Positions 1 to 64,000 of a DNA stretch of 64,000 bases are shown piece after piece (the first letter of the stretch is position 1; each line of letters begins with the position of its first letter). The position numbers and the translations under genes were made by a program. Below the pieces are notes generated by a model that saw nothing but the letters and a program-made list of their open reading frames with translations, was not told the origin of the DNA and searched no databases. Source of the stretch: Candidatus Hydrogenedentota bacterium (GTDB lineage Bacteria; Hydrogenedentota; Hydrogenedentia; Hydrogenedentales; JAGMZX01); NCBI GenBank assembly GCA_029556545.1, contig JAKQEQ010000042.1, positions 164,995 to 228,994 on the forward strand, in the 5' to 3' direction.

Positions 1-534
1 GTGAACGAGGCGAACGCCTTTGTGGTCGGCTGTGAGGAAACCCGCGACGCCGCGCTGGTCGACGTCGCCGACTTCGACCCGCGCATCGAAGCGTTCCTTG
101 CGCGTCACGAACTGCACCTGACCACCGTCTTCATCACGCACGATCACTACGACCATACCGGCGGCCTTCGCGAACTGCTGGCCAAGTACGACGCTACCGT
201 CTATAGCGGCAAGGGCCATGCGGGAGGCCGCAAGACGCGCGTGGCCCGCCATGGCGATACCCTGCGCATCGGCGACATCGAAGGCCGCGTCGTCGAGACG
301 CCCGGTCACACCGAAGAAGGGATCAGCCTGATCCTCCCCGGTATGGTCTTTACGGGAGATGCGCTGTTCGCGGGCTCCGTCGGCGGGACGACCAACCCCC
401 GCGACGCCCAGCGCCAAGTCCAGACTATTCGCGAGCACATTCTGACCCTTCCCGACGACTACGAAATCCATACCGGCCACGGCCCCTCGAGCACCGTTCG
501 GATCGAGCGGACCCACAACCCGTTCTTCGTGTGA
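1..534 (+). CDS. MBL-fold metallo-hydrolase, 5' end cut by window
   Basis: Metallo-beta-lactamase-fold hydrolase of the glyoxalase II-like group, expected to be a cytoplasmic zinc enzyme acting on a thioester or similar substrate. The metal motif is visible as THDHYDHTGG (HxHxDH) near residue 46, followed by PGHTEEG and a late TGHGPSST that supplies further metal ligands. The readable part is 177 codons, while the family usually carries about 25-30 extra N-terminal residues forming the first beta strands. The protein begins abruptly at NEANAFVVG, which in relatives is an internal strand (NCYLVG-type). I infer that the true start lies upstream of the window and that the in-frame GTG at base 1 is not the start. 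The gene is followed at once by a hairpin. The exact substrate cannot be told. Confidence 0.85.
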   Translation: MNEANAFVVGCEETRDAALVDVADFDPRIEAFLARHELHLTTVFITHDHYDHTGGLRELLAKYDATVYSGKGHAGGRKTRVARHGDTLRIGDIEGRVVETPGHTEEGISLILPGMVFTGDALFAGSVGGTTNPRDAQRQVQTIREHILTLPDDYEIHTGHGPSSTVRIERTHNPFFV

Positions 535-535
535 G

Positions 536-561
536 GCGCGATCCATCAAAAGGGATCGCGC
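536..561 (+). terminator. Hairpin just after the metallo-hydrolase
   Basis: A perfect 9-bp inverted repeat (GCGCGATCC / GGATCGCGC) with an 8-nt A-rich loop starts two bases after the stop codon. There is no T tract, so it is either a weak intrinsic terminator or an mRNA-stabilising stem. Confidence 0.5.
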
Positions 562-579
562 GGCCCGCGCAACTACCCG

Positions 580-609
580 TTGATTGTCCCGAGTCTGGAC
601 AGGCATAAT
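580..609 (+). promoter_or_regulatory. Putative sigma70 promoter for epimerase-GT4 pair
   Basis: TTGATT (580-585), an 18-bp spacer and CATAAT (604-609). The -10 matches 5 of 6 consensus bases. It lies 33 bp ahead of the epimerase start and downstream of the hairpin that ends the previous gene, so the pair probably forms its own transcription unit. Confidence 0.5.
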
Positions 610-641
610 GCCGTTCTTCCCGGAACTTTGGAGGCTTTTTC

Positions 642-1676
642 GTGGGCAAATGCGCGGTAATCGGCGGCGCGGGCTTCATCGGCTGCAACCTCGTCCGACG
701 CCTTATGGCGGAAGACAAGGAGGTGCTGGTGGTGGACAACCTCTGCCGCAAGGGCGCGGAGGCGAACCTGCAATGGCTGCGCAGCAAGGGACGCATCACC
801 TTTGTCGCGGCGGACATCCGCGACGCGCACGCCATGGAAGCCTTGTTTACCGACTACGGCGAGATCGACGCGGCGGTACACCTGGCGGGCCAGGTCGCCG
901 TGACCACCTCCGTCGCGAACCCGCGCGAGGATTTCGAGGTCAACGCCGCCGGCACCTTCAATGTCCTCGAGGGCATCCGGCTCTCGAAACAGCGCCCGCT
1001 CCTCATCTACGCCTCGACCAACAAGGTCTACGGCGGCATGGAGGAGATCGCGGTCGAGGAACGGGAAACGCGATACGGCTATCGGGACTATCCGCACGGC
1101 ATCCCCGAGACGGCGCCGCTCGATTTCCATTCCCCCTACGGCTGCTCGAAAGGGGCCGCCGACCAGTACGTGCGCGATTACGCCCGCATCTACGAACTCC
1201 CGACGACGGTCTATCGGCAGTCCTGCATCTACGGCTACCGCCAGTTCGGGGTCGAGGACCAGGGCTGGGTCGCCTGGTTCGTCATCGCCGCCGTGCTCGG
1301 GCGGCCCATCACCATTTACGGGAACGGAAAACAGGTCCGCGACGTGCTCTTCGTCGACGACCTCGTCGAGGCGTACCTTGCCGCCATCGCGCGCCCGGAG
1401 ACCGTGGCGGGCAAGATATTCAACGTCGGCGGCGGCCCCGAGAACACCATGTCCGTCTGGGCGGAATTCGGCCCCATGCTCGAAGAACTCATCGGCCGGC
1501 CCGTGAGCGTCGCCCACGGCGATTGGCGGCCCGGCGATCAGCCCGTATACATCAGCGACATACGCAAGATCGCCCGGGAACTCGGCTGGCAGCCGAAGAT
1601 CGCCGTCCGCGACGGCGTGCAAAAGCTCTACGAATGGGTCGCCGCACACCGAGACCTGTTCAAGATTCTGGGATAA
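642..1676 (+). CDS. NAD-dependent epimerase, CDP-paratose 2-epimerase-like
   Basis: Extended short-chain dehydrogenase/reductase acting on a nucleotide sugar; 344 aa. The N-terminal Rossmann motif GGAGFIGCNL binds NAD. The YxxxK catalytic pair is seen in SPYGCSKGAADQ, and QSCIYGYRQFGVEDQGWV follows. This last stretch is typical of CDP-paratose 2-epimerase / tyvelose epimerases rather than of UDP-galactose epimerases. The enzyme would supply an unusual deoxy-sugar or an epimerised nucleotide sugar for surface glycan. The GTG start is chosen because a good Shine-Dalgarno (TTGGAGG) lies 7 bases ahead and the Rossmann motif begins immediately. The glycosyltransferase 51 bp downstream on the same strand is the likely partner. 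The general family is certain; the exact sugar is inference. Confidence 0.85.
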   Translation: MGKCAVIGGAGFIGCNLVRRLMAEDKEVLVVDNLCRKGAEANLQWLRSKGRITFVAADIRDAHAMEALFTDYGEIDAAVHLAGQVAVTTSVANPREDFEVNAAGTFNVLEGIRLSKQRPLLIYASTNKVYGGMEEIAVEERETRYGYRDYPHGIPETAPLDFHSPYGCSKGAADQYVRDYARIYELPTTVYRQSCIYGYRQFGVEDQGWVAWFVIAAVLGRPITIYGNGKQVRDVLFVDDLVEAYLAAIARPETVAGKIFNVGGGPENTMSVWAEFGPMLEELIGRPVSVAHGDWRPGDQPVYISDIRKIARELGWQPKIAVRDGVQKLYEWVAAHRDLFKILG

Positions 1677-1727
1677 GGGCCGACGGCGAAGCAGGCTTTT
1701 CTTTCGAACCGGGGACAAACGAGGACT

Positions 1728-2870
1728 GTGCGCAACGTATTGCTCATAACGAATGACTACCCTCCGTCCGTCGGCGGCATCGCGAACATCCTCCACCTGA
1801 TCTGCGCCGCGCTGCCGCCCGATCGCGTGGCGGTGCTGGCGCAGGATGCGCCGGAGGCGGCGACATTCGACGCGCGGCAACCGTTCCGCACGTGGCGGGA
1901 ACGGTACAGCCCCGGCGGGCTACGCGCGCTCCTCTCGACGTGTCGCTACCTCCGCCGGGTGCGCGAGATAGTACGCGAGACACAGCCGGGCCTGCTCTAC
2001 TTCGACAAGCCGTGGCCGCTCGGCATGATTGGCCGGCTGCTGCGCCGTCGCGTCCCGTACGTGGTGCATACCTTCGGCAACGAGGTCCTCGAACCGCGCC
2101 ACTGGGTCATCAAATGGGTCCGGGCATCCGTCCTGCGGAACGCGGAGCGCGTCATCGTGATCAGCAATTTCACGCGCGATCAGGTCGAGGCCGTCGGCGT
2201 GCCGCGCGAACGCACCGCCATGATCCGCCCGAAGGTCGATATCGCCCAATTCGACGTTCCCCTCGATGTCGAGGCGTTCAAGGCAAAGGAAGGACTGACG
2301 GGCAAGCGCGTGATCCTCACCGTCGGACGCCTGGTCGAGCGCAAAGGCATGGACCGCGTCATCGAGTCGCTGCCCGAAATCGCCCGCGCGTTTCCCGACG
2401 TCGTGTACGTCATCGTCGGCGAGGGAAACGATGAGGCGCGGCTGCGCGCATTGGCCGCCGGGCACGGCGTCGCCGACCGCGTCCTGTTCCCCGGCAACCG
2501 CGACGTCGTCGCGTTTTACCACGCCTGCGACGTGTTCGCCATGGTCTCGCGCCACATTGTCGAGCGGGGGGACGTCGAGGGCTTCGGCGTTGTGTATCTG
2601 GAAGCGAACGCCTGCCGGAAGCCCGCGGTCGGCGGAAACAGCGGCGGCGTGCCGGACGCCATTGTTAACGGCGAGACAGGCTTACTGGTCGATCCCGACG
2701 ACGTATCCGCCCTTGCCGACGTGTTCAAGCGCCTGCTCGGCGACCCGGAACTGCGCCGTCGCCTCGGCGAGGCGGGTTACGCCCGCGTCCAGCGCGAATT
2801 TACCCTCGATAAGTACGCCGAAGAATTTGTCCGCCTCGTGCTCGATGCGCCCCCAGGAGACTCGGCCTGA
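1728..2870 (+). CDS. Glycosyltransferase family 4 (GT-B fold)
   Basis: Retaining glycosyltransferase of family 4; 380 aa, full length. The N-terminal acceptor domain begins LLITNDYPPSVGGIANI, a typical GT4 opening with the glycine-rich loop. The C-terminal nucleotide-sugar domain has VGRLVERKGMDRVIESL and the late E-x7-E region GFGVVYLEANACRKPAVGG. It has no signal peptide or membrane span, so it is probably peripheral on the inner face of the cytoplasmic membrane. The GTG start follows GAGGAC. It sits directly behind the nucleotide-sugar epimerase, suggesting that the pair builds and transfers a sugar for envelope polysaccharide. Donor and acceptor cannot be told from sequence. Confidence 0.88.
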   Translation: MRNVLLITNDYPPSVGGIANILHLICAALPPDRVAVLAQDAPEAATFDARQPFRTWRERYSPGGLRALLSTCRYLRRVREIVRETQPGLLYFDKPWPLGMIGRLLRRRVPYVVHTFGNEVLEPRHWVIKWVRASVLRNAERVIVISNFTRDQVEAVGVPRERTAMIRPKVDIAQFDVPLDVEAFKAKEGLTGKRVILTVGRLVERKGMDRVIESLPEIARAFPDVVYVIVGEGNDEARLRALAAGHGVADRVLFPGNRDVVAFYHACDVFAMVSRHIVERGDVEGFGVVYLEANACRKPAVGGNSGGVPDAIVNGETGLLVDPDDVSALADVFKRLLGDPELRRRLGEAGYARVQREFTLDKYAEEFVRLVLDAPPGDSA

Positions 2871-2908
2871 GCGCCCCGTTTCGTACTCGTACTGATGTTG
2901 CCCTGAGG

Positions 2909-2944
2909 ATGGACGAAATGGACAACATGGACGGTATGGACAGG
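2909..2944. repeat. Four-unit 9-bp tandem repeat (ATGGACNNN)
   Basis: Four successive 9-bp units starting ATGGAC (2909, 2918, 2927, 2936), with the last three bases variable. It lies between two convergently ending genes and has no good open frame of its own. The period equals that of the GATCCGTCC arrays elsewhere in the window, but the sequence is unrelated. Confidence 0.6.
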
Positions 2945-2957
2945 CTCGGACCGCGCC

Positions 2958-4469
2958 TTACCCGCGAACGCGCCACGCGCAGACGGCCTCAATGAGATGC
3001 GCGGTGTCCGGCCGCGGCGGCTCGATCTGAATCTCGAGCCCCTGTTCCCGCGCCGCAGCCGTCGTCACCGGCCCAAGCGACGCAAAGACCGCGCCCCCGC
3101 GCAGCCGGGCCAACTGCGCGGCGTCGAGGAGGGAGGCGAAACAACCCACTGCCGCCGCGTTCGTGAACACGACGACCTCCGGCGCAAACGCGAGGAGCGC
3201 CTCGACCGCGTCGCGCGAGGTCTCCGCCGGGGCCTTGCGCCACCCCACGAGGTCCTCGACCGCCGCGCCACGCGCGCGCAAGGCCGCCGGCAGCGCGGAC
3301 CGCGCCACGTCCGCGCGCGGCAGCAGCACGCGCTTGCCCGACAACGGGCCGCCCGCAGCCTCGAGGGCGGCGACCACGGCGTCCGCGCCGAAGTGCGCCG
3401 GGACCGCATCCGGTTCGAGGTACCGCCCGCGTACCGCTTCGAGCACGCTCGGCGTCCCCGCGACGCATAACCGCGCCCCCGCCAGCGCGCGCGCGTCGCG
3501 CCCTGATCGGGCGAGCAGGTGGAAGAGCATGTCGACCGCGTTAACGCTCATCAGGAGCACCCAGTCATACGCCGCAAGATCGACCTCGGGCGGCGCGTCC
3601 ACGGCCTCGATACGGATCGCCGGAAACGCGAACACGTCCGCGCCCAGGTCACGTAATCGCGCTTCGAGCGCGCCTGCGTGTTGCTCCGCGTGCGTCACCG
3701 CGACGCGCAGCCCGTGGAGCGGGCGCTTCTCGAACCAGCGCAGGCGTTCGTGCAGCGCCGCCGCCGGGCCGACCACCACGAGGGCCGGCGTCTCGATACC
3801 CGCGCGGCGGCATTGCGCGCACAGGGTCTCGAGCGTGCCCGCGATCGTACGTTGCCGCGCGAAGGTCGCCCACTCGATAACCGCCGCCGGGGTGTCCGGC
3901 GCGCGCCCCGCGCGAATCAGCGCCTCGACAACGCGCGGGAGGCCCGCGACTCCCATGTAGACGACCTGCGTGCCCTCGAGCATCGTGTGCGCGACGTCCT
4001 CGAGCGGCGCGGCGTCGCCCGACGCCCCATGCGCGCTCAGGAACGTCACACTCGATGCCAGGCCCCGCTGCGTCACCGGGATGCCCGCATAGGCGGGCCC
4101 CGCCACGCCCGCCGTCACGCCGGGAACTACCTCGAACGGGACGCCCGCCGCGGCAAGCGCCGCGGCCTCCTCGCCGCCGCGCCCGAACACAAAGGGGTCG
4201 CCGCCTTTCAATCGCACCACGCACGCATGACGCCGCGCCTGCTCGATCAGGATACGATGGATATCCTCCTGCGGCAGGCTGTGCCGGTCGGCCTGCTTGC
4301 CCACGAATATGCGTTCGGCCCGCGCCGCCCGGCGCGGCAACTCGGGGGGTATCAGAGCGTCATAGATAACTACATCAGCGCACTCAAGCAACGCGCGGCC
4401 CCGCACCGTGATCAGACCCGGGTCCCCGGGCCCCGCGCCGACGAGATAGACTTTGCCGAATTCGCTCAT
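2958..4469 (-). CDS. cobA-hemD: Uroporphyrinogen-III C-methyltransferase / synthase fusion
   Basis: Bifunctional tetrapyrrole enzyme, 503 aa. The N-terminal half is SAM:uroporphyrinogen-III methyltransferase (SUMT), with YLVGAGPGDPGLITVRG and RLKGGDPFVFGRGGEE; it makes precorrin-2 for siroheme or cobalamin. The C-terminal half (from about residue 255, RPLHGLRVAVTHAE) is uroporphyrinogen-III synthase (HemD), which closes hydroxymethylbilane. Such CobA-HemD fusions are well known in several phyla. I placed the start at the ATG giving MSEFGKVYLVG, because a TTG-initiated version 14 codons longer would add residues ahead of the conserved first strand. No other heme gene is adjacent. It is transcribed divergently from murC. 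Confidence 0.92.
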   Translation of the reverse strand: MSEFGKVYLVGAGPGDPGLITVRGRALLECADVVIYDALIPPELPRRAARAERIFVGKQADRHSLPQEDIHRILIEQARRHACVVRLKGGDPFVFGRGGEEAAALAAAGVPFEVVPGVTAGVAGPAYAGIPVTQRGLASSVTFLSAHGASGDAAPLEDVAHTMLEGTQVVYMGVAGLPRVVEALIRAGRAPDTPAAVIEWATFARQRTIAGTLETLCAQCRRAGIETPALVVVGPAAALHERLRWFEKRPLHGLRVAVTHAEQHAGALEARLRDLGADVFAFPAIRIEAVDAPPEVDLAAYDWVLLMSVNAVDMLFHLLARSGRDARALAGARLCVAGTPSVLEAVRGRYLEPDAVPAHFGADAVVAALEAAGGPLSGKRVLLPRADVARSALPAALRARGAAVEDLVGWRKAPAETSRDAVEALLAFAPEVVVFTNAAAVGCFASLLDAAQLARLRGGAVFASLGPVTTAAAREQGLEIQIEPPRPDTAHLIEAVCAWRVRG

Positions 4470-4560
4470 TGCCGCGTCTCGATACCACATCAGTCGCACC
4501 CATGGTAGCAACAGGAACGGCGGGCGCGCACCCTCTGTCCGTGGTTCCGTTCATAGTGCT

Positions 4561-4586
4561 GTTCGTAGTACAGGCTTCAGCCTGTC
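4561..4586. repeat. Dispersed hairpin repeat, copy 1
   Basis: Begins GTTCGTAGTACAGGCTTCAG and continues CCTGTC. The core CAGGCT-TC-AGCCTG folds into a hairpin. A second copy, differing only at a few positions, lies at 13542-13584 after the prepilin gene. Both are intergenic. Confidence 0.7.
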
Positions 4587-4644
4587 TTCCAATGTCGTGC
4601 AAACGCTCCAAAATGTTCGAAAAACTTTACTTGATAAAATGATA

Positions 4645-4672
4645 AATTTATGATAATAGTGCTTTGTGTCAA
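4645..4672 (-). promoter_or_regulatory. Putative promoter toward cobA-hemD
   Basis: On the minus strand, TTGACA (4667-4672), a 16-bp spacer and TAAATT (4645-4650), in the AT-rich part of the 329-bp divergent gap between cobA-hemD and murC. A 17-bp palindrome, CAAGGG-AGTAC-CCCTTG (4670-4686), overlaps the -35 and could be an operator. Confidence 0.4.
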
Positions 4673-4729
4673 GGGAGTACCCCTTGTTTCGTAACGAAGG
4701 TGTAGCGTTGCCAAACGAAGAAAAAGGGC

Positions 4730-4759
4730 TTCCCTTGTCTGCCCATAGGGTGCTATAAT
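4730..4759 (+). promoter_or_regulatory. Putative sigma70 promoter for murC operon
   Basis: A perfect TATAAT (4754-4759) lies 39 bp ahead of the murC start. The best -35 is TTCCCT (4730-4735) with an 18-bp spacer, which is a weak match, so the call rests mainly on the -10. Confidence 0.5.
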
Positions 4760-4798
4760 GTTCGGAGCCACAACATATTGCGGTCCGGGGTGTGATAC

Positions 4799-6232
4799 GT
4801 GAACGGAAACAAGCGGAAAGTCCACTTCGTCGGCGTCGGCGGCATCGGCATGAGCGGTCTCGCCGAAATTCTGCTGAATCTCGGCTACGACGTGTCCGGC
4901 TCCGACCTCGCCGCCTCCGATATCACCGACCGCTTGCAGCAGTACGGACTGCGCTTCTTCGAGGGGCATCAGGCGTGCCACATCGGGGACGCGGGAATCC
5001 TCGTGGTGTCGGCGGCGGTGCGCGACGACAACGTCGAGGTCGTGGCGGCGCGTGATCGCGGCGTGCCCGTGATCCAACGCAGCGACCTGCTCGCTGACCT
5101 GATGCGGCTCAAGCCGGAGGCGGTGGCCGTGGGCGGCACGCACGGCAAGACCACGACCACGTCGATGATCAGCGCATTCCTTGACCGCGCGAACGTGGGC
5201 GCGACGAGCATCGTGGGCGGCATCCTCCATCGCAGCGGCACGAACGCGCGCTGGGGCGCGGGGGACTGCCTCGTCGCCGAGGCGGACGAACACGACGGCT
5301 CGTTCCTGCGACTGCACCCGACCATCGCCGTGGTCACGAGTATCGACGCAGAGCATCTCGAATACTTCGGCACACTGGACCGCATCAAGCACGCCTTCAC
5401 GGACTTCTGCAACAGCGTGCCCTTCTACGGCTACGCGATCCTGTGTCGCGACGATCCGAACGCGCGGGCCATCCTCGAAAACATCGAGAGTGTCTGTATT
5501 ACCTACGGCCTCGATGACGGCGCTTCGCTGCAAGGGCGCGACGTGCGCCTGATCGTGCCGGACCCGCGCCGACCGAAGGTCGAGCAGTTGGACCGCGCGC
5601 GGCTGCGCTTCGAGGTGATCAGTCACGACGACCGGCTGCCCGCGGCGGGCCGCCTCGGCGAACTCGAAATAAACGCGCTCGGGCCGCACAACGTCCGCAA
5701 CGCCCTCGGTGCGTGCGCGGTGGGACTGTGCCTTGGTATGCGCTTCGGCGTCATTGCGGACGGCTTGCGCCAGTTCGACGGCGTGCAACGGCGTCTCCAG
5801 GTACGGGGCCGCCACAATGGCGTCGTGGTGGTCGAGGATTACGCGCACCATCCCACGGAAATCGCGAGCACCCTCGAGGCCGTCCGCATGATCGAGCCCG
5901 GCCGCATCCTCTGCGTTTTTCAGCCGCACCTGTACAGCCGGACCAAGTTCTTCTCCGACGAGTTCGCGCGCGTGCTCGCCTCGGCGGACCGCGCCATCGT
6001 CACGGATATCTATCCGTCGCGCGAGGAGCCCATGCCGGGTGTGGATGCGAGCCTGATCGTCGACGCGGCCCGGGAAGCGGGGGCGGCCCATGTCGAGCTG
6101 GTCAACGACATGCACGCTGTGCCCGAGCGCCTTGCGCCCGAATTACGGTCCGGCGACCTCGTGCTCGTGCTGGGCGCCGGCAACATCAACCGCATCTGCG
6201 AGCCTTTGCTCGAAGCGTTGAGGGCGCGCTGA
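4799..6232 (+). CDS. murC: UDP-N-acetylmuramate--L-alanine ligase
   Basis: Cytoplasmic Mur ligase that adds L-Ala to UDP-MurNAc using ATP, the first amino-acid step of peptidoglycan stem synthesis; 477 aa, normal length. The N-terminal UDP-binding Rossmann motif is FVGVGGIGMSGLAEIL. The ATP loop GGTHGKTTTTSM lies near residue 112, and the central EADEHDGSF and the C-terminal domain motif VVEDYAHHPTEI are intact. GTG start; the only upstream purine stretch is GGGG, so the ribosome site is modest, but the protein aligns from its first residue. Its stop overlaps the ftsQ start by one base (TGATG), indicating translational coupling. The usual neighbours murG, ftsW, murB and ddl are absent. Confidence 0.96.
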   Translation: MNGNKRKVHFVGVGGIGMSGLAEILLNLGYDVSGSDLAASDITDRLQQYGLRFFEGHQACHIGDAGILVVSAAVRDDNVEVVAARDRGVPVIQRSDLLADLMRLKPEAVAVGGTHGKTTTTSMISAFLDRANVGATSIVGGILHRSGTNARWGAGDCLVAEADEHDGSFLRLHPTIAVVTSIDAEHLEYFGTLDRIKHAFTDFCNSVPFYGYAILCRDDPNARAILENIESVCITYGLDDGASLQGRDVRLIVPDPRRPKVEQLDRARLRFEVISHDDRLPAAGRLGELEINALGPHNVRNALGACAVGLCLGMRFGVIADGLRQFDGVQRRLQVRGRHNGVVVVEDYAHHPTEIASTLEAVRMIEPGRILCVFQPHLYSRTKFFSDEFARVLASADRAIVTDIYPSREEPMPGVDASLIVDAAREAGAAHVELVNDMHAVPERLAPELRSGDLVLVLGAGNINRICEPLLEALRAR

Positions 6233-7017
6233 TGGTCCGTTCGCACCGGAGACACACCCCGCGGCGCCGCATTCGCCGCATGCGCTACCGCATTGTGCGG
6301 CGTCTCATCGAGGGGGCCATCGGACTTGCCGTCCTCCTTGCGCTGGGCCTGTTCGCCTACAGCTACGTGCGCGAGTCGCCTTTTCTCCGCGTACAATGGC
6401 TGCGCATAGAAGGTGCGCGCCGTGTCGATCCGCGAACCATCCGCGCCGTGGCCGGAATCACCGAGAAACACAACGTGCTCCTGCTCGACGTCGAGGCGGT
6501 GCGCGACCGCGTCGAACGTATCCCCTACGTCCGGCAATGCGTCGTCCGCCGGGTTTATCCCGATGTCGTGTTCATCCGCGTCGAGGAGCGCGAGCCGCTC
6601 GCGACGCTTATGGTCAACAACCGCCTATTCGAAATCGACGCGGAGGGCGTCGTGCTCGAGGAAATCAGTGCGACGGCGCGCAAGACCGGCCCCTTCATCA
6701 GCAGCGTGCGCGGGCTCGGCTACGTGCAGGAGGGCGACTGGCTCACCCACCCGTCCCTGCTTGGGGCGCTCGACGTGTGGCGCGCCTTCAACAGCGTGCC
6801 CGTGTCGCGCGACGTGACCGTGTCCGAAATAGCCGCGCTGAGTCCGAACGAGATTCTCATGTACTGCAACGACTTCGACTTCGAAATCCGGTGGGGTCGC
6901 GCGGGCTCGGAGGAACAGGCCAAGCGGCTGGATATATTCTGGCGCGTGAAAGGCAGCCGGATCGCGTGCAACGAATACATCGACCTGCGTTTCAACGGCG
7001 AGGTGGTCTGCCGCTGA
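6232..7017 (+). CDS. ftsQ: Cell division protein FtsQ (DivIB-like)
   Basis: Bitopic divisome protein linking FtsL/FtsB to the septal synthase; 261 aa. A short arginine-rich cytoplasmic tail (residues 1-25) precedes a single membrane span (about 27-47). The periplasmic POTRA domain follows (LRVQWLRIEGARRVDPRTI ... IPYVRQCVVRRVYPDVVFI), with the typical late E-x-EPLATL strand. The start overlaps the murC stop by one base. The position between murC and ftsZ is the standard division-cluster location, although ftsA, which normally separates ftsQ and ftsZ, is missing. Family membership rests on the POTRA pattern and context. Confidence 0.88.
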   Translation: MVRSHRRHTPRRRIRRMRYRIVRRLIEGAIGLAVLLALGLFAYSYVRESPFLRVQWLRIEGARRVDPRTIRAVAGITEKHNVLLLDVEAVRDRVERIPYVRQCVVRRVYPDVVFIRVEEREPLATLMVNNRLFEIDAEGVVLEEISATARKTGPFISSVRGLGYVQEGDWLTHPSLLGALDVWRAFNSVPVSRDVTVSEIAALSPNEILMYCNDFDFEIRWGRAGSEEQAKRLDIFWRVKGSRIACNEYIDLRFNGEVVCR

Positions 7018-7080
7018 GGCAGGCCTGAAAACAGCGCCGTCCGTTCGGCCGGGCCGTCCCCGGTGGACGGACCGCGCGAA

Positions 7081-7110
7081 TTGTGCCGCATTCGTGACCG
7101 GTGGTAAGAT
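7081..7110 (+). promoter_or_regulatory. Putative promoter for ftsZ-pilT
   Basis: TTGTGC (7081-7086), an 18-bp spacer and TAAGAT (7105-7110), lying in the 166-bp gap between ftsQ and the ftsZ start chosen here. It would allow ftsZ to be expressed independently of murC-ftsQ, as is common for ftsZ. Confidence 0.4.
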
Positions 7111-7183
7111 GAGGCGCGGTGGGGTTTCCGCGGCGAGTTCGGGCGAGTCTTCCCGGTCATGGGCGGACGCGATGAGGGAAACC

Positions 7184-8419
7184 ATGAGCAAGTTAACGGG
7201 CGCCACAGACGAGTTCCAGTCCTTTGATCAACGCGCGGTCATCAAGGTAATCGGTATAGGCGGCGGCGGCGGCAACGCCGTAAACCGGATGATCGACGCG
7301 GGATTGTCGGACGTCGAGTTCATCGCTATCAACACGGACGCGCAAGCGCTCAAGCAATCCCGCGCGGCGACGCGCCTCCAGGTCGGGGCGCAAATCACCA
7401 ACGGACTCGGCTCCGGCGCCATACCCGACATCGGCAAGCGCGCCGCGGAGGAAGACCGCGAGCGCATCCGCGAGGTCATCCGCGGCGCCGACATGGTCTT
7501 CCTGACCGTGGGGCTGGGCGGCGGCACGGGCACCGGCGCAAGCCCCATTATCGCCGAGGAAGCCGCCGAGGCCGGCGCGCTTACCGTCGCCATTGTCACG
7601 CTGCCCTTCAATTTCGAGAACCGCGAGCGCATGAATAACGCCGTCGCCGGCCTGCGCGACCTGGAACAACACGTCGATTCGCTTATCGTCGTGCCGAACG
7701 ACCGCGTGGCCGACCTCTGCCGCGACAATATCTCGCTGCTCGATGCCTTCCGCCGCGCGGACGAGGTGCTGCACAACGGCGTCCGCGCCGTCACCGAACT
7801 CATCACCGTCACGGGCCTCGTGAACGCGGACTTCAACGACGTGCGCACCATCATGCAGGCCAAGGGGCGCGCGCTCATGGGCATCGGCGTGGCCGAGGGC
7901 GACGGGCGCGCCATCCGCGCCGCCGAGGAGGCCATCGTCAGCCCGCTGCTCGAGCAGTCCAACATCAACGGCGCGAAAGGCGTCCTGGTGAACGTGCGCG
8001 GCGGGTGCGACATGCGGATGCGCGAGGTCGAGGAGGCGGTCAACACCGTGAAAGACGCCGCCGATCCCAGCGCCAACATCATCGTCGGCGTCGTCGTAGA
8101 CGACATCGAGCATCCCGAACTGCAAGTCACCGTCATAGCCGCCGGCTTCCCGAGCCCCGCACACGTGGCGGAGCCGATGCCCGCTGCGACGCCAGCGCCG
8201 CCGCGCCCCGTCGAGGTCATCGCGCCCGCGCCAAAGCCGGCGCCCAAGCCCGAACCGATGCAGGCGCCGCTCGCGGAGCCGGCGGAACAGTATCTTTTCC
8301 CCGAGCAAGAGCCCGCGCCCCGCGAACCTCAGTTTTCGAGCGCGACGGAATCGGAAACGGACGAGGACTTCAGCATACCCGCGTTCCTGCGCAACCGAAT
8401 GAAAAAGAGGTCGAAGTGA
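7184..8419 (+). CDS. ftsZ: Cell division GTPase FtsZ
   Basis: Tubulin-like GTPase that polymerises into the Z ring; 411 aa. GTP-binding motifs are intact: VIGIGGGGGNAVNRMI at the N terminus, the signature GLGGGTGTGASP near residue 110, and the T7 region NADFNDVRTIM carrying the catalytic aspartate. A proline/alanine-rich linker of about 60 residues follows. The C-terminal conserved peptide DFSIPAFLRNRMKK closes the protein; it is the docking site for FtsA, ZipA or SepF-type partners. I chose the ATG at 7184, giving MSKLTGATDEF, because GAGGGA lies 4-10 bases upstream and the longer in-frame start adds a non-conserved leader. The pilT start overlaps the last 4 bases. Confidence 0.97.
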   Translation: MSKLTGATDEFQSFDQRAVIKVIGIGGGGGNAVNRMIDAGLSDVEFIAINTDAQALKQSRAATRLQVGAQITNGLGSGAIPDIGKRAAEEDRERIREVIRGADMVFLTVGLGGGTGTGASPIIAEEAAEAGALTVAIVTLPFNFENRERMNNAVAGLRDLEQHVDSLIVVPNDRVADLCRDNISLLDAFRRADEVLHNGVRAVTELITVTGLVNADFNDVRTIMQAKGRALMGIGVAEGDGRAIRAAEEAIVSPLLEQSNINGAKGVLVNVRGGCDMRMREVEEAVNTVKDAADPSANIIVGVVVDDIEHPELQVTVIAAGFPSPAHVAEPMPAATPAPPRPVEVIAPAPKPAPKPEPMQAPLAEPAEQYLFPEQEPAPREPQFSSATESETDEDFSIPAFLRNRMKKRSK

Positions 8420-9516
8420 ATCAGTTATTTACGAAGCTGCTGCAGCGCGCCGTCCAGAAAGACGCCTCCGACATCCACCTCAAGACGGGAAGCCCCGCCT
8501 ACTTTCGCGTGGACGGCCTGCTCGCGCCGCAGGAAGGCGAACCGCTCCACCGCGAGCATATCGACGCCATCCTTGACGAGTTGCTTTCGGAGGAGCAGAA
8601 GAAGTTCTTCGGCAAACGGGGGGAGATTGACCTCTCGTTCACTGAAAAAGGTGTGGGGCGCTTTCGCGTCAACGTGTTTCGCCAGCGCGGCAGTATCTCG
8701 ATCGTCATGCGACGCATCAAGACGAAGATTCTCAACTTCGAGCAACTGAACCTGCCTACGTCGGTCGAGAGTTTCGCCAAGATGCAGCGCGGCCTGGTCC
8801 TCATCACGGGTACGACCGGCAGCGGCAAGTCCACCACCCTGGCCTCGATTATCGACTACATCAACGATCAGCGACGCTGCCACGTTGTCACCATTGAAGA
8901 CCCCATCGAATACATTCACTACGACCGGCAGGCCGTGATCAACCAGCGCGAAATCACCATCGACACCCAGGATTTCTCGACCGCGCTGCGCTCCGTCATG
9001 CGCCAGGACCCCGACGTAATCCTTATCGGCGAGATGCGCGACATCGAGACCTTCCAGGCCGCCATCAGCGCGTCTGAGACCGGCCATCTCGTGTTCAGCA
9101 CGCTCCACACCACGAACGCCATGCAAACGGTGGACCGGATCATCGACCTCTTTCCCTCGACGCAGCACGATCAGGTGCGGTCCCAACTCTCGATCAACCT
9201 GCGCGCCATGATGTGCATGCGCCTCCTGCCGCGCAAGGACGGCATCGGGCGCGTACCCATCTGCGAGGTCATGTTCAACACCCCCGCCGTGCGTAAGCTC
9301 ATAAAGGAAAACCGCGTCGCCCAGATTACCCTTGCCATCCAGCAGGGCCGCGAGGCGGGCATGCAGACCTTCAACGACAGCCTGCACGACCTCGTGCGGC
9401 GCAATCTCGTCTCGCTCGACGTCGCCCTCGAAGCCTCGGACAATCCCGAGGAACTGCAAATGATGCTCCAGGGCATCCGCCTCAGCAGCACACGCGGCGG
9501 CATCCTCGGCGCGTAA
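8416..9516 (+). CDS. pilT: PilT-family twitching motility ATPase
   Basis: Hexameric secretion-type ATPase that powers type IV pilus retraction; 366 aa, full length. The N-terminal PAS-like domain opens LFTKLLQRAVQKDASDIHL, with the SDIHL hallmark. Walker A is GTTGSGKSTTLAS. The Walker B/Asp-box region has DPDVILIGEMRD; GEMRD is characteristic of PilT, as against GEIRD in PilB. The His box is HLVFSTLHTTNA. The GTG start overlaps the ftsZ stop (GTGA) and is preceded by AGAGG, so translation is coupled to ftsZ. Coupling of a pilus motor to ftsZ is unusual. The prepilin-like genes at 12577 and 61515 are of the DUF1559 type and need not be its pilus substrate. Confidence 0.94.
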   Translation: MNQLFTKLLQRAVQKDASDIHLKTGSPAYFRVDGLLAPQEGEPLHREHIDAILDELLSEEQKKFFGKRGEIDLSFTEKGVGRFRVNVFRQRGSISIVMRRIKTKILNFEQLNLPTSVESFAKMQRGLVLITGTTGSGKSTTLASIIDYINDQRRCHVVTIEDPIEYIHYDRQAVINQREITIDTQDFSTALRSVMRQDPDVILIGEMRDIETFQAAISASETGHLVFSTLHTTNAMQTVDRIIDLFPSTQHDQVRSQLSINLRAMMCMRLLPRKDGIGRVPICEVMFNTPAVRKLIKENRVAQITLAIQQGREAGMQTFNDSLHDLVRRNLVSLDVALEASDNPEELQMMLQGIRLSSTRGGILGA

Positions 9517-9529
9517 GGGAACCTTGGCT

Positions 9530-9565
9530 CCGATCGGTCCGATCCGTCCGATCCGTCCGATCAGT
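9530..9565. repeat. 9-bp tandem array (CCGATCCGT)n, copy 1
   Basis: Four 9-bp units, the middle two exact CCGATCCGT and the outer two with one or two changes. It sits in the 106-bp gap between the convergent ends of pilT and recG. The same unit recurs at 14842-14913 and 31142-31177. Confidence 0.8.
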
Positions 9566-9622
9566 CGTCTTGCCCATCGGGGTTTCTTCTACGCTCCCCT
9601 CTCCCCAGCGCCGTCCCGACGC

Positions 9623-11674
9623 CTACCCCCGAACCGCGAGGAAACGTCGCGCGGCCGCGGCCAGCGCCCGGTGTTCCGGGTCCTCGAGCCGGGGATCGCG
9701 TTCGAGCAGCGCCTGCGCGTCGCGCCGCGCCCGGTCCAGGAGCCGCGCGTCGCGGACAAGGTCCGCCACCCGCAAGTCGCTGAGCCCCGCCTGGCGCACG
9801 CCGTGGAACTCGCCAGGACCACGCAATTTCAGGTCCTCCTCCGCAATCGCGAAGCCGTCATTCGTCGCGCAAAGGGTTTCGAGGCGGCGGCGGCCATCTT
9901 CCGTCGTCGGCGCGCCGATCAGGAAGCAATGCGATTGCTCGGGGCCGCGACCGACCCGCCCGCGCAATTGGTGCAGTTGCGTCAGCCCGAACTGCGGCGC
10001 GTCCTCGATGACCATCGTCGTTGCGTTTGCCACGTCGATTCCCACTTCAATCACCGTCGTGCTGAAGAGCACGTCCGTCTCTGCATTCTGGAACCGGCGC
10101 AACACCGTCTCCTTCTCGCTCGCGTCGAGCCGCCCGTGGAGCAGGTCCGTACGCAGCCCCGCGAACGGCCCGGTGGAGAGTTCCTCGAAGTGGCGGATGG
10201 CCCCGCGCAGTTCCCGCTGGTCCGATTCGTCGACAAGGGGACAGATGATATAGGTTTGCCGGCCCGCCGCCGCTTGGCGCGCGATATACGCGTGAAGTTC
10301 AGGAATCTTCCCGGGCGGCACGCGGCGCGTCTTCACGGGGCGTCGGCCCGGCGGCATCTCGTCAATGACCGTAATGTCCATGCCGCCGTAGACGGTGAGG
10401 GCCAGCGTGCGCGGGATGGGCGTGGCGGTCATGTGCAGCACGTCGGGCTCGTCACCCTTCTCGATGAGGCGCGCCCGCTGGAGGACGCCGAATCGGTGCT
10501 GCTCGTCGATAATCGCCAGGCCCAGCCGGTGGAACGTCGTCTTCTCCTGCATGAGCGCGTGGGTGCCCACGATCACGTCGATCACGCCCGCCGCAACTTC
10601 CTTGCGCACGCGCGCGGCCCCTTTCATGGATCCGGTGAGCAGCCCGACGCGCAGCCCGAGCGGTTCGAGCGCGCGACGCAGGTGGAAGTAGTGTTGTTCC
10701 GCCAGCACCTCGGTCGGCGCCATCAGCGCCGACTGGTAGCCCCCATCCGCCGCCGCCGCAACCGCATGCAGCGCCACCACCGTCTTACCGCAGCCCACGT
10801 CGCCCTGCAACAGACGCAGCATCGGGCGCGGCGCGGCCATATCATCGAGAAGGTCCTTCACCGCCCGTGCCTGCGCCGGCGTCAGCGCGAAGGGCAACGA
10901 CGCCCGCAGCCGCGAAAGGCACGGCCCGTCGCGTCCGTCCCACTTCACGTGGGCCGCGCGCCCTTCCGCCGCGCGGGCCGCCCGCTCCATCAGGATGCCC
11001 GCCTGCATCGCCAGCAGTTCCTCGTACACGAAGCGCGCGCGCGCGGCCTCCGCCGCCTCGAACGACTCGGGGAAATGGACATCCCGCACCGCGGCCTCCG
11101 CGCGGGGCAATCCATGCGCCGCGCGCAGCAATTCCGGCAGCGTCTCCTCGACGCACCCGTCGGCCTCGCGCAGCGCGGTGGCCACCCAGCGGCGCAGGGT
11201 CCGCTGCGTCACGTCCTCGGTCAGGCGATACACCGGCACAATGCGGCCCGTGTGGAGCAGGTCTTCTTCGTCGCCGGAGAGCGCCTCGTACTCGGGATTC
11301 TTCAGCGCGGGTCCCTGCCAGGTCTCGACTCTGCCGCTGAGCACGAGGCGCGTGCCCGGCGAGAACGCCCGCGCCAGGAAGCCGCGTCCGAAGAACGTGA
11401 CGTTCATCTCGCCCGTGGCGTCGCGCACGCGCAGAACCGCCATGCTGAGCCGCCCCCGCAACCGCACGTGGCGCGCGGACACCACTTCCGCCGCAATCGT
11501 GACCTCCGCGCCCGGCTGCGCCTCTGCAACCGGCGTCATCCGGCGGCGGTCCTGGTAGGCGCGGGGCACGTGCAGGAGCAGGTCGCGCACCGTGCGCACC
11601 TCGAGGCGCGCCAATAACGCCGCCCGTTTCGGACCGATGCCCGCCAACGTCTCTATGGGATCTTCCAACCGCAC
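9623..11674 (-). CDS. recG: ATP-dependent DNA helicase RecG
   Basis: Superfamily 2 helicase that remodels stalled forks and Holliday junctions; 683 aa, usual length. The N-terminal helix-hairpin and wedge (OB) region begins ETLAGIGPKRAALLARL and contains FFGRGFLARAFSPG. Helicase motif I is LLQGDVGCGKTVVAL, the DEAH-type box reads DEQHRFGV, motif III is LHMTATPIPRTLALT, and motif VI is HQLRGRVGRGPEQSHC. The start is a GTG with no strong Shine-Dalgarno. No upstream in-frame start gives a better alignment. The gene stands alone, converging on pilT. Confidence 0.96.
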   Translation of the reverse strand: MRLEDPIETLAGIGPKRAALLARLEVRTVRDLLLHVPRAYQDRRRMTPVAEAQPGAEVTIAAEVVSARHVRLRGRLSMAVLRVRDATGEMNVTFFGRGFLARAFSPGTRLVLSGRVETWQGPALKNPEYEALSGDEEDLLHTGRIVPVYRLTEDVTQRTLRRWVATALREADGCVEETLPELLRAAHGLPRAEAAVRDVHFPESFEAAEAARARFVYEELLAMQAGILMERAARAAEGRAAHVKWDGRDGPCLSRLRASLPFALTPAQARAVKDLLDDMAAPRPMLRLLQGDVGCGKTVVALHAVAAAADGGYQSALMAPTEVLAEQHYFHLRRALEPLGLRVGLLTGSMKGAARVRKEVAAGVIDVIVGTHALMQEKTTFHRLGLAIIDEQHRFGVLQRARLIEKGDEPDVLHMTATPIPRTLALTVYGGMDITVIDEMPPGRRPVKTRRVPPGKIPELHAYIARQAAAGRQTYIICPLVDESDQRELRGAIRHFEELSTGPFAGLRTDLLHGRLDASEKETVLRRFQNAETDVLFSTTVIEVGIDVANATTMVIEDAPQFGLTQLHQLRGRVGRGPEQSHCFLIGAPTTEDGRRRLETLCATNDGFAIAEEDLKLRGPGEFHGVRQAGLSDLRVADLVRDARLLDRARRDAQALLERDPRLEDPEHRALAAAARRFLAVRG

Positions 11675-11731
11675 GCGGCCATACTATCACGCCGCCGCGC
11701 CCGCCTCAGTAGTCGTACCCAATAAGAGAAT

Positions 11732-11777
11732 CGCCAAGGCGCGCGTCCGTCGTCACGACACACGCGACGCCTTGGCG
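11732..11777. other. Large inverted repeat upstream of recG
   Basis: Perfect 10-bp arms CGCCAAGGCG (11732-11741) and CGCCTTGGCG (11768-11777). Inside them are a CGCG/CGCG pair and a GTCGT-C-ACGAC stem, so the whole 46 bp can fold into one long hairpin or cruciform. It lies 58 bp ahead of the recG start. A leader attenuator, an intrinsic stop for antisense transcription or a repeat element are all possible. Confidence 0.5.
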
Positions 11778-12474
11778 TAAACGCCCCCATCAAAAGGCCC
11801 GCGCACACCCCGGATGCACCCGCGGTTTCGTCCCCCTGGCGGAGCGCAAACTCCGCTCCAATCCCAGCCTGGAGGCGCCGTCCCGGTCCGGGCGACGCGG
11901 CCTTTCATTTTCAATTCTTTCTACCCCGGGCCCTGTGGCCGGGTGCGACAACGACACGTTGCCGGTCGCGTTCACACCGGCGGCGGAGGCATCCCGTTTC
12001 GGAATAGGCGCCAGCCCGCGAAATCATCGCGATCGAGCAAGAGATGACCCCCTGGCCGCGGATTGCGCCTCTTCTCCGGGTTGGCATATCCTCCACAGTG
12101 TCGTGTCATGCCCGCCACAGGGCCTCCATTTGGGGTTGCTCGGCGATAGAGGGAGCAACATTGGTGCCAATACTCGCACCGTTACATCGCGATGCTCGTA
12201 ATACCCTGCGCTGAAAGTGGTTGCACCAATTTGCCCAGGCGGGCTATTGTGAACCGACGTCCCCCCAACTTGCCCGAGAGTCCGAAAGCTGGACGTGCTT
12301 CGTCCAGATTTCGGACATATCGCCGCCCGGAGCAGACCTGGCACGTCGCAACAGGGGAGAGGGCTTGGCTAGGTGCACGTACCTGAAAACGGCGCGGATG
12401 AGATCGAATGGCAGTCACTTTCCTGATAGAGTATGACATATGCGCTTCTTCTTGGGTTCTGAGAAAAATGCGGC
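11778..12474. other. About 700 bp without a recognisable gene
   Basis: Between the recG upstream hairpin and the prepilin promoter I see no open frame with host-like codon use, no Shine-Dalgarno followed by a plausible start, and no tRNA-like fold. Base composition is more balanced than in flanking genes. It may be decayed coding sequence or a long regulatory region. Confidence 0.5.
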
Positions 12475-12503
12475 TTGACATTTTCGGAGTTTTGTGCTTT
12501 ATT
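12475..12503 (+). promoter_or_regulatory. Putative promoter of prepilin-like gene
   Basis: A perfect TTGACA (12475-12480), a 17-bp spacer and TTTATT (12498-12503), about 75 bp ahead of the start codon. The -35 is strong and the -10 weak. The second prepilin-like gene (61515-62480) has a better promoter with the same TTGACA and spacing. Confidence 0.45.
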
Positions 12504-12576
12504 TATGAGCGGAAGGGGTAGACTCTTTATTCTTATTCTCTGTTCTTAGGCACAGGGGGGCGGGAGGAGTTATGTC

Positions 12577-13518
12577 ATGCGCGAGGTCCAGAGGGGTTTC
12601 ACACTAATCGAATTGTTGGTGGTCATTGCCATTATTGGCATCTTGGCCGCCATCCTGCTCCCGGCGCTGGCGCGCGCCCGCGAGGCCGCCCGCCGCGCCA
12701 GTTGCCAGAACAACCTCAAGGAGTTCGGCATCGTCTTCAAGATGTACGCGAACGAATCGAACGGCGAGCGCTACCCGACGATGAAACGGCGCGGCTCGAC
12801 GTGGATGGCGGACGATCCTGGGGTCACTTTTGAGATGAACTCTTGCGATGTGCCGAACGGCACCTCGTTCGTGCCGGATGTCCAGTCCCTCTATCCTGAG
12901 TATCTGACGGACCTCGAAATTCTCCAGTGCCCGTCGTCCCCGATGTTTACCCGGTACGACTGGCATTTCGGGGACAAGCCGGAAAATCCGGTGGACCCGT
13001 GCGCGACCACGAACGATTCCTATGTGTATCTGGGCTGGGCCGTTCTGGCGGAGCACGTCGAAGTGGCCGGGGCCAATCCGAACGTGAACCCGCCGGATAC
13101 GGCGATCGACCCGTTGTTCCTACGGATGTTCGCGGACGCGAACACCTGGACCGGCGTCCTCTACGATAATTTCTTCGATGTGCCGAACGCTTTCGATGTG
13201 GACCTCTACTTCCAGACCCTCAACCCCGCCGCGCCGGAGTCGCCGATGTACCGTCTGCGCGAGGGCATCGAGCGGTTTCTGATCACGGATATCAACAACC
13301 CGGCGGCGGCCGCGCAGGCACAGAGCGTCGTGCCGATCATGTGGGACCGTTTCGCCCAGAACATTACACGCGACGGCTTCAACCACGTGCCGGGCGGGGC
13401 AAACGTGCTTTACTTGGACGGCCACGTGGATTATCTGCGGTATCCGACCGTGCATCCGGTGACGCGGGCCTACGCCGCGGTTATTACCGACCTCTACAAC
13501 GCGATGTACGGGGAGTAG
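12577..13518 (+). CDS. Prepilin-like DUF1559 protein with H-X9-DG motif
   Basis: Type IV prepilin/pseudopilin-like secreted protein, 313 aa. The class III signal is clear: [23 protein letters not shown], with cleavage after the first G and methylation of F, followed by the hydrophobic helix. The globular part carries a second family signature near the C terminus, [20 protein letters not shown], the H-X9-DG motif shared by DUF1559 proteins of Planctomycetes, Lentisphaerae and Hydrogenedentes. The role of these proteins is unknown; many genomes hold dozens. The ATG at 12577 follows GGGAGGAG by 8 bases. An isolated gene with its own promoter, it has a relative at 61515-62480 sharing the same layout ([18 protein letters not shown] is nearly identical). 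Confidence 0.92.
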
Positions 13519-13541
13519 GCCAGGATACTGTGTTCAAACAG

Positions 13542-13584
13542 GTTCGTAGTTCAGGCTTTAGCCTGTCCTGAGGACAGCCTGAAG
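13542..13584. repeat. Dispersed hairpin repeat, copy 2
   Basis: GTTCGTAGTTCAGGCTTTAG followed by CCTGTCC and a 7-bp palindrome CTGTCCT-G-AGGACAG. The first 26 bases match the copy at 4561-4586. It lies 23 bp after the prepilin-like gene and may end its transcript. Confidence 0.65.
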
Positions 13585-13652
13585 GGCGTGCTTCGTCCCT
13601 CACATTAATTCGTAATATTCGTGGTTGATCCCTTCCGCAAGCGTGCCTCGGC

Positions 13653-13681
13653 TTGATCCCCCGGGCGCGGACGGGTACATT
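13653..13681 (+). promoter_or_regulatory. Putative promoter for GHMP kinase gene
   Basis: TTGATC (13653-13658), a 17-bp spacer and TACATT (13676-13681), 38 bp ahead of the start codon. Four of six bases match consensus in each box. Confidence 0.42.
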
Positions 13682-13719
13682 CCCGACATGCCCGTGCTAC
13701 CGCGGAAAGGGGAACGAAC

Positions 13720-14775
13720 ATGAGCCGAGAGGACGGACAAACGCGGATCATCAACGCTATGGCGCCCATTCGCATCTGCGATTTGGGCGGGTGGACGGAC
13801 ACTTGGTTCGCCGGGACCGGCGCGGTCTTTAACATCGGCGTGTATCCCTACGCCGAGGTGCAAATCTACGCGCGGGAAACGCCTCCGGGTCAAGACCGCG
13901 AGATCGCGATCCACGCGGAGAATTTCGGCGACCGCTATGTACTGGATCCCGGGCCCATCGAGTACGACCGGCATCCGCTGCTCGAGGCCTGCATTGACAT
14001 CATGGAGATACCCGAAAACCTGTCCTTCGAGATCAACCTGTACTCGAGCGCGCCCGCCGGCTGCTCGACGGGCACCTCCGCGGCGGTGAGCGTGGCGCTG
14101 CTCGGCGCATTGGACCTGCTGAGCGCGGGGCGCATGACGCCGCACGAGATCGCCGCCACCGCGCACCGGGTCGAGACGGAGAAACTCGGGCTGCAATGCG
14201 GCATCCAGGACCAGATTTGCTCGGCCTACGGGGGTATCTGCTTCATCGAGATGTTCGCGTATCCGCGGGCGTCCGTCTCGCAGATAGTCGTCGCGAACCG
14301 CATCTGGTGGGAACTCGAGCGGCGACTCGTCCTAGTGTACCTCGGGCGCACGCACGCATCGAGCGACGTCCACAAACAGGTGATCGCGGGCCTCGAAGCG
14401 CGCGACTCCGACAAGTCGGTCCTCGAACCGCTGCGCCGGGCCGCCCGCGACGGCAAGGATGCGGTCTACGCCGGGGATTTCCAAGCATTGGGCCGCGCCA
14501 TGATCATGAACACGGAGGCGCAGGAACAGTTGCACCCGGCGCTCGTTTCGGACGCGGCAAAGGCGGTCATCGAACTCGCGCGCGCGCACGACTGCGTCGG
14601 CTGGAAGGTCAACGGCGCGGGCGGCGAGGGCGGGTCGCTCACGATTCTCTGCGGCCCGGAGGGCGAGAAGAAACGGCGCTTCATCGAGGCGCTGCCGTCG
14701 CTCGACAAGCGGTTTCGCGTGATCTCGACGTACCTGTCGCGCACGGGGCTGCGCTGTTGGGAGACGGAGGCGTAA
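13720..14775 (+). CDS. GHMP-family sugar kinase
   Basis: Cytoplasmic kinase of the galactokinase/homoserine/mevalonate/phosphomevalonate superfamily, 351 aa. The N-terminal motif MAPIRICDLGGWTDTWF resembles D-glycero-D-manno-heptose-7-phosphate kinases and L-fucokinase-like enzymes (RxSFxGGxTD type). The ATP loop SSAPAGCSTGTSAAVSVAL lies near residue 108, and the late motif NGAGGEGGSLTIL is the third GHMP box. ATG start with AAGGGGA 6 bases upstream. The HAD phosphatase gene downstream would fit a sugar-phosphate route, for example heptose activation, but that is inference; the sugar is not identifiable. Confidence 0.85.
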   Translation: MSREDGQTRIINAMAPIRICDLGGWTDTWFAGTGAVFNIGVYPYAEVQIYARETPPGQDREIAIHAENFGDRYVLDPGPIEYDRHPLLEACIDIMEIPENLSFEINLYSSAPAGCSTGTSAAVSVALLGALDLLSAGRMTPHEIAATAHRVETEKLGLQCGIQDQICSAYGGICFIEMFAYPRASVSQIVVANRIWWELERRLVLVYLGRTHASSDVHKQVIAGLEARDSDKSVLEPLRRAARDGKDAVYAGDFQALGRAMIMNTEAQEQLHPALVSDAAKAVIELARAHDCVGWKVNGAGGEGGSLTILCGPEGEKKRRFIEALPSLDKRFRVISTYLSRTGLRCWETEA

Positions 14776-14820
14776 CCACGAATGAACGCGCATGAACACG
14801 AAGGAGGGAGGCTCGCACCC

Positions 14821-14923
14821 GATGGGGGATAAGACCCGCACTCGATCTGTCCGATCTGTCCGATCCGTCCGATCCGTCCGATCCGTCCGATCCGTCCGAT
14901 TCGTCCGATCCGATGGGGGATAA
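14821..14923. repeat. 9-bp tandem array (CCGATCCGT)n between direct repeats, copy 2
   Basis: Eight 9-bp units (14842-14913), the central four exact CCGATCCGT and the edges with single changes. The block is bracketed by CCGATGGGGGATAA, found perfectly at 14819-14832 and again at 14910-14923. The right-hand copy supplies the ATG that could be mistaken for the start of the next gene. Confidence 0.85.
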
Positions 14924-14927
14924 CACC

Positions 14928-15578
14928 GTGCCGACGATAAGCGCATATGTCTTCGATCTTGACGGCACGCTGATCGACTCGGAGATTCTATGGGTCGAGG
15001 CGGCGCACATGTTATTGCGCGATTACGGCTACGACGTGTCCTTCGAGGAGGCGCTCCGCATTGTCTACGGTCGCGCATGGGAAAACATCTACACGCTTAT
15101 CAAGGAAGAGTACCCGCGGCTCCGCATGCCCGTCGCGACGCTGCAACGCGAATTCGAGGAGCGTTTCGCGCCGCTGCGTGACAGCCGCGACATCCGCATC
15201 CGCGGCTCCGTCGCGTTGCTGAAGCGCCTGGCGACGACACATCCCGTCGGCATCGTCTCCGGTTCCTACGTGAAGGACATCGCCCACGCGGTCGCCCTGC
15301 TGGGCATCGAGGACATCATCGCCTTTTACGTCGGCTTCGAACACGTGCCGGCGGGCAAGCCCGACCCCGCCTGTTATCGCATGGCCGCCGAGAAATTCGG
15401 GTTGCCGCCCGAGACCTGCTGCGCCTTCGAGGATTCCACGCCGGGCATCCACGCGGCCAAGGACGCCGGGCTATACTGCGTGGCGCTGGCGCGTCCGGAC
15501 CGGCCCGCGCAGGACGTCTCCCGCGCGGACCTCGTACTCGACGACCTCGCCAAGTTCACTCCCGAGCAGTTGGGATAG
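14928..15578 (+). CDS. HAD-superfamily hydrolase, beta-phosphoglucomutase-like
   Basis: Haloacid-dehalogenase-fold phosphatase or phosphomutase with an alpha-helical C1 cap, 216 aa. Motif I is VFDLDGTLIDSE with both catalytic aspartates. Motif II is GIVSGSY, the lysine is in AGKPDPACY, and motif IV is CAFEDSTPGIHAAKDAG. The pattern matches the beta-phosphoglucomutase/phosphatase subgroup. I chose GTG at 14928, five codons inside the longest frame, because GGGGGATAACACC gives it a ribosome site and the upstream ATG belongs to the repeat that flanks the 9-bp array. It follows the GHMP kinase and may act on the same sugar phosphate. Confidence 0.85.
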   Translation: MPTISAYVFDLDGTLIDSEILWVEAAHMLLRDYGYDVSFEEALRIVYGRAWENIYTLIKEEYPRLRMPVATLQREFEERFAPLRDSRDIRIRGSVALLKRLATTHPVGIVSGSYVKDIAHAVALLGIEDIIAFYVGFEHVPAGKPDPACYRMAAEKFGLPPETCCAFEDSTPGIHAAKDAGLYCVALARPDRPAQDVSRADLVLDDLAKFTPEQLG

Positions 15579-15598
15579 CCGGCGAAGGCCGTAGTTGC

Positions 15599-16300
15599 TC
15601 AGCCGCCCGCCACCGGGGGCAATAACAGCCGCGCGAGAGGCACTCCGCCCAGAATCAGGAGGATGAGGAAGAACCACATCGCAATGCCCCCGAAGGGGAA
15701 CACCTCGTGGAAGAGCCGGACCTGGACGGTAATCATGGGCAAACTGAGAATGTCGCGCAGTCCGAAGAACTCCCGCTTGCCGATGGCGACCCAGAACTTG
15801 CCCGGTTCGTTCTCGGGGTGGTACCCGACAAGGTAGTAGCGGCCCGGTGCTTCGAGAACGAGGTTCTTGTCGGGAAACTGCCACGAAGTGGTCCCGGTGA
15901 AGGGTTCGTAGAATTCATTAGGCTGCTCGCCCAAGGTCGTGAAGACATACGCGCCGTAACCTTCCGGGATGTCGAACGGGACCGGGGCTTCGGGAAGACC
16001 GGGGCCAACCAAGGCCATGGCCGGGCGATAGTTTTCGAGACGGGTTAGCTTCGGAAGCCCCATCTGGAGATAGAGCGGCGTGTTCGCGGCGACTTCGAAG
16101 GTCAGCCAGAGTTCCGGCTTACTCGCCGCGATCTCGTGATACGCCACCTGCGAGATGTCGACGTCCTCCGTCTCGATGGCGGTGTCGAGCGTGGTGGAGC
16201 CGCCGTTGACCACAATGGGCTTATGCGCCGCGGCCGGTATCGCCACCATAAGACAGAGGACGACGAGCGAAACGAGTAAGAGACGGTTCGAGCAATCCAT
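15599..16300 (-). CDS. Exported membrane-anchored protein of unknown function
   Basis: 233 aa; no family recognised. A signal peptide or N-terminal anchor is present (RLLLVSLVVLCLMVAIPAAAH). A beta-rich periplasmic domain follows, then a C-terminal membrane span (about 208-228) with almost no cytoplasmic tail. The domain has a conserved-looking GRYYLVGYHPENEPGKFWVAIG strand pair. ATG at 16300 is preferred over a TTG three codons upstream because AGGAG lies 9 bases before it. It is the last gene of a minus-strand run, 12 bp after the Rieske-like gene, so the two are probably co-translated and may share an envelope redox role. Weak evidence beyond topology. Confidence 0.7.
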   Translation of the reverse strand: MDCSNRLLLVSLVVLCLMVAIPAAAHKPIVVNGGSTTLDTAIETEDVDISQVAYHEIAASKPELWLTFEVAANTPLYLQMGLPKLTRLENYRPAMALVGPGLPEAPVPFDIPEGYGAYVFTTLGEQPNEFYEPFTGTTSWQFPDKNLVLEAPGRYYLVGYHPENEPGKFWVAIGKREFFGLRDILSLPMITVQVRLFHEVFPFGGIAMWFFLILLILGGVPLARLLLPPVAGG

Positions 16301-16312
16301 GACCTGCAACTC

Positions 16313-16738
16313 CTATTCGTGTGGGAGCCGTATGCGCAACGTATTGCCCTCGCGCTCGACCGGGAGCACGTGCAGTCCGCGCGTGGCGGGTCCGTTCAGC
16401 ACACGGCCCGTAAAATCATAGCGTGATTTGCCGACGCTGCAACACTGGAGCGTGTCCGATCCCGGCACAAGGTCCACGCGACGGCCCAAGTGCCCGCAAC
16501 AGTTGTGCAGCGCGTGGAACTTGCGGTCTTCCCCATGCACCACGAGCACGCGGACGGGCAGGTCCTTGCCTTCGAGCCGGACGGACGAACCGGGCGCGGC
16601 GATTTCCAGAGCGCCCTCAAGATCGACCGTGACAATCCCGCGATCATACCGCCAACATGCCGGATCGCGCGGCGCGCGCGTGGCGGCAATCCCGAGAATA
16701 CGCTGCCAGAACGACCGCCGTAGCGTCTTCCCTTCCAT
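16313..16738 (-). CDS. Rieske-type protein with one iron ligand missing
   Basis: 141 aa, no signal peptide or membrane span. The fold signature of a Rieske [2Fe-2S] domain is present: HNCCGHLGRRVDL supplies Cys81 and His83. The second loop reads LQCCSVGKSRYDFTG, where SRYDFTG aligns with the usual S-R-Y/F-D stretch. In a normal Rieske protein this loop is C-x-x-H. Here it is C99-x-x-V102, so the second histidine is replaced by valine. Either the cluster is ligated differently (an extra Cys100 is adjacent) or the protein no longer binds iron. The start follows GGGGAGGA. It lies 23 bp after the thioredoxin-TPR gene and 12 bp before the membrane-protein gene. Confidence 0.7.
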   Translation of the reverse strand: MEGKTLRRSFWQRILGIAATRAPRDPACWRYDRGIVTVDLEGALEIAAPGSSVRLEGKDLPVRVLVVHGEDRKFHALHNCCGHLGRRVDLVPGSDTLQCCSVGKSRYDFTGRVLNGPATRGLHVLPVEREGNTLRIRLPHE

Positions 16739-16761
16739 GCTTCCTCCCCACGAAGCGGCGT

Positions 16762-18633
16762 CTACTCGGAGGACTTGATCTTCATGTCCTTATCGATGCG
16801 GACGCCGTCCCGCTTCTCAAGCAACTTGCAGACCGCCAGACCGGTCTGCTCATCGAAACCGGTCACCTGTACGCGCGCGACGGGCCGCTGGCGATACGCA
16901 ATGACGCGGCCCCCGGCCTCAATGGGCTCGCCCTCCTGCAATACGGTGAAGACCTGGTCCGCTTTCACGCCGTGCAGGGCCGTCAGGTTGGTCAGGATCG
17001 CGTTTTCATCGGCGGCGTCGGCGATCATGCCCCGGACTTCCTGGTCCCTGTAGAAGTGCGCCAATTCGTCGACAATGGCGCCCACCGGACCGAGGACTTT
17101 GCCGGGCGGCATATTGGCCTTGTAGTGGAGCACGATTTCGCCGGTCTGCGTGTCGGTCACGCGGAGAAACACGAAGGGGTCGCTGTCGATCTGGTCAAAG
17201 TCGACGAACGACAGGTATCGCGCAATCTTGATCTTGCCGGGCGCGGCGGCGGTTTCCGGGTCGGCCAACGCGCTGAGCTGCTGTTCCTGCAGGATCAGAT
17301 CGAGGTTCTCCCGCTCGACCACGGCGACGTTCATCTGCCCGCGCAGTAAAGCGGCGATTTCATGGCGGACGGCCACGTCCGTGCCCGCGCGTGCGAAGAA
17401 CACCGGCCGTCCCTGCCGCGGCCCGAGGAAGGACACGACCAGTGGCCGGGTGGTCCAGTCGTCCACCGGCTGGCCCTCGAGGCGCTTCGCGTACTCGGCG
17501 AGTTCCTTGATTTGTTGCTGGACCAGCTTGCCGCGTTCGACCTGCGTTGCCTCCTCGAGTTGGCGCAGCATGAGGCTGACGAGTTCGTCGTCACGAATAC
17601 TTGCGGCGCGTTCAAGCGTCTCCTTCGCTTTCGCGACGTCGCCTTCAGCCTGATGTACCGTGCTCTCGTTGCTGAGCGCGATGACGTTATAGGGGTCCAG
17701 CGCGATCGCCTGCTCGTAGCGCGAGAGGGCGGCGCTGTTGTCGCCTTTTTCCTGGGCGACGCGTCCCTGCGCGTTCAGCGCCTCCGACTTCTGCCAATCG
17801 TCCGCGGGAAGCGTCGCCGCCTTGTCCGCCGCCGCCGCGGCGTCCTCGACCTTGCCCGCGTTCATCAGGGCCTGCGCCTTGACCGCCTGGGCATAGCCGT
17901 CGTCGGGGGCCTGATCGGCGATTTCCGCCGCCTTGTCATAGTCGCCCTGTTCGAGGGCCACGCGCGCCAGCCCGGCGTTCGATTGAATCTCGCCGAATTC
18001 CGCGACCGCCTCGTCCAGCTTGCCTTCCGACACGAGGATGTAGCCCTTGAGTTCCCGTGCGGCCTGCGGGTCCTCGCCCGCCGCCAAAGCATCGTCGACC
18101 ACTGCCGCCGCTTCGGCTTTGCGCTTCTGGTAGAGGTTCTCCGCGACGCGCTTGAGGAAATCCGCGCTCGATGTACCGCCGCCGCGAATCACCTGCTCGA
18201 CGGCGCGTTGCTCGTCCGGCGCCACAAACAACACGAGCGGCGTCACGTCCACGTGCTTGATCCACGCTGCGTCGGCAATCTTCCCGCCGTCGATCACGTG
18301 ATAATTGAGGTCCAGTTGCCGCGCGAAGGTCTTCAGGGCCTCCTCGTCCTCCTTGAAACCAAGCGCCGTAATGATCATTTTCTCCCGGCCGTACTTCATG
18401 TCCAGGAGCCGCAGTTTGAGCGCCAGTTCCTCGCCGGAAGCCGTATCGAAGAAGTAATAGATGGCGAGATATGGCTTCGCCTGCTCGATAAGCGTGCAGG
18501 TGTCCACGTCCTCGCCCCGAATGTCCACCGCCTTGATGCACGGCGCGGGCGCGCCCTTGGTGAACTGGGCATTCGCCGTCACGGAAACCGCGAGCGCCAA
18601 GGCCGCCGTCCCAACCGTCAAGAACCACCGCAT
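16762..18633 (-). CDS. Exported thioredoxin-like / TPR / LpoB-CsgG-like fusion
   Basis: 623 aa periplasmic protein. Residues 1-22 are a signal peptide (LTVGTAALALAVSVTANAQ). Residues 28-160 resemble a thioredoxin/TlpA-like fold (YLAIYYFFDTASGEELALKLR, then a VTPLVLFVAPD cis-Pro loop) but without a CxxC pair. Residues 165-390 are tetratricopeptide repeats (AALSRYEQAIALDPYNVIAL). Residues 400-560 resemble the LpoB/CsgG-like domain, with NVAVVERENLDLILQEQQL as the telling motif. I chose the ATG at 18633 because GGAGGA precedes it and it starts the signal peptide. This combination suggests an envelope assembly or sensing factor. It heads the operon that continues with the Rieske-like and membrane-protein genes. 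Function not assigned. Confidence 0.8.
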   Translation of the reverse strand: MRWFLTVGTAALALAVSVTANAQFTKGAPAPCIKAVDIRGEDVDTCTLIEQAKPYLAIYYFFDTASGEELALKLRLLDMKYGREKMIITALGFKEDEEALKTFARQLDLNYHVIDGGKIADAAWIKHVDVTPLVLFVAPDEQRAVEQVIRGGGTSSADFLKRVAENLYQKRKAEAAAVVDDALAAGEDPQAARELKGYILVSEGKLDEAVAEFGEIQSNAGLARVALEQGDYDKAAEIADQAPDDGYAQAVKAQALMNAGKVEDAAAAADKAATLPADDWQKSEALNAQGRVAQEKGDNSAALSRYEQAIALDPYNVIALSNESTVHQAEGDVAKAKETLERAASIRDDELVSLMLRQLEEATQVERGKLVQQQIKELAEYAKRLEGQPVDDWTTRPLVVSFLGPRQGRPVFFARAGTDVAVRHEIAALLRGQMNVAVVERENLDLILQEQQLSALADPETAAAPGKIKIARYLSFVDFDQIDSDPFVFLRVTDTQTGEIVLHYKANMPPGKVLGPVGAIVDELAHFYRDQEVRGMIADAADENAILTNLTALHGVKADQVFTVLQEGEPIEAGGRVIAYRQRPVARVQVTGFDEQTGLAVCKLLEKRDGVRIDKDMKIKSSE

Positions 18634-18721
18634 GTCACTGTCCTCCCCGAACGCTCTGTTGTTCTCTGCCTCGCATAAGACTCGCCGCCCGCGCACCCGC
18701 GCGCAGTGCGAATTTAGCACT

Positions 18722-18730
18722 ATTATACCA
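18722..18730 (-). promoter_or_regulatory. Extended -10 promoter for the thioredoxin-TPR operon
   Basis: Minus strand TGGTATAAT: a perfect TATAAT with the TGn extension, about 90 bp ahead of the start at 18633. No recognisable -35 lies at the expected distance, which is usual for extended -10 promoters. Confidence 0.55.
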
Positions 18731-18798
18731 CCGTTCGGGCCGTGCGCGCAGGGCTGCGTGCCCTGCACCCCGCGCCCGTGGATTCTACAGCCTCACTG

Positions 18799-20406
18799 CT
18801 ATTTCTTGGTGCTCACAAGTACGTCCAGCAAGGGGGCGATTTCGCCGGGTTCCGTGGCCTTGACAGGCCAGGGAACATCGAGCGTCGCCGGTTCGTCATC
18901 CCCTGGGATGGGAACTGTTACTCGAATCCAGACTTCCTCGACCGGCTCGGTGCACTCGACCCGGCCCACGTGGCGCACCGCACCCTGGCCAACCGTTCGT
19001 CTATCCTTGTCCAACAATTCGACCGTCGCGTTTGCTTCCTCGACAAGCCCCTTGCTGTACAGTTCTCCCACGTACCGGTGCGCGTCCTCCATGCCGAGAC
19101 CTATGTATTGACCGAACAACTCGTCGTCATCGGTCTGATAGACCCCGATGCGCACCGCGGTCAGGTAGTTTTCAGGAGTAACGGCAGTGTCCCGCGGAGT
19201 GGACACCGGGGCGGTACCCGCATCCGCCGGCGTCGGCTGCGTGCCGCCGCCGCTGAGCGCGATGACCAATGCAACCACGAGCAGCGCCGCCGTCGCCGCG
19301 GCGACAATGTAATACAGACGCGGCGGCTTCGTCCAGAGAACGGCCGGAGGCGGCGCGGCGGCGACCGGCGGTCCGCCGGTTTCCGTATCGGGCGGGGGCG
19401 CGCCGGGTTTCGTCACGTCGAGAGCAGACGCCGACACAACGGTGGCCTCGGCCGCCGGAGCCGCCGCCCGCGCGGTTCCCATCATGACCGTTGCGTCGTC
19501 CGTCGGGGCGGTGATGACCGTCTCCGCGCCCGCGCCGGGTTTCTCGAGCGCCAGAATGGCCGGATTGGGCTGCGGCTTGACGCTTTCGCGCAGCGCCGCC
19601 GCCATGGCGCGGCCGTCCTGGTACCGGTCGGCGGGACGTTTGCTCAGCGACTTGAGCAGCACGCGGCTGAGCGCCTCGGGGACGTTGAAGTTGAGTTCAT
19701 GGGGCGGCACGGGGTCCGTCTTGATGACGTGGTGCATGACCGTGCTCAGGGCTTCGCCGGTAAACGGCTTCTCGCGCGTGATCAATTCATACAGCACGAC
19801 GGCGACAGAAAAAAGGTCGGATCGCCCGTCGACTTTCTGGCCCATGAACTGCTCGGGACTCATGTAGAAGGGCGTGCCGATAAGCGCGCCTTCCTGGGTC
19901 AGCGTCGAGTCGGACATGTGGGCAATGCCGAAGTCCGCCACTTTAATCGGTCCATCAGGCGGGGTCATGATGTTCGCGGGTTTGATGTCGCGATGAATGA
20001 CACCCCGGTCATGCGCGCTGGCCAGTGCTTCGCAGATGGCCGCGCCCATCTCGGCCGCCGCCTCGGGCGCCATGTGACGCCGCTCGTCGATCACGTTGCG
20101 CAGGTCGCCGCCTTCGAGGAATTCCATGGCGATATACGCGATGCCGCTCTCCTCGGCGGCGTCATAGATGGTGATGATGTTCGGATGGTTCAGCGCGCCG
20201 GCGGCGCGCGCCTCGCGCAGGAAGCGTTCCATCATTTCGTCGGCATGGGCGGACGATTCGAGGACGTCGCGGCGCGCCGTCTTGATCGCGACGCGACGCC
20301 CGATGTTCGGGTCGAGCCCTTCGTAGACGACGCCCATCGCGCCTTTGCCCAGTTCGCGGACAATCCGGTAGCGCCCCAGATGGTCCGGCATGTTCGTGGC
20401 GGACAC
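18799..20406 (-). CDS. Hanks-type Ser/Thr protein kinase, membrane anchored
   Basis: 535 aa. The complete N-terminal kinase domain has a glycine loop ELGKGAMGVVYEG, the lysine VAIKTARR, a catalytic loop VIHRDIKPANIM, VADFGIA (DFG) and MSPEQ (APE). An alanine/proline-rich juxtamembrane linker (about 285-370) leads to one membrane span near 375-395. A C-terminal extracytoplasmic domain of about 130 residues follows. It shows no PASTA repeats, so its ligand is unknown. All catalytic residues are intact, so it should be active. The GTG start follows AAGGGGA by 9 bases; an in-frame ATG five codons later is possible. It lies 25 bp after the protease-TPR gene, probably in the same transcript. Confidence 0.92.
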   Translation of the reverse strand: MSATNMPDHLGRYRIVRELGKGAMGVVYEGLDPNIGRRVAIKTARRDVLESSAHADEMMERFLREARAAGALNHPNIITIYDAAEESGIAYIAMEFLEGGDLRNVIDERRHMAPEAAAEMGAAICEALASAHDRGVIHRDIKPANIMTPPDGPIKVADFGIAHMSDSTLTQEGALIGTPFYMSPEQFMGQKVDGRSDLFSVAVVLYELITREKPFTGEALSTVMHHVIKTDPVPPHELNFNVPEALSRVLLKSLSKRPADRYQDGRAMAAALRESVKPQPNPAILALEKPGAGAETVITAPTDDATVMMGTARAAAPAAEATVVSASALDVTKPGAPPPDTETGGPPVAAAPPPAVLWTKPPRLYYIVAAATAALLVVALVIALSGGGTQPTPADAGTAPVSTPRDTAVTPENYLTAVRIGVYQTDDDELFGQYIGLGMEDAHRYVGELYSKGLVEEANATVELLDKDRRTVGQGAVRHVGRVECTEPVEEVWIRVTVPIPGDDEPATLDVPWPVKATEPGEIAPLLDVLVSTKK

Positions 20407-20431
20407 GTGCGTGATTCCCCTTGTCTGTGTG

Positions 20432-21694
20432 CTATGGACTCTTCAGTTGCTCGATCCACGCCCGCACCCGCGCCGTGTCGTTCGCGGCGGGCGCGAGGGC
20501 GAGGTATTGCTCGAAGTGGCGAATGGCCTCCGCCGGGTTGTCCAGGGTCGTATACGCGAGCCCGAGATTGTAGTGGGCCGCGGCGTAGTCCGGCCGCAGC
20601 TTGAGCGCGGCCTGAAACGCGCGCGCCGCCTCCTCGCTCCGATTCATTTGCCGCAGCGTTTCACCGAGGTCGTTATGCGATTGTGCCTCGCTCGGCGCGA
20701 GTTCGAGCGCGGTCTGAAAGGCCCGGACCGCGTCCTCGAAACGCTGCTGCCGCAAGTATAACCGGCCAAGATTCCGTTGCACTTCGACGGCCTCCGGCTG
20801 CAACGCCCGCGCCTTCCCGTAGGCCGCCTCCGCGCCCGCGAAGTCGTCGCCCGCCGTGCGCGCCACGGCGAGGTTGAACCAGGCCATGTAAAACTCGGGC
20901 AGCAGCCGCACCGCCTCGTCGTAGGCCGCAATCTTCTCGTCGATGAAGTCGGCGCGGACCCCTCGATTATAGGCTTCGATGGCGCGCAAGTCGGCCTGGG
21001 TCGCGCCGCGCGCCGGCATGAGTTCGCCGCCCACCTCGTCGGCGAGTTCCCGCGACTCGGGCAGGAGCCCGTGACGGCGGAGCATGGCGTAGGCGTTGTT
21101 CACCGGGTTGATGGCGGTAATCCAGTCTTCGTCCCGCAGCTTGCCGATGATCATGCCGACCAGCGCGCCGGTGCGATCGAATACGGGGCCGCCGCTCGAA
21201 CCGGGCGCGGCGCGTAACGCCGCCTGGATCACGGGGTAATTCCGCAGCGTGCGGTTCGTATTCGAGACGGTGCCCGTCACCACCGAAAAATCGAGGCTGC
21301 GCGGCGCGGCAATCGACACGAGGTCCGCGCCGCTGCGCAGGGTCGCGGCGTCGCCTATCCGCGCGGCCTTAGGCAGGTGGACCGACGCGCGCAACAGGGC
21401 GATCTCGCGGGCGGAGTCGATCTCGACCACTTCGAGCGGCGCCGTGCGGCCGTCAAAGAACCGGGCCTCGATATTCTTGACACCCGTAATCTGGTGGGCC
21501 GTCGTGAGAATGTATCCATCCCCGCCGACACAACACCCGCTGCTCTGGACCTCCGCGCCCGTCTCCGCGCGCGCCCCGTAGAGGACAACCACGCAGGGCT
21601 TGTTGTGCTCGACGACGAATTCCGTGTCGATCGGCCACGCGGCAACGTGTCCAAAGTTCAGCAGGACGACAAGTCTCAAGACATTCATACGCAT
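20432..21694 (-). CDS. Trypsin-like serine protease with C-terminal TPR repeats
   Basis: 420 aa exported protein. A short hydrophobic N terminus (VLRLVVLLNFGHVAAW) may be a signal peptide. An S1C/HtrA-like protease domain spans about 25-210: the His motif TTAHQ has His67 and the Ser motif APGSSGGPVF has Ser167. The position that normally holds the catalytic Asp (RDIALL in relatives) reads REIALLRAS, giving Glu98. Residues 250-415 contain four or five TPR repeats, and no PDZ domain is present. The fusion suggests recognition of partner proteins rather than PDZ-type substrate tails. It precedes the membrane kinase by 25 bp on the same strand, so protease and kinase are probably co-expressed. 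Start assignment is moderate, since no clear Shine-Dalgarno is visible. Confidence 0.85.
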   Translation of the reverse strand: MRMNVLRLVVLLNFGHVAAWPIDTEFVVEHNKPCVVVLYGARAETGAEVQSSGCCVGGDGYILTTAHQITGVKNIEARFFDGRTAPLEVVEIDSAREIALLRASVHLPKAARIGDAATLRSGADLVSIAAPRSLDFSVVTGTVSNTNRTLRNYPVIQAALRAAPGSSGGPVFDRTGALVGMIIGKLRDEDWITAINPVNNAYAMLRRHGLLPESRELADEVGGELMPARGATQADLRAIEAYNRGVRADFIDEKIAAYDEAVRLLPEFYMAWFNLAVARTAGDDFAGAEAAYGKARALQPEAVEVQRNLGRLYLRQQRFEDAVRAFQTALELAPSEAQSHNDLGETLRQMNRSEEAARAFQAALKLRPDYAAAHYNLGLAYTTLDNPAEAIRHFEQYLALAPAANDTARVRAWIEQLKSP

Positions 21695-21855
21695 GACGAT
21701 AGAATACCATGCCTCAGCGGTCCCGCTATCATAAGAAGCTGCGCCCGGTGAGTCAACGACGAGCCGCGGCGGCGGGCGCTCTTGGAATTTCGGCGCGCGC
21801 GCGTGCTATTCTGGTGTTCCCATCCAGGCACACAAGCGCGGGAACGGAGTTCCGC

Positions 21856-22158
21856 ATGAGCCAGATCACCGTAGAAGACGTGGAATACATTGCCGGGTTG
21901 GCCCAACTCGAGGTGGACGCGGCGACGAAGGCGCGGCTGACCGAGGAACTCGGGAAGATATTGGGCTATGTCGCGAAGTTGAACGAATTGGACACGCGCG
22001 ACGTGCCGCCGATGATGCACGCCCTCGAAATGCGGAACGTCTTTCGCGAGGATGAGGCCGGCCCGTCGCTGCCGCGCGACCTGGCGTTGCGGGCCGCGCC
22101 GTCGCACGACGGACAGTACTTCATCGTGCCGCGCATCCTCGATACGGACGAGGTATAG
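21856..22158 (+). CDS. gatC: Asp-tRNA(Asn)/Glu-tRNA(Gln) amidotransferase subunit C
   Basis: 100 aa small subunit that wraps around GatA and stabilises the GatA-GatB interface. It is recognised from [17 protein letters not shown], the helical [20 protein letters not shown] and the C-terminal LALRAAP and FIVPRIL strands. The start is set at ATG 21856 (GGAG 6-7 bases upstream); an in-frame extension upstream is non-conserved. Only 2 bp separate it from gatA. Together gatCAB convert misacylated Asp-tRNA(Asn) or Glu-tRNA(Gln) to the correct amide forms, which implies that this organism lacks AsnRS and/or GlnRS. Confidence 0.95.
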
Positions 22159-22160
22159 GC

Positions 22161-23621
22161 ATGGCGTGGTACGGGAAGACGGCCCACGAACTGATCGAAG
22201 CCGTGTCTCAGCGGCAGGCAAGCGCCGTCGAAATCGCCGAGAGTTATCTGGGCCGTATCGAGGCGGTCGAGCCGCGCGTGGACGCCTTTACCCAAGTCTG
22301 GCGGGATTCGGCGCTCGAACAGGCAGCGCGGGTGGACGCCCGCATCGCGCGGGGCGAAAACGCCGGGCCGCTCGCGGGCGTGCCGGTGGCGCTGAAGGAG
22401 CTGCTTTGCACGGTCGAGGGCGAGACGACGTGCGCCTCGCGCATCCTGGCGGGGTTCCGTAGTCCCTACGACGCGACCGCGGTCCAACGACTGAAGGCGG
22501 CGGGCGCGGTGCTGCTCGGCAAGCTCAACATGGACGAGTTCGCGATGGGTTCGTCCACCGAGAACAGCGCGATTAAGCTGACGCGGAACCCGTGGAACCC
22601 CGAGTGCGTGCCGGGCGGATCGAGCGGCGGCTCAGCGGCGGCGGTGGCGGCGGACGAGTGCGCGTTCTCGTTGGGCAGCGATACGGGCGGATCGATCCGG
22701 CAGCCGGCGGCGCTGTGCGGCTGCGTCGGGATGAAGCCGACGTATGGGCGCGTGTCTCGATTCGGTCTGGTGGCGTTCGCGTCGTCGTTGGACCAGATCG
22801 GGCCGCTGACGAAGGACGTGCGGGACTGCGCGCTGGCGCTGAATGTCCTCTGCGGGCATGACCCGATGGACAGCACGTCGGCAGACGTGCCCGTGCCGGA
22901 TTTCACGCGCGGGCTCGACGGCGACATGCGCGGCGTGCGCGTCGGCCTGCCCCGCGAGTTTTTCACGGACGCGCTCTCGGGCGAGGTGCGCGAGCACGTC
23001 GAGGCGACGGTGAAGGCGCTCGAGGCGCGGGGTGCGGAGTTGCGGGAAGTCTCGCTGCCCCATTCGGAATACGCCGTGGCCACGTATTACATCGTCTGCA
23101 CCGCCGAGGCCAGCGCGAACCTGGCCCGGTTTGACGGCGTACGCTACGGGTTCCGTCATCCCGAGGCAAAGACGATGCTGGACATGTACGTGATGAGTAA
23201 GACCGGCGGCTTCGGCCCGGAGGTCCAGCGGCGTATCCTGCTCGGGACCTACGTGCTGTCGAGCGGGTACTACGATGCCTACTACCTGAAGGCGCAGCAA
23301 GTCCGCACGCTCATCAAGCGCGATTTCGACCGCGCCTTCGAGCAGGTGGACGTGATCGCGGGGCCGACCTCCCCCACGCCCGCGTTCCGATTCGGCGAGA
23401 AGACCGCCGACCCGCTGACCATGTACTTGAGCGATATCTACACGATTTCGTGCAATCTCGCGGCGCTGCCGGGGCTGTCGTTGCCCTGCGGGCTCACCGC
23501 ATCCGGGCTGCCCGTCGGATTGCAGTTGCTCGGACGGCCCTTTGACGAGGAAATGCTGCTGCGCGTGGCGCACTGCTGCGAGCAGTTGCGGGGCGGCATC
23601 GGCAAGCCGCCGCTGGCATAA
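22161..23621 (+). CDS. gatA: Asp-tRNA(Asn)/Glu-tRNA(Gln) amidotransferase subunit A
   Basis: 486 aa amidase that releases ammonia from glutamine and channels it to GatB. The amidase signature is complete: the catalytic Lys in [10 protein letters not shown], then [13 protein letters not shown] and [16 protein letters not shown], which carry the cis-Ser and nucleophilic Ser. The length is typical. It starts two bases after gatC and ends nine bases before gatB, a tight gatCAB operon. Confidence 0.97.
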
Positions 23622-23630
23622 GGAACGGAT

Positions 23631-25064
23631 ATGGCGTACGAAGCCGTCATCGGCATGGAAGTGCACGTAGAGATCAACACCCGCTCGAAGGTGTTCTGCG
23701 CGTGCAGCACGGCCTTTGACGCGCCCCCGAACACGAACGTCTGCCCCGTTTGTCTCGGCATGCCCGGCGTCCTGCCCGTGCTGAACCGCGAGATGGTCAA
23801 CAAGACCGTCGCGGTCGGCCTCGCCTTGAACTGCCGCATTTCGCGGTGGTCGAAGATGGACCGGAAGAATTACTTCTACCCCGACCTCGCCAAGAATTAC
23901 CAGATCAGCCAATACGACCTGCCCTTGTGTCAGGAAGGCTTCCTCGATATCGAAGTGGACGGCGCGACGCGGCGCATCGGCATCACGCGGGCGCACATGG
24001 AGGAAGACACGGCGCGGAACACGCACAGCATCGGCGGAGGCCAGAGCGGCGTGGATTTCAACCGCGCGGGCGTACCGCTGCTCGAAATCGTGACCGAGCC
24101 GGACCTGCGGAGCGCCGACGAGGTCTACGCCTACCTGACGATGCTCAAGCAAATTCTGGAGTATCTCGATGCCAGCGACTGCAATATCGAGGAAGGCTCC
24201 CTGCGCGCGGAGGCGAACGTGAGCGTGCGGCCCGTAGGCGCGCAGACGCTCGGCGTGAAGACGGAAATCAAGAATGTCGCCTCGCTGCACGGGGTCACTA
24301 AGGCGGTCGAGTACGAGATTGCGCGGCACGTCCGGGTGCTAGACGAAGGCGGAACCATCACCCAAGAAACGCGCGGCTGGGACGCGGACCGGGGCCTAAC
24401 CTTCTCGCAGCGGCAAAAGGAATCGGCCCACGACTATCATTATTTCCCGGAGCCGGACCTCGCCCCGATTGTCGTGGACGAGGCGTGGGAGCAGCGCATC
24501 CGCGAGGGGCTGCCAGAATTGCCCGCCGCGCGCAGGAGCCGCTTCTCCGACCAGTACGGCCTCTCGACGTATGACGCGGCGATTCTGACGGCGACGCGCG
24601 CCATGGCGGACTATTTCGAGGCAACGGCAGCGTGCGGCGCGGACCCGAAGCAGGCGGCGAACTGGATCATGGGCGACCTCCAGGCCCTGCTCACGCTGTC
24701 GGCGATGGACATTCGTGCGTGTCCCGTGCAACCGGACGCGCTGGCCGGCATGATCGCGCTGATTGACGACGGCACGATCAGCGGAAAGATCGGGAAGGAC
24801 GTGCTGGGCGAAATGTTCGCCACCGGGAAGACGGCCCGGGCGATCGTCGAGGCAAAGGGGCTGACCCAAATTTCGGACGCGGACGCGCTTCGGGCGGTGA
24901 TTCTGGAGGTTATCGAGAAGAATCCGGCGCAAGTCGAACAGTACCGAAGCGGGAAAGAGAAGGTGCTGGGCTTTCTGGTGGGCCAGGTGATGCGCGCGAC
25001 GCAGGGTAAGGCGAACCCGCGGCTCCTGAACGACGTGCTGCTTGCCGAATTGCGTAAACCGTAG
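23631..25064 (+). CDS. gatB: Asp-tRNA(Asn)/Glu-tRNA(Gln) amidotransferase subunit B
   Basis: 477 aa subunit that phosphorylates the misacylated tRNA and completes transamidation. The opening IGMEVHVEINTRSKVFC, the zinc-type CACS...CPVCLGMPG cysteines, and the kinase-core motifs KNYFYPDLAKNYQISQYD and FNRAGVPLLEIVTEPD are all present. The C-terminal YqeY-like tail (residues about 325-477) ends FLVGQVMRATQGKANP, a conserved signature. Third gene of gatCAB; rsfS follows after 18 bp. Confidence 0.97.
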   Translation: MAYEAVIGMEVHVEINTRSKVFCACSTAFDAPPNTNVCPVCLGMPGVLPVLNREMVNKTVAVGLALNCRISRWSKMDRKNYFYPDLAKNYQISQYDLPLCQEGFLDIEVDGATRRIGITRAHMEEDTARNTHSIGGGQSGVDFNRAGVPLLEIVTEPDLRSADEVYAYLTMLKQILEYLDASDCNIEEGSLRAEANVSVRPVGAQTLGVKTEIKNVASLHGVTKAVEYEIARHVRVLDEGGTITQETRGWDADRGLTFSQRQKESAHDYHYFPEPDLAPIVVDEAWEQRIREGLPELPAARRSRFSDQYGLSTYDAAILTATRAMADYFEATAACGADPKQAANWIMGDLQALLTLSAMDIRACPVQPDALAGMIALIDDGTISGKIGKDVLGEMFATGKTARAIVEAKGLTQISDADALRAVILEVIEKNPAQVEQYRSGKEKVLGFLVGQVMRATQGKANPRLLNDVLLAELRKP

Positions 25065-25082
25065 AGGTTAAGGACGGAACCA

Positions 25083-25460
25083 TTGCTGAAACGGATGACT
25101 CACGGCGCGGAAGCGCCCCATATCGCGAACACGCTGCGGATTGCGGCTTTGGCCGCGGAGAAGAAGGCGAAAGGTATTCGGGCATTCAACCTGCAAGGGC
25201 TGACGCTCATTGCGGACAGTTTCGTCCTCTGCACGGCCACGAGCGAGCCGCAGATGAAGGCCGTGCGCAACGCGATCATCGAGGGCATGAAAAAGATCGG
25301 CGTGGCCCCGTTGCACGTCGAGGGCAATCACCGAAGCGACTGGCTCTTGCTTGATTACGGCGACATCATCGTGCATGTCTTTCGAGAGGAGGCGCGCGAT
25401 TTCTATGATTTGGACGGGCTTTGGGGCGACGCGCCCGAGATCGCCCTCGGTTTGGAGTGA
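25083..25460 (+). CDS. rsfS: Ribosomal silencing factor RsfS (RsfA/Iojap)
   Basis: 125 aa. It binds ribosomal protein L14 and prevents subunit joining under starvation. Family marks are AEKKAKGIRAFNLQGLTLIADSFVLCTATSEPQMKAV and, near the end, DWLLLDYGDIIVHVFREEARDFYDLDGLW. The region is near-complete, with a few extra N-terminal residues. The TTG start has AAGGA at a suitable distance; an ATG four codons later has no obvious ribosome site. It is co-oriented with gatB (18 bp gap) and the downstream kinase-like gene (23 bp), so it probably shares their transcript. Confidence 0.93.
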   Translation: MLKRMTHGAEAPHIANTLRIAALAAEKKAKGIRAFNLQGLTLIADSFVLCTATSEPQMKAVRNAIIEGMKKIGVAPLHVEGNHRSDWLLLDYGDIIVHVFREEARDFYDLDGLWGDAPEIALGLE

Positions 25461-25483
25461 CCCGGTGACACGGAGCGTCGGCG

Positions 25484-26326
25484 ATGCCTGAAGACATCTA
25501 CACGCCTGATCGGCCAAAGCTGTATCACTACAAGCTCGACCGTATTCTCGGGCAGGGCGGCACCGGGCGCGTCTATCGGGGCATTGACACCAAGCGGGGG
25601 CAGGTGGTCGCCGTCAAACTGTTCCACGAGAACTTTTTCCGAAACCGGCTGCACCTTCGCGACTTGGTGCGGGGGGTAAAACGATTCAGGACGTTTAAAC
25701 ACGACAACGTGGTCCGCATATTCGACTTCATCGACGGCCCGGAAGGCCGCTGCATGATCATGGAATACGTGGACGGGCCGAATCTGAAGTGGTATCTGAC
25801 TAATCGGCCCTGGAACCTTCAGGAACGGCTGATTGTGGTCGCCCAGATGTGCAACGGTCTGCAATACCTTCATGACAACGGCTGCATCCACCACGACTTC
25901 AAGCCCGCCAATGTCCTGTTCACGCGCAAGGGTGTCGTCAAGGTGGCGGACTACTCGCTCTACGGCACGAGTGTATTCCTGGAATTTCTCGACGGCGGCG
26001 CGGTTGAACAGGTCACCCCCATGTTTGTGGCCCCGGAATTCCTGCGCAAGGAGCGAGTGACGGCCCGAAGCGATCAATACGCCCTCGGGATCACCATGTA
26101 TATGATGTTTACGGACCGGCTGCCCTATCCCGTGGACAACCTCCAGCAACTGTACCAGTGCCACCTCCGCGTGGTTCCGATGCACCCCCACGAAGCGAAT
26201 CCCCGCTGTCCCCAGGAACTTGGCGACATCATCATGCGCCTCCTCGACAAGCAGGCCACGAACCGTTTCCGCGACTGCGACGAACTGCGCATCGTCCTTT
26301 CGGATATCGGCCGCAGCCGCATTTGA
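25484..26326 (+). CDS. Protein kinase-like protein with altered HRD and DFG motifs
   Basis: 280 aa, a kinase domain only, with no membrane span. The glycine loop GQGGTGRV (23-30) and Lys45 (VVAVKLF) are intact. The catalytic loop reads CIHHDFKPANV (His-His-Asp in place of His-Arg-Asp, Asp138 kept). The magnesium loop reads VADYSLYG (Asp-Tyr-Ser in place of Asp-Phe-Gly, Asp156 kept). VAPEF serves as APE. All charged catalytic residues remain, so it could be an atypical active kinase. Loss of the HRD Arg is typical of kinases not regulated by activation-loop phosphorylation. It ends the gatCAB-rsfS run and is closed by the hairpin at 26346-26374. Confidence 0.85.
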   Translation: MPEDIYTPDRPKLYHYKLDRILGQGGTGRVYRGIDTKRGQVVAVKLFHENFFRNRLHLRDLVRGVKRFRTFKHDNVVRIFDFIDGPEGRCMIMEYVDGPNLKWYLTNRPWNLQERLIVVAQMCNGLQYLHDNGCIHHDFKPANVLFTRKGVVKVADYSLYGTSVFLEFLDGGAVEQVTPMFVAPEFLRKERVTARSDQYALGITMYMMFTDRLPYPVDNLQQLYQCHLRVVPMHPHEANPRCPQELGDIIMRLLDKQATNRFRDCDELRIVLSDIGRSRI

Positions 26327-26345
26327 GCCGTGTCAAGACAGCACA

Positions 26346-26374
26346 AACCCGCATGACGTTCGTCCATGCGGGTT
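26346..26374. terminator. Bidirectional hairpin terminator
   Basis: Perfect 10-bp stem AACCCGCATG / CATGCGGGTT around a 9-nt loop. It lies between the convergent ends of the kinase-like gene (plus) and the small-protein operon (minus). The T content after the stem is low on both strands, so its efficiency is uncertain. Confidence 0.65.
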
Positions 26375-26409
26375 CCTTACTCGCCACGAAAAACCGGCGC
26401 GGCGCGCGG

Positions 26410-26622
26410 TCAGATTTCGACGTTGACGTCCGTTCCCGTGTCCGTTCCGGTGTCCGTCGTGCCTTCACCGGTAGGTCCGGTCACCTTCCACGGCGCCTGA
26501 CGCGGTACCAGCAACAGCCGGTCAATAATCTGTGTGGTGGCTTCGAGCTTGACGATATAGTTGGACGCCTGGGCCGCCCCACGCATCCGCGTCACCGCTT
26601 TGCAGTGCCATTCGCGTTTCAT
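26410..26622 (-). CDS. Small hypothetical protein, 70 aa
   Basis: No family recognised. The gene is supported by a strong ribosome site (AAGGAG, 6 bases before the ATG), a start 19 bp after the stop of the 43-aa gene, a shared consensus promoter and a hairpin downstream. The protein has a basic N terminus (MKREWHCKAVTRMRG), a middle of alternating hydrophobic residues that could form beta strands (SNYIVKLEATTQIIDRLLLV), and an acidic C-terminal tail with the repeat TDTGTDTGTDVNVEI. No signal peptide or membrane span. Function unknown. Confidence 0.7.
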   Translation of the reverse strand: MKREWHCKAVTRMRGAAQASNYIVKLEATTQIIDRLLLVPRQAPWKVTGPTGEGTTDTGTDTGTDVNVEI

Positions 26623-26641
26623 GCTGCGCTCCTTGTGTGAC

Positions 26642-26773
26642 CTACGACGTCTTTTGGAACACGAATTCGACGGCCTGATCCGTCAAGTTGACCTTGAACG
26701 TCATCTTGGCCTCGAAATTCGGATTCGCCTGCGCTACATCCGGTTTACAGGAGACCGGCTTGATGTGCTTCAT
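26642..26773 (-). CDS. Small hypothetical protein, 43 aa
   Basis: The translation runs MKHIKPVSCKPDVAQANPNF, then EAKMTFKVNLTDQAVEFVFQ, then KTS. It is soluble, with a single Cys and a C-terminal half of alternating polar/hydrophobic residues compatible with two beta strands. GAGGAG lies 9 bases before the ATG, and a near-perfect sigma70 promoter lies 82 bp upstream. First gene of a two-gene unit with the 70-aa protein. No homolog recognised. Its shortness means that most gene finders with a length cut-off would miss it. Confidence 0.65.
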   Translation of the reverse strand: MKHIKPVSCKPDVAQANPNFEAKMTFKVNLTDQAVEFVFQKTS

Positions 26774-26854
26774 CCGCGGAAACTCCTCTCCTTCCTGGAC
26801 GTTCCTTGGCGCAACGCAACGCCGATGGCCGGCTTGCCGCGCTACTCCAGCCTT

Positions 26855-26883
26855 GTCATATCACTTACCAACCCATTTGTCAA
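26855..26883 (-). promoter_or_regulatory. Sigma70 promoter for the small-protein pair
   Basis: Minus strand TTGACA (26878-26883), an exact 17-bp spacer and TATGAC (26855-26860). The -35 is perfect. A TATAAT-like AT block lies just upstream. It is placed 82 bp before the 43-aa gene and after the end of the ABC-F gene. Confidence 0.65.
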
Positions 26884-26967
26884 CTATTATACCCGGATCA
26901 CCTCCCGGTTTCCAGGAAAACCGGACGGCGCAATCGCCCGCAAGAATACCCGGCTCCCGAGCGGACA

Positions 26968-28875
26968 TTACAGGTCTTCGAGGGTCTCCGCCAGGGTTTC
27001 CCACTCTTCGTACATGGCTTTCAAGTCCGCCCGGAGACCGTCGTATTCCTCCTTGAGGCGCTGGTTCGCCATGTAGTCCGCGGGGTCGGCGACGGCGAAT
27101 TTGGCGTCGTAGCCGCTGACCAATTCCTCGAGGGACTCGATGTCCGCCTCGAGTTGCTCCAGGCGACGGCGCTGCTTGCGGGATTCCCGCGCCCGTTCCT
27201 TGTCCGCTTCCCTGGTCCGGCGCGCTTTCTCCCGGATTCGGAGGACGTCTTCCGTGCGGGCGGGCTGAAGCGCGGCCGGCGCCGCAGTCTGTTGCTTCTC
27301 GTGATAGGCGGTGTAGTTGCCCAGGTGGACGGCGGCCCGGCCGCCATCGAGGACGATAAGCTTGTCAACGAGGCGGTCGATCAGCACGCGGTCATGCGAG
27401 ATGAGCACGATCGCGCCGTCGAACTCGGCAAGCGCGGCTTCGAGCGCCTCGCGAGAGGCAATGTCGAGGTGATTGGTCGGCTCGTCGAGCAGGAGCAGGT
27501 TGACGTCGCTGAGCATGAGCCGGGCGAGGCAGACGCGGGCGCGTTCGCCCCCGCTCAGGACGCTGACAGGCTTGAACACGTCCTCGCCGGTGAAGAGGAG
27601 CCTGCCGAGAAACGCGCGCGCGCGCGTGGGCGTCAGGTCGGGCCGCACGGCGAGGGTCTCGCCGAGGACGTCGCTTTCAGGGTTCAGCGTCTCGTGATGC
27701 TGGTCGTAGTACCCGACCGCAACCTTGTGCCCGAGGGTGACGCGGCCCTCGGCCCCGGCGAGACTTCCGCTCAACTGGCGCAGCAGCGTGGTCTTGCCGG
27801 ACCCGTTCGGCCCGATGATGCCGACCCGCTCGCCGCGCCGGACCTCGAAGGAAAGGTCCTCATACAACCGCAAAGCGCCGTAGGCCATGCCAAGCCCTTC
27901 GGCGGCGAGCACGACCGCGCCGCTGCGGACGACTTCGCCGAGGTTGAACGCGGCGGCCTGCGCCTCGACGGCGGGAGCGTCGACCTTTTCCATCTTCTCG
28001 ATGCGACGGATGCGGCTCTGCACCTGCTGCGCCTTGGTGGCCTTGTAGCGGAACCGCTCGATCCACGCCTCCTCCTTGCGGATCAGTTCCTGCTGTCGAT
28101 CAAACGCCTTCTGCTGCTGCTCGCGGATAAGGGCCTTCTCGCGCACGTACGCGGCGTAGTTGCCGGGGAAACCGCGCGCGCCGCCGCCTTCGATCTCGAC
28201 GATGCGGTCGACCGCGGTGTCGAGCAACCGCCGGTCGTGCGAGATAACCACCACGCTCTTGCCGCAGGTGCGCAGGTATTCTTCAAGCCACTCCCGGGCG
28301 CGCAGGTCGAGGTGGTTCTCCGGTTCGTCGAGGAGCAGCAGGTCCGCGTCTTGGAGGAGCACAAGGGCCAACATGAGGCGCGTGCGCTGCCCGCCGCTGA
28401 GGACGTGGAACGGGAGGTTGAAGTCTTCCGCGGCGAAGCCGAGGCCGTGGAGCACGCGCTTGATCCGGGCGCGGAACTCGTAACCGCCGCGGCGGGTAAA
28501 CTCCTCCTGCGCGCGACTGTACCGCGCGAGGGCGTCGTCCCCGCCCGCAACGAGCGCTTCCTCGAGGGCCGTGAGTTCGGATTCGAGTATCAGCAGTTCC
28601 TGGAACGAATGGAGCACGGTCTCGAACACGGTCGTCTGCGGCGGCACATCGTGCAACTGCGCAAGACAGGCAATCCGCGCGCGCCGCATGCGCTCGACCA
28701 CGCCGCCGTCCGGGGCCAGTTCGCCGGTGATGATGCGAAACACGGTGGATTTGCCGGTCCCGTTGCGGCCGATGAGGCCGATACGCTCCCCTTCCTCGAC
28801 GCGTAGCGAGAAGTCGTCGAGGATAAACTCGCCGCCGAAGGTCTTGCGTATGCTTTCGAGTCGGACGACACTCAT
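26968..28875 (-). CDS. ABC-F family ATPase (Uup/EttA-like)
   Basis: 635 aa soluble protein with two ATP-binding cassettes and no membrane domain. Members act on the ribosome in translation regulation, ribosome rescue or antibiotic protection. First cassette: GRNGTGKSTVF, LSGGQRTRLMLAL and LLLLDEPENHLD. Second: GPNGSGKTTLL, LSGGERARVCLARL and LLLLDEPTNHLD. The linker between them has the ABC-F signature helices (RKEEAWIERFRYKATKAQQVQ). The last 80 residues form a predicted coiled coil rich in Arg/Glu, as in Uup. The start at MSVVRLESIRKTFGG is preferred; the longer in-frame leader overlaps the glycosyltransferase gene. Ribosomal role inferred from family; the particular subfamily is not certain. 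Confidence 0.93.
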   Translation of the reverse strand: MSVVRLESIRKTFGGEFILDDFSLRVEEGERIGLIGRNGTGKSTVFRIITGELAPDGGVVERMRRARIACLAQLHDVPPQTTVFETVLHSFQELLILESELTALEEALVAGGDDALARYSRAQEEFTRRGGYEFRARIKRVLHGLGFAAEDFNLPFHVLSGGQRTRLMLALVLLQDADLLLLDEPENHLDLRAREWLEEYLRTCGKSVVVISHDRRLLDTAVDRIVEIEGGGARGFPGNYAAYVREKALIREQQQKAFDRQQELIRKEEAWIERFRYKATKAQQVQSRIRRIEKMEKVDAPAVEAQAAAFNLGEVVRSGAVVLAAEGLGMAYGALRLYEDLSFEVRRGERVGIIGPNGSGKTTLLRQLSGSLAGAEGRVTLGHKVAVGYYDQHHETLNPESDVLGETLAVRPDLTPTRARAFLGRLLFTGEDVFKPVSVLSGGERARVCLARLMLSDVNLLLLDEPTNHLDIASREALEAALAEFDGAIVLISHDRVLIDRLVDKLIVLDGGRAAVHLGNYTAYHEKQQTAAPAALQPARTEDVLRIREKARRTREADKERARESRKQRRRLEQLEADIESLEELVSGYDAKFAVADPADYMANQRLKEEYDGLRADLKAMYEEWETLAETLEDL

Positions 28876-28879
28876 GGGG

Positions 28880-29656
28880 TCAGGATTCGGAAGACGACGC
28901 GGACCGCGCCCGGCGCTCGAGGTCCCACAGTTTCGCGTACTTCGTGAACACCGAGAACGCCGCGAGCCCGCAGAGCACCGCGCCGTGGACGCCATCGAGA
29001 AAGCCGCGGCGGACCACGTACATCTTGAAGAAGCGGAGCGCCGGGCGCAGCACGAGGTCCCAGAGATGCGCGCGCTTGCCCGCGTCATAGGCGTCCTGCG
29101 CGCCCCAGGTCGTGAACCGCTGCATCGTCGCGAAATACTCGTCGAACGTCCGGTACGTGTCGTGGTACATCACCTCGTCGATGCGGCCCATCGCGCAGTC
29201 GACGACGACCTTCGAATGCACGCGCCGGTCCAGGTAACGCCCTTTGCGCGTGCGGAACAGCCGCACGTTGTAGTCCCGATGCCAGCCGCAATGCCGGATG
29301 AGCCTCCCGAAGAAATACGAGTGCCGGAGTATCTCATAGCCGTCGCGGCTCTCCGGGTCCTTGATAATCGCCTGGATGCGCCGGGCCAACTCGGGCGAGA
29401 CCCACTCATCGGCGTCGAGCACCAGCGTCCATTCGCTCGCGATCCGCGGCAAGGCCCAGTTCCGCTGGTTCGCCGCGTTCAGGTACTCATGCACCACGAC
29501 GTGATTCGAATACTCCCGCGCGACCTCGAGCGACCCGTCATTCGTCTTCGGGTCCACCACGCAAAAAAGGTCGTCCGCCCAAAGCACGCTCTCCAGACAC
29601 CGCGACAAGCGGTCTCCGGCGTTCGGCACCAGCGTCAAGACGGTAATCGTGCTCAC
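28880..29656 (-). CDS. Glycosyltransferase family 2
   Basis: 258 aa GT-A-fold enzyme resembling LPS-core transferases (WaaE/KdtX-like). The opening is TVLTLVPNAGDRLSRCLESVLWADDLFCVVD. The donor/metal motif is LVLDADEWVSPEL (D-A-D). A KGRYLDRRVHSKVVVD stretch follows, and there is a hydrophobic amphipathic C-terminal segment (FFKMYVVRRGFLDGVHGAVL). A GTG start is used; the Shine-Dalgarno is weak. Its stop lies four bases before the ABC-F start, so the two are co-translated. A lipid-core or surface glycan acceptor is inferred from family and from wecB upstream on the same strand. Confidence 0.9.
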   Translation of the reverse strand: MSTITVLTLVPNAGDRLSRCLESVLWADDLFCVVDPKTNDGSLEVAREYSNHVVVHEYLNAANQRNWALPRIASEWTLVLDADEWVSPELARRIQAIIKDPESRDGYEILRHSYFFGRLIRHCGWHRDYNVRLFRTRKGRYLDRRVHSKVVVDCAMGRIDEVMYHDTYRTFDEYFATMQRFTTWGAQDAYDAGKRAHLWDLVLRPALRFFKMYVVRRGFLDGVHGAVLCGLAAFSVFTKYAKLWDLERRARSASSSES

Positions 29657-29727
29657 GAGGGTTCTCTGGGTTGAAATCCGCGCCGCATTGTAATCTACCG
29701 CGACGGCGGCGAGCGAGTTCCCGCGCT

Positions 29728-29779
29728 CGTTCCCAAGTTGTACTTGGGAACGCGTTTTTCAATGGAAGCTGCGCTTCCA
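29728..29779. repeat. Paired hairpin repeat between wecB and GT2
   Basis: First hairpin CGTTCCCAAG-TTGTA-CTTGGGAACG (29728-29752), followed on the plus strand by CG and TTTTT. Second hairpin TGGAAGC-TGC-GCTTCCA (29763-29779). Both stems are perfect. The layout looks like a dispersed palindromic element rather than a gene-specific terminator, since the T run points away from the genes. Confidence 0.65.
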
Positions 29780-29816
29780 ACGGAGCCGTCCTGATCGCAT
29801 AATCCACCGCGGCCGG

Positions 29817-30923
29817 TCATGCCAACGTCGCGAGGTGGTCCGCGATGCGGGGGGTGGCGCGGCCGTCGCCGTAGGGGTTGACGGCGGTCGCCATGGCGGC
29901 GTAGGCGGCGGGGTCGTCAAGGAGCCGTTGGGTCTCGCGGACGATGGTCTCGTAGTCCGAGCCGACGAGGCGCGCCGTCCCCGCTTCGACGGCTTCGGGG
30001 CGCTCCGTGACCTCGCGCATGACGAGCACGGGTTTGCCCAGAGACGGCGCCTCTTCCTGGATGCCGCCGGAGTCGGTGAGGACGATCGCGGCCTTCTTCA
30101 TCAACTGGACGAAGGGCAGGTATTCGAGCGGTTCGATGCAGTGGACGCGCTCCCGTCCCTCGAGCATTTCGCGGGTCACGGCGCGGACGTTCGGGTTGGG
30201 ATGGACGGGATAGACCACGTCGAGGTCGGCGTTGTCGCGGGCAAGGTCGCGCATGGCGCGGCACATTTCGCGGAACGGCGCGCCGAAGCTCTCGCGGCGG
30301 TGGGCGGTGACAAGGAGCAGCCGCCGTCCCTTGCCGAAAGTTTCGAGGCGGGGCTCGTCGAAGGCGTAGGGGCGCGCGGCCACGTCGAGCAGGGCGTCGA
30401 TGACCGTGTTGCCGGTCACGAGGATATGATCGGCGGCGACGCGCTCGCGCAACAGGTTGTCCCGGGCGCGCGGCGTGGGCGCGTAGTGGTAATCGCATAC
30501 GGCGTCGGTGAAGCGGCGGTTCATCTCCTCGGGGAAGGGCCGGTACTTGTCATAGGTGCGGAGGCCGGCCTCGACGTGCCCGACGCGGACGTGGAGGTAA
30601 TACGCCGCGAGCGCCGCGGCAAAGGAGGTGCTCGTGTCGCCATGCACGAGGACCACATCGGGCCGGGCGCGCTCGATCACGCCCTTCATCCCCGTGAGGA
30701 CGGCGCAAAACACGTCGAAAATGGACTGGTCCGGCCGCATGACGTCGAGGTCGTAGTGCACGGGCACGTCGAAGAGGCGGATAACCGGGTCGAGCAGGTC
30801 CCGGTGCTGGGCGCTGAGACATACTTCGACGCGGAACGGCGCGCCGCGCCGGACCAATTCGCGGACCACCGGGGCCATCTTGACGGCCTCGGGGCGGGTG
30901 CCTATGACGGCGAGGATGTTCAT
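29817..30923 (-). CDS. wecB: UDP-N-acetylglucosamine 2-epimerase (non-hydrolysing)
   Basis: 368 aa. It interconverts UDP-GlcNAc and UDP-ManNAc, feeding ManNAc or ManNAcA into surface polysaccharide. Conserved motifs include VIGTRPEAVKMAPV, VLVHGDTSTSFAAALAAYY, GHVEAGLRTYDK, LVTAHRRESFG and LTDSGGIQEEAPSLGKPVL. Full length. The ATG at 30923 follows GGGAGGAAGG. It is the first of three minus-strand genes (wecB, GT2, ABC-F), separated from GT2 by a 160-bp repeat-bearing gap. Confidence 0.95.
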   Translation of the reverse strand: MNILAVIGTRPEAVKMAPVVRELVRRGAPFRVEVCLSAQHRDLLDPVIRLFDVPVHYDLDVMRPDQSIFDVFCAVLTGMKGVIERARPDVVLVHGDTSTSFAAALAAYYLHVRVGHVEAGLRTYDKYRPFPEEMNRRFTDAVCDYHYAPTPRARDNLLRERVAADHILVTGNTVIDALLDVAARPYAFDEPRLETFGKGRRLLLVTAHRRESFGAPFREMCRAMRDLARDNADLDVVYPVHPNPNVRAVTREMLEGRERVHCIEPLEYLPFVQLMKKAAIVLTDSGGIQEEAPSLGKPVLVMREVTERPEAVEAGTARLVGSDYETIVRETQRLLDDPAAYAAMATAVNPYGDGRATPRIADHLATLA

Positions 30924-31115
30924 CGGAAGCGCGCCTTCCTCCCCGAATCGGCGGTGAACAAGACACCGCGGTTCAGGCGCGGCGGATTATAGCCGCGGCG
31001 GCACGGCGAAGCCAAGACTGTCGTTGTGGCCGGTCTCCTGCGTGCCCACCGTAGCTTCAGCGAAGGCGGGACCGCGCCACCAAGACGACCGCGCCCCGCG
31101 CGTGGTCTCCAAGAA

Positions 31116-31196
31116 CCAACCCTCTCCCTCGGGGAGAGGGGGCGATCCGTCCGATCCGTCCGATCCGTCCGATCCCCCAACCCTCTCCCTCGGGGA
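31116..31196. repeat. 9-bp tandem array between 20-bp direct repeats, copy 3
   Basis: Four GATCCGTCC-type units (31142-31177) lie between perfect 20-bp direct repeats CCAACCCTCTCCCTCGGGGA (31116-31135 and 31177-31196). The left repeat extends to a perfect 9-bp hairpin CCCTCTCCC-TCG-GGGAGAGGG. A 23-bp version of the same flank recurs inside the membrane glycosyltransferase gene at 55389-55411. Confidence 0.85.
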
Positions 31197-31209
31197 AACG
31201 GTACTCCGC

Positions 31210-31722
31210 CTACAGGCCGTTCGCGATGAAGTCTTCGAGGCGCTGCTGGATAATCGAGGCGGTGTTCTCGATGAGGTTGTCCGCGCCGGGCGTCAGCGCC
31301 TGAAGCCCCTGGAGGATATCCCGCGCCTCTTGAATCCCCTGGGCAATGGCCCCGCCGATGAACGTCGCGAACTGCCGCCGGCCTTCCTCATCATCGGATA
31401 AGCCGTTGTTCTCGGCGTACTTCGAGAAGAAGCTGAGGGCAAAATTGACGATCCGGTCCGCCGTGGCCTCGGGCGAGGTGTCGATCACCGCCCCTTCCGG
31501 GATGCCCAGCGCCGCGCGCGCGTCATTGACCACGCCGCGCAACTGCTCATAAGCGCGCTCGCGTACGAGGTCCAGCACTTGGCCCGCCGACCGCGGCTTG
31601 CCGACGCTGAGGTTCAGGATATCGCTCGGGGTTTTGGGCCTCGACACATTCCCGGCCAAGACGGACCGGGCGGGGGCCGCGTTCATGCCCGCGGCGGGCA
31701 GGGATTGGAGGGCGCTCACCAT
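31210..31722 (-). CDS. DUF5610-like protein
   Basis: 170 aa, no signal peptide or membrane span. The central region, TSPEATADRIVNFALSFFSKYAENNGL followed by FIGGAIAQGIQEARDILQGL, matches what I recall of the DUF5610 family, helical proteins of unknown function in diverse Gram-negatives. The N-terminal 50 residues are low-complexity. I set the start at ATG 31720-31722 because AGGA lies 8 bases upstream; longer in-frame versions run through non-conserved sequence. It stands alone, 286 bp from wecB. No role can be assigned. Confidence 0.7.
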   Translation of the reverse strand: MVSALQSLPAAGMNAAPARSVLAGNVSRPKTPSDILNLSVGKPRSAGQVLDLVRERAYEQLRGVVNDARAALGIPEGAVIDTSPEATADRIVNFALSFFSKYAENNGLSDDEEGRRQFATFIGGAIAQGIQEARDILQGLQALTPGADNLIENTASIIQQRLEDFIANGL

Positions 31723-32058
31723 GGCTCTGTCCTTCCATTCTTGGTTCGCACAAACACTTCCGTCGCTATCCGTGTATATCGACCGGGCTGGGCCGGACTT
31801 TAGCCCCCCGAACCCAGGCCGCCCGACAACGGACACACGAGCCCCTCCCCCGCGCCACATGTGATTTGTATCGATTTATATCAGTTCTTGGCTGTTTATA
31901 GAACAATGAATACCCACAGCGGACCATGGCGCCCATTCGCGGATTCTTGGGGCGGTTTCCGACTAAATCGACAGACCCGGGAGCGGTGTAACGAGAAGAA
32001 GGATCGCGCGCGCGTCTTGGCGTCATTCGTCGTGCCTGGCGCGCTTGCCATTGGATAT
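31723..32058. other. Gene-free divergent region before rpmH
   Basis: About 340 bp without a convincing frame, locally AT-richer around 31860-31920. It precedes the rpmH operon, a location that in many bacteria neighbours oriC. I saw no cluster of DnaA boxes (TTATNCACA) and no dnaA gene, so I do not call an origin. Confidence 0.45.
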
Positions 32059-32088
32059 TTGACTCGCCCGGCGTAAATAGTGTAGATT
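32059..32088 (+). promoter_or_regulatory. Putative promoter for the rpmH operon
   Basis: TTGACT (32059-32064, 5 of 6), an 18-bp spacer and TAGATT (32083-32088, 4 of 6). It would give a 5' leader of about 120 nt before rpmH. Confidence 0.55.
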
Positions 32089-32216
32089 AGCGCCGTTACG
32101 AATGGGCGCCTGGCCCGCCGCGCGCCTGTCATTCCGCTCGCGTGGGGTTATCGTGTTTAAGTTCCCCTCCATGGCGCGGCGGTGTCTTGTGTGGCTGAAT
32201 TTGCGAGGAATGGGCA

Positions 32217-32351
32217 GTGAAACGAACGTTGCAAGTATCGAACCGACGCCGGAAGCGCACGCATGGCTTCCGGGCGCGCATGGCCACGCCGGGCGGTCGC
32301 GAAGTGATCAGCCGCCGCCGGCAGAAGGGCCGCAAACGGTTGAGCGCATAA
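32217..32351 (+). CDS. rpmH: 50S ribosomal protein L34
   Basis: 44 aa basic protein, too short for many gene finders. The translation begins [20 protein letters not shown] and continues [20 protein letters not shown] to RLSA, a full match to the L34 pattern ([30 protein letters not shown]). GTG start with GAGGAA 6 bases upstream. It is followed by rnpA, yidD, yidC, jag and mnmE, the conserved order found near many chromosomal origins. Confidence 0.96.
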
Positions 32352-32407
32352 TCGCGCGGCCGGGCCCGGTTGCCCGGTCGCGAAAACTGGAGGTTGATGA
32401 GCCTGTC

Positions 32408-32764
32408 TTGCCGGGCCGGAATGCGTTTCCGCATCAAGCACGCCTCACGACGAAACGTGACTTCGACGCCGTCTTTCGCGACGGCCGGAAGGTGGCGGAC
32501 CGCGCATTCGTGTGTTATGTGGCCCGGCGGGAAGGGCGGCAGTGCAGGCTAGGCGTCGCAGTGTCGCGCCGAGTGGGCCGCGCCGTGGTGCGTAATCGGA
32601 TAAAGCGGTGCATCCGCGAATACTTTCGCACCCATGCCCCGGAGTTCGTCGCCGCGCATGACGTGGTCGTCGTGGTCCGACCCGAGGCGGCCCCCTATCG
32701 CTACGCGCAATGTGCGGACGCTCTGGACCGGCTCCTCCGTCGAGGGGGACTTGTGCGTGGGTAG
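32408..32764 (+). CDS. rnpA: Ribonuclease P protein component
   Basis: 118 aa protein subunit of RNase P, which assists the catalytic RNA in tRNA 5' maturation. The RNR motif is clear: [27 protein letters not shown]. Upstream, [18 protein letters not shown] matches the first helix and strand. The start is uncertain: the frame is open from before rpmH, and TTG at 32408 gives a normal length, with GGAGG about 14 bases upstream. It sits 56 bp after rpmH, as usual. Confidence 0.93.
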
Positions 32765-32765
32765 G

Positions 32766-32996
32766 ATGTTGATCGGGTTGATTCGGCAGTATCAACGGTT
32801 GCTTTCCCCGTGGCTGGGACGGAGTTGCCGGTTCTACCCGACCTGCTCGCAGTACGCCATCGAGGCGATCGAGACGCACGGTGTCCTCAAGGGAGTGGGA
32901 CTCGCCGTCTGGCGAATCCTGCGCTGCCAGCCGTTCTGCAAGGGCGGGATCGATCCCGTGCCGCCGCGCCGACGCGCGGGCGGCCTCGGCGCCTAG
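32766..32996 (+). CDS. yidD: Membrane protein insertion efficiency factor YidD
   Basis: 76 aa amphipathic protein that assists YidC-dependent insertion at the inner membrane. Diagnostic cysteine motif [19 protein letters not shown], then [21 protein letters not shown] at 32766 follows the rnpA stop by one base. A GTG three codons earlier, overlapping rnpA and better spaced from GAGGGGGA, is a real alternative. Between rnpA and yidC, the standard order. Confidence 0.95.
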
Positions 32997-33025
32997 GCTC
33001 ATCCGCGTTCGCGGAGTACGGAAGT

Positions 33026-35047
33026 TTGCTGGGACAACAGAATGAAAGGCCCTTCGGCCTTTACGAACTGGCTGTCATCCTGATCGCGACCCTGGCGGTC
33101 GTGGCCTTCTCGTATTTTCTCGCGCCGCGCACGCCGCCGGAACAGGTTGCGGACCGGGAAGTCCCCCCCGTCTCGGCGCCGGTCGATACGCCGGAGCTCG
33201 CCGCCGCGTCTCCGCCGCCCGTCGTCGAGGAATCGCCGGATGCGCCCATCGCTCCCGTCGAGGAACCTGCCGTAGCCGCGCCCGCGCCTGAAAGTCCGAA
33301 GGTCCCTCCCCCGCCGCCGGCGGACCCCGCGGCACTCGCGCAAACCATTACCCTCGAAAACAATCTGTTGCGCCTCGATTTCACGCCCGTGGGCGCGCGG
33401 CTCAAGCAGGCGGTCGTCCTCGTGGGCAAAACCGAGGCAGAGCACCCGCGCCTGGTGCCCGAGGACCCGGAAATCCTCGGCGACCCGCCTCTCTATCCCA
33501 TGGGCCTTCTCGGACTGAAACTGGCAGACGACTGGCTAGGCGATGAACTCGACCACGCCCTGTGGGACGCCGACTTCGACCGCGCACGCCGCCGCGTAAC
33601 CTTCACGTTCACGGAACCCGGCGTCGCCCGCGTGATCAAGACCTTCACGCTGGCGCCGGACGACAGCTTCCTCGATGTCTCGGTCGGCTATGCGAATCTG
33701 AGCGACACGCCGCGGCGACTCGGGCTGGACACGCACGTGCCCGCGTACACGCTGAACTGGACCCCCGCGCTCCACGCCGAGGAGAACGGCGGCATGGGTT
33801 TGGGGCAAAAAGAGGTTATCTGGCGCAAGGACGGCCAAAACGAACACCACGCGACTTCGAGCCTGAAGCCCCCGACGAGTGCGACAGGCTACTCCGTCGA
33901 GAAGGTCGTGCAGCCCGAATGGCTGGCAGTCAAGAGCGTGTATTTCCTCGTCGCCGCGCGCATCGAAGCCCCGCCCGACGCGGAGTGGCCGAAAGAGGCG
34001 TGGGGCTGGGTCGCGGGCGACCCGAAGCGTTACCGCTTGGGCATCGCGACGCCGCGCATGGAAGTCACCCCCGGCATCGAGGAGACGCGCGATTTCCGCT
34101 TCTACATGGGCCCGACGCACCTCGCCTCGCTCAAGCGGGCCGCCGCGCGGGGGTTCCCCGAACTCGATGAAGCACTCAAGTTCTTCACGATGTTCGGGTT
34201 TATGGACTGGTTCGCCAAGCTCCTGCTGAGCATGCTCAACTTCTTCCACGACAACCTCCACGCCAGCTACGGCATCGCTATCATCTTGCTGACGGTGGTC
34301 GTTCGCATCGTCATGTTCCCGCTCACCATCAAGAGCATGAAAAGCATGAAGAAGATGCAGTTGCTCGCGCCCGAGTTGGAGAAAATCAAGGAGGAGGTGG
34401 GCAAGGACAATCCGCAGGAGTTGCAGAAGCGCACGATGGAGTTGTATCGGCAGTACGGCGTGAACCCGCTGGGCGGATGTTTTCCGATGCTGCTGCAGAT
34501 GCCCGTCTTCATCGCGCTTTATCGCATGCTATGGAGCGCCTTCGAACTGCGGGGCACGTCGTTCCTCTGGATACACGATCTCTCGCGGGAGGATGCCCTG
34601 ATTCAGTTGCCGTGGGACGTGCCGGTCATCTTCACCACCATCAACGCCATCAACATCCTGCCGCTGCTCATGGCCGTTACCATGTACTTGAGCCAGAAGA
34701 TGATGCCGACTTCGGGGCCGGTTCAGACCTCCCAGCAGAAGATGATGATGAACCTGATGCCCGTCATGTTCAGCGTCTTTTGCTACAAGGTCGCCGCCGG
34801 CCTGAACCTCTATATTTTAACCAGTACGCTCCTGGGTATTGCGCAGAGCTACGTCACCCGCATGGTGGCTGTGGAACTGACGCCCAAAGAGCTGGAAAAG
34901 AAACCGGCCGCCCGGAAACCGCAACACTTCTACGACGCCGCACAGGCCCGTAAACGGCAAATGGCGAAGGAAATGCGCCGCGCCAAGAAGCAGCCGAAGG
35001 GCCGTAGCGACACCGCCGCGAAGCGGGACCCGAAAAGACGGCCATAA
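33026..35047 (+). CDS. yidC: Membrane protein insertase YidC
   Basis: About 673 aa inner-membrane insertase. The N-terminal span (FGLYELAVILIATLAVVAFSY) is followed by a long proline/alanine-rich segment and the large periplasmic beta-sandwich domain (about 120-400). The conserved C-terminal core has the usual spans and motifs, including YGIAIILLTVVVRIVMFPLTIK, NPLGGCFPMLLQMPVFIALYR and QKMMMNLMPVMFSVFCYKVAAGLNLYIL. A basic C-terminal tail ends KRDPKRRP. The start is tentatively TTG at 33026, the only in-frame initiation codon close to the first span; CGGAG lies upstream. The core and order are unambiguous. Confidence 0.95.
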   Translation: MLGQQNERPFGLYELAVILIATLAVVAFSYFLAPRTPPEQVADREVPPVSAPVDTPELAAASPPPVVEESPDAPIAPVEEPAVAAPAPESPKVPPPPPADPAALAQTITLENNLLRLDFTPVGARLKQAVVLVGKTEAEHPRLVPEDPEILGDPPLYPMGLLGLKLADDWLGDELDHALWDADFDRARRRVTFTFTEPGVARVIKTFTLAPDDSFLDVSVGYANLSDTPRRLGLDTHVPAYTLNWTPALHAEENGGMGLGQKEVIWRKDGQNEHHATSSLKPPTSATGYSVEKVVQPEWLAVKSVYFLVAARIEAPPDAEWPKEAWGWVAGDPKRYRLGIATPRMEVTPGIEETRDFRFYMGPTHLASLKRAAARGFPELDEALKFFTMFGFMDWFAKLLLSMLNFFHDNLHASYGIAIILLTVVVRIVMFPLTIKSMKSMKKMQLLAPELEKIKEEVGKDNPQELQKRTMELYRQYGVNPLGGCFPMLLQMPVFIALYRMLWSAFELRGTSFLWIHDLSREDALIQLPWDVPVIFTTINAINILPLLMAVTMYLSQKMMPTSGPVQTSQQKMMMNLMPVMFSVFCYKVAAGLNLYILTSTLLGIAQSYVTRMVAVELTPKELEKKPAARKPQHFYDAAQARKRQMAKEMRRAKKQPKGRSDTAAKRDPKRRP

Positions 35048-35111
35048 CCCCCGGGGCGCGGCGCGCCCCGAACAGTTCCGGGCCTGAAGCCCGGTGAGGA
35101 GACAGAGACCT

Positions 35112-36428
35112 ATGCCATCGGTCGAAACCAGCGCGAAAACGCGCAAAGACGCCATCCAACTCGCTCTCGAACAACTCGGCGTCGAAATGCACGAAGTCGA
35201 TGAGATCGAAATGCTGGATGAAGGCAGCCGGGGCTTTCTCGGCATCGGCGCGCGGCCCGTCCGCGTCCGCGTCACGGCAAAACGCGGCAAACTCCGCCCC
35301 GCCTCCGACGAACGACATGCGGACCGCACGGACCGCCAGCCTCGCGGACCCCGCGATGATCGCGGTCGCGGCCCGCGGGAAGACCGGCGCGACGGAAACC
35401 AGCGCCGGGAACGCGTCGATCGCCAGCCGCGGCGAGACCGCGAAGAGCGTCCCGCGGCCGCGCAGCGCGACGATCGCCGCGGGGGACAGGATCGCGAAGG
35501 ACGCCCCGCCGCGGAACAGCGGGACAGCCGCCAAGACGGCCATGGTCGCGACAACCGTCAAGGCGGGCGTGGCCGCGATAATCGCCAGGGCGGGCGCGGA
35601 CGTGACGGTCGCCCGGGCGGGCGAGATCGTGACCATCGGCAACGCGGACGTGACCGAGAAGACCGGCCTCGGGCCGATGCGCGGCCACAACCGCGCGCCG
35701 GGGCGGAAGCGCCAATCGAGGGCGACGTTTTCGAGGGAAAGGAGGCGTTCCAGGAAATCGAGGCGACTCCCCTCAGCGAAGACCAGGGGCGCGAGGCCGC
35801 CGCGCTGCTTCAGTCGATTGTCACCAAGATGGGGTTTGCCGCCGAAGTCGCGTTTCGCCGCGATCAGGACGAAGCGGCGCGGCTCGACGTGAAGACGGAG
35901 GACGGCGCGCTGCTCATCGGGCGCAAGGGCCGCAACCTGCAGGCGATGCAGTACCTGATCAATCGCATCGTCGCCCGGGGCGACAAGAACGACGTCACCG
36001 AGCGCCTGGTTGTGGATATTGAAGGCTACGTGGACCGGCGTCGCGAGTCCCTCGAGGCGCTGGCTCGGGACCTCGCCGCCCGCGCGAAGGAGCAGGGCCG
36101 CGACGTGCGCGTCAAGCCCCTGAGCCCGCAGGAGCGGCGGGTCATCCACCTCACACTGCAGGACGACCCCGACGTGCGTACGTTCAGCTTCGGCGACGCG
36201 CTGTATCGGCAACTCGTCATCAGCCCGAGGAACAAGCAGGCTTCGCAGTCGCGTGCGCCGCAGGAGGCCCACGCGGCGCACGGGGCGCACCCGTCGCGCG
36301 GCGGCGTGAAGCGGCGCGCCACGGGACGGCTCATGCGGCCACGCCCCACGAACATGCGGCGGTCGAGCGCGCCGCAGGGGTCCACACCATCGGATTCCGG
36401 CGCCACCGGTGGCGACGCAAGCACATGA
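35112..36428 (+). CDS. jag: Jag/SpoIIIJ-associated RNA-binding protein with long charged linker
   Basis: 438 aa. Jag_N domain (1-55, ALEQLGVEMHEVDEIEMLDEG...GFLGIGARPVRVRV). KH domain around 235-300 with the GxxG loop GRKGRN. R3H domain around 300-375 (LVVDIEGYVDRRRESLEALA ... LSPQERRVIHLTLQDD). Between Jag_N and KH is an insertion of about 135 residues almost wholly Arg/Asp/Gly/Glu/Gln, including tandem RDNRQGGRG units, which must be disordered; typical Jag proteins are 200-250 aa. A basic C-terminal tail follows R3H. The ATG is 64 bp after yidC. The gene ends 20 bp inside mnmE. Family members bind RNA and influence cell elongation in some bacteria. Confidence 0.92.
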   Translation: MPSVETSAKTRKDAIQLALEQLGVEMHEVDEIEMLDEGSRGFLGIGARPVRVRVTAKRGKLRPASDERHADRTDRQPRGPRDDRGRGPREDRRDGNQRRERVDRQPRRDREERPAAAQRDDRRGGQDREGRPAAEQRDSRQDGHGRDNRQGGRGRDNRQGGRGRDGRPGGRDRDHRQRGRDREDRPRADARPQPRAGAEAPIEGDVFEGKEAFQEIEATPLSEDQGREAAALLQSIVTKMGFAAEVAFRRDQDEAARLDVKTEDGALLIGRKGRNLQAMQYLINRIVARGDKNDVTERLVVDIEGYVDRRRESLEALARDLAARAKEQGRDVRVKPLSPQERRVIHLTLQDDPDVRTFSFGDALYRQLVISPRNKQASQSRAPQEAHAAHGAHPSRGGVKRRATGRLMRPRPTNMRRSSAPQGSTPSDSGATGGDAST

Positions 36429-37791
36429 GGACACCATCGCCGCCATCGCTACTCCGCCCGGCGAAGGCGGCATCGGCATTGTCCGCCTGAGCGGCAGTCG
36501 AGCCCTCGAAGTCGCCGCGCGCGTGTTTCGCGCGTCAAGCGGGCGCGACCCGCGGACAACGAAGCGACGCATGTTGCACGGCCACGTCCATGACGCGGAC
36601 GGCAACCGGCTCGATGAGGTGCTCGTACACGTCATGCGCGCGCCCCATTCGTATACCCGCGAGGACATGGTCGAGATTAACGCCCACGGCGGCGCGGGGC
36701 CGCTCGCGGCAATTCTCGAGGCGTGCATCGCGGCGGGGGCGCGCCTGGCGCGGCCAGGCGAATTCACCCTGCGCGCGTTTCTTAATGGCCGCATCGATCT
36801 GGTGCAGGCGGAAGCCGTCATCGACCTGATCCGCGCGCGCACCCGCGACGCGCTGCTCGCGGCCAACGCCGCGGCGGGCGGGCGGCTCTCCCGCGAACTT
36901 CACGCCATGCGCGACCGTATTCGGCACGCGCTGGCGCACATCGAGGCGGCAGTCGATTTCCCCGAGGAAGACCTGCCGGACCTCGTCACGCCCGCCCTGC
37001 TCGAAGGGCTGCATCAGACCCTTCGGGACATGCGCGTGCTCCTCGAAACCGCCGACGCGGGCCGACTCGTGCGCGAGGGCGCGGTCGTGGCCATCGCGGG
37101 ACGCCCCAACGTCGGCAAGTCGAGCCTGTTCAACGCGCTCGTGCGCGACGCGCGCGCCATCGTCTCGGCCCACGCCGGCACCACGCGCGACCGCATCGAG
37201 GAATACATCACTGTTGCCGGCGTGCCCGTGCGCCTCGTGGACATGGCCGGACTGCGCGTAACGGAGGACGAGGTCGAGCGCATCGGCGTGGACCGCGCAC
37301 GCGATGCGCTCCAGGCCGCCAACCTGGTCCTCTTCGTCACCGACGCCGCGCTGCCTGCGACGGAAGAGGACCGCGAGATCGCCCGCGACCTCGCCGCGCT
37401 CACGACGCCCGTGGTGCTCGTGCTGAACAAGGTCGATCTCGCGCCGGAGGTGAGCGCGCCGACGTTGGCGCCCGCGCCCGCGGGGGTGTGCCGCGTGTCC
37501 GCTCTGACCGGCGAAGGATTGCACGAACTTGAGGCCGTCCTGGGTCGCCTGCTTCTCGGCGGCGCGCATATCGCCGCGGACCAGGCCATGATCACGCGCC
37601 TCCACCAGAAGGACAGCCTGCGCCGGGCGGTCGAGGCGCTCGATCGTATGCTCGACGCCCCGGACCAGTCGCCCGAGTTTCTCGCCATCGACCTGCGCGA
37701 AGCCCTACACGCCCTCGGCGAGATCACCGGCGAAACCACCCCCGAAGACCTGCTCGAAATCATCTTCTCGTCCTTCTGCATCGGCAAGTAG
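36409..37791 (+). CDS. mnmE: tRNA modification GTPase MnmE
   Basis: 460 aa GTPase that with MnmG installs cmnm5/nm5 groups on wobble uridine of certain tRNAs. The N-terminal folate-binding domain starts DTIAAIATPPGEGGIGIVRLSG. The G domain has GRPNVGKSSLFNAL (G1), AGTTRD (G2), DMAGLR (G3) and NKVDL (G4). The C-terminal CIGK signature with the essential Cys is intact. The GTG start lies within the end of jag (20-bp overlap), implying coupling. The mnmG partner is not in this window. Confidence 0.97.
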   Translation: MATQAHEDTIAAIATPPGEGGIGIVRLSGSRALEVAARVFRASSGRDPRTTKRRMLHGHVHDADGNRLDEVLVHVMRAPHSYTREDMVEINAHGGAGPLAAILEACIAAGARLARPGEFTLRAFLNGRIDLVQAEAVIDLIRARTRDALLAANAAAGGRLSRELHAMRDRIRHALAHIEAAVDFPEEDLPDLVTPALLEGLHQTLRDMRVLLETADAGRLVREGAVVAIAGRPNVGKSSLFNALVRDARAIVSAHAGTTRDRIEEYITVAGVPVRLVDMAGLRVTEDEVERIGVDRARDALQAANLVLFVTDAALPATEEDREIARDLAALTTPVVLVLNKVDLAPEVSAPTLAPAPAGVCRVSALTGEGLHELEAVLGRLLLGGAHIAADQAMITRLHQKDSLRRAVEALDRMLDAPDQSPEFLAIDLREALHALGEITGETTPEDLLEIIFSSFCIGK

Positions 37792-37825
37792 GGCGCGCGT
37801 CGCCGGCGTGTGTTATGCTTCGCCC

Positions 37826-38476
37826 ATGTCACACGTTGCACCGGATTCCATCATCCTTTTCGATTTCGACGGCGTCGTCGCGGACTCGCTCGATGTCTTC
37901 TTCAATGAATTTACGGCGGTCTGCGCGGACATGGGCTTTGACCGCCTTAACTCGCGCGAGACGTTCCTGCGGCTCTTCGAGACAAATCTGCTCGCGGGGC
38001 TCGTCAAAGCGGGGTTCCCCGTGTGGAAACTGAAGAAACTCGTCCGCGCGTTCGCGCCGCGCATCGCCGAAGCCAACGCGCGCGTGCCTCCCTTCGACGG
38101 CATGCCCGGCATCCTGAACCGTCTCGCGGCGCGGTTTCCGCTGTACTTCATCACGTCGAACACAAGCGCGGCCATCCTCGCCTTCACGGAGCACCACGCC
38201 ATCGACGGGTTCCGCGACGTGCTCGGCGCGGACAAGGAGCCGAGCAAGGTGAAGAAAATCCGCCAAGTGCGCGCCGCGCATCCCGGTGCGGCCGCCTACT
38301 ACGTGGGCGATACCAAGGGCGACATGATCGAAGCGCGCGAAGCGGGCGCAACCGCCGTGGCCGCCGCCTGGGGCTGGCATCCCGTCGAGAAACTGCGCGA
38401 GGGCGCGCCCGACGTCCTCCTGCGCGAACCGGCGGACCTGCTCGCCTTCTTCGGACTCGCCGCGGACGCCCCGTGA
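37826..38476 (+). CDS. HAD-superfamily hydrolase
   Basis: 216 aa phosphatase-like protein. Motif I is ILFDFDGVVADSLDVF (both Asp present), motif II is YFITSNTSA, the lysine region is ADKEPSKVKKI, and motif IV is YYVGDTKGDMIEAREAG. The subgroup resembles phosphoglycolate-phosphatase-like enzymes. ATG at 37826 is chosen; an in-frame GTG six codons earlier is possible. It stands 34 bp after mnmE. The substrate is unknown. Confidence 0.88.
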   Translation: MSHVAPDSIILFDFDGVVADSLDVFFNEFTAVCADMGFDRLNSRETFLRLFETNLLAGLVKAGFPVWKLKKLVRAFAPRIAEANARVPPFDGMPGILNRLAARFPLYFITSNTSAAILAFTEHHAIDGFRDVLGADKEPSKVKKIRQVRAAHPGAAAYYVGDTKGDMIEAREAGATAVAAAWGWHPVEKLREGAPDVLLREPADLLAFFGLAADAP

Positions 38477-38578
38477 CCAATTCGCGTTTGGCCGCGCGCC
38501 GCGCTACACTGTCACCAAGCCCCCTTTGTCTCGGGTCCAATGCCGGTTCAGAGGGGCGCAACTGAAGGAGAACGCAGT

Positions 38579-39904
38579 ATGTCCACGTCTTCCACGACTC
38601 CCCAAGCGGGCGAATCTTCTGGCGAGACGGTACAGTCCCCATTTTCCCGGCGCGATTTCCTGCGCAGCGCGGCGGCCGGCGCCGCGGCGGCGACCGCGTT
38701 CGGCATCCTGAATCCGGCGCGCGCGCAGGGCGGCGACGTATTGCGCGTGGGCCTCATCGGCTGCGGCGGGCGCGGCACGGGCGCGGCGCGCGAGGCGCTG
38801 CTCGCCGACCCGAATACGCAACTTGTCGCGGTGGCCGACGTGTTCGCGGACATGGCCGAGAACAGCGTGAAACGCCTGAAGACGGACCGCAAGATCGCCG
38901 ACCGCGTCGTGGTGGACGACGGACACCGGTTCGTGGGGTTCGACGCCTATAAGGGCGTGATCGAGACGTGCGACGTGATTGTGCACGCGACACCGCCGGG
39001 CTTCCGCCCCCAACACCTGCGCGCGTGTGTCGAGGCGGGCAAACACGTGTTCACGGAGAAGCCCGTCGCCGTGGACGCGCCGGGCGTGCGATCGGTCATG
39101 GAGTCGTGCGCGATTGCCCGCGACAAGGGTCTCTGCGTGGTCTCGGGGCTCTGTTACCGGTACGAATTCGCGAAACAGGAGACCATCCAGCGCCTGCAGG
39201 ACGGCGCCGTCGGCGATATCGTGGCGCTCCAGACCACCTACAACACGGGCGGGTTGTGGCACAAGGGCCGCGAACCCGAATGGACCGAGATGGAGTATCA
39301 GCTTCGTAACTGGCTCTATTTCGACTGGCTCTCCGGCGACCACATCAACGAGCAGCACATCCACAGCCTCGACAAGATCATGTGGGTCCTGCGCGACCTT
39401 GCCCCGGCCAAGTGCACCGCGAGCGGCGGGCGCGCCCAGCGTACCGACCCGAAATACGGCAACATCTACGATCATTTCAACGGGGTCTACGAGTGGGCAA
39501 ACGGCGTGCGCTGCTTCAACTCATGCCGCCAGTGGGAAAGCACCAGCACCGACGTCTCGGACTGGGTCTTCGGCACGAAGGGCGTCGCCAACATCCAGGA
39601 TCACTACATCCGTACCTATGACGGCGTGGAATGGCGGCACGAGTCCAAGGGGCCGGACAACATGTACCAAAACGAGCACAACGCATTCCTAGCGGCCATT
39701 CGCAAGGGCGAGGCCCGTGTCGATGAGTACATGTGTTCGAGCACGCTCGCGGCGATCCTCTGCCGCATGTCCGCCTACACCGGCAAGACCATTACCTGGG
39801 AACAGGCCCTCAACTCGCAACTCGACCTCACCCCGAAAACCATCGACTGGGGCGACGTGCCCATGAACCCGCTCCCCGTCCCCGGACAGACCGAGTTCGT
39901 GTGA
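38579..39904 (+). CDS. Tat-exported Gfo/Idh/MocA-family oxidoreductase
   Basis: 441 aa. The Tat signal is SRRDFLRSAAAGAAAATAFGI near residue 22. The NAD(P)-binding domain opens LRVGLIGCGGRGTGAAREAL, followed by the family EKPVAVDAPGVR loop. The C-terminal dimerisation/substrate domain starts about residue 170. Such Tat-exported relatives are abundant in Planctomycetes, Lentisphaerae and Hydrogenedentes and are linked to carbohydrate turnover. Their exact reactions are mostly undefined. ATG at 38579 with GAAGGAG 8 bases upstream. It is the last host-like gene before the low-GC restriction-modification island. Confidence 0.92.
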   Translation: MSTSSTTPQAGESSGETVQSPFSRRDFLRSAAAGAAAATAFGILNPARAQGGDVLRVGLIGCGGRGTGAAREALLADPNTQLVAVADVFADMAENSVKRLKTDRKIADRVVVDDGHRFVGFDAYKGVIETCDVIVHATPPGFRPQHLRACVEAGKHVFTEKPVAVDAPGVRSVMESCAIARDKGLCVVSGLCYRYEFAKQETIQRLQDGAVGDIVALQTTYNTGGLWHKGREPEWTEMEYQLRNWLYFDWLSGDHINEQHIHSLDKIMWVLRDLAPAKCTASGGRAQRTDPKYGNIYDHFNGVYEWANGVRCFNSCRQWESTSTDVSDWVFGTKGVANIQDHYIRTYDGVEWRHESKGPDNMYQNEHNAFLAAIRKGEARVDEYMCSSTLAAILCRMSAYTGKTITWEQALNSQLDLTPKTIDWGDVPMNPLPVPGQTEFV

Positions 39905-39951
39905 AGGAGCATCAGTAGACGGCAACTCATAAACACTGATGGAAGCACGAA

Positions 39952-40833
39952 ATGAACGAACCCAAACATCCCCTTGCGGAGGTCTTCGGCCATCTTACGA
40001 TGGACCAATCGAACAGGGCCATTAGGTATCGCTCTCGTCGCCTTTGTCCGTTCAACAATAAAGTGCCAAACTGTACGAAAGACAAAGCGAAGAACCCGCT
40101 TGGCGTTTGTAGTCTGTTCCACCAAGGTAGGCCGACCATAACATGCCCAATTCGTTTTCGCGAAGACTGGCTCATCACTGATGATGCCGCCACCTTCTTT
40201 TTTGGCAAGAACACTCACTGGAGTTCCTTGACAGAAGTCCGCCTGAACGACGCAAACGGGAGATCGGCAGGTAATATCGACGTCGTCTTAGTGGCCTATG
40301 ACGACAAGGGGAAGGTCTTCGACTTCGGTGCACTCGAAGTGCAAGCTGTCTATATCTCCGGTAACGTGCGTGAGCCATTCGAGCACTACATGAGTAACCC
40401 AAGAGATCACGCATTGATGGATTGGTCCGATCAGCCGAATTACCCTCGTCCAGACTATCTTTCCTCATCTCGTAAGCGCCTTGCCCCGCAGTTGCTTTTC
40501 AAGGGCGGCATACTGCATTCCTGGCGAAAGAAAACGGCTGTTGCTCTGAACAAGAGTTTCTTCGCTACCCTTCCGCCTCTAAGAACCGTGCCTAGAGCGA
40601 GGGCCGATATTGCGTGGCTAATCTACGATCTGCAATTGATCCAGGAAGGAGAGCAGGAGAGGTTTAGACTGACGAAGATCGATGAAGTGTTCACCGCATT
40701 TCAACCGGCATTGCTCTCAATCACCAGCCCGGTGCCGGGAAACATAGATGATTTTGTGAGGCTACTTCAGGAAAAGCTTGACGAGCAACTTGAAAACCCG
40801 CCGGTCAACAAGAGCATTGAAAGGCCTTTCTGA
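39952..40833 (+). CDS. NotI-like type II restriction endonuclease
   Basis: 293 aa. The N-terminal region matches the NotI family iron site: Cys32 (RLCPFNN), Cys41 (NCTKDK), Cys53 (LGVCSL) and Cys65 (ITCPIRF). This is the same C-x(n)-C-x(n)-GVC-x(n)-C order seen in NotI, where four cysteines bind one iron. The catalytic PD-(D/E)xK-type core is seen as NIDVVLVAY (Asp110) and GALEVQAVY (Glu129-x-Gln131); NotI has the same E-x-Q. Base composition is visibly lower in GC than flanking genes, and codon use is unlike them. The ATG follows GGAAG. The adenine methyltransferase begins 2 bp after the stop. Recognition sequence unknown. Confidence 0.82.
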   Translation: MNEPKHPLAEVFGHLTMDQSNRAIRYRSRRLCPFNNKVPNCTKDKAKNPLGVCSLFHQGRPTITCPIRFREDWLITDDAATFFFGKNTHWSSLTEVRLNDANGRSAGNIDVVLVAYDDKGKVFDFGALEVQAVYISGNVREPFEHYMSNPRDHALMDWSDQPNYPRPDYLSSSRKRLAPQLLFKGGILHSWRKKTAVALNKSFFATLPPLRTVPRARADIAWLIYDLQLIQEGEQERFRLTKIDEVFTAFQPALLSITSPVPGNIDDFVRLLQEKLDEQLENPPVNKSIERPF

Positions 40834-40835
40834 AG

Positions 40836-41855
40836 ATGTCATCCGCGAAGCAAGAGTTCTTATTCCCAGAGCACGAGTATACGACCAGACACGACTCGCC
40901 CAAACCCGTGAACGTTGCTTCGGTACCCCAGAGGAGTCCATTCAGATACCCAGGTGGCAAGACGTGGTTCGTGCCCACGTTTCGGAAGTGGATTGGGTCT
41001 ATGCATCAGAGGCCGCGACTTCTTGTCGAACCTTTTGCGGGAGGGGGTATCATAAGCCTGACGGCATTGTTTGAGGACTTAGTTGACTCAGTCCTAATGA
41101 TTGAACTTGACGAAGAAATTGCCGCTGTATGGCAGGCAGTCGTGCATGGGGACTCAAAATGGTTAGCAAGAAGAATTCTCAACTTCGAATTGACACGTGA
41201 AACCGTGCTCGACGCAGTGTCAGCGTGCGCTAAATCAACAAGAGAACGCGCATTTCAAACCGTTTTGAAAAACCGGACTTTTCACGGAGGGATATTGGCC
41301 GATGGCGCCGGCTTGCTGAAATACGGAGAAAATGGAAAGGGAATACGCTCGCGATGGTATCCGGGGACATTGGCGAGAAGATTCGAAAACCTCGATGTCG
41401 TACGACCTCGGATAGAATTCCGTTGCGAGGATGGGTTGAGAGCGGTTCGTGAGTACGCTTCAGCTAGTGATGTGGTGTTTTTCATTGACCCGCCCTATAC
41501 CGCGGGAGGAAAGAAGGCGGGCAGACGTCTTTATCGTCATTGCGAAATCGACCATGAGGACCTCTTCTCGGCGTGCGAGGCCATCAGAGGCGATTTCATC
41601 CTGACGTATGATAATGCTGAAGAAGTGCGGGCTCTGGCGCGTCGTCACGAGTTTCAGATGCGCTTGATTCCGATGACCAATACGCATCATGCGAGAATGG
41701 AAGAACTTGTAATTGGAAAGAACCTCGCTTGGCTGGATGGACTACCCGCAGTCCGAGAGCCAAGAGGGCAATATGGGAAATCCAAGAGATCAACGAAGCG
41801 ATCAAAGGCACAAGCGTATCGAAAGAAGAAGCCTACGCCTAATACTCGCAAATAG
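40836..41855 (+). CDS. DNA N6-adenine methyltransferase (D12 class)
   Basis: 339 aa. The order of motifs is that of the alpha/Dam (D12) group: PFRYPGGKTW (residues 35-44, SAM site), LLVEPFAGGGIISL (62-75) and FFIDPPYTAGGKK with the DPPY catalytic motif around residue 218. A basic C-terminal tail (KSKRSTKRSKAQAYRKKK) may aid DNA binding. It starts 2 bp after the endonuclease and has the same low-GC composition, so the two are a cognate restriction-modification pair. D12 enzymes methylate adenine; hence the recognition site must contain A, and so cannot be NotI's GCGGCCGC. Expected to protect host DNA against the neighbouring nuclease. Confidence 0.88.
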   Translation: MSSAKQEFLFPEHEYTTRHDSPKPVNVASVPQRSPFRYPGGKTWFVPTFRKWIGSMHQRPRLLVEPFAGGGIISLTALFEDLVDSVLMIELDEEIAAVWQAVVHGDSKWLARRILNFELTRETVLDAVSACAKSTRERAFQTVLKNRTFHGGILADGAGLLKYGENGKGIRSRWYPGTLARRFENLDVVRPRIEFRCEDGLRAVREYASASDVVFFIDPPYTAGGKKAGRRLYRHCEIDHEDLFSACEAIRGDFILTYDNAEEVRALARRHEFQMRLIPMTNTHHARMEELVIGKNLAWLDGLPAVREPRGQYGKSKRSTKRSKAQAYRKKKPTPNTRK

Positions 41856-42047
41856 CGTCCTGCTCCGCTCACATCGGATCGCACAATCTCTCCTAACGTA
41901 AGGTTTGGAGTCCCACGAGAGCAGGATTAGGGTCTTGCGCCATCTGCCAAGACACACCGTCTCGCGGCGGCTTTCGATGCGGCAATTGTTCAGCACCCCC
42001 TCGCTGACGTTCTCAATGATGGCTTGTGGACGGCGGTTCCCAGCGTA

Positions 42048-42974
42048 TCATTGTCTCAGGAGACTCCTCCAGGGCAGGGCAAGCCCGCCTTGGGTCCAGA
42101 GCCCGATGGCGAGGCCGCCGATGGCGTAGCCGCCTATGGCCATACCGCCGAGGGCAAGCCCCCCGACAGCGAGGCCGCCCATCGCGATGCCGCCGATTGC
42201 CGCGCCGCCCATGCTGACCACGCCGAGGGACACGCCGCCGGTCGTGACGCCGCCCACAGCGACGCCGCCCATCGCGATCACGCCCACGGCTGTGTCGCCG
42301 ATGGCGATGAACCCGCGCGCCTTCCCGCGCAAGCCGTCGGGGCCCGGCCCCATCGCAACGACAATGAACGGCAGGCCGAACAGGGTCGCGGACGACCGGT
42401 AGCGTATGCCGCCGGTGTACGCCCGTGCGCCGCCCGCCGCGACCGCTTGCTCAGTCTCGCCGGAGCACACTTCGCGGATGATGCGTTCGAGCGCGCGTGC
42501 GGCGGGCCTGCGGTGCCCGGCGGCGAGTATCCACGGCCAGAGCACGCCCCAGAACGCAATCATGCCGTAGAAAACGAGCGCGCCGCCGCTCGTCTTGACG
42601 AGGCCGGGATTCAGGAAGGCAAACACGACGTAGCCCGCGAGCAGGCACGCGCACAGTCCGCCGCACAGCAGCACGCAATACAGGAGCCAGCTCCAATACG
42701 TGAACCGGTACGCGATGGTCCGCTCGTCCATACGCTGGAGCGTCACCTCGTTCAACCCAATATTGATCGACGTCAGGAAGTCGTCCGCCCCGAAGTGAAT
42801 CACGTGACGGCCCAGGCTGCGCACGCTGTACGCCGCGCGCCGCCGGTCGCCCGGCAAAAGCAACCCCCCATGCACGCGCGCGGCCATGCGCTCGACAAAG
42901 TCCTCCGGCGCATCCTCGACTTCGAGGATGCCGTCGCATTCGGGTATGAAGGCGCGCATGACCGGCGGCCTCAT
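42048..42974 (-). CDS. Membrane protein with C-terminal glycine pentad repeat
   Basis: 308 aa. An N-terminal cytoplasmic domain (1-90) precedes two or three membrane spans (about 95-150: LLYCVLLCGGLCACLLAGYVVFAFL and ALVFYGMIAFWGVLWPWILAA) and a soluble linker. From about residue 222 to 296, fifteen consecutive pentads each end in Gly (pattern x-A-hydrophobic-G-G, e.g. GLAVG GLALG GMAIG). This 15-bp periodicity is visible in the DNA. Such spacing suggests a tight beta-solenoid or glycine-zipper packing. The ATG overlaps the stop of the preceding gene (ATGA). Last gene of the DUF2089 operon. No family name recognised. Confidence 0.8.
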   Translation of the reverse strand: MRPPVMRAFIPECDGILEVEDAPEDFVERMAARVHGGLLLPGDRRRAAYSVRSLGRHVIHFGADDFLTSINIGLNEVTLQRMDERTIAYRFTYWSWLLYCVLLCGGLCACLLAGYVVFAFLNPGLVKTSGGALVFYGMIAFWGVLWPWILAAGHRRPAARALERIIREVCSGETEQAVAAGGARAYTGGIRYRSSATLFGLPFIVVAMGPGPDGLRGKARGFIAIGDTAVGVIAMGGVAVGGVTTGGVSLGVVSMGGAAIGGIAMGGLAVGGLALGGMAIGGYAIGGLAIGLWTQGGLALPWRSLLRQ

Positions 42975-43837
42975 CGGCCTGATTCGCTTATGTCGAGGGC
43001 CGCCATCCGCTGTTCTTCGGCCATGCGGTACCGCTGACGGAACATGCGCCAGCCCATCGCGCCGAGCAGGAGCGCGATCGCGCCCAACAGCAGCGGCGGA
43101 TAGGCGCGCCACATGGCCCCGCCACGCGCCAGAGTCGATCCGCCATATACGATTAAGGCGATGCCGACGGCCATGTACCCCCAAGCCGTACCCAGCACGA
43201 GGCCGCGCGCGCGGCCCTTGCCCGCCAACAACGCGCCCGCCGCGCCCCAGAGCCCGGAAAGGATGCCCAAGGCCGCCCCCGCCATACCCCACATCACCCC
43301 GAGACGCGCCGCAGCCATGCCCGAATCAAGAACAAGCGGCTTCTTCCAGAGCGAGAGGTTGCGCAGCGCGACCGTGCCCGTACCCTCGGCATAGATTCCA
43401 AGCCACACCTTCTCAGGCCGCTGTCCCGATTCGAGAAAGAAGGGCGCCGCGGATGCGCGGAACGCCGTTGTGGCGCGTACGTACTCTTGCAGTGACCGCG
43501 AGAAGTACCGCGGTTCTCCGGGAAAGGCGCACACCATTTCGAGACTGCCGGCGCCGCGCAGGTCTTCACTCGCAATCTCCGCCCGGTATTCCAGCACACA
43601 GTTTTCGACATCGGACAAGGGAACCTCGTACAGCGGGAAAGACGTCGGCCCGGGCGCCGCAAACGTGATTCGGACCTCGCCGATGGCCGGGTCTACCTGG
43701 ACGGCGGTTCCTTCGGGCAACTCATTCGAGAACGTCTCCAGTTGCTCCGGGCCGACGCGGTACAGAAGCGCTTCTTCCGCACCGGCGACAACCGACAACA
43801 GACCCGTCAGCATGACCAATAACCATTGTGTTTTCAT
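42971..43837 (-). CDS. Exported membrane protein, sensory/structural, unknown function
   Basis: 288 aa. A signal peptide (WLLVMLTGLLSVVAGAEE) precedes a beta-rich extracytoplasmic domain (about 20-165) with a carbohydrate-binding-like look (NCVLEYRAEIASEDLRGAGSLEM). Three or four membrane spans follow (from about 175), and the C-terminal tail is cytoplasmic. It overlaps the upstream DUF2089 gene by 4 bp and the downstream pentad-repeat gene by 4 bp, so all three are translationally coupled. Ribosome site AAGGGGAGAA before the ATG. It may sense or respond to an envelope signal relayed by the regulator; this is inference. Confidence 0.78.
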   Translation of the reverse strand: MKTQWLLVMLTGLLSVVAGAEEALLYRVGPEQLETFSNELPEGTAVQVDPAIGEVRITFAAPGPTSFPLYEVPLSDVENCVLEYRAEIASEDLRGAGSLEMVCAFPGEPRYFSRSLQEYVRATTAFRASAAPFFLESGQRPEKVWLGIYAEGTGTVALRNLSLWKKPLVLDSGMAAARLGVMWGMAGAALGILSGLWGAAGALLAGKGRARGLVLGTAWGYMAVGIALIVYGGSTLARGGAMWRAYPPLLLGAIALLLGAMGWRMFRQRYRMAEEQRMAALDISESGR

Positions 43838-44145
43838 GTGGCGTTCTCCCCTTGCTTCAATGCCGCCTTGTGCGCATCGAGCAGTTTGCGAGCGGCAACG
43901 GCGCTCAGTTGTCCTTCCGCCAACAATACCTGCAATTGTCTCCGAAAAGGATCGCGAATCCTGGGATCCTCGACCGCTTGCACCTTCGCGATAAGCCGGT
44001 CCAATCGCCCGCGCACCGTGGGATACGAAATGCCGTAAGCGTTCGCCACCTCTTTCAGCGACCCGGAAGCGAGAAGAAATCGCCGCAGGAAATGCAGATC
44101 TTCCTCGCTCAAGGCATCGAGCCACGGTTGCGACGCTGGGTCCAT
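43834..44145 (-). CDS. DUF2089-family transcriptional regulator
   Basis: 103 aa. The helix-turn-helix core LHFLRRFLLASGSLKEVANA followed by YGISYPTVRGRLDRLIAKVQ is the signature of DUF2089 proteins, usually small regulators that sit first in operons of envelope membrane proteins. The zinc-ribbon found in some members is absent. The C-terminal part is helical. Excellent ribosome site (GGAGGA, 6 bases from the ATG). A perfect-consensus promoter with repeated CTCAAT boxes lies just upstream, suggesting autoregulation. Overlaps the next gene by 4 bp. Confidence 0.85.
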   Translation of the reverse strand: MDPASQPWLDALSEEDLHFLRRFLLASGSLKEVANAYGISYPTVRGRLDRLIAKVQAVEDPRIRDPFRRQLQVLLAEGQLSAVAARKLLDAHKAALKQGENAT

Positions 44146-44167
44146 CGGCTATCCTCCATGCTTTAAC

Positions 44168-44236
44168 TTTATTAACTCCACACTCAATTATACTCAATAT
44201 TGGGCAGATGTCAAGTTTATTAAGGCCCGCCTCAAT
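44168..44236. promoter_or_regulatory. Repeated boxes around the DUF2089 promoter (candidate operators)
   Basis: Plus-strand CTCAAT occurs at 44183-44188 and 44193-44198, exactly 10 bp (one helical turn) apart and overlapping the -10, and again at 44231-44236. TTTATTAA occurs at 44168-44175 and 44216-44223, flanking the promoter. These are the likely binding sites of the DUF2089 regulator; this is inference. Confidence 0.5.
44187..44214 (-). promoter_or_regulatory. Perfect-consensus sigma70 promoter of the DUF2089 operon
   Basis: Minus strand TTGACA (44209-44214), a 16-bp spacer and TATAAT (44187-44192); both boxes are perfect. It starts transcription about 35 bp before the DUF2089 gene. Confidence 0.85.
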
Positions 44237-44306
44237 AAAATAAAACATGTCGTCTTACTTTTCGAGTCGCCGGCGGCCCCAAGACCCGCTTCACTCGGCA
44301 GGGGGG

Positions 44307-44336
44307 TTTCCACGCCATCGGCTTCCCGTGTATACT
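44307..44336 (+). promoter_or_regulatory. Possible promoter for the beta-helix protein
   Basis: TTTCCA (44307-44312), an 18-bp spacer and TATACT (44331-44336), 55 bp before the start. The -10 is good; the -35 matches 4 of 6. Confidence 0.38.
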
Positions 44337-44391
44337 TGCGCCAAGACCGGAGCCGTGGTGCACCACGGTCCAGGAAGGGAGAATCACGCCC

Positions 44392-45858
44392 ATGCAGGGG
44401 TCAAGGTCAATCACGGCGTTGTGTGCGGCGTTTGCGCTTGGGTTCGCGCTTTGGGCGGAAGGGACCACCGCGCAGGCTGCTCGGGTCGTTTACGTCAACA
44501 AGAACAACACCGCTGTCTTCCAAGACGGTCAAAGCTGGGCCACCGCCGTCCGCACGATTCGGCAGGGCATTCGGCGCGCCGAGTTGGCGGGAGGCGCGGA
44601 GGTCTGGGTGGCGCGCGGCGAATACGCGGACGTCGCCTATTTGTTGCCGGGCGTTCATATGTACGGCGGGTTCGCGGGAACCGAGACCACGCGCGAGGAT
44701 CGCGATTTCGTCAATTACGTCACCATCATCAACGGCCTCACGGCAAACGACGGTCAGCCGGTCGAGACGGTGGTCACGGGCGCGACGAACAGCGTGCTGG
44801 ACGGGTTTACGGTGCGGGGTGGTCGCGGCACGAACGGCGCGGGCATGGTGAACGAGGCGGCGTCGCCCATCGTGGCGAACTGCCGATTCGTCGACAACCA
44901 GGCGACGCAGTACGGCGGAGCGATTCTGAATAACCCCGGTTCGTATCCGCTCATCGAGAACTGCGGGTTCACGGCCAACGCAGCGGGCATCAGCGGCGGC
45001 GCCATCGCCAACAACGGCGCGGTCCCCGAGATTCGCAATTGCACGTTCCGGTTGAACATGTCGGGCACAACGGGCGGCGCGATTGTAAATACACCCGGAT
45101 CGTCGGCGATCATCGAGAACTGCGTATTCGAGCGCAACTCAACGGGCACGGGCGGCGGCGCGGTCCACAGCCAGCAGGCGTCGCCTTTGATCGGCGCGTG
45201 CGTCTTCACCGGCAACAAGGCCCGGGATTTCGGCGGGGCGGCATTCAACGATTCGGCGACGCCTTTCTTCGTAAACTGCCTCTTCGCGGGCAACGAGTGC
45301 GAGGGCAGCGGCGGCGCGGTCGCGAACGTGACCGCCGATCCGACGTTTCTCAACTGCACCGTCGCGGATAATTTCGCGAGGAAAGACGGCGGCGCGGTCT
45401 ACAACAATCAGTCCGACCCGGCGCTGGTGAATTGCATCGTGTGGGAGAACGACCCGGACGAGTTCTACAACGTCAAGAGCCGACCTTCGGTCCGCTACAG
45501 CGACGTATTCGGCGGACATCAGGGGGCCGGGAACTTCAGCATCGACCCGCGCTTCGTCAATCCGGCCAACGGGAACTATCGCTTGCAGCCCCAGTCCTGG
45601 TGCATCAACGCCGGAACCAACAGCGGCGCGCCCGAGACCGACCTCGAGGGCGTGTCGCGCCCTCAGGGCATCGGCGTGGACGTGGGCGCGTACGAGGCGA
45701 CGGAGATCGGGGAACGAGAACCGCTAACGCTGTGCGGCGCGCTCCTGCGCGCGAAGGACGATTCGACCCGGGCGGACGGCAGCATGGTGTTGCTGCCGGG
45801 GGTGGCGGTGCTGCTGGTTCTGACGTCTTGGCGGAGGCAAGGCCACGCGCGCGGATAG
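44392..45858 (+). CDS. Secreted right-handed beta-helix protein with C-terminal anchor
   Basis: 488 aa. Signal peptide (1-29, ITALCAAFALGFALWAEGTTAQA). The bulk is a right-handed beta-helix built from repeats of about 22-27 residues with cores such as GGAILNN, NCVFERNSTGTGGGAV and NCTVADNFARKDGGAVYNN, of the kind seen in polymorphic outer-membrane and choice-of-anchor Q proteins. A closing NYRLQPQSWCINAGTNSGAP and DVGAYE motif ends the helix. The C terminus has a hydrophobic stretch SMVLLPGVAVLLVLTSW then basic residues RRQGHARG, resembling a sorting/anchor signal. ATG with GGAAGGGAG upstream. Likely surface exposed, possibly glycan binding or degrading; no catalytic motif seen. Confidence 0.85.
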   Translation: MQGSRSITALCAAFALGFALWAEGTTAQAARVVYVNKNNTAVFQDGQSWATAVRTIRQGIRRAELAGGAEVWVARGEYADVAYLLPGVHMYGGFAGTETTREDRDFVNYVTIINGLTANDGQPVETVVTGATNSVLDGFTVRGGRGTNGAGMVNEAASPIVANCRFVDNQATQYGGAILNNPGSYPLIENCGFTANAAGISGGAIANNGAVPEIRNCTFRLNMSGTTGGAIVNTPGSSAIIENCVFERNSTGTGGGAVHSQQASPLIGACVFTGNKARDFGGAAFNDSATPFFVNCLFAGNECEGSGGAVANVTADPTFLNCTVADNFARKDGGAVYNNQSDPALVNCIVWENDPDEFYNVKSRPSVRYSDVFGGHQGAGNFSIDPRFVNPANGNYRLQPQSWCINAGTNSGAPETDLEGVSRPQGIGVDVGAYEATEIGEREPLTLCGALLRAKDDSTRADGSMVLLPGVAVLLVLTSWRRQGHARG

Positions 45859-45867
45859 TCGCCACGA

Positions 45868-46446
45868 TCAGCGGGGCGCGCGGGCAAGACGCAGTCCATA
45901 GTGCCACGGGGGCAAGTCAATGACTTTGCCGTCGTGCGTGAACAAGCCCGTTTCCAGGGCCCACGCGATGATCTGCTCGGGCCGGGGCCGGATATCCATG
46001 CTGGGGCCGCGAGGGGTCGCCGGGTCGTAGCGCCAGTGAATCACGAACGCCGCTCCCCCATCGCGCAGGGTGTCGCCCGCAAGCCGCAACAGGCGCACTG
46101 GTTCCTCGCAGTGCAGGATATTGAAGAGCAGGCACGCATCCATACTGGCCGGTGGAACGCCAAAGCCCTCGGCCATCACATCCAGTGCCTTGCACACCAG
46201 ATTCGTGACGCTCTGCGCCTCGGCGCGGGCGCGCGTGCGCGCGACCATCGCCGGGTCCACGTCAACCGTGTAGAGGGTCCCCAAGAGACGCCGCGCCACG
46301 GGAATCGAGAAGGTGCCGTAGCCGCATCCGAGTTCCACCGCGTCCCGTATCCGCCCGTCGATACCGAGGCAATCCAGGATGAGTTCGACTTCAAGCAGAC
46401 TCTCCCAATACCCCTCGTCGGGCATGCCGCTCTCGCGCAGTCTCAT
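45868..46446 (-). CDS. Class I SAM-dependent methyltransferase
   Basis: 192 aa, Rossmann-fold methyltransferase. Motif I is DAVELGCGYGTFSIPVA, the acidic loop is LYTVDVDPAMV, and the post-I region MDACLLFNILHCEEPVRLLR resembles ubiE-like small-molecule methyltransferases. No N-terminal extension or membrane span. The ATG follows GGGAG at a longish spacing. It lies 31 bp after the 40-aa peptide gene on the same strand. Substrate unknown; a role in modifying the adjacent peptide cannot be excluded but has no sequence support. Confidence 0.85.
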   Translation of the reverse strand: MRLRESGMPDEGYWESLLEVELILDCLGIDGRIRDAVELGCGYGTFSIPVARRLLGTLYTVDVDPAMVARTRARAEAQSVTNLVCKALDVMAEGFGVPPASMDACLLFNILHCEEPVRLLRLAGDTLRDGGAAFVIHWRYDPATPRGPSMDIRPRPEQIIAWALETGLFTHDGKVIDLPPWHYGLRLARAPR

Positions 46447-46477
46447 GCCGTGCGTCGTCTCCCGGCTTTCGCGTACT

Positions 46478-46600
46478 CTAAGCCGTCTGACCGCCGAAGA
46501 GCGACACTAATGCGCTGATGATCGCGAGGATGATTTGCAGGATTTCCGCCAGTGTTGCCAGGAAACTATCGTTTCCCAAGTTCCAATCGAGCGTTTTCAT
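46478..46600 (-). CDS. 40-aa hydrophobic peptide
   Basis: The translation runs MKTLDWNLGNDSFLATLAEI, then LQIILAIISALVSLFGGQTA. A short polar N terminus leads into a 20-residue hydrophobic helix (about 13-35) with small residues spaced to pack (A, S, G). A ribosome site, GAGGTGG, lies 7 bases before the ATG. It is flanked by the Nudix gene (62 bp upstream) and the methyltransferase (31 bp downstream) on the same strand. The pattern could fit a membrane-active peptide, toxin or small regulatory subunit. No family recognised, and it is too short for usual gene callers. Confidence 0.6.
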   Translation of the reverse strand: MKTLDWNLGNDSFLATLAEILQIILAIISALVSLFGGQTA

Positions 46601-46662
46601 TATTCGTCCACCTCATGGTTCTCATCCCAGCCTATCAAGTTCCCCCACGCCGCCGCAAGCAG

Positions 46663-47121
46663 CTAATCATAAGAGGCGCTTAGCCGCTCGCGGGCGCGGC
46701 GGATGAACACCCGTTCGCTGGGATAGGTCATGCGCGCTTCCGCCTCCGCGGGATCGAGCCAACATGGCGTGAAAAGGGCCTCCTCCGAGTCCGGGTGCAT
46801 GCGCTGGCCGCGATTTTCGTCCCGGACGAGGCGCATGAGGAAGTAGCGCTCATCGCGCACATGATGCTTGCCCCGAAAATCGAACGCGCTGCGCGTGGTC
46901 CCGAGATCCGCCGTGATCTCGAGATCCCAATAGCCGGTTTCCTCGCCCACCTCGCGCAGCGCCGCCGCCTCGGGCGTTTCGCCGGGGTCGATGTGTCCCT
47001 TCGGCAGTCGCACCTCATGCACCATCCGGCCATCCCGCTCGACGTCGCGCTCGATCGCGAGCATGCGGCCCGCGGCATCGACCACAACGCCCCCGGCGGT
47101 TCTATGACGTTTCATATTCAT
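46663..47121 (-). CDS. Nudix hydrolase
   Basis: 152 aa. The Nudix box is complete: GHIDPGETPEAAALREVGEETGY (G-x5-E-x7-REUxEExGU). The AGGVVVDAAGRMLAIERD strand precedes it. Members hydrolyse nucleoside diphosphates linked to another moiety (for example damaged dNTPs, ADP-ribose or diadenosine polyphosphates); the HVRDERYFLMRLVRDE segment suggests an Ap4A- or diphosphoinositol-like type but is not decisive. Start ATG 47121 with a weak ribosome site. First gene of a short minus-strand run. Confidence 0.9.
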   Translation of the reverse strand: MNMKRHRTAGGVVVDAAGRMLAIERDVERDGRMVHEVRLPKGHIDPGETPEAAALREVGEETGYWDLEITADLGTTRSAFDFRGKHHVRDERYFLMRLVRDENRGQRMHPDSEEALFTPCWLDPAEAEARMTYPSERVFIRRARERLSASYD

Positions 47122-47249
47122 CGATTAACGAACTTTCAACAGAGCGAGCCGCCTCTCCGCCTGGCGCACCCCTGTCCCTTTCTTTGGTCCCGTGGTCACC
47201 CATGCGCTTGTCTCGCGACGCGCCGCCGCGGCGCTCGCCGTTTCACGGG

Positions 47250-47279
47250 TTGAGCATACTACACCGCGCGGGATACAAT
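47250..47279 (+). promoter_or_regulatory. Putative promoter for J-like gene pair
   Basis: TTGAGC (47250-47255), an 18-bp spacer and TACAAT (47274-47279, 5 of 6), ending 18 bp before the start codon. Confidence 0.45.
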
Positions 47280-47297
47280 CGCCTCCTGGTTGGAGCA

Positions 47298-47888
47298 ATG
47301 TTCAGCATGAATGACGCTGGTTACGTGGATTATTTCGCGGCGCTCGAATTGACGGCCGAGGCGAAGCAGGGCGAGGTCCGTAAGAACTACCGCAAGATGA
47401 TGAAGGACCTGTTGTTGAGCATCGGGCGCGAGCGGCTTACCGAAGAGAAACGGGACCGGCTGCTGCTCGATATGGCACGCCTGAACGCCGCGTTCTACAT
47501 CCTGCGCGACAATGAGCGGCGCGCGCGGTACGTCGAGGATCGGCGGCGCGTCATTGCCCTCGAGGAAGAATGGCGCGGTCTTGCCGAAACCGGCGGCGCG
47601 GGCGCGGAGGAAGCGCGACGGCAGTTTGATAGGGCCATGCGCGATTTCCTGACCACGTACATGGAGGACCTCGTGCTCGAGGCGGGCCGCGACCGCGAGT
47701 GCGTCGAGGCGAGTAACTGGGACCGCGCCCACGAACGCCACGCGGGCCGCGTGCTCCGCCATGACCGCCACCGGCACTATCAGAAAATCCTCGAGCGGCT
47801 GCCCTTCCATGAGGTCACCGCGCCGCGTGTGAACTGGGAGGAACGCGCGCGCGTCGTGGACGCCATTCTTACAGAGGCGACCCGCTGA
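47298..47888 (+). CDS. J-domain-like protein lacking the HPD motif
   Basis: 196 aa. The N-terminal 70 residues resemble a J domain (VDYFAALELTAEAKQGEVRK ... LNAAFYILRDNERRARYVEDR). The His-Pro-Asp loop needed to stimulate DnaK ATPase is absent: the position after helix II reads NYRKMMKDLLLSIG. The remainder is helical and charged, with a C-terminal AILTEATR. The start could be ATG 47298 or the ATG three codons later. The stop overlaps the start of the next gene (TGATG). A J-like protein that docks without activating DnaK is possible; function unknown. Confidence 0.7.
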   Translation: MFSMNDAGYVDYFAALELTAEAKQGEVRKNYRKMMKDLLLSIGRERLTEEKRDRLLLDMARLNAAFYILRDNERRARYVEDRRRVIALEEEWRGLAETGGAGAEEARRQFDRAMRDFLTTYMEDLVLEAGRDRECVEASNWDRAHERHAGRVLRHDRHRHYQKILERLPFHEVTAPRVNWEERARVVDAILTEATR

Positions 47889-48991
47889 TGCCGTGGGGGA
47901 AGCAAGAAACCAAGCCACGGCTAAGCCCGGAAACCATCGACTACGCGCTGGCGAAAGCCGTCGCGGACGGGGATATCGTCAACCTGCGGCAGCTCTTCGC
48001 GCCGGCGAGTCCCTTGCGCGCCTGGAGCCCGGAGAATATCTATAGCCCCAAGTACGCCTACCTCCTGCCGCCGTCGGAACAGGAAGGGGAACGATTGTTT
48101 CAAGAGGCGCTCGCGCTGGTCCGCGATCCGGACATCGCGGAACACGCGCGCGCCCAACTCGAAAAGGACGGACCGCCGCAACTCCACGCCGCGCTCGTCA
48201 TGACGTTGGCCGACAACGCGGTGCGCCTGGGCAAATTCGGCGCCGCCGCCCAGGCCTACGAATGGCTGCGTGTCCGACCGCGCATGCAGGAGGAATTCCT
48301 GCGCCAGGGCGACACGGCCCTCGACCAAAATGATATCGCCCGCGCCGTCGCGGCGTATCATGCCGGGACCGGACTCGCGTACAACTACGCGGCGTTCCCC
48401 GAGCCGCTGCCCGCCGTGCCGGACTACCAGACCAGGGCGCTTATCCTCCACGCGGACTACCCCTCGACGCCAGAGAACTGCGTCGCGATGCAGGACCCCG
48501 CCGCGTTCATCAGGACGGCCCTAAGCTACGTGTTCCTGGATGCGGAGACCGCGGCGCGGCTCGATGCGCGGCCCCTCGAACAGCGTATAGCGTTCACCGC
48601 CGCGTTCGTGCGGCGCCGGGACCCGGATTGGGACGCCTTTGCAGAGCGCTATCGCAATACATGCACGTTCGTGACGGCGTTTGGCCGCCGTCTCGCGCAG
48701 GATACGCCGCCCGCCGAGGCCGAGGACGGCGGGCTCGCCGAGGAGATCGAGGAGCAGCAGGCGACCGCCGACCCCCGGGAGATCGAGGCGCGGCTGCTTG
48801 GGCGCTCCATCCCCGAGGGCGAATGGTGGCAGTACCTCAAGGAACTCGCTTACGAGCATCCCGCCGCCGCGCTCTTTGTCGCGCGCCAATCAGTCGGTCA
48901 CGGCGTCGAGATCGTAATGCCGCGGCTTCGCGAGGATTGTCCGCTGGTTGAGCCGTTGGGGCTGGACGTGACGCGAACGTCCCGTCCGTGA
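47888..48991 (+). CDS. Hypothetical helical protein, partner of the J-like protein
   Basis: 367 aa, soluble, no signal peptide. It has TPR-like helical hairpins (GKFGAAAQAYEWLRVRPRMQEEFLRQGDTALDQNDIARAVAAYH) between about residues 105 and 165. An acidic glutamate-rich low-complexity stretch (AEAEDGGLAEEIEEQQATADP) lies near residue 290. No enzymatic motif seen. The ATG overlaps the J-like gene stop by one base, so the two proteins are made together and probably interact. Family not recognised. Confidence 0.7.
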   Translation: MPWGKQETKPRLSPETIDYALAKAVADGDIVNLRQLFAPASPLRAWSPENIYSPKYAYLLPPSEQEGERLFQEALALVRDPDIAEHARAQLEKDGPPQLHAALVMTLADNAVRLGKFGAAAQAYEWLRVRPRMQEEFLRQGDTALDQNDIARAVAAYHAGTGLAYNYAAFPEPLPAVPDYQTRALILHADYPSTPENCVAMQDPAAFIRTALSYVFLDAETAARLDARPLEQRIAFTAAFVRRRDPDWDAFAERYRNTCTFVTAFGRRLAQDTPPAEAEDGGLAEEIEEQQATADPREIEARLLGRSIPEGEWWQYLKELAYEHPAAALFVARQSVGHGVEIVMPRLREDCPLVEPLGLDVTRTSRP

Positions 48992-49038
48992 TCCGAAAAA
49001 ACGGGTAGGACACCCGTGCCTCACGAAGAGGAGGGGCT

Positions 49039-50529
49039 ATGCCGGAGGAAACGACACGCCGCGATTTCATGAAGCTGGCGGGGGCCGCCGCAATGGGTGC
49101 GGCCGTAGGCAAACACGCGGCGGCGCGGCAGAGCGCGTCGGGAGGTGGGCGCAACATCGTATTCATCCTCACGGATGACCAGCGCTTCGACGCGCTCGGC
49201 ATGTTGAACCCGTACTTCGAGACGCCCGCGCTCGACGCGCTGGTGCAAAACGGCATCCTGTTCGAGCGGGCGTTTGTCACCACGTCTCTATGTTCGCCGA
49301 GCCGGGCGTCCATCCTCTCTGGGCAATACGCGCACCGGCACGGCGTCCTCGACAACAGTACGTTGCTGTCCGAGACCACGCCCACCTTCCCCAAGGAATT
49401 GCAGCGGGCCGGCTACGAGACCGCGTACATCGGCAAGTGGCACATGGGCGGATCGACGGACGCGCCGCAGCCGGGTTTCGACCGCTGGGTGTCGTTCCGA
49501 GGCCAGGGCGTCTACGTCAATCCGACATTCAACATCGACGGGGAGCAGGTCAAACGCGAGGGCTACGTCACCGACCTGATCACGGACTATGCGGAGGAGT
49601 TTATCCGCAAGCCGCGCGCGACGCCGTTCTTGCTCTACGTCGGACACAAGGCGGTGCACGCGGACTTCCAACCGGCCCCGCGCCACGCGGGCGCTTACGC
49701 GGACCGGTCTTATCCCAGGCCCGACTCGATGGCCGACACGGAGGAAAACTACCGGGGCAAGCCCGAGTGGGTCCGCGCACAGCGGAAGAGCTGGCACGGC
49801 GTGGACGGGATGTACAACGGCACGACCGACTTTGATCGCTTCACGCACGAATACGGAGAGACCCTCCGCGCCGTGGACGACAGCGTCGCCCGGATTGTCG
49901 CCGCGCTGCGAGAGACGGGCCAACTTGACGACACGTTGATTGTCTTCACTTCCGACAACGGCTTCCAGTTCGGCGAGCACGGCCTGATCGACAAGCGTAC
50001 CATGTACGAGGCGTCGATACGCGTGCCGTTCATCGCGCATTGTCCCGCCCTGTTTTCCGGCGGACAGCGCCGCCGCGAAATGATCCTGAATATCGATTTT
50101 GCGCCCACGTTCATCGAGGCGGCCGGCCTGTCTATCCCGGAGACTGTTCAGGGCGCGTCGTTTTTCGGCCTGCTGGATGGATCGCGCACGGATTGGCGCG
50201 ACGCCTGGCTCTACGAGTATTTCTGGGAACGGTCGTTCCCGCAGACACCGACCGTGCTGGGCGTGCGCACGGACCGATACAAATTCATGCAGTATCACGG
50301 CGTCTGGGACCGGTACGAACTTTACGATCTCGACTCGGACCCCGACGAGCGCAACAATCTGTTGGGTGATTTCATGATCGCGACGGAAGGCGGCACGCTC
50401 GACGCCCTCATCTCCCGCCAGGCCAAGGGCGAAACAAAGGAAATCTACGAGCGCATGCGCGCCGCCTTAGGGCGCCTGCTTGACGAGACCGGCTGCGCGC
50501 CCGAACCCGACTGGCGGCCGCCGGTGTAA
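49039..50529 (+). CDS. Tat-exported sulfatase (arylsulfatase/choline-sulfatase-like)
   Basis: 496 aa. The Tat motif TRRDFMKLAGAAAMGAAVG is at the N terminus. The alkaline-phosphatase-superfamily core starts NIVFILTDDQRFDALG (metal Asp46-Asp47). The sulfatase signature with the cysteine that becomes formylglycine reads CSPSRASILSGQYAHRHG (Cys85). Later metal and substrate residues are in YIGKWHMGG and FTSDNGFQFGEHG. The C-terminal cap (YELYDLDSDPDERNNL) is typical. ATG with GAGGAGG upstream. No formylglycine-generating enzyme gene is adjacent. The substrate (sulfated polysaccharide or sulfate ester) is not deducible. Confidence 0.93.
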   Translation: MPEETTRRDFMKLAGAAAMGAAVGKHAAARQSASGGGRNIVFILTDDQRFDALGMLNPYFETPALDALVQNGILFERAFVTTSLCSPSRASILSGQYAHRHGVLDNSTLLSETTPTFPKELQRAGYETAYIGKWHMGGSTDAPQPGFDRWVSFRGQGVYVNPTFNIDGEQVKREGYVTDLITDYAEEFIRKPRATPFLLYVGHKAVHADFQPAPRHAGAYADRSYPRPDSMADTEENYRGKPEWVRAQRKSWHGVDGMYNGTTDFDRFTHEYGETLRAVDDSVARIVAALRETGQLDDTLIVFTSDNGFQFGEHGLIDKRTMYEASIRVPFIAHCPALFSGGQRRREMILNIDFAPTFIEAAGLSIPETVQGASFFGLLDGSRTDWRDAWLYEYFWERSFPQTPTVLGVRTDRYKFMQYHGVWDRYELYDLDSDPDERNNLLGDFMIATEGGTLDALISRQAKGETKEIYERMRAALGRLLDETGCAPEPDWRPPV

Positions 50530-50639
50530 TGCGTTACTCCCGCTCCCTCGGGGAGATCGGGATGATCGCTGTTGTAACCCGCCGCGGGGGTAGTGCTAAG
50601 ATGGGACACGGCAATCGCGCCGAGCGAGGAGGGTCCCGA

Positions 50640-51137
50640 ATGCGTCAAGAAGCCATGCCCGCCGCCGTCAGGCAATATGTCACGGTGATGCGTATCCTCG
50701 GCGTACTGTATGCCCTCGCCGGATGTGTCTTCTACTTCTTCCCCAAGCTCGTCTTCGCCGTGTTGAACATCCTGCCCAGCATGACGGCGTCCCTCGCGCC
50801 GCTACCCGGAAGTTCCGAACGGTTCTGGGTGCCGCTGGCCTTTTCGATGATGATTATGCTTTCGGCGCTGTCGTTCGCCGCCGCCGCCGCGCCCCACCAA
50901 CGCGGCTACGCCTGGATCCATATCCTCTCGAAATTGGTGTCAAGCCTCGGCTACTTCTACTACTTCCTGCACGAACGACCGGACGGCATGCCCGTCTTCG
51001 GGTATCTCGCCGGCGTCATTACGGACCTGCCCATCGCGCTATTCGTTCTGCTGATTACGCTGCGCGCCGCGATGGCCCCGCGCCGCGTCGCGGTCGAGGC
51101 GCCATCCGCGGATACGCCTGGGAACGGCGAGGACTAG
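50640..51137 (+). CDS. Four-span membrane protein of unknown function
   Basis: 165 aa; no family recognised. Membrane spans are visible at about 15-35 (MRILGVLYALAGCVFYFF), 62-82 (WVPLAFSMMIMLSALSFAAAA), 90-110 (AYDWIHI-type helix around GYFYYFLHE) and 120-145 (FGYLAGVITDLPIALFVLLIT). The C terminus is alanine/proline-rich and polar. ATG with AGGAGGG 6 bases upstream. It precedes the lipocalin-like gene by 5 bp, so it belongs to the run that ends in the GMC oxidoreductase. Confidence 0.75.
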   Translation: MRQEAMPAAVRQYVTVMRILGVLYALAGCVFYFFPKLVFAVLNILPSMTASLAPLPGSSERFWVPLAFSMMIMLSALSFAAAAAPHQRGYAWIHILSKLVSSLGYFYYFLHERPDGMPVFGYLAGVITDLPIALFVLLITLRAAMAPRRVAVEAPSADTPGNGED

Positions 51138-51142
51138 GCCAG

Positions 51143-52183
51143 ATGGTCTCGCGCGGCACGCTCGCTTCCGGAAACCGTCCGCTATGGAGCCCCGCTCTCG
51201 AGGGCCCGGGCCGGGGGTTCCAAGAAGTGTGGTACATGAAGCTCAACGACGCGGCCGCCAGCCGCGCGCTCTGGCTGCGTTTCACGATCCTCGTGCGGAG
51301 CGACGGATCGAAGCGCGTCGCCGAAACTTGGGCCATCGACTTCCATTGCGGCGAGGGCGGCGTCGCAAAGACCGCCCTCAAGCGCACCTGCCGTCTCGAC
51401 GCCTTTGTGCCCAACCCCCCGGGAGAAACACCGGGCTTTCATATCGGCGACTGCGCTTTCTCCGACAAAGCGACGCGCGGCGTGATTGAACGGGACGGAC
51501 ACGCGATACGCTGGGAACTGGAACTGCGCCCCGCCCGCGATCTTGCCTTCGATTTCGTGCCGGCGTCGATGGCGCGCGCGCGACTTATCAAGAACACGGC
51601 GCTGACCGTCTTCGAGGACCTCCGGTTCAGCGGCTGGAGCGAGGTGGACGGCGATCGCGTCGCGTGGCGCGACGCGCCCGGGATGCAGGGCCATCTCGCC
51701 GGGCCGAAAAACGGCCACTCGTGGGCGTGGGGGCACTGCAACCTGTTCACGGACGAGACGGGGCAGCCGGTGGATTGTATCTGGGACGGATTGACCGCGC
51801 GGGCGCGCCTCGGCGGCTCGCGCGCCACCCCGCCGATGACGAGCATGCTAATTCACTATGAGGGGCGCGCCTACCGGCTCAATCGATTTCGCCGCGCATT
51901 GCGCGCGCCGTCGCAATTCGACGTGGATGGCTGGCGTTTCGAAGCGGTCTTCGGCGCGGTCTCGTTTCACGGTCGCGTGCGCGCCGCGCGCGATCAATTC
52001 GCGGGCGTTACGTATGAAGACACGGACGGCAGCCTACTTTACTGCTATAACTCGAAGGTGTCGGACATGACCATCGAGGTGCGGCGCGACGACAGGATCG
52101 AGAAAACGCTTACGGCGATGGGAACAACGGCCTTCGAGATTGTCACGCGGGAACGCTGGGACGACGTGCCGTTGCTGATCTGA
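51143..52183 (+). CDS. AttH/CrtC-like lipocalin-domain protein
   Basis: 346 aa, no signal peptide. It resembles the AttH/hydroxyneurosporene-synthase fold: GFQEVWYMKLNDAAASRALWLRFTI, then GWSEVDGDRVAWRDAPGMQG and GPKNGHSWAWGHCNLF. These are two beta-barrel modules with Trp/Gly-rich turns. Relatives bind or transform hydrophobic ligands such as carotenoids or lipids. The ATG follows a purine-rich GAGGACTAGG. It lies between the four-span membrane gene and the small-subunit gene. The family call is tentative; the ligand is unknown. Confidence 0.62.
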   Translation: MVSRGTLASGNRPLWSPALEGPGRGFQEVWYMKLNDAAASRALWLRFTILVRSDGSKRVAETWAIDFHCGEGGVAKTALKRTCRLDAFVPNPPGETPGFHIGDCAFSDKATRGVIERDGHAIRWELELRPARDLAFDFVPASMARARLIKNTALTVFEDLRFSGWSEVDGDRVAWRDAPGMQGHLAGPKNGHSWAWGHCNLFTDETGQPVDCIWDGLTARARLGGSRATPPMTSMLIHYEGRAYRLNRFRRALRAPSQFDVDGWRFEAVFGAVSFHGRVRAARDQFAGVTYEDTDGSLLYCYNSKVSDMTIEVRRDDRIEKTLTAMGTTAFEIVTRERWDDVPLLI

Positions 52184-52197
52184 GGGGAGCACACGAT

Positions 52198-52674
52198 ATG
52201 AATGAAGTACCCGCCGCGACGCGGCCCGCTCTCTCGCGGAGCGCGCGCCGCACTCTCGAAGCGTTCATCGTCACTCTCGTGGCGAACGACCGCGACTTGC
52301 TGGACCGGGCGGACATGAAGGGCGTGCTCGACCGCGCCGACGCGGCAGTCGGGCACTTCCCGCCGGTGTTCCGCTTCGCGCTTCGGGCCGCGCTGTTCGC
52401 TTTCGAGTATCTGCCCTGTCTCCTTGCGCGAAAAATCATGCCCTTCCGGCGGCTGCCTTTGGAAAAGCGCATCGTGTACGCGGAGACCTGGGCCTACCAT
52501 CGCATCAGTCTCCCGAGAACCCTGTTCAAGCTCTTCCGGTTCCTCGCCGTCACGAGCCTCATGCAAGACCCCGAACTCGTCGTATACACCGGCTACGCCC
52601 CCGCCCTCGAGCACCGGCTCACGCGCCCGAAGGACAACGACGAGGTCTCTTGCGGTCAAGGAGTCGCACCATGA
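52198..52674 (+). CDS. Small accessory subunit of GMC oxidoreductase (putative)
   Basis: 158 aa helical protein with no enzymatic motif of its own. Short size, position immediately before the GMC flavoprotein and a 4-bp overlap with it (ATGA) are what one expects of the gluconate-2-dehydrogenase-subunit-3-like partner. The segment FPPVFRFALRAALFAFEYLPCLL suggests membrane association. Ribosome site GGGGAG 8 bases before the ATG. The designation rests mostly on context. Confidence 0.6.
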   Translation: MNEVPAATRPALSRSARRTLEAFIVTLVANDRDLLDRADMKGVLDRADAAVGHFPPVFRFALRAALFAFEYLPCLLARKIMPFRRLPLEKRIVYAETWAYHRISLPRTLFKLFRFLAVTSLMQDPELVVYTGYAPALEHRLTRPKDNDEVSCGQGVAP

Positions 52675-54191
52675 CGCAACCCGAGGGCATCCCGATGGAC
52701 GCGGCCCACCTGCACGCCGATGTGGACGCCGCCTTCGACGCCGTCGTCGTGGGCTCGGGCGCGGGTGGCGCCGTCATTGCCAAGGAACTGGCCGAAGGCG
52801 GTCGGCGCGTGGCGATCGTCGAGGAAGGCGGCTATCACGCCGTCCATCGCGATCCGCCGTTTGCTTCGTTCGCCCGGCTTTATCGTGATTGCGGCTTCAG
52901 CGGCACGCTGGGGCGGCCTGCAGTCCTCACACCAATGGGCAGGTGCTTCGGCGGCACGACAACCATCAACTCGGGCACGTGTTTCCGCACGCCCGAGAGC
53001 GTCATCGCGCGCTGGCGCGACGAACTGGGCCTTGCCGAAATCGACCATGCCGCCCTCGACCGCGCCTTCGACCGGGTCGAGCACGAGATCAACGTAACCG
53101 TGACGGACCTGCGCATCATGAGCCGCGGCAACCGGATCGTGCATGAATTGCTCGAACGCGAGGGACTCCACGGCGCGCCGCTGCGCCGCAACGTGCGCGA
53201 TTGCGAGGGTTGCGGCGCGTGCTGTTACGGCTGCACCTCGGGCGCAAAGCAGAGCATGGACCGCTGCTACCTGCCAAAGGCGCTGCGCGCGGGCGCGACG
53301 GCCTACGTCCGCGCGCGGGCCGAGCGCATCCTGTGCGACGCTGCAGGCCGGGCCGCGGGCATCGAGGCCGTCGCAAACGGCGTTTCGGGGCGGCGATTAA
53401 CCTTCCGCGCGCCCGTTGTGATTCTTGCCTGCGGCTCGTTGCTCACACCGCAACTGCTCCGTCGCAACGGCGTCGCGCGCGGCAACCCGCATCTGGGCCG
53501 CCACCTTACGTTGCACCCCGCCACCAAGGTCTACGCGGAATTCGAGGAGCGCGTCGAGGACTGGAAAGGAGTGCCGCAATCCTACTCGTATGACGGGCTG
53601 CGCGACGACGGCATCAAGTTCGAGGGGGCGAGTATGCCGCCGGAACTGGGCGCGGTAGCCATGCCCCTTGTCGGCGAAGAAATGGCCCATTTCCTCAAGC
53701 GGTACGCGCACATCGCGTCTTTCGGCATGATGATCAGCGACACCGCCGAGGGCCGCATGACGCGCGTGCCGGGCTACGGTTATGTGTTCCGCTATTCGCT
53801 GACTGAACTCGACCTCGCGCGGCTTCGTCGGGGCATCGCGTTCCTCGCGCGGCTGTACCTCAAACACGGCGCGCTCGCGGCTTACCCGATGATGGCGCGA
53901 CAGGGGAGCGTGTTCCGCGGTCTCGACGACGTGGACCGCTTCGAGCGCGCGCCGTTGCGCGCCTCGGAAGTCGAGGTCATGGCGTTTCACCCGTTGGGCA
54001 CCTGCCGCATGGCGGCGTCTCCCGCGGGCGGCGTCTGCGACCAGGAACATCAGGTATTCGGCGCGCCGGGCCTGTATGTTTGCGACGGGAGTGTCGTGCC
54101 GACCGCGCTCGGGGTGAACCCGCAAGTGACGATCATGGCGATGGCCACCCGCTTCGCCGAACGCCTGCTCGACCGCGAACTCGGTAACTGA
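52671..54191 (+). CDS. GMC-family flavoprotein oxidoreductase with cysteine cluster
   Basis: 506 aa. FAD-binding motif AVVVGSGAGGAVIAKELAEGG near residue 24, GMC-type CFGGTTTINSGT (92-103), and a C-terminal HPLGTCRMA plus VCDGSVVPTALGVNPQVTIMAMATRFAERL. A cysteine-rich run CEGCGACCYGC (178-188) lies before SGAKQSMDRCYLPKAL. A similar run occurs in fatty-alcohol-oxidase relatives, so it is probably a family trait and may bind iron. The enzyme would oxidise an alcohol, with electrons passed through the upstream small subunit or membrane carriers. The ATG overlaps the previous stop and follows AAGGAG. Substrate unknown. Confidence 0.88.
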   Translation: MTQPEGIPMDAAHLHADVDAAFDAVVVGSGAGGAVIAKELAEGGRRVAIVEEGGYHAVHRDPPFASFARLYRDCGFSGTLGRPAVLTPMGRCFGGTTTINSGTCFRTPESVIARWRDELGLAEIDHAALDRAFDRVEHEINVTVTDLRIMSRGNRIVHELLEREGLHGAPLRRNVRDCEGCGACCYGCTSGAKQSMDRCYLPKALRAGATAYVRARAERILCDAAGRAAGIEAVANGVSGRRLTFRAPVVILACGSLLTPQLLRRNGVARGNPHLGRHLTLHPATKVYAEFEERVEDWKGVPQSYSYDGLRDDGIKFEGASMPPELGAVAMPLVGEEMAHFLKRYAHIASFGMMISDTAEGRMTRVPGYGYVFRYSLTELDLARLRRGIAFLARLYLKHGALAAYPMMARQGSVFRGLDDVDRFERAPLRASEVEVMAFHPLGTCRMAASPAGGVCDQEHQVFGAPGLYVCDGSVVPTALGVNPQVTIMAMATRFAERLLDRELGN

Positions 54192-54192
54192 T

Positions 54193-54250
54193 CATACTCA
54201 CACTCATACTCGCACTCGCACTCGTGTTCGTAATCGTAATCGTAATCGAT
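54193..54250. repeat. Hexanucleotide tandem repeat (CACTCG/AATCGT)
   Basis: After the GMC gene stop a 58-bp tract of 6-bp units drifts from CATACT/CACTCG-type to AATCGT-type (GTAATCGTAATCGTAATC at the right end). It lies in the convergent gap before the membrane glycosyltransferase end and has no coding role. Confidence 0.7.
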
Positions 54251-54281
54251 CCCCCCTCCCCGCGCGCAGCGAAGCCGACGC

Positions 54282-56195
54282 TTACGCGCCGTCCACGAAT
54301 TCGAGTAGGTCCACGCGATCCTCGCCGGAGCCCAGTGCGGCGCGAGGCAGTACGAATTCCCGGATCAGGCGAAACCGCGCCGTGTCCGCCCGCCACTGCC
54401 GGAACATGGGAACCAGCGCACTCCGGAGTGTATCAGATTCATCGAGGAAGGCCCACGGAATCAGTACGTAGCGGATACCGCGCGCGCGCAGCCAGTCTAA
54501 TTGACGTTCCGTTTCGAGGCGCGCCAAATCAAGCATCGCCCCGTGGTTCTGGAACGTCGGACCATTAAGGTAATACACGCGCGGGTCCGGCGTCAGGATG
54601 ATCGCGCCGTCGTCCAGGTACTTGTTTGCGTATTCGAAGACGGGGTACCGCTCGATGCGATCGCGTAGGTGAGCCTCGCGCGTCTGGCCGCCGAGGAAGA
54701 CCGGTATCTTGACGTGGATGGCGACCGCGTGGAGCGCCAAGCCGTATGCAAAGGCGAACACGAGCAGCGCGGCGACACCCTTCCGCATCCATTGCGCGCG
54801 GTTCGTCATCACCGCCGCGACAACCATCATGGGCGTGAAGAACGGAAGGAGGCACCGCGCACAACGCTGGATGAAGAAGAGGAATACGCCACCCGCGACG
54901 CTGAACGCGCCGAGCGTCCGCGCGCGCCGGCCTCCGAGGATCAACCCCGGCACGCCCAGCGCCAGCACCACGCTGCCGGGCGATTTCGTCCAGCCGTCGT
55001 AGAGGTGCGGCCGCATGATGATGTCCCACGGAAAACGAAGGAAGGCGACGAGCCCTGTGCCGCCGGCGGCGCGGACCGATTCGTGCCCGCCGAGGGCCAT
55101 CAGGTCGACGTGCTCGATGCCTTGTGTCGGAAACAGGGACGGAAGAAGCGGAAATACGGGATTGCCCACGGTAAGGGCGCTGCGCAGCAGCCACGGCAGC
55201 GCCGCTAACACCGCAATCCCGCTGAAGAGAGCCGTTGCGCGCAGCCTCGCGCCGCGACTGCCCGCCAGTACGCCCACGCCCAGCAGTAGACACACGAGAA
55301 ACCCCGTGTGGCGCACGCCGCACGCGCTTCCCGCCAGCGCGGCGCTCAGAACCAGCGGCGCGAATCCGCGGCCCGGGAGCACACTGCTCCCTCTCCCCGA
55401 GGGTGAGGGTTGCGGTGAGGGTTGGAGAAGCGGTGATGAATCAGAGGCGGCATGCCCATGCCGCGCCCCCTCGAACCATGCGACCAGCGCGGCCAGCGAC
55501 GCGGTCGTCAACGCGGTAAAGCCCAGGTCGATGGCCACTTCGCCCGCCTGATCCATGAAGACGGGGGCCGTGGCCAGCAGCGCGGCGGCGGCAAGGCCGC
55601 AGCGCGGTCCTTCGATGCGTTTGCCCAGAACATACACGGCGAGGCACGCCAACGCGGCGAAGGTCCAGTTCAACAACGTGACGGCCTGTTCGCCCGCGCT
55701 TGCGTACGCAATCGCGTACAGGCTGTACAGCAGATGCGGATACCCGGAGTACACGTTGCCGGGAAGCACGATCATACGCCCCTCGCGCGCGTACGCGGCC
55801 GGCAGCGCAAGATGCGCCACACTCGCGTCCCGACTCGTGACCGGCGCCAGCGCCGAGATCAGCGCAAGCAGCAGCGAGCCGGCAATGGCCGCCAGGCAGG
55901 CGTAATCAAAGAGGCGCAACGGCGCGCGCGACGGTGTCTCGCCTCCGGCGGCGGCCCGGGTCCGTGTCCGCGCACCGCGCAATTCCCAAAGCAAACCCAA
56001 CGCGGCGATAAGATAAAGCGCGGTCGCCGCCAGCGACAGCGAGTAACTGCCTAACCCAATCGCGAGCACGGCACAGAGGCCAAACCCGACAAGCAAGCGA
56101 TAGAGCCAGCCTTCGAGGTCCGCGACGAGGCCGAGGGGGCGCGTCGCGAACGTTCCCAGTACGGCCGCCGCCGCTATGAGGGCAGGATAGACCAT
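54282..56195 (-). CDS. Polytopic membrane glycosyltransferase (ArnT/GT39-like)
   Basis: 637 aa integral membrane protein with at least ten hydrophobic spans. The first large external loop region has SALAPVTSRDASVAHLALPAAYAREGRM (Asp residues typical of the GT-C active loop) and GYPHLLYSLYAIAYASAGEQ. Late spans and a C-terminal extracytoplasmic domain (ARLETERQLDWLRARGIRYVLIPWAFLDES) complete a dolichyl-phosphate-mannosyltransferase-like layout. Function: transfer of a sugar from a polyprenyl-phosphate donor to lipid or protein in the periplasm; inferred. The start MVYPALIAAA is the last good methionine before the first span; its ribosome site is poor. A palindromic repeat has entered the frame (see 55389-55411). 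Confidence 0.8.
   Translation of the reverse strand: MVYPALIAAAAVLGTFATRPLGLVADLEGWLYRLLVGFGLCAVLAIGLGSYSLSLAATALYLIAALGLLWELRGARTRTRAAAGGETPSRAPLRLFDYACLAAIAGSLLLALISALAPVTSRDASVAHLALPAAYAREGRMIVLPGNVYSGYPHLLYSLYAIAYASAGEQAVTLLNWTFAALACLAVYVLGKRIEGPRCGLAAAALLATAPVFMDQAGEVAIDLGFTALTTASLAALVAWFEGARHGHAASDSSPLLQPSPQPSPSGRGSSVLPGRGFAPLVLSAALAGSACGVRHTGFLVCLLLGVGVLAGSRGARLRATALFSGIAVLAALPWLLRSALTVGNPVFPLLPSLFPTQGIEHVDLMALGGHESVRAAGGTGLVAFLRFPWDIIMRPHLYDGWTKSPGSVVLALGVPGLILGGRRARTLGAFSVAGGVFLFFIQRCARCLLPFFTPMMVVAAVMTNRAQWMRKGVAALLVFAFAYGLALHAVAIHVKIPVFLGGQTREAHLRDRIERYPVFEYANKYLDDGAIILTPDPRVYYLNGPTFQNHGAMLDLARLETERQLDWLRARGIRYVLIPWAFLDESDTLRSALVPMFRQWRADTARFRLIREFVLPRAALGSGEDRVDLLEFVDGA
55389..55411. 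repeat. In-frame palindromic repeat inside the glycosyltransferase gene
   Basis: The 23 bp on the minus strand (AACCCTCACCCTCGGGGAGA plus GGG) differ by one base from the flanking repeat at 31118-31140. Together with adjacent CTCACCGC repeats they encode a Ser/Pro/Gly-rich insertion (residues about 256-270, QPSPQPSPSGRG) in a loop between spans. Confidence 0.7.
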
Positions 56196-56429
56196 CGTGT
56201 TACAAGTCGCCCCGCTCCTTAACGTGGCCGCACGATAGCATGGGCTGGCGGGGGAATGCATGCACCGCAATGAATCGAGGACAAACAGCGCTCATTCACG
56301 GAATGATGCAATACGGCCTTCCCGCTCGTACCCTCGGAACTCCCCCCGCGCCTGTCCGCGGCCACCCGTATCTCCGGGCTCTTGGGGACGCACCTATCCG
56401 GCAGTGCGATTCCCGGGAACGCGTATGCG

Positions 56430-56918
56430 CTACTGGTTCAGGCTCCACTCGACGAAGGCCTTCAACTCGCGCGCGCGGGTCGGGTGCCGCATCTTACGCA
56501 GGGCCTTGGCCTCGATCTGGCGCACGCGCTCGCGGGTAACGTTGAATACGCTGCCGACCTCCTCGAGCGTGCGCGGATACCCGTCGCCGAGCCCGAAGCG
56601 CAGCCGCAAGACCTTTTCCTCCCGTTCGGTCAGCGTGCCGAGCACCTCCGACAACTTCTCCTGAAAAACGCTGAAGGCGGTCGAATTCGCCGGATTCTCC
56701 GCGCTCTTGTCCTCGATGAAGTCCCCGAAGCTCGAATCGCCCTCGTCGCCCACGGGCGTTTCGAGGCTGATGGCCTCCTGCGCGATCTTGAGGATGGACC
56801 GCACCTTGTCGGAGGACATCTCCATCGTGTCCGCGATTTCCTCGGGGCTGGGCTCGCGACCGAGTTCCTGCACCATGCGCCGGCTCGTGCGCACCAGCTT
56901 GTTGATGCTCTCGATCAT
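56430..56918 (-). CDS. rpoD: RNA polymerase sigma70 factor, C-terminal part after in-frame stop
   Basis: 162 aa readable from an internal Met ([20 protein letters not shown]). The homologous frame is open back to the TAG at 56982-56984, so the sequence encodes regions 2.4 end, 3 and 4 continuously. Region 3 has [22 protein letters not shown]; region 4 has [20 protein letters not shown] and [25 protein letters not shown], the -35-binding helix-turn-helix. No ribosome site precedes Met 56918, so independent synthesis looks unlikely. With the N-terminal part this would be a normal housekeeping sigma factor of about 585 residues. Confidence 0.9.
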
Positions 56919-56981
56919 GTGAACCGGGATGCGGATCGTGCGCGCCTGATCGGCGATCGATCGCGTGATGGCCTGCCGAAT

Positions 56982-58190
56982 CTACCACGTCGCGTACGTG
57001 CTGAACTTGTAGCCCCGCTGATACTCGAACTTGTCGACGGCCTTCATCAGGCCGATGTTACCCTCCTGGATCAAGTCAAGGAAGGACATGCCCCGGTTCG
57101 TGTATTTCTTGCCGATGCTGACGACGAGGCGGAGATTCGCCTCGACCAGCTCCATCTTGGCCTTGTAGATTTTCTCTTCTTTCGCTTTAATCGTGTCGAT
57201 AAGGGCGTTGATCTCGTCCGTGCCGAGCTTGGCGTCCGCCTCGATCTGCTCGATACGGCGCAAAGCAAGCTGCAGCCGCCGCTCCGCGTCCAGCAGGGCG
57301 TCCTTGTCCACGCCAATCTTTCGCGCCGCCGCGGGCGAACGGCGCACCTGGACCGCCATCTTGTGCACCTCGTTCCGCCCAAAGCCGATCTCGCGCTCGA
57401 CCCGGTCGATCTCGTCGCGCGCGGCGTGGATGCGCCGGCGCAGCCCCTTGATCTTGCGGGCGATCTTCATGACCTCCTTGGGCTTCAGGGTGAACTGCCG
57501 CACGATCTCGACCTGCTGCGTGCGATACGCGTCGATGCGCTTCCGGATGTTGTCGCGGCTCTTGCGCGACAGGCGCGATCGGCGCTGCCGCTTCTCCTGC
57601 GCCTCGATTAGGACGTCGAAGCTGCCGATCTTCTCCATAAGTTCCGGCAGGCGTTTTACGAACTGATGCTGCTCGCGCAGGTCCTCGACATCGGTGATCT
57701 GCGCGAAATTGAGACGCCCCGCCAACAGGCGCGCCGCGATCATGGTAACTTCTTTCAGAGTGTACGGCGTGTGCAGCAGGACCTCGATCAGTTCCTGCTC
57801 GGCCGCCTCGATACGCTTCGCGATCGCGACCTCCTGGTCCTTCGTCAGCAACGGCACGCGCCCCATCTCGCGCAGGTACATACGCACCGGGTCGTCGGCT
57901 CGTTCGAGGCGGCTGTGCGCCGCCTCCCGCTTCAGTTCCTGCTTGCGCGCCTGCGCCGCTCGTTTCTTCTCCTGCTCCTGCGACTCGGTGTCGATCTTGA
58001 ATTCATCGACCACCTCGACGTTCATGTCGCTGAGCGCGACCATGACCTCGTCGAAATCCTCGACAGAAGCATCCTCGGGCAGCATGTCCCCCAGTTCGTC
58101 GTAAGTGACCTTGCCCTTCTTCCGCGCTTCCTCGAGGGCCTTGCGCGTCTTCTCCGACTCGATTACCTTGGATTTCGTCGTTACCGCCAT
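56982..58190 (-). CDS. rpoD: RNA polymerase sigma70 factor, N-terminal part ending at in-frame TAG
   Basis: 402 aa up to the premature stop. A lysine/glutamate-rich N-terminal region resembling region 1.1 ([23 protein letters not shown]) is followed by region 1.2 ([30 protein letters not shown]), a long non-conserved coiled region, and region 2 ([53 protein letters not shown]). In all housekeeping sigma factors the next residue is a second Trp (YATWWIRQAI). Here TGG is TAG, and the frame then continues [20 protein letters not shown]. Start ATG 58190 follows AGGAAG. It is downstream of dnaG, 130 bp apart, as in the classic macromolecular-synthesis operon. Confidence 0.93.
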
Positions 58191-58320
58191 AAGTCTTCCT
58201 GCCTGAATTATGCCGTTGCCGTCACCGTTGACTGTCTCTAGCGTCGTCTTTCGCATCTCTCTAGAACCACGCAATATGCACTCCCGCGCGCCCCGAGAGG
58301 CGCGAGAGAGAACGATCTCC

Positions 58321-60084
58321 CTAAGCGGCCCCCATCTTGTCGCGAAGCTCGCGCTCGACCCCGACCTTCTCCTCTAATAACGCCATTACGCGATCCTGGT
58401 CGTGCGCCCGCTCCGCTTCGCGGATCGCCGCCTGCAACGCTTCGGCCCGAGCAGTAAGCGCGTTCTTCTGAATTCCTGTGATTCGTCCTTTCACAATGCT
58501 CTCGGCTGACGCGCCGCGCGGCGGCTCCGAGGTGGCCGCGGCGGAATATAAGACCCCCGCCATACTATTCCCAAGAACATGGCCAAGTTCCTCGAATCCG
58601 GCTTCCGTTTTCAGTATGCGGGCCAGCACATCCCTCACAGGATCCCCCTCAAGGGGTATGCTCTGTAACGCTTCCCGGACCTGATCGCGAAGCGGCTCAC
58701 TGTGCAGCAACGCCGCGATAAAGTCAACATCGTCCTTCCGCGGCCGGAACGCGGGATCCGTCTTCTGGACCGGCGCCGGGCGATCGCTGGTCCGCCGCGA
58801 TCGCTCAAATTCGCCTCGAAAAGACCATTCATTCAGACCCAACTCCCGGGCGCCACGTTTCAGATACTCATCCAGACGCAACTGGTCCTCGATGTACCGC
58901 AGCACCGCGAAGAGGTCCCGCGCCACCGCTGACTTGCCCTCGATGGTCCGCAGCCGATTCTCATTCATGCGCACGAAGAACGTGACAAAATCAGGCGCTT
59001 CCTCGATACGCCCGAGAAACGCCTCGGGGCCGGCCTCGCGGATGAAATCATCCGGGTCCTGCCCGCTCGGCAGGGCGGTGGCGCGCACCTGCAGCCCGGC
59101 GGCGACCAGGACACCGATTCCGCGCAGGGCAGCCTGAATGCCAGCCGCGTCGCCGTCGTAAACGACGACCACTTCGGGCACGTAGCGGCGCATCAAGGCG
59201 GCTTGCTCCGAGGTCAGGGCGGTGCCGCACGTGGCGACTACGTGTTCGATGCCGGCGTCGAAACAACGCAGCAAATCCATGTAACCTTCGACCAGCAACG
59301 CGCGGCTCTCGCGGCGCAACGCCTCGCGCGCCTCATGCAGACCGTAGAGGACTCGACTCTTCTTGTAGATTAACGTTTCAGGCGAGTTGATGTATTTCGC
59401 CTCGCCGCTTTCGAGAGCGCGACCGCCGAACGCCACCGTGTTCCCCGTTACATCGCGAATCGGAAACATCAGCCGATCCCGGAAGGCGTCGTACCACGAG
59501 CCGCGGTCGCCGTGCTTGAACAAGCCGGACGCCTCGATAATGTCCTGGGCAAAGGGTTTCTTCCGCGCGGCATCGAGCAGGCTTGACCACCCCTGCGGCG
59601 CGTAGCCAAGGCCGAAGCGCTCGGCCGTGGCGCTCTTCAACTGTCGCGTCTGTAAGTAGTGGCGGCCACGGCTGCCCTGGAGCGGATTGCCCAGTGTTTC
59701 CCGGAAGTAGTGTTCGGCGAACCGGCACAGTTCGAGCGTCCGCGTGCGCAACAAGTCGGACCTCGGGTCCGCTTCCTTGAACGCCGGCAGCCGCACGCCG
59801 CCCCGGTCGGCAAGTTTCCGCAGACCTTCGATGAAGCTCAGGCCTTCATATTCCATCAGGAACGACAGCGCGTCGCCGCCTTTGCCGCAACCGAAGCAGT
59901 GGTACATCTGCCGGTCCCGGCTTACCACAAAAGACGGCGTCTTCTCCGTATGAAACGGGCACAGCGCCTTGAATCGCGACCCCGCCGGCTTCAGTTCCAG
60001 ATAGCCGCCGATCACGTCGACGATGTCGACCGCCGCGAGTACTTCCGCGATGTGATCGCGATTATACTTCTGGGCACCCGCCAT
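58321..60084 (-). CDS. dnaG: DNA primase
   Basis: 587 aa, full length. It synthesises RNA primers for replication. The N-terminal zinc-binding domain is [14 protein letters not shown] ... [13 protein letters not shown] (Cys-His-Cys-Cys). The Toprim catalytic core contains [18 protein letters not shown] and [18 protein letters not shown], with the acidic triad. The C-terminal helicase-binding domain spans roughly 430-587. ATG start at the standard N terminus. A consensus promoter lies 135-163 bp upstream. It precedes rpoD on the same strand; rpsU is not present upstream. Confidence 0.96.
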
Positions 60085-60218
60085 GATTCACCCAAAAAAC
60101 AAGTTGCCCCGCGCAAGTCGTTGTGTTAGAACCGATTTACGCCCTGTCGCGCGACTATGCGCTGTGGAAAATCCATGCGTAGGCATAGACCTCCCCTCGG
60201 GGGTGTCAAGACACGCGA

Positions 60219-60247
60219 ATTCTAACACCTTGCGCGCGCTGTGTCAA
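60219..60247 (-). promoter_or_regulatory. Sigma70 promoter for dnaG-rpoD
   Basis: Minus strand TTGACA (60242-60247), a 17-bp spacer and TAGAAT (60219-60224, 5 of 6). A second, weaker TTGACA (60204-60209) with TATGCC (60182-60187) lies 37 bp downstream and may be a tandem promoter. Confidence 0.65.
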
Positions 60248-60481
60248 GTGTGCATCGGGCGCGCGACCGACCGCACCGTGAATCACCGCGACGGCGAGAC
60301 TGGTCCAATCGTCGACACGGCGGACCCGCCCCGGACGCCGAAGAACTGGCCGGACCGCTGTTCCGTGGCCTATAGTAACGCTTTCTCGCGTGTTACGGGA
60401 AACGACCGCGCGTGGCGCCGGCGGCCCGTTGTGAACGGGGCGAGCGCGGCGCGAGCGTCGAAACAGGGAGCAGTGCGGCAA
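60248..60481. other. Divergent gap between dnaG promoter and phosphodiesterase gene
   Basis: Together with 60085-60247 this makes a 397-bp intergenic region. On the right side I see no small gene and no convincing plus-strand promoter (a TATAGT at 60371 lacks a -35). Confidence 0.4.
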
Positions 60482-61387
60482 ATGGGCGAGATGGTGCTTT
60501 TTCTTTTGCGTGTCGGGATTCCGGCGGCGGTCGTGGCACTGGCGGCGGGCGCGGCGGCGGGCGGCCCCGCCGATCGTCACGCCGGGTTGACGCGCGCCAC
60601 AGTACGATTATGCGCGCATCGCGGCGGTAAGGGCCTGTGGCCCGAGAGCACGCTCCTTGCATACCGAGAAGTATCGAAGCACTTTCCCAGCGTATTGCTG
60701 GAGGGCGACGCCCGGCTCACCGCGGACGGCCATATCGTCCTGATGCACGACGACACGGTGGACCGCACCACGAACGGTCAGGGCGCGGTGGCGCAATTCA
60801 CGTTGGCGGAAATCAAGGCGCTCGACGCGGGGTATCGCTTCACTCAGGACGACGGCAAGTCCTTCCCCTATCGCGGACAGGGCATCACCGTGCCCACCTT
60901 CGAGGAAGCCCTCCAGACCCTCCCGGATGCCGTATTCCTCATCGAACTCAAGAGAGGTTCCGCACTGCCCGAAGCCATGATCGCGCTGCTGCGCCGCATG
61001 AACGCGACGCAGCGCGTGATTCTTGCGTCCTTCCACGAGGCTCTGCTCCAAGTCGTGCGCAAGACCGCGCCCGAAATCGCCACCTGCTTCACCTTCGGAA
61101 GCGGCATCCGCATGCTTCAGGCGCTACGCGATGGCGATTGGGCGGCCTACACGCCGGAGGACTTATTGCTCGCGCTGCCCGACGAACTCGAACAACGTTA
61201 CGCCCTCACAGCGGAGGAAATCCGCGCCATCCAGGCGAAAGGCGTCCTCGTCCAGGTCCACACGGTAAACCGCCACGATGAGATGGTCCGCCTCCTCGAA
61301 CTCGGCGTGGACAGCATCATCACGGACTACCCCGACGTCCTGGCGGAAGTCCTCGCGCAAATCGACCGCCCTTCGCAAGGACTTTGA
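60482..61387 (+). CDS. Glycerophosphodiester phosphodiesterase, exported
   Basis: 301 aa. A signal peptide or anchor lies at 1-25 (VLFLLRVGIPAAVVALAAGA). The GDPD TIM-barrel begins RLCAHRGGKGLWPESTLLAYREV (the usual HRG...PENT is HRG...PEST). The metal/acid residues follow in LEGDARLTADGHIVLMHDDTVDRTTNG. Later strands VFLIELKRGS and VLVQVHTVNRHDEMVRLLELGVDSIITDYPD complete the barrel. It would hydrolyse glycerophosphodiesters to glycerol-3-phosphate and an alcohol in the periplasm. ATG at 60482; GGGAG lies about 11 bases upstream. An in-frame ATG three codons later is also possible. Confidence 0.9.
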   Translation: MGEMVLFLLRVGIPAAVVALAAGAAAGGPADRHAGLTRATVRLCAHRGGKGLWPESTLLAYREVSKHFPSVLLEGDARLTADGHIVLMHDDTVDRTTNGQGAVAQFTLAEIKALDAGYRFTQDDGKSFPYRGQGITVPTFEEALQTLPDAVFLIELKRGSALPEAMIALLRRMNATQRVILASFHEALLQVVRKTAPEIATCFTFGSGIRMLQALRDGDWAAYTPEDLLLALPDELEQRYALTAEEIRAIQAKGVLVQVHTVNRHDEMVRLLELGVDSIITDYPDVLAEVLAQIDRPSQGL

Positions 61388-61514
61388 GCAACAAGACAGG
61401 CCCTCCCGACCACGTCGAAAGGGCCCGTCGCACGTTCTCACCCGTCGGCGCTGGAACTCGCCGCAACGCGCGGGTTGCCATGTGAATTCGGCGTCCGCGC
61501 GCTATATCAAGACG

Positions 61515-62480
61515 CTACAGTTCAGCAAGGTCAAGCGCCCGCTGCGCCATCACCGCCCACGTCGAACTTACCGGGAACTGCTCCGATTCCGTGCCCGCCA
61601 TGTTTCCTTCCGCATTCACGCCCCGGGTGGGCGTGTAACGGACAAAGTCCACGTGTCCGTCGAGATACAGTACATTGGCGCCGCCCGGAATATGGCTGAA
61701 CAGTGCGGCCTCCTGCGCCACCACGTCCCAGATAATAGCCAACGTGGATTGCGCCTGCGCGGTGGCGGCAGGGTTATTGATGTCCGTGATCAGGAATCGT
61801 TCGATGCCTTCGCGGAGCCGATACGCCGTTATCGTTTCACCCGGAGCGATCACCGCGTTGCCCGGGTGCTGGATGGACAGGTCCGAATCGTTCTGCTTCG
61901 CCACCTCGTCATATTGTCCCGACGTAAAGGGAAGTCCTATGAGCGAGACAAACGCGCCCAGAAGCGTGTTAGGCTGCGAAATGGCCGCTAGACCGATGGG
62001 GACGGGCACCAGCCACGAGTTGTCGCGGATCGCCCAACCCAAGTAAATGTACGAGCGGTCGGACGTGTCGATTTCCGGATCGTAGCCTGGCCTGCGCGGA
62101 TCACCGTCGAGCCGCGCGAGAATCAGATTGCCGTTCACGTCCACCCATTCCCCATCGGGCGGCGTGACCAACAGCGGCAGATTCTCGGAGTCCGATGGAC
62201 AGAAAATCACATAGATGTCATTGAGGTATTCCGGATAGGTCGCCTCCATCGAAAAGAAGAAATTGCCCGCGTCCAGGGACTTCGGCGGGAAGCGCTCGCC
62301 TGGGTCTTCGTTGGCGTACATCTTCAATACGAGGCCGAGTTCCTTGAGATTGTTCTGACACGAGGCACGACGCGCGGACTCCCGCGCGCGGGCGAGGGCG
62401 GGCAGGAGAATGGCCGCCAGGATGCCGATGATCGCGATGACCACCAGCAGTTCGATGAGTGTAAAGCCTTTCTTACGCAT
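61515..62480 (-). CDS. Prepilin-like DUF1559 protein with H-X9-DG motif
   Basis: 321 aa paralogue of the 12577-13518 protein. Prepilin signal [20 protein letters not shown] at residues 5-24 with the same [21 protein letters not shown] helix after it. C-terminal signature [22 protein letters not shown]. The middle shares [18 protein letters not shown] with its paralogue's [17 protein letters not shown]. Secreted or pilus-like; function unknown. A GTAGGAG ribosome site precedes the ATG, and a strong promoter lies 73 bp upstream. It is an isolated gene. Confidence 0.92.
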
Positions 62481-62552
62481 AGTGTTGACTCCTACCGGGT
62501 GTACACCCTGTTATGAGACCTTGCCAAAACGTGACCTGCATTCCACAGCTTC

Positions 62553-62581
62553 AGCATATCGAAAGAACAGGTCGCTGTCAA
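62553..62581 (-). promoter_or_regulatory. Sigma70 promoter of second prepilin-like gene
   Basis: Minus strand TTGACA (62576-62581), an exact 17-bp spacer and TATGCT (62553-62558, 4 of 6), in an AT-rich stretch. This is a better match than the promoter of the first paralogue. Confidence 0.65.
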
Positions 62582-62694
62582 CCCTTTCTTAGAATTATCA
62601 GGTTAAAATTGTTTTGATCATATTTCTTACTTAGAGATGCTGGGGGCAGGCGCGCTATGCCAGCCACAAACCTTGGGGAAAAAGTCGCCCGGCA

Positions 62695-63834
62695 TCACTC
62701 GATGGGAACAGACGGCGGCGCAGTCGCGACCAATCCCGACGGGACACGCTCCGGACGGCTCGGCTGTAACGAGGTGTCGGTCAAAGCATGCAGAAACGCG
62801 ATCACCGCCGCCTTTTCCTCGTTAGTGATGCGGAAGGGCCGGATGATCGGGTCGATGTTCTCCGCGGGCGGGTCGTTGGCGAGGCCGGCGCCGTCAGCAT
62901 AGAAGTCGATAATGGCGTCCAGCGTATCGAAATGGCCGTTGTGCATGTAGGGGGCGGTGACGGCCACGTTGCGGAGGGTGGAGACCTTGAACGCGCCGAA
63001 TGGGCCTTCGCCCGGCACTTTGGCGCGACCGGGGTCCGGGACGTCGTCTTCCGGCACGCCGATGACGCGGAAGCGCGTGTCGGTGAAGGTGGGCAGCGGA
63101 TGGCACTCGATGCAGCGCAGGCGCTTAGACCGGAACAGCTCGAAGCCCTGCTGTTGCTGGGCAGTCAGCGCGTCGGCATCGCCCGCCGCGAAGCGGTCGA
63201 AGGGGGCGCTAAAGCTGAGCAGGGTGCGCTCGAAGGCGGCCACGGCCTTTGCCACGTTATCGAAGGTGATCGCGTCTTGTCCGCAGCCGAAGACGCGGTC
63301 GAAGCGCGCGACATATTCGGGAATGGCGAGGAGTTCGTCCACGAGTTCGTCCGGGTCCTGGTTCATTTCATCGGGCGCCTGGATGGGGAACGGCGCCTGG
63401 TGTTCAAGCAGCGTGGCGCGGCCATCCCAGAATTGATGGGCGTTATAAGCCGCGTTCCACAGCGTGGGCGAATGCCGGCCCAGCGGCGCGCCCCCGAAAC
63501 CTTGACCCTTTCTCCGTCCGTCTGCGAGGCCGAGCTTCGGGTCGTGGCACGTAGCGCACGCCATCGAGTTGTCGCCGCTGAGAATCGGGTCGAAGAACAG
63601 GAGCCGTCCAAGTTCCACTTTTTCCGGCGTCATAGAGTTGGCGTCGAGACCCGGCATCGGCGGGAACGGGACCCGCCACGGCGTAGCCGGCGCTCCGCCC
63701 GCCGCCGACCGCGACGCCTCGGGCACGTACGCCCCGTCCTCAAACACGAAGCCGGGAATCCGCGCCCCTTCGGCGGCCATCACCGCCGCCGCAAGACCCG
63801 CAATCGCTATCAATGGAAGAATACGTCCTGGCAT
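62695..63834 (-). CDS. Di-heme cytochrome c peroxidase (CcpA/MauG family)
   Basis: 379 aa periplasmic protein. Signal peptide 1-20 (LPLIAIAGLAAAVMAAEG). Two c-type heme sites: CATCH in the first half (SMACATCHDPKLGLADGR) and CIECH in the second (LRCIECHPLPTFTDTRF). Between them are the family motifs RHSPTLWNAAYNAHQFWDGR and FDRFAAGDADALTAQQQQGFELF. The C-terminal TAPYMHNGHFDTLDAIIDFY supplies the distal Met/His region. It reduces peroxide or performs MauG-like oxidation in the periplasm. ATG start; ribosome site not strong. It stands alone, 101 bp after a gene ending at 63939. Confidence 0.92.
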   Translation of the reverse strand: MPGRILPLIAIAGLAAAVMAAEGARIPGFVFEDGAYVPEASRSAAGGAPATPWRVPFPPMPGLDANSMTPEKVELGRLLFFDPILSGDNSMACATCHDPKLGLADGRRKGQGFGGAPLGRHSPTLWNAAYNAHQFWDGRATLLEHQAPFPIQAPDEMNQDPDELVDELLAIPEYVARFDRVFGCGQDAITFDNVAKAVAAFERTLLSFSAPFDRFAAGDADALTAQQQQGFELFRSKRLRCIECHPLPTFTDTRFRVIGVPEDDVPDPGRAKVPGEGPFGAFKVSTLRNVAVTAPYMHNGHFDTLDAIIDFYADGAGLANDPPAENIDPIIRPFRITNEEKAAVIAFLHALTDTSLQPSRPERVPSGLVATAPPSVPIE

Positions 63835-63938
63835 GTCATGTCCCAGCCGCCGCGCCGCGATACCTACCCGTGGCGCATCACGCTAGCAAGAATCGGATGC
63901 ATAAGTCCACTTTGTAGGCTGTGATGCCGCCGTCGTCG

Positions 63939-64000
63939 CTATTCGTCCCGGCGCGGCCAATCGAGGTGCTTTTCCAGGAAGGCGAACGTGCCGACACCGT
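63939..64000 (-). CDS. C-terminal tail of an unidentified gene, cut by window
   Basis: Nineteen codons and a TAG are visible on the minus strand: GVGTFAFLEKHLDWPRRDE. The wording VGTFAFLEKHL recalls the last helix of alpha/beta-hydrolase or prolyl-oligopeptidase-type enzymes, but the piece is too short for a call. Open to the window end. Confidence 0.45.
   Translation of the reverse strand, partial: GVGTFAFLEKHLDWPRRDE

Follow-up and report, generated by a model that had tools for sequence, protein, structure and literature searches.

The rpoD locus and its internal TAG

The window, meaning the whole 64-kb stretch of DNA that was analysed, is the terminal part of a 229-kb contig in a draft genome of 6.1 Mb (195 contigs, 96.0% complete, 4.3% contaminated). 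Judged by RpoD, its closest named relatives are Candidatus Hydrogenedentota genomes assembled from metagenomes; taken together with the draft state of the assembly, this suggests that the source genome is itself metagenome-assembled. The features considered here are as follows, with substitution rates given against the orthologue in the same-genus genome G001.

58321..60084, minus strand: dnaG (primase), intact, upstream of rpoD; named from its N-terminal sequence
56430..58190, minus strand: rpoD (housekeeping sigma-70 gene), 586 codons plus a terminal TAG stop, with one in-frame TAG inside; named from NCBIfam models and the G001 orthologue
56985..58190, minus strand: 402 codons of rpoD preceding the TAG, covering regions 1.1 to 2.3 (the latter for the most part); dN 0.060, dS 1.15
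56982..56984, minus strand: in-frame TAG, codon 403, at the second Trp of the YATWW motif; read directly
56433..56981, minus strand: 183 codons of rpoD following the TAG, covering the remainder of region 2 and on to region 4.2; dN 0.026, dS 1.21

The internal TAG was read directly from the assembled sequence at 56984-56982, where the minus strand runs ...TTCAGCACGTACGCGACGTGG TAG ATTCGGCAGGCC..., and between the start codon (ATG) at 58190 and the terminal TAG stop at 56432-56430 it is the only interruption of the frame. An earlier note, made from the sequence alone, had placed an in-frame TAG in rpoD at the second Trp of the W-dyad with homology on both sides, and its reading proved exact. Because homology is complete on either side of the codon, the TAG within rpoD is not a chance occurrence. 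Residue 403 is the second Trp of the motif and is thus equivalent to W434 of E. coli sigma70 and W257 of Taq sigmaA. Both Trp residues of the dyad are 100% conserved in an alignment of approximately 1000 primary sigma factors, and the pair holds the -12/-11 edge of the transcription bubble (PMC4593229, Table 3 for the conservation).

The site lies approximately 7 kb inside the 229-kb contig, away from the contig end, and no N run or repeat was found at it. The dnaG-rpoD gene order is identical in the same-genus genome. Elsewhere among the genomes compared, sigma factor genes broken at N stretches, which are assembly gaps, were observed at two loci (L242, G024:C40:400-2400, and L244, G044:C144:14800-16600); damaged sigma genes therefore do occur in related draft assemblies.

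Identity as RpoD and copy number

When the TAG was masked as W, the product (586 aa) scored 624.8 bits with the NCBIfam RpoD model NF004208 and 392.7 bits with the RpoD C-terminal model TIGR02393, above the respective cut-offs of 555 and 354, and its alignment with solved RpoD chains was gap-free through the TAG site. The product thus resembles RpoD/SigA (E. coli sigma70) in its full-length homology, in passing the curated cut-offs and in aligning gap-free through the site and regions 2-4, and differs from it in the in-frame TAG at the second Trp of the dyad; an uninterrupted frame would be expected of a group 1 sigma-70 gene, and the assembled sequence contains one internal TAG.

A protein search of the genome identified the gene in the window as the only full-length rpoD. 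Two further sigma-70 matches, on contigs C2 and C142, are shorter (43% and 31% identity); one is of the group-2 type and the other FliA/WhiG-like, and both have counterparts in most relatives. A second rpoD in the genome was rejected, as both of these matches are alternative sigma factors, and the description of the interrupted gene as the only visible housekeeping sigma factor was borne out by the genome search, which gave no second intact rpoD. A 601-base DNA query across the TAG site returned one copy in the genome; there is therefore no alternative allele within the assembly, and a near-identical duplicate of the site was ruled out. Since the genome is 96% complete, a tRNA or a second rpoD may be missing from the assembly.

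Comparison with relatives

The rpoD of the same-genus genome G001 (L050) is intact and is the single full-length rpoD of that genome. It shares 92% amino acid identity over 586 residues with the rpoD of the window, as well as the same end and the same terminal TAG stop, and differs from it in carrying TGG, not TAG, at codon 403. Among the other loci aligned across this codon, 111 of 112 encode WW and none (0/112) has a stop; this count includes a few duplicate fetches of one gene and paralogous sigma genes, so that the number of independent genes is somewhat smaller. The two loci showing TAG (L001 and L172) are both the window's own locus and stand outside the 112. None of the relatives compared has an rpoD split at this place, and on these alignments the internal TAG is private to this assembly. 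The lone non-WW locus of the 112 is a Verrucomicrobiota metagenome-assembled rpoD (L157, positions 4040-4060), which reads WR through a TGG-to-AGG change at the same Trp codon; the resulting Arg is possibly another single-base error.

Selection on the two parts of the gene

Over the 183 codons after the TAG, 88 nucleotide differences from G001 were counted, distributed 8/3/77 over the first, second and third codon positions, with 7 amino acid differences (dN 0.026, dS 1.21, dN/dS approximately 0.022). The 402 codons before the TAG gave a dN of 0.060, a dS of 1.15 and a dN/dS of approximately 0.05. Judged by these rates, the part after the TAG is under strong purifying selection and is more constrained than the part before it. 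Such constraint indicates that the downstream part has been translated as RpoD since the split from the G001 lineage, and therefore the TAG, if real, must be recent.

Means of tolerating the stop

The genome contains 47 Rfam tRNA sites, for 46 of which an anticodon was assigned by ARAGORN. The tRNA with a CUA anticodon, proposed as a check in the earlier note, was absent among the 46 (0/46). One tRNA-like site that received no ARAGORN call (L049 99-170, G000:C102:25598-25667; 39 bits) has a TTT (Lys) anticodon and, from its sequence, appears to be a degenerate or truncated copy of tRNA-Lys. Release factor RF1 is intact, with scores of 502.8 and 510.2 bits that lie above both cut-offs. The best match to PylS reached 25.9 bits against a cut-off of 178, a similarly weak match was present in 13 of 14 control genomes, and pyrrolysine decoding of TAG was rejected because PylS fell below its cut-off. 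In the 1.51 Mb of genome from which long training ORFs were drawn, TAG terminates 167 of 632 (26%), and rpoD itself ends in TAG in both the window genome and G001; TAG is thus an ordinary stop, as previously held. Reassignment of TAG to a sense codon was rejected, since the RF1, tRNA, PylS and stop-usage tests were all negative.

The folding of the RNA across and downstream of the TAG is no different from that of shuffled sequence (z 0.1 to 0.5), with no unusual structure. Programmed readthrough was rejected on the grounds that the TAG is present in no relative and has no unusual RNA fold downstream. The first in-frame ATG after the TAG (Met 56918) has no Shine-Dalgarno sequence ahead of it, which agrees with the earlier statement that this Met lacks a ribosome site, and a restart there from such a site was rejected. 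The literature searched for premature stops in metagenome-derived assemblies, for Hydrogenedentota sigma factors and for two-piece sigma factors yielded nothing useful.

Search for other split genes

A coding-potential scan based on codon usage, which ranks stops flanked in frame by coding-like sequence, was run over 1.51 Mb, approximately a quarter of the genome. The best 40 of 4472 candidates were listed, and 35 of them were examined and judged by eye. The rpoD TAG ranked 21 of 4472, and no other convincing in-frame split gene was present among the best 40. The other high-ranking stops inspected were rejected as split genes, since by eye they resemble ordinary same-frame tandem genes with their own starts or antisense shadow ORFs. 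Among the true genes on the contig that are syntenic with G001, no internal stop was found besides that of rpoD; the stop beside rpoD in the dnaG frame precedes the dnaG start codon. A genome-wide excess of in-frame stops was rejected on the scan's best candidates in the 1.51 Mb, and the absence of other split genes among them indicates that the rpoD TAG is an isolated site.

Interpretation of the internal TAG

The TAG is very probably a single-base artefact of the assembled consensus, or else a rare non-functional strain allele taken up into it, with the living population making an ordinary RpoD that retains Trp-Trp. A single G-to-A change in the consensus, TGG to TAG, would suffice and could have arisen through a sequencing, DNA-damage or polishing error; alternatively, the assembler may have adopted a minority, defective or damaged allele. 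The living cells would then carry TGG at this codon, as seems probable from the comparisons above. The principal sigma factor is essential; given also that the residue is invariant, that the sister species has an intact gene and that a suppressor is lacking, there is little scope for either readthrough or a split factor. The site also has the character of consensus errors and mixed-strain alleles in metagenome assemblies, being an isolated nonsense change in a constrained essential gene that is absent from relatives. Against an error, the scarcity of other split genes indicates that the assembly is generally good, so that an error at this very codon would be unlucky; however, one such event in approximately 6 Mb is unremarkable even at quite low error rates. 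That a single-base error is the most likely cause had already been suggested, and this is supported by the intact orthologues, the purifying selection after the TAG, the lack of a TAG-reading tRNA, the intact RF1 and the absence of another clean split gene in 1.5 Mb. The interrupted rpoD is thus most likely not new biology but an error or stray variant in a metagenome assembly. As an error it carries only a caution, namely that a lone nonsense change in an essential gene of a metagenome assembly should be taken for an error or stray allele unless it is supported by reads or relatives.

It is very unlikely that the dominant strain really carries the TAG and reads partly through it, by means of near-cognate tRNAs or of an amber suppressor that escaped detection, to give enough full-length RpoD. 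Suppressor strains can tolerate amber codons in sigma genes, as some lines of E. coli K-12 do with their rpoS amber alleles, and the genome does hold one low-scoring tRNA-like site, though its anticodon reads Lys; yet no CUA tRNA was found, RF1 is intact, the RNA downstream of the TAG is no more stably folded than its shuffles, and TAG is a common stop that is not conserved at this codon even within the genus. Moreover, a residue other than Trp would occupy a position that is 100% conserved in approximately 1000 primary sigma factors (PMC4593229). Fixation of the TAG throughout the species, with the principal sigma factor made by amber readthrough at the invariant Trp and no recognisable suppressor tRNA, is highly improbable; were the TAG real, this bacterium would control or tolerate a stop codon within its most central transcription factor.

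Equally improbable is a true loss-of-function allele in a cell that uses a primary sigma factor missing from the assembly, or an alternative sigma factor. The assembly is 96% complete and some relatives of the same order (G022, G027 and G031) have two tandem rpoD-like genes, which would allow for this, but the same-genus genome shows a single full-length rpoD, the sigma factors on C2 and C142 are matched in most relatives by ordinary additional sigma factors, and the strong constraint after the TAG argues against long-standing decay. In a truly split factor, the N-terminal piece would stop at the first Trp, the C-terminal piece would start at Met 56918 and the two would assemble on RNA polymerase; this has a vanishingly small probability. 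There is an ATG at 56918 in the downstream ORF, and SigO/RsoA of Bacillus subtilis provides a precedent for a two-piece sigma factor. However, the break would separate two neighbouring Trp residues within the region 2.3 helix, the ATG has no Shine-Dalgarno sequence ahead of it, a restart there would drop 21 conserved residues, promoter-contacting positions among them, and no relative is split at this place.

Tandem rpoD-like genes in relatives

The tandem pairs in the same-order relatives consist of complete rpoD-like genes, located at 461-2308 and 2612-4372 of L243 (G027:C43:9800-14700) and at 450-2885 and 2942-5200 of L245 (G022:C49:1000-6200), with a further pair on contig C49 of G031. The second copies in G022 and G031 have clearly diverged, with 45% identity to the query as against 57-58%. 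Such side-by-side primary-type sigma factors may deserve separate study.
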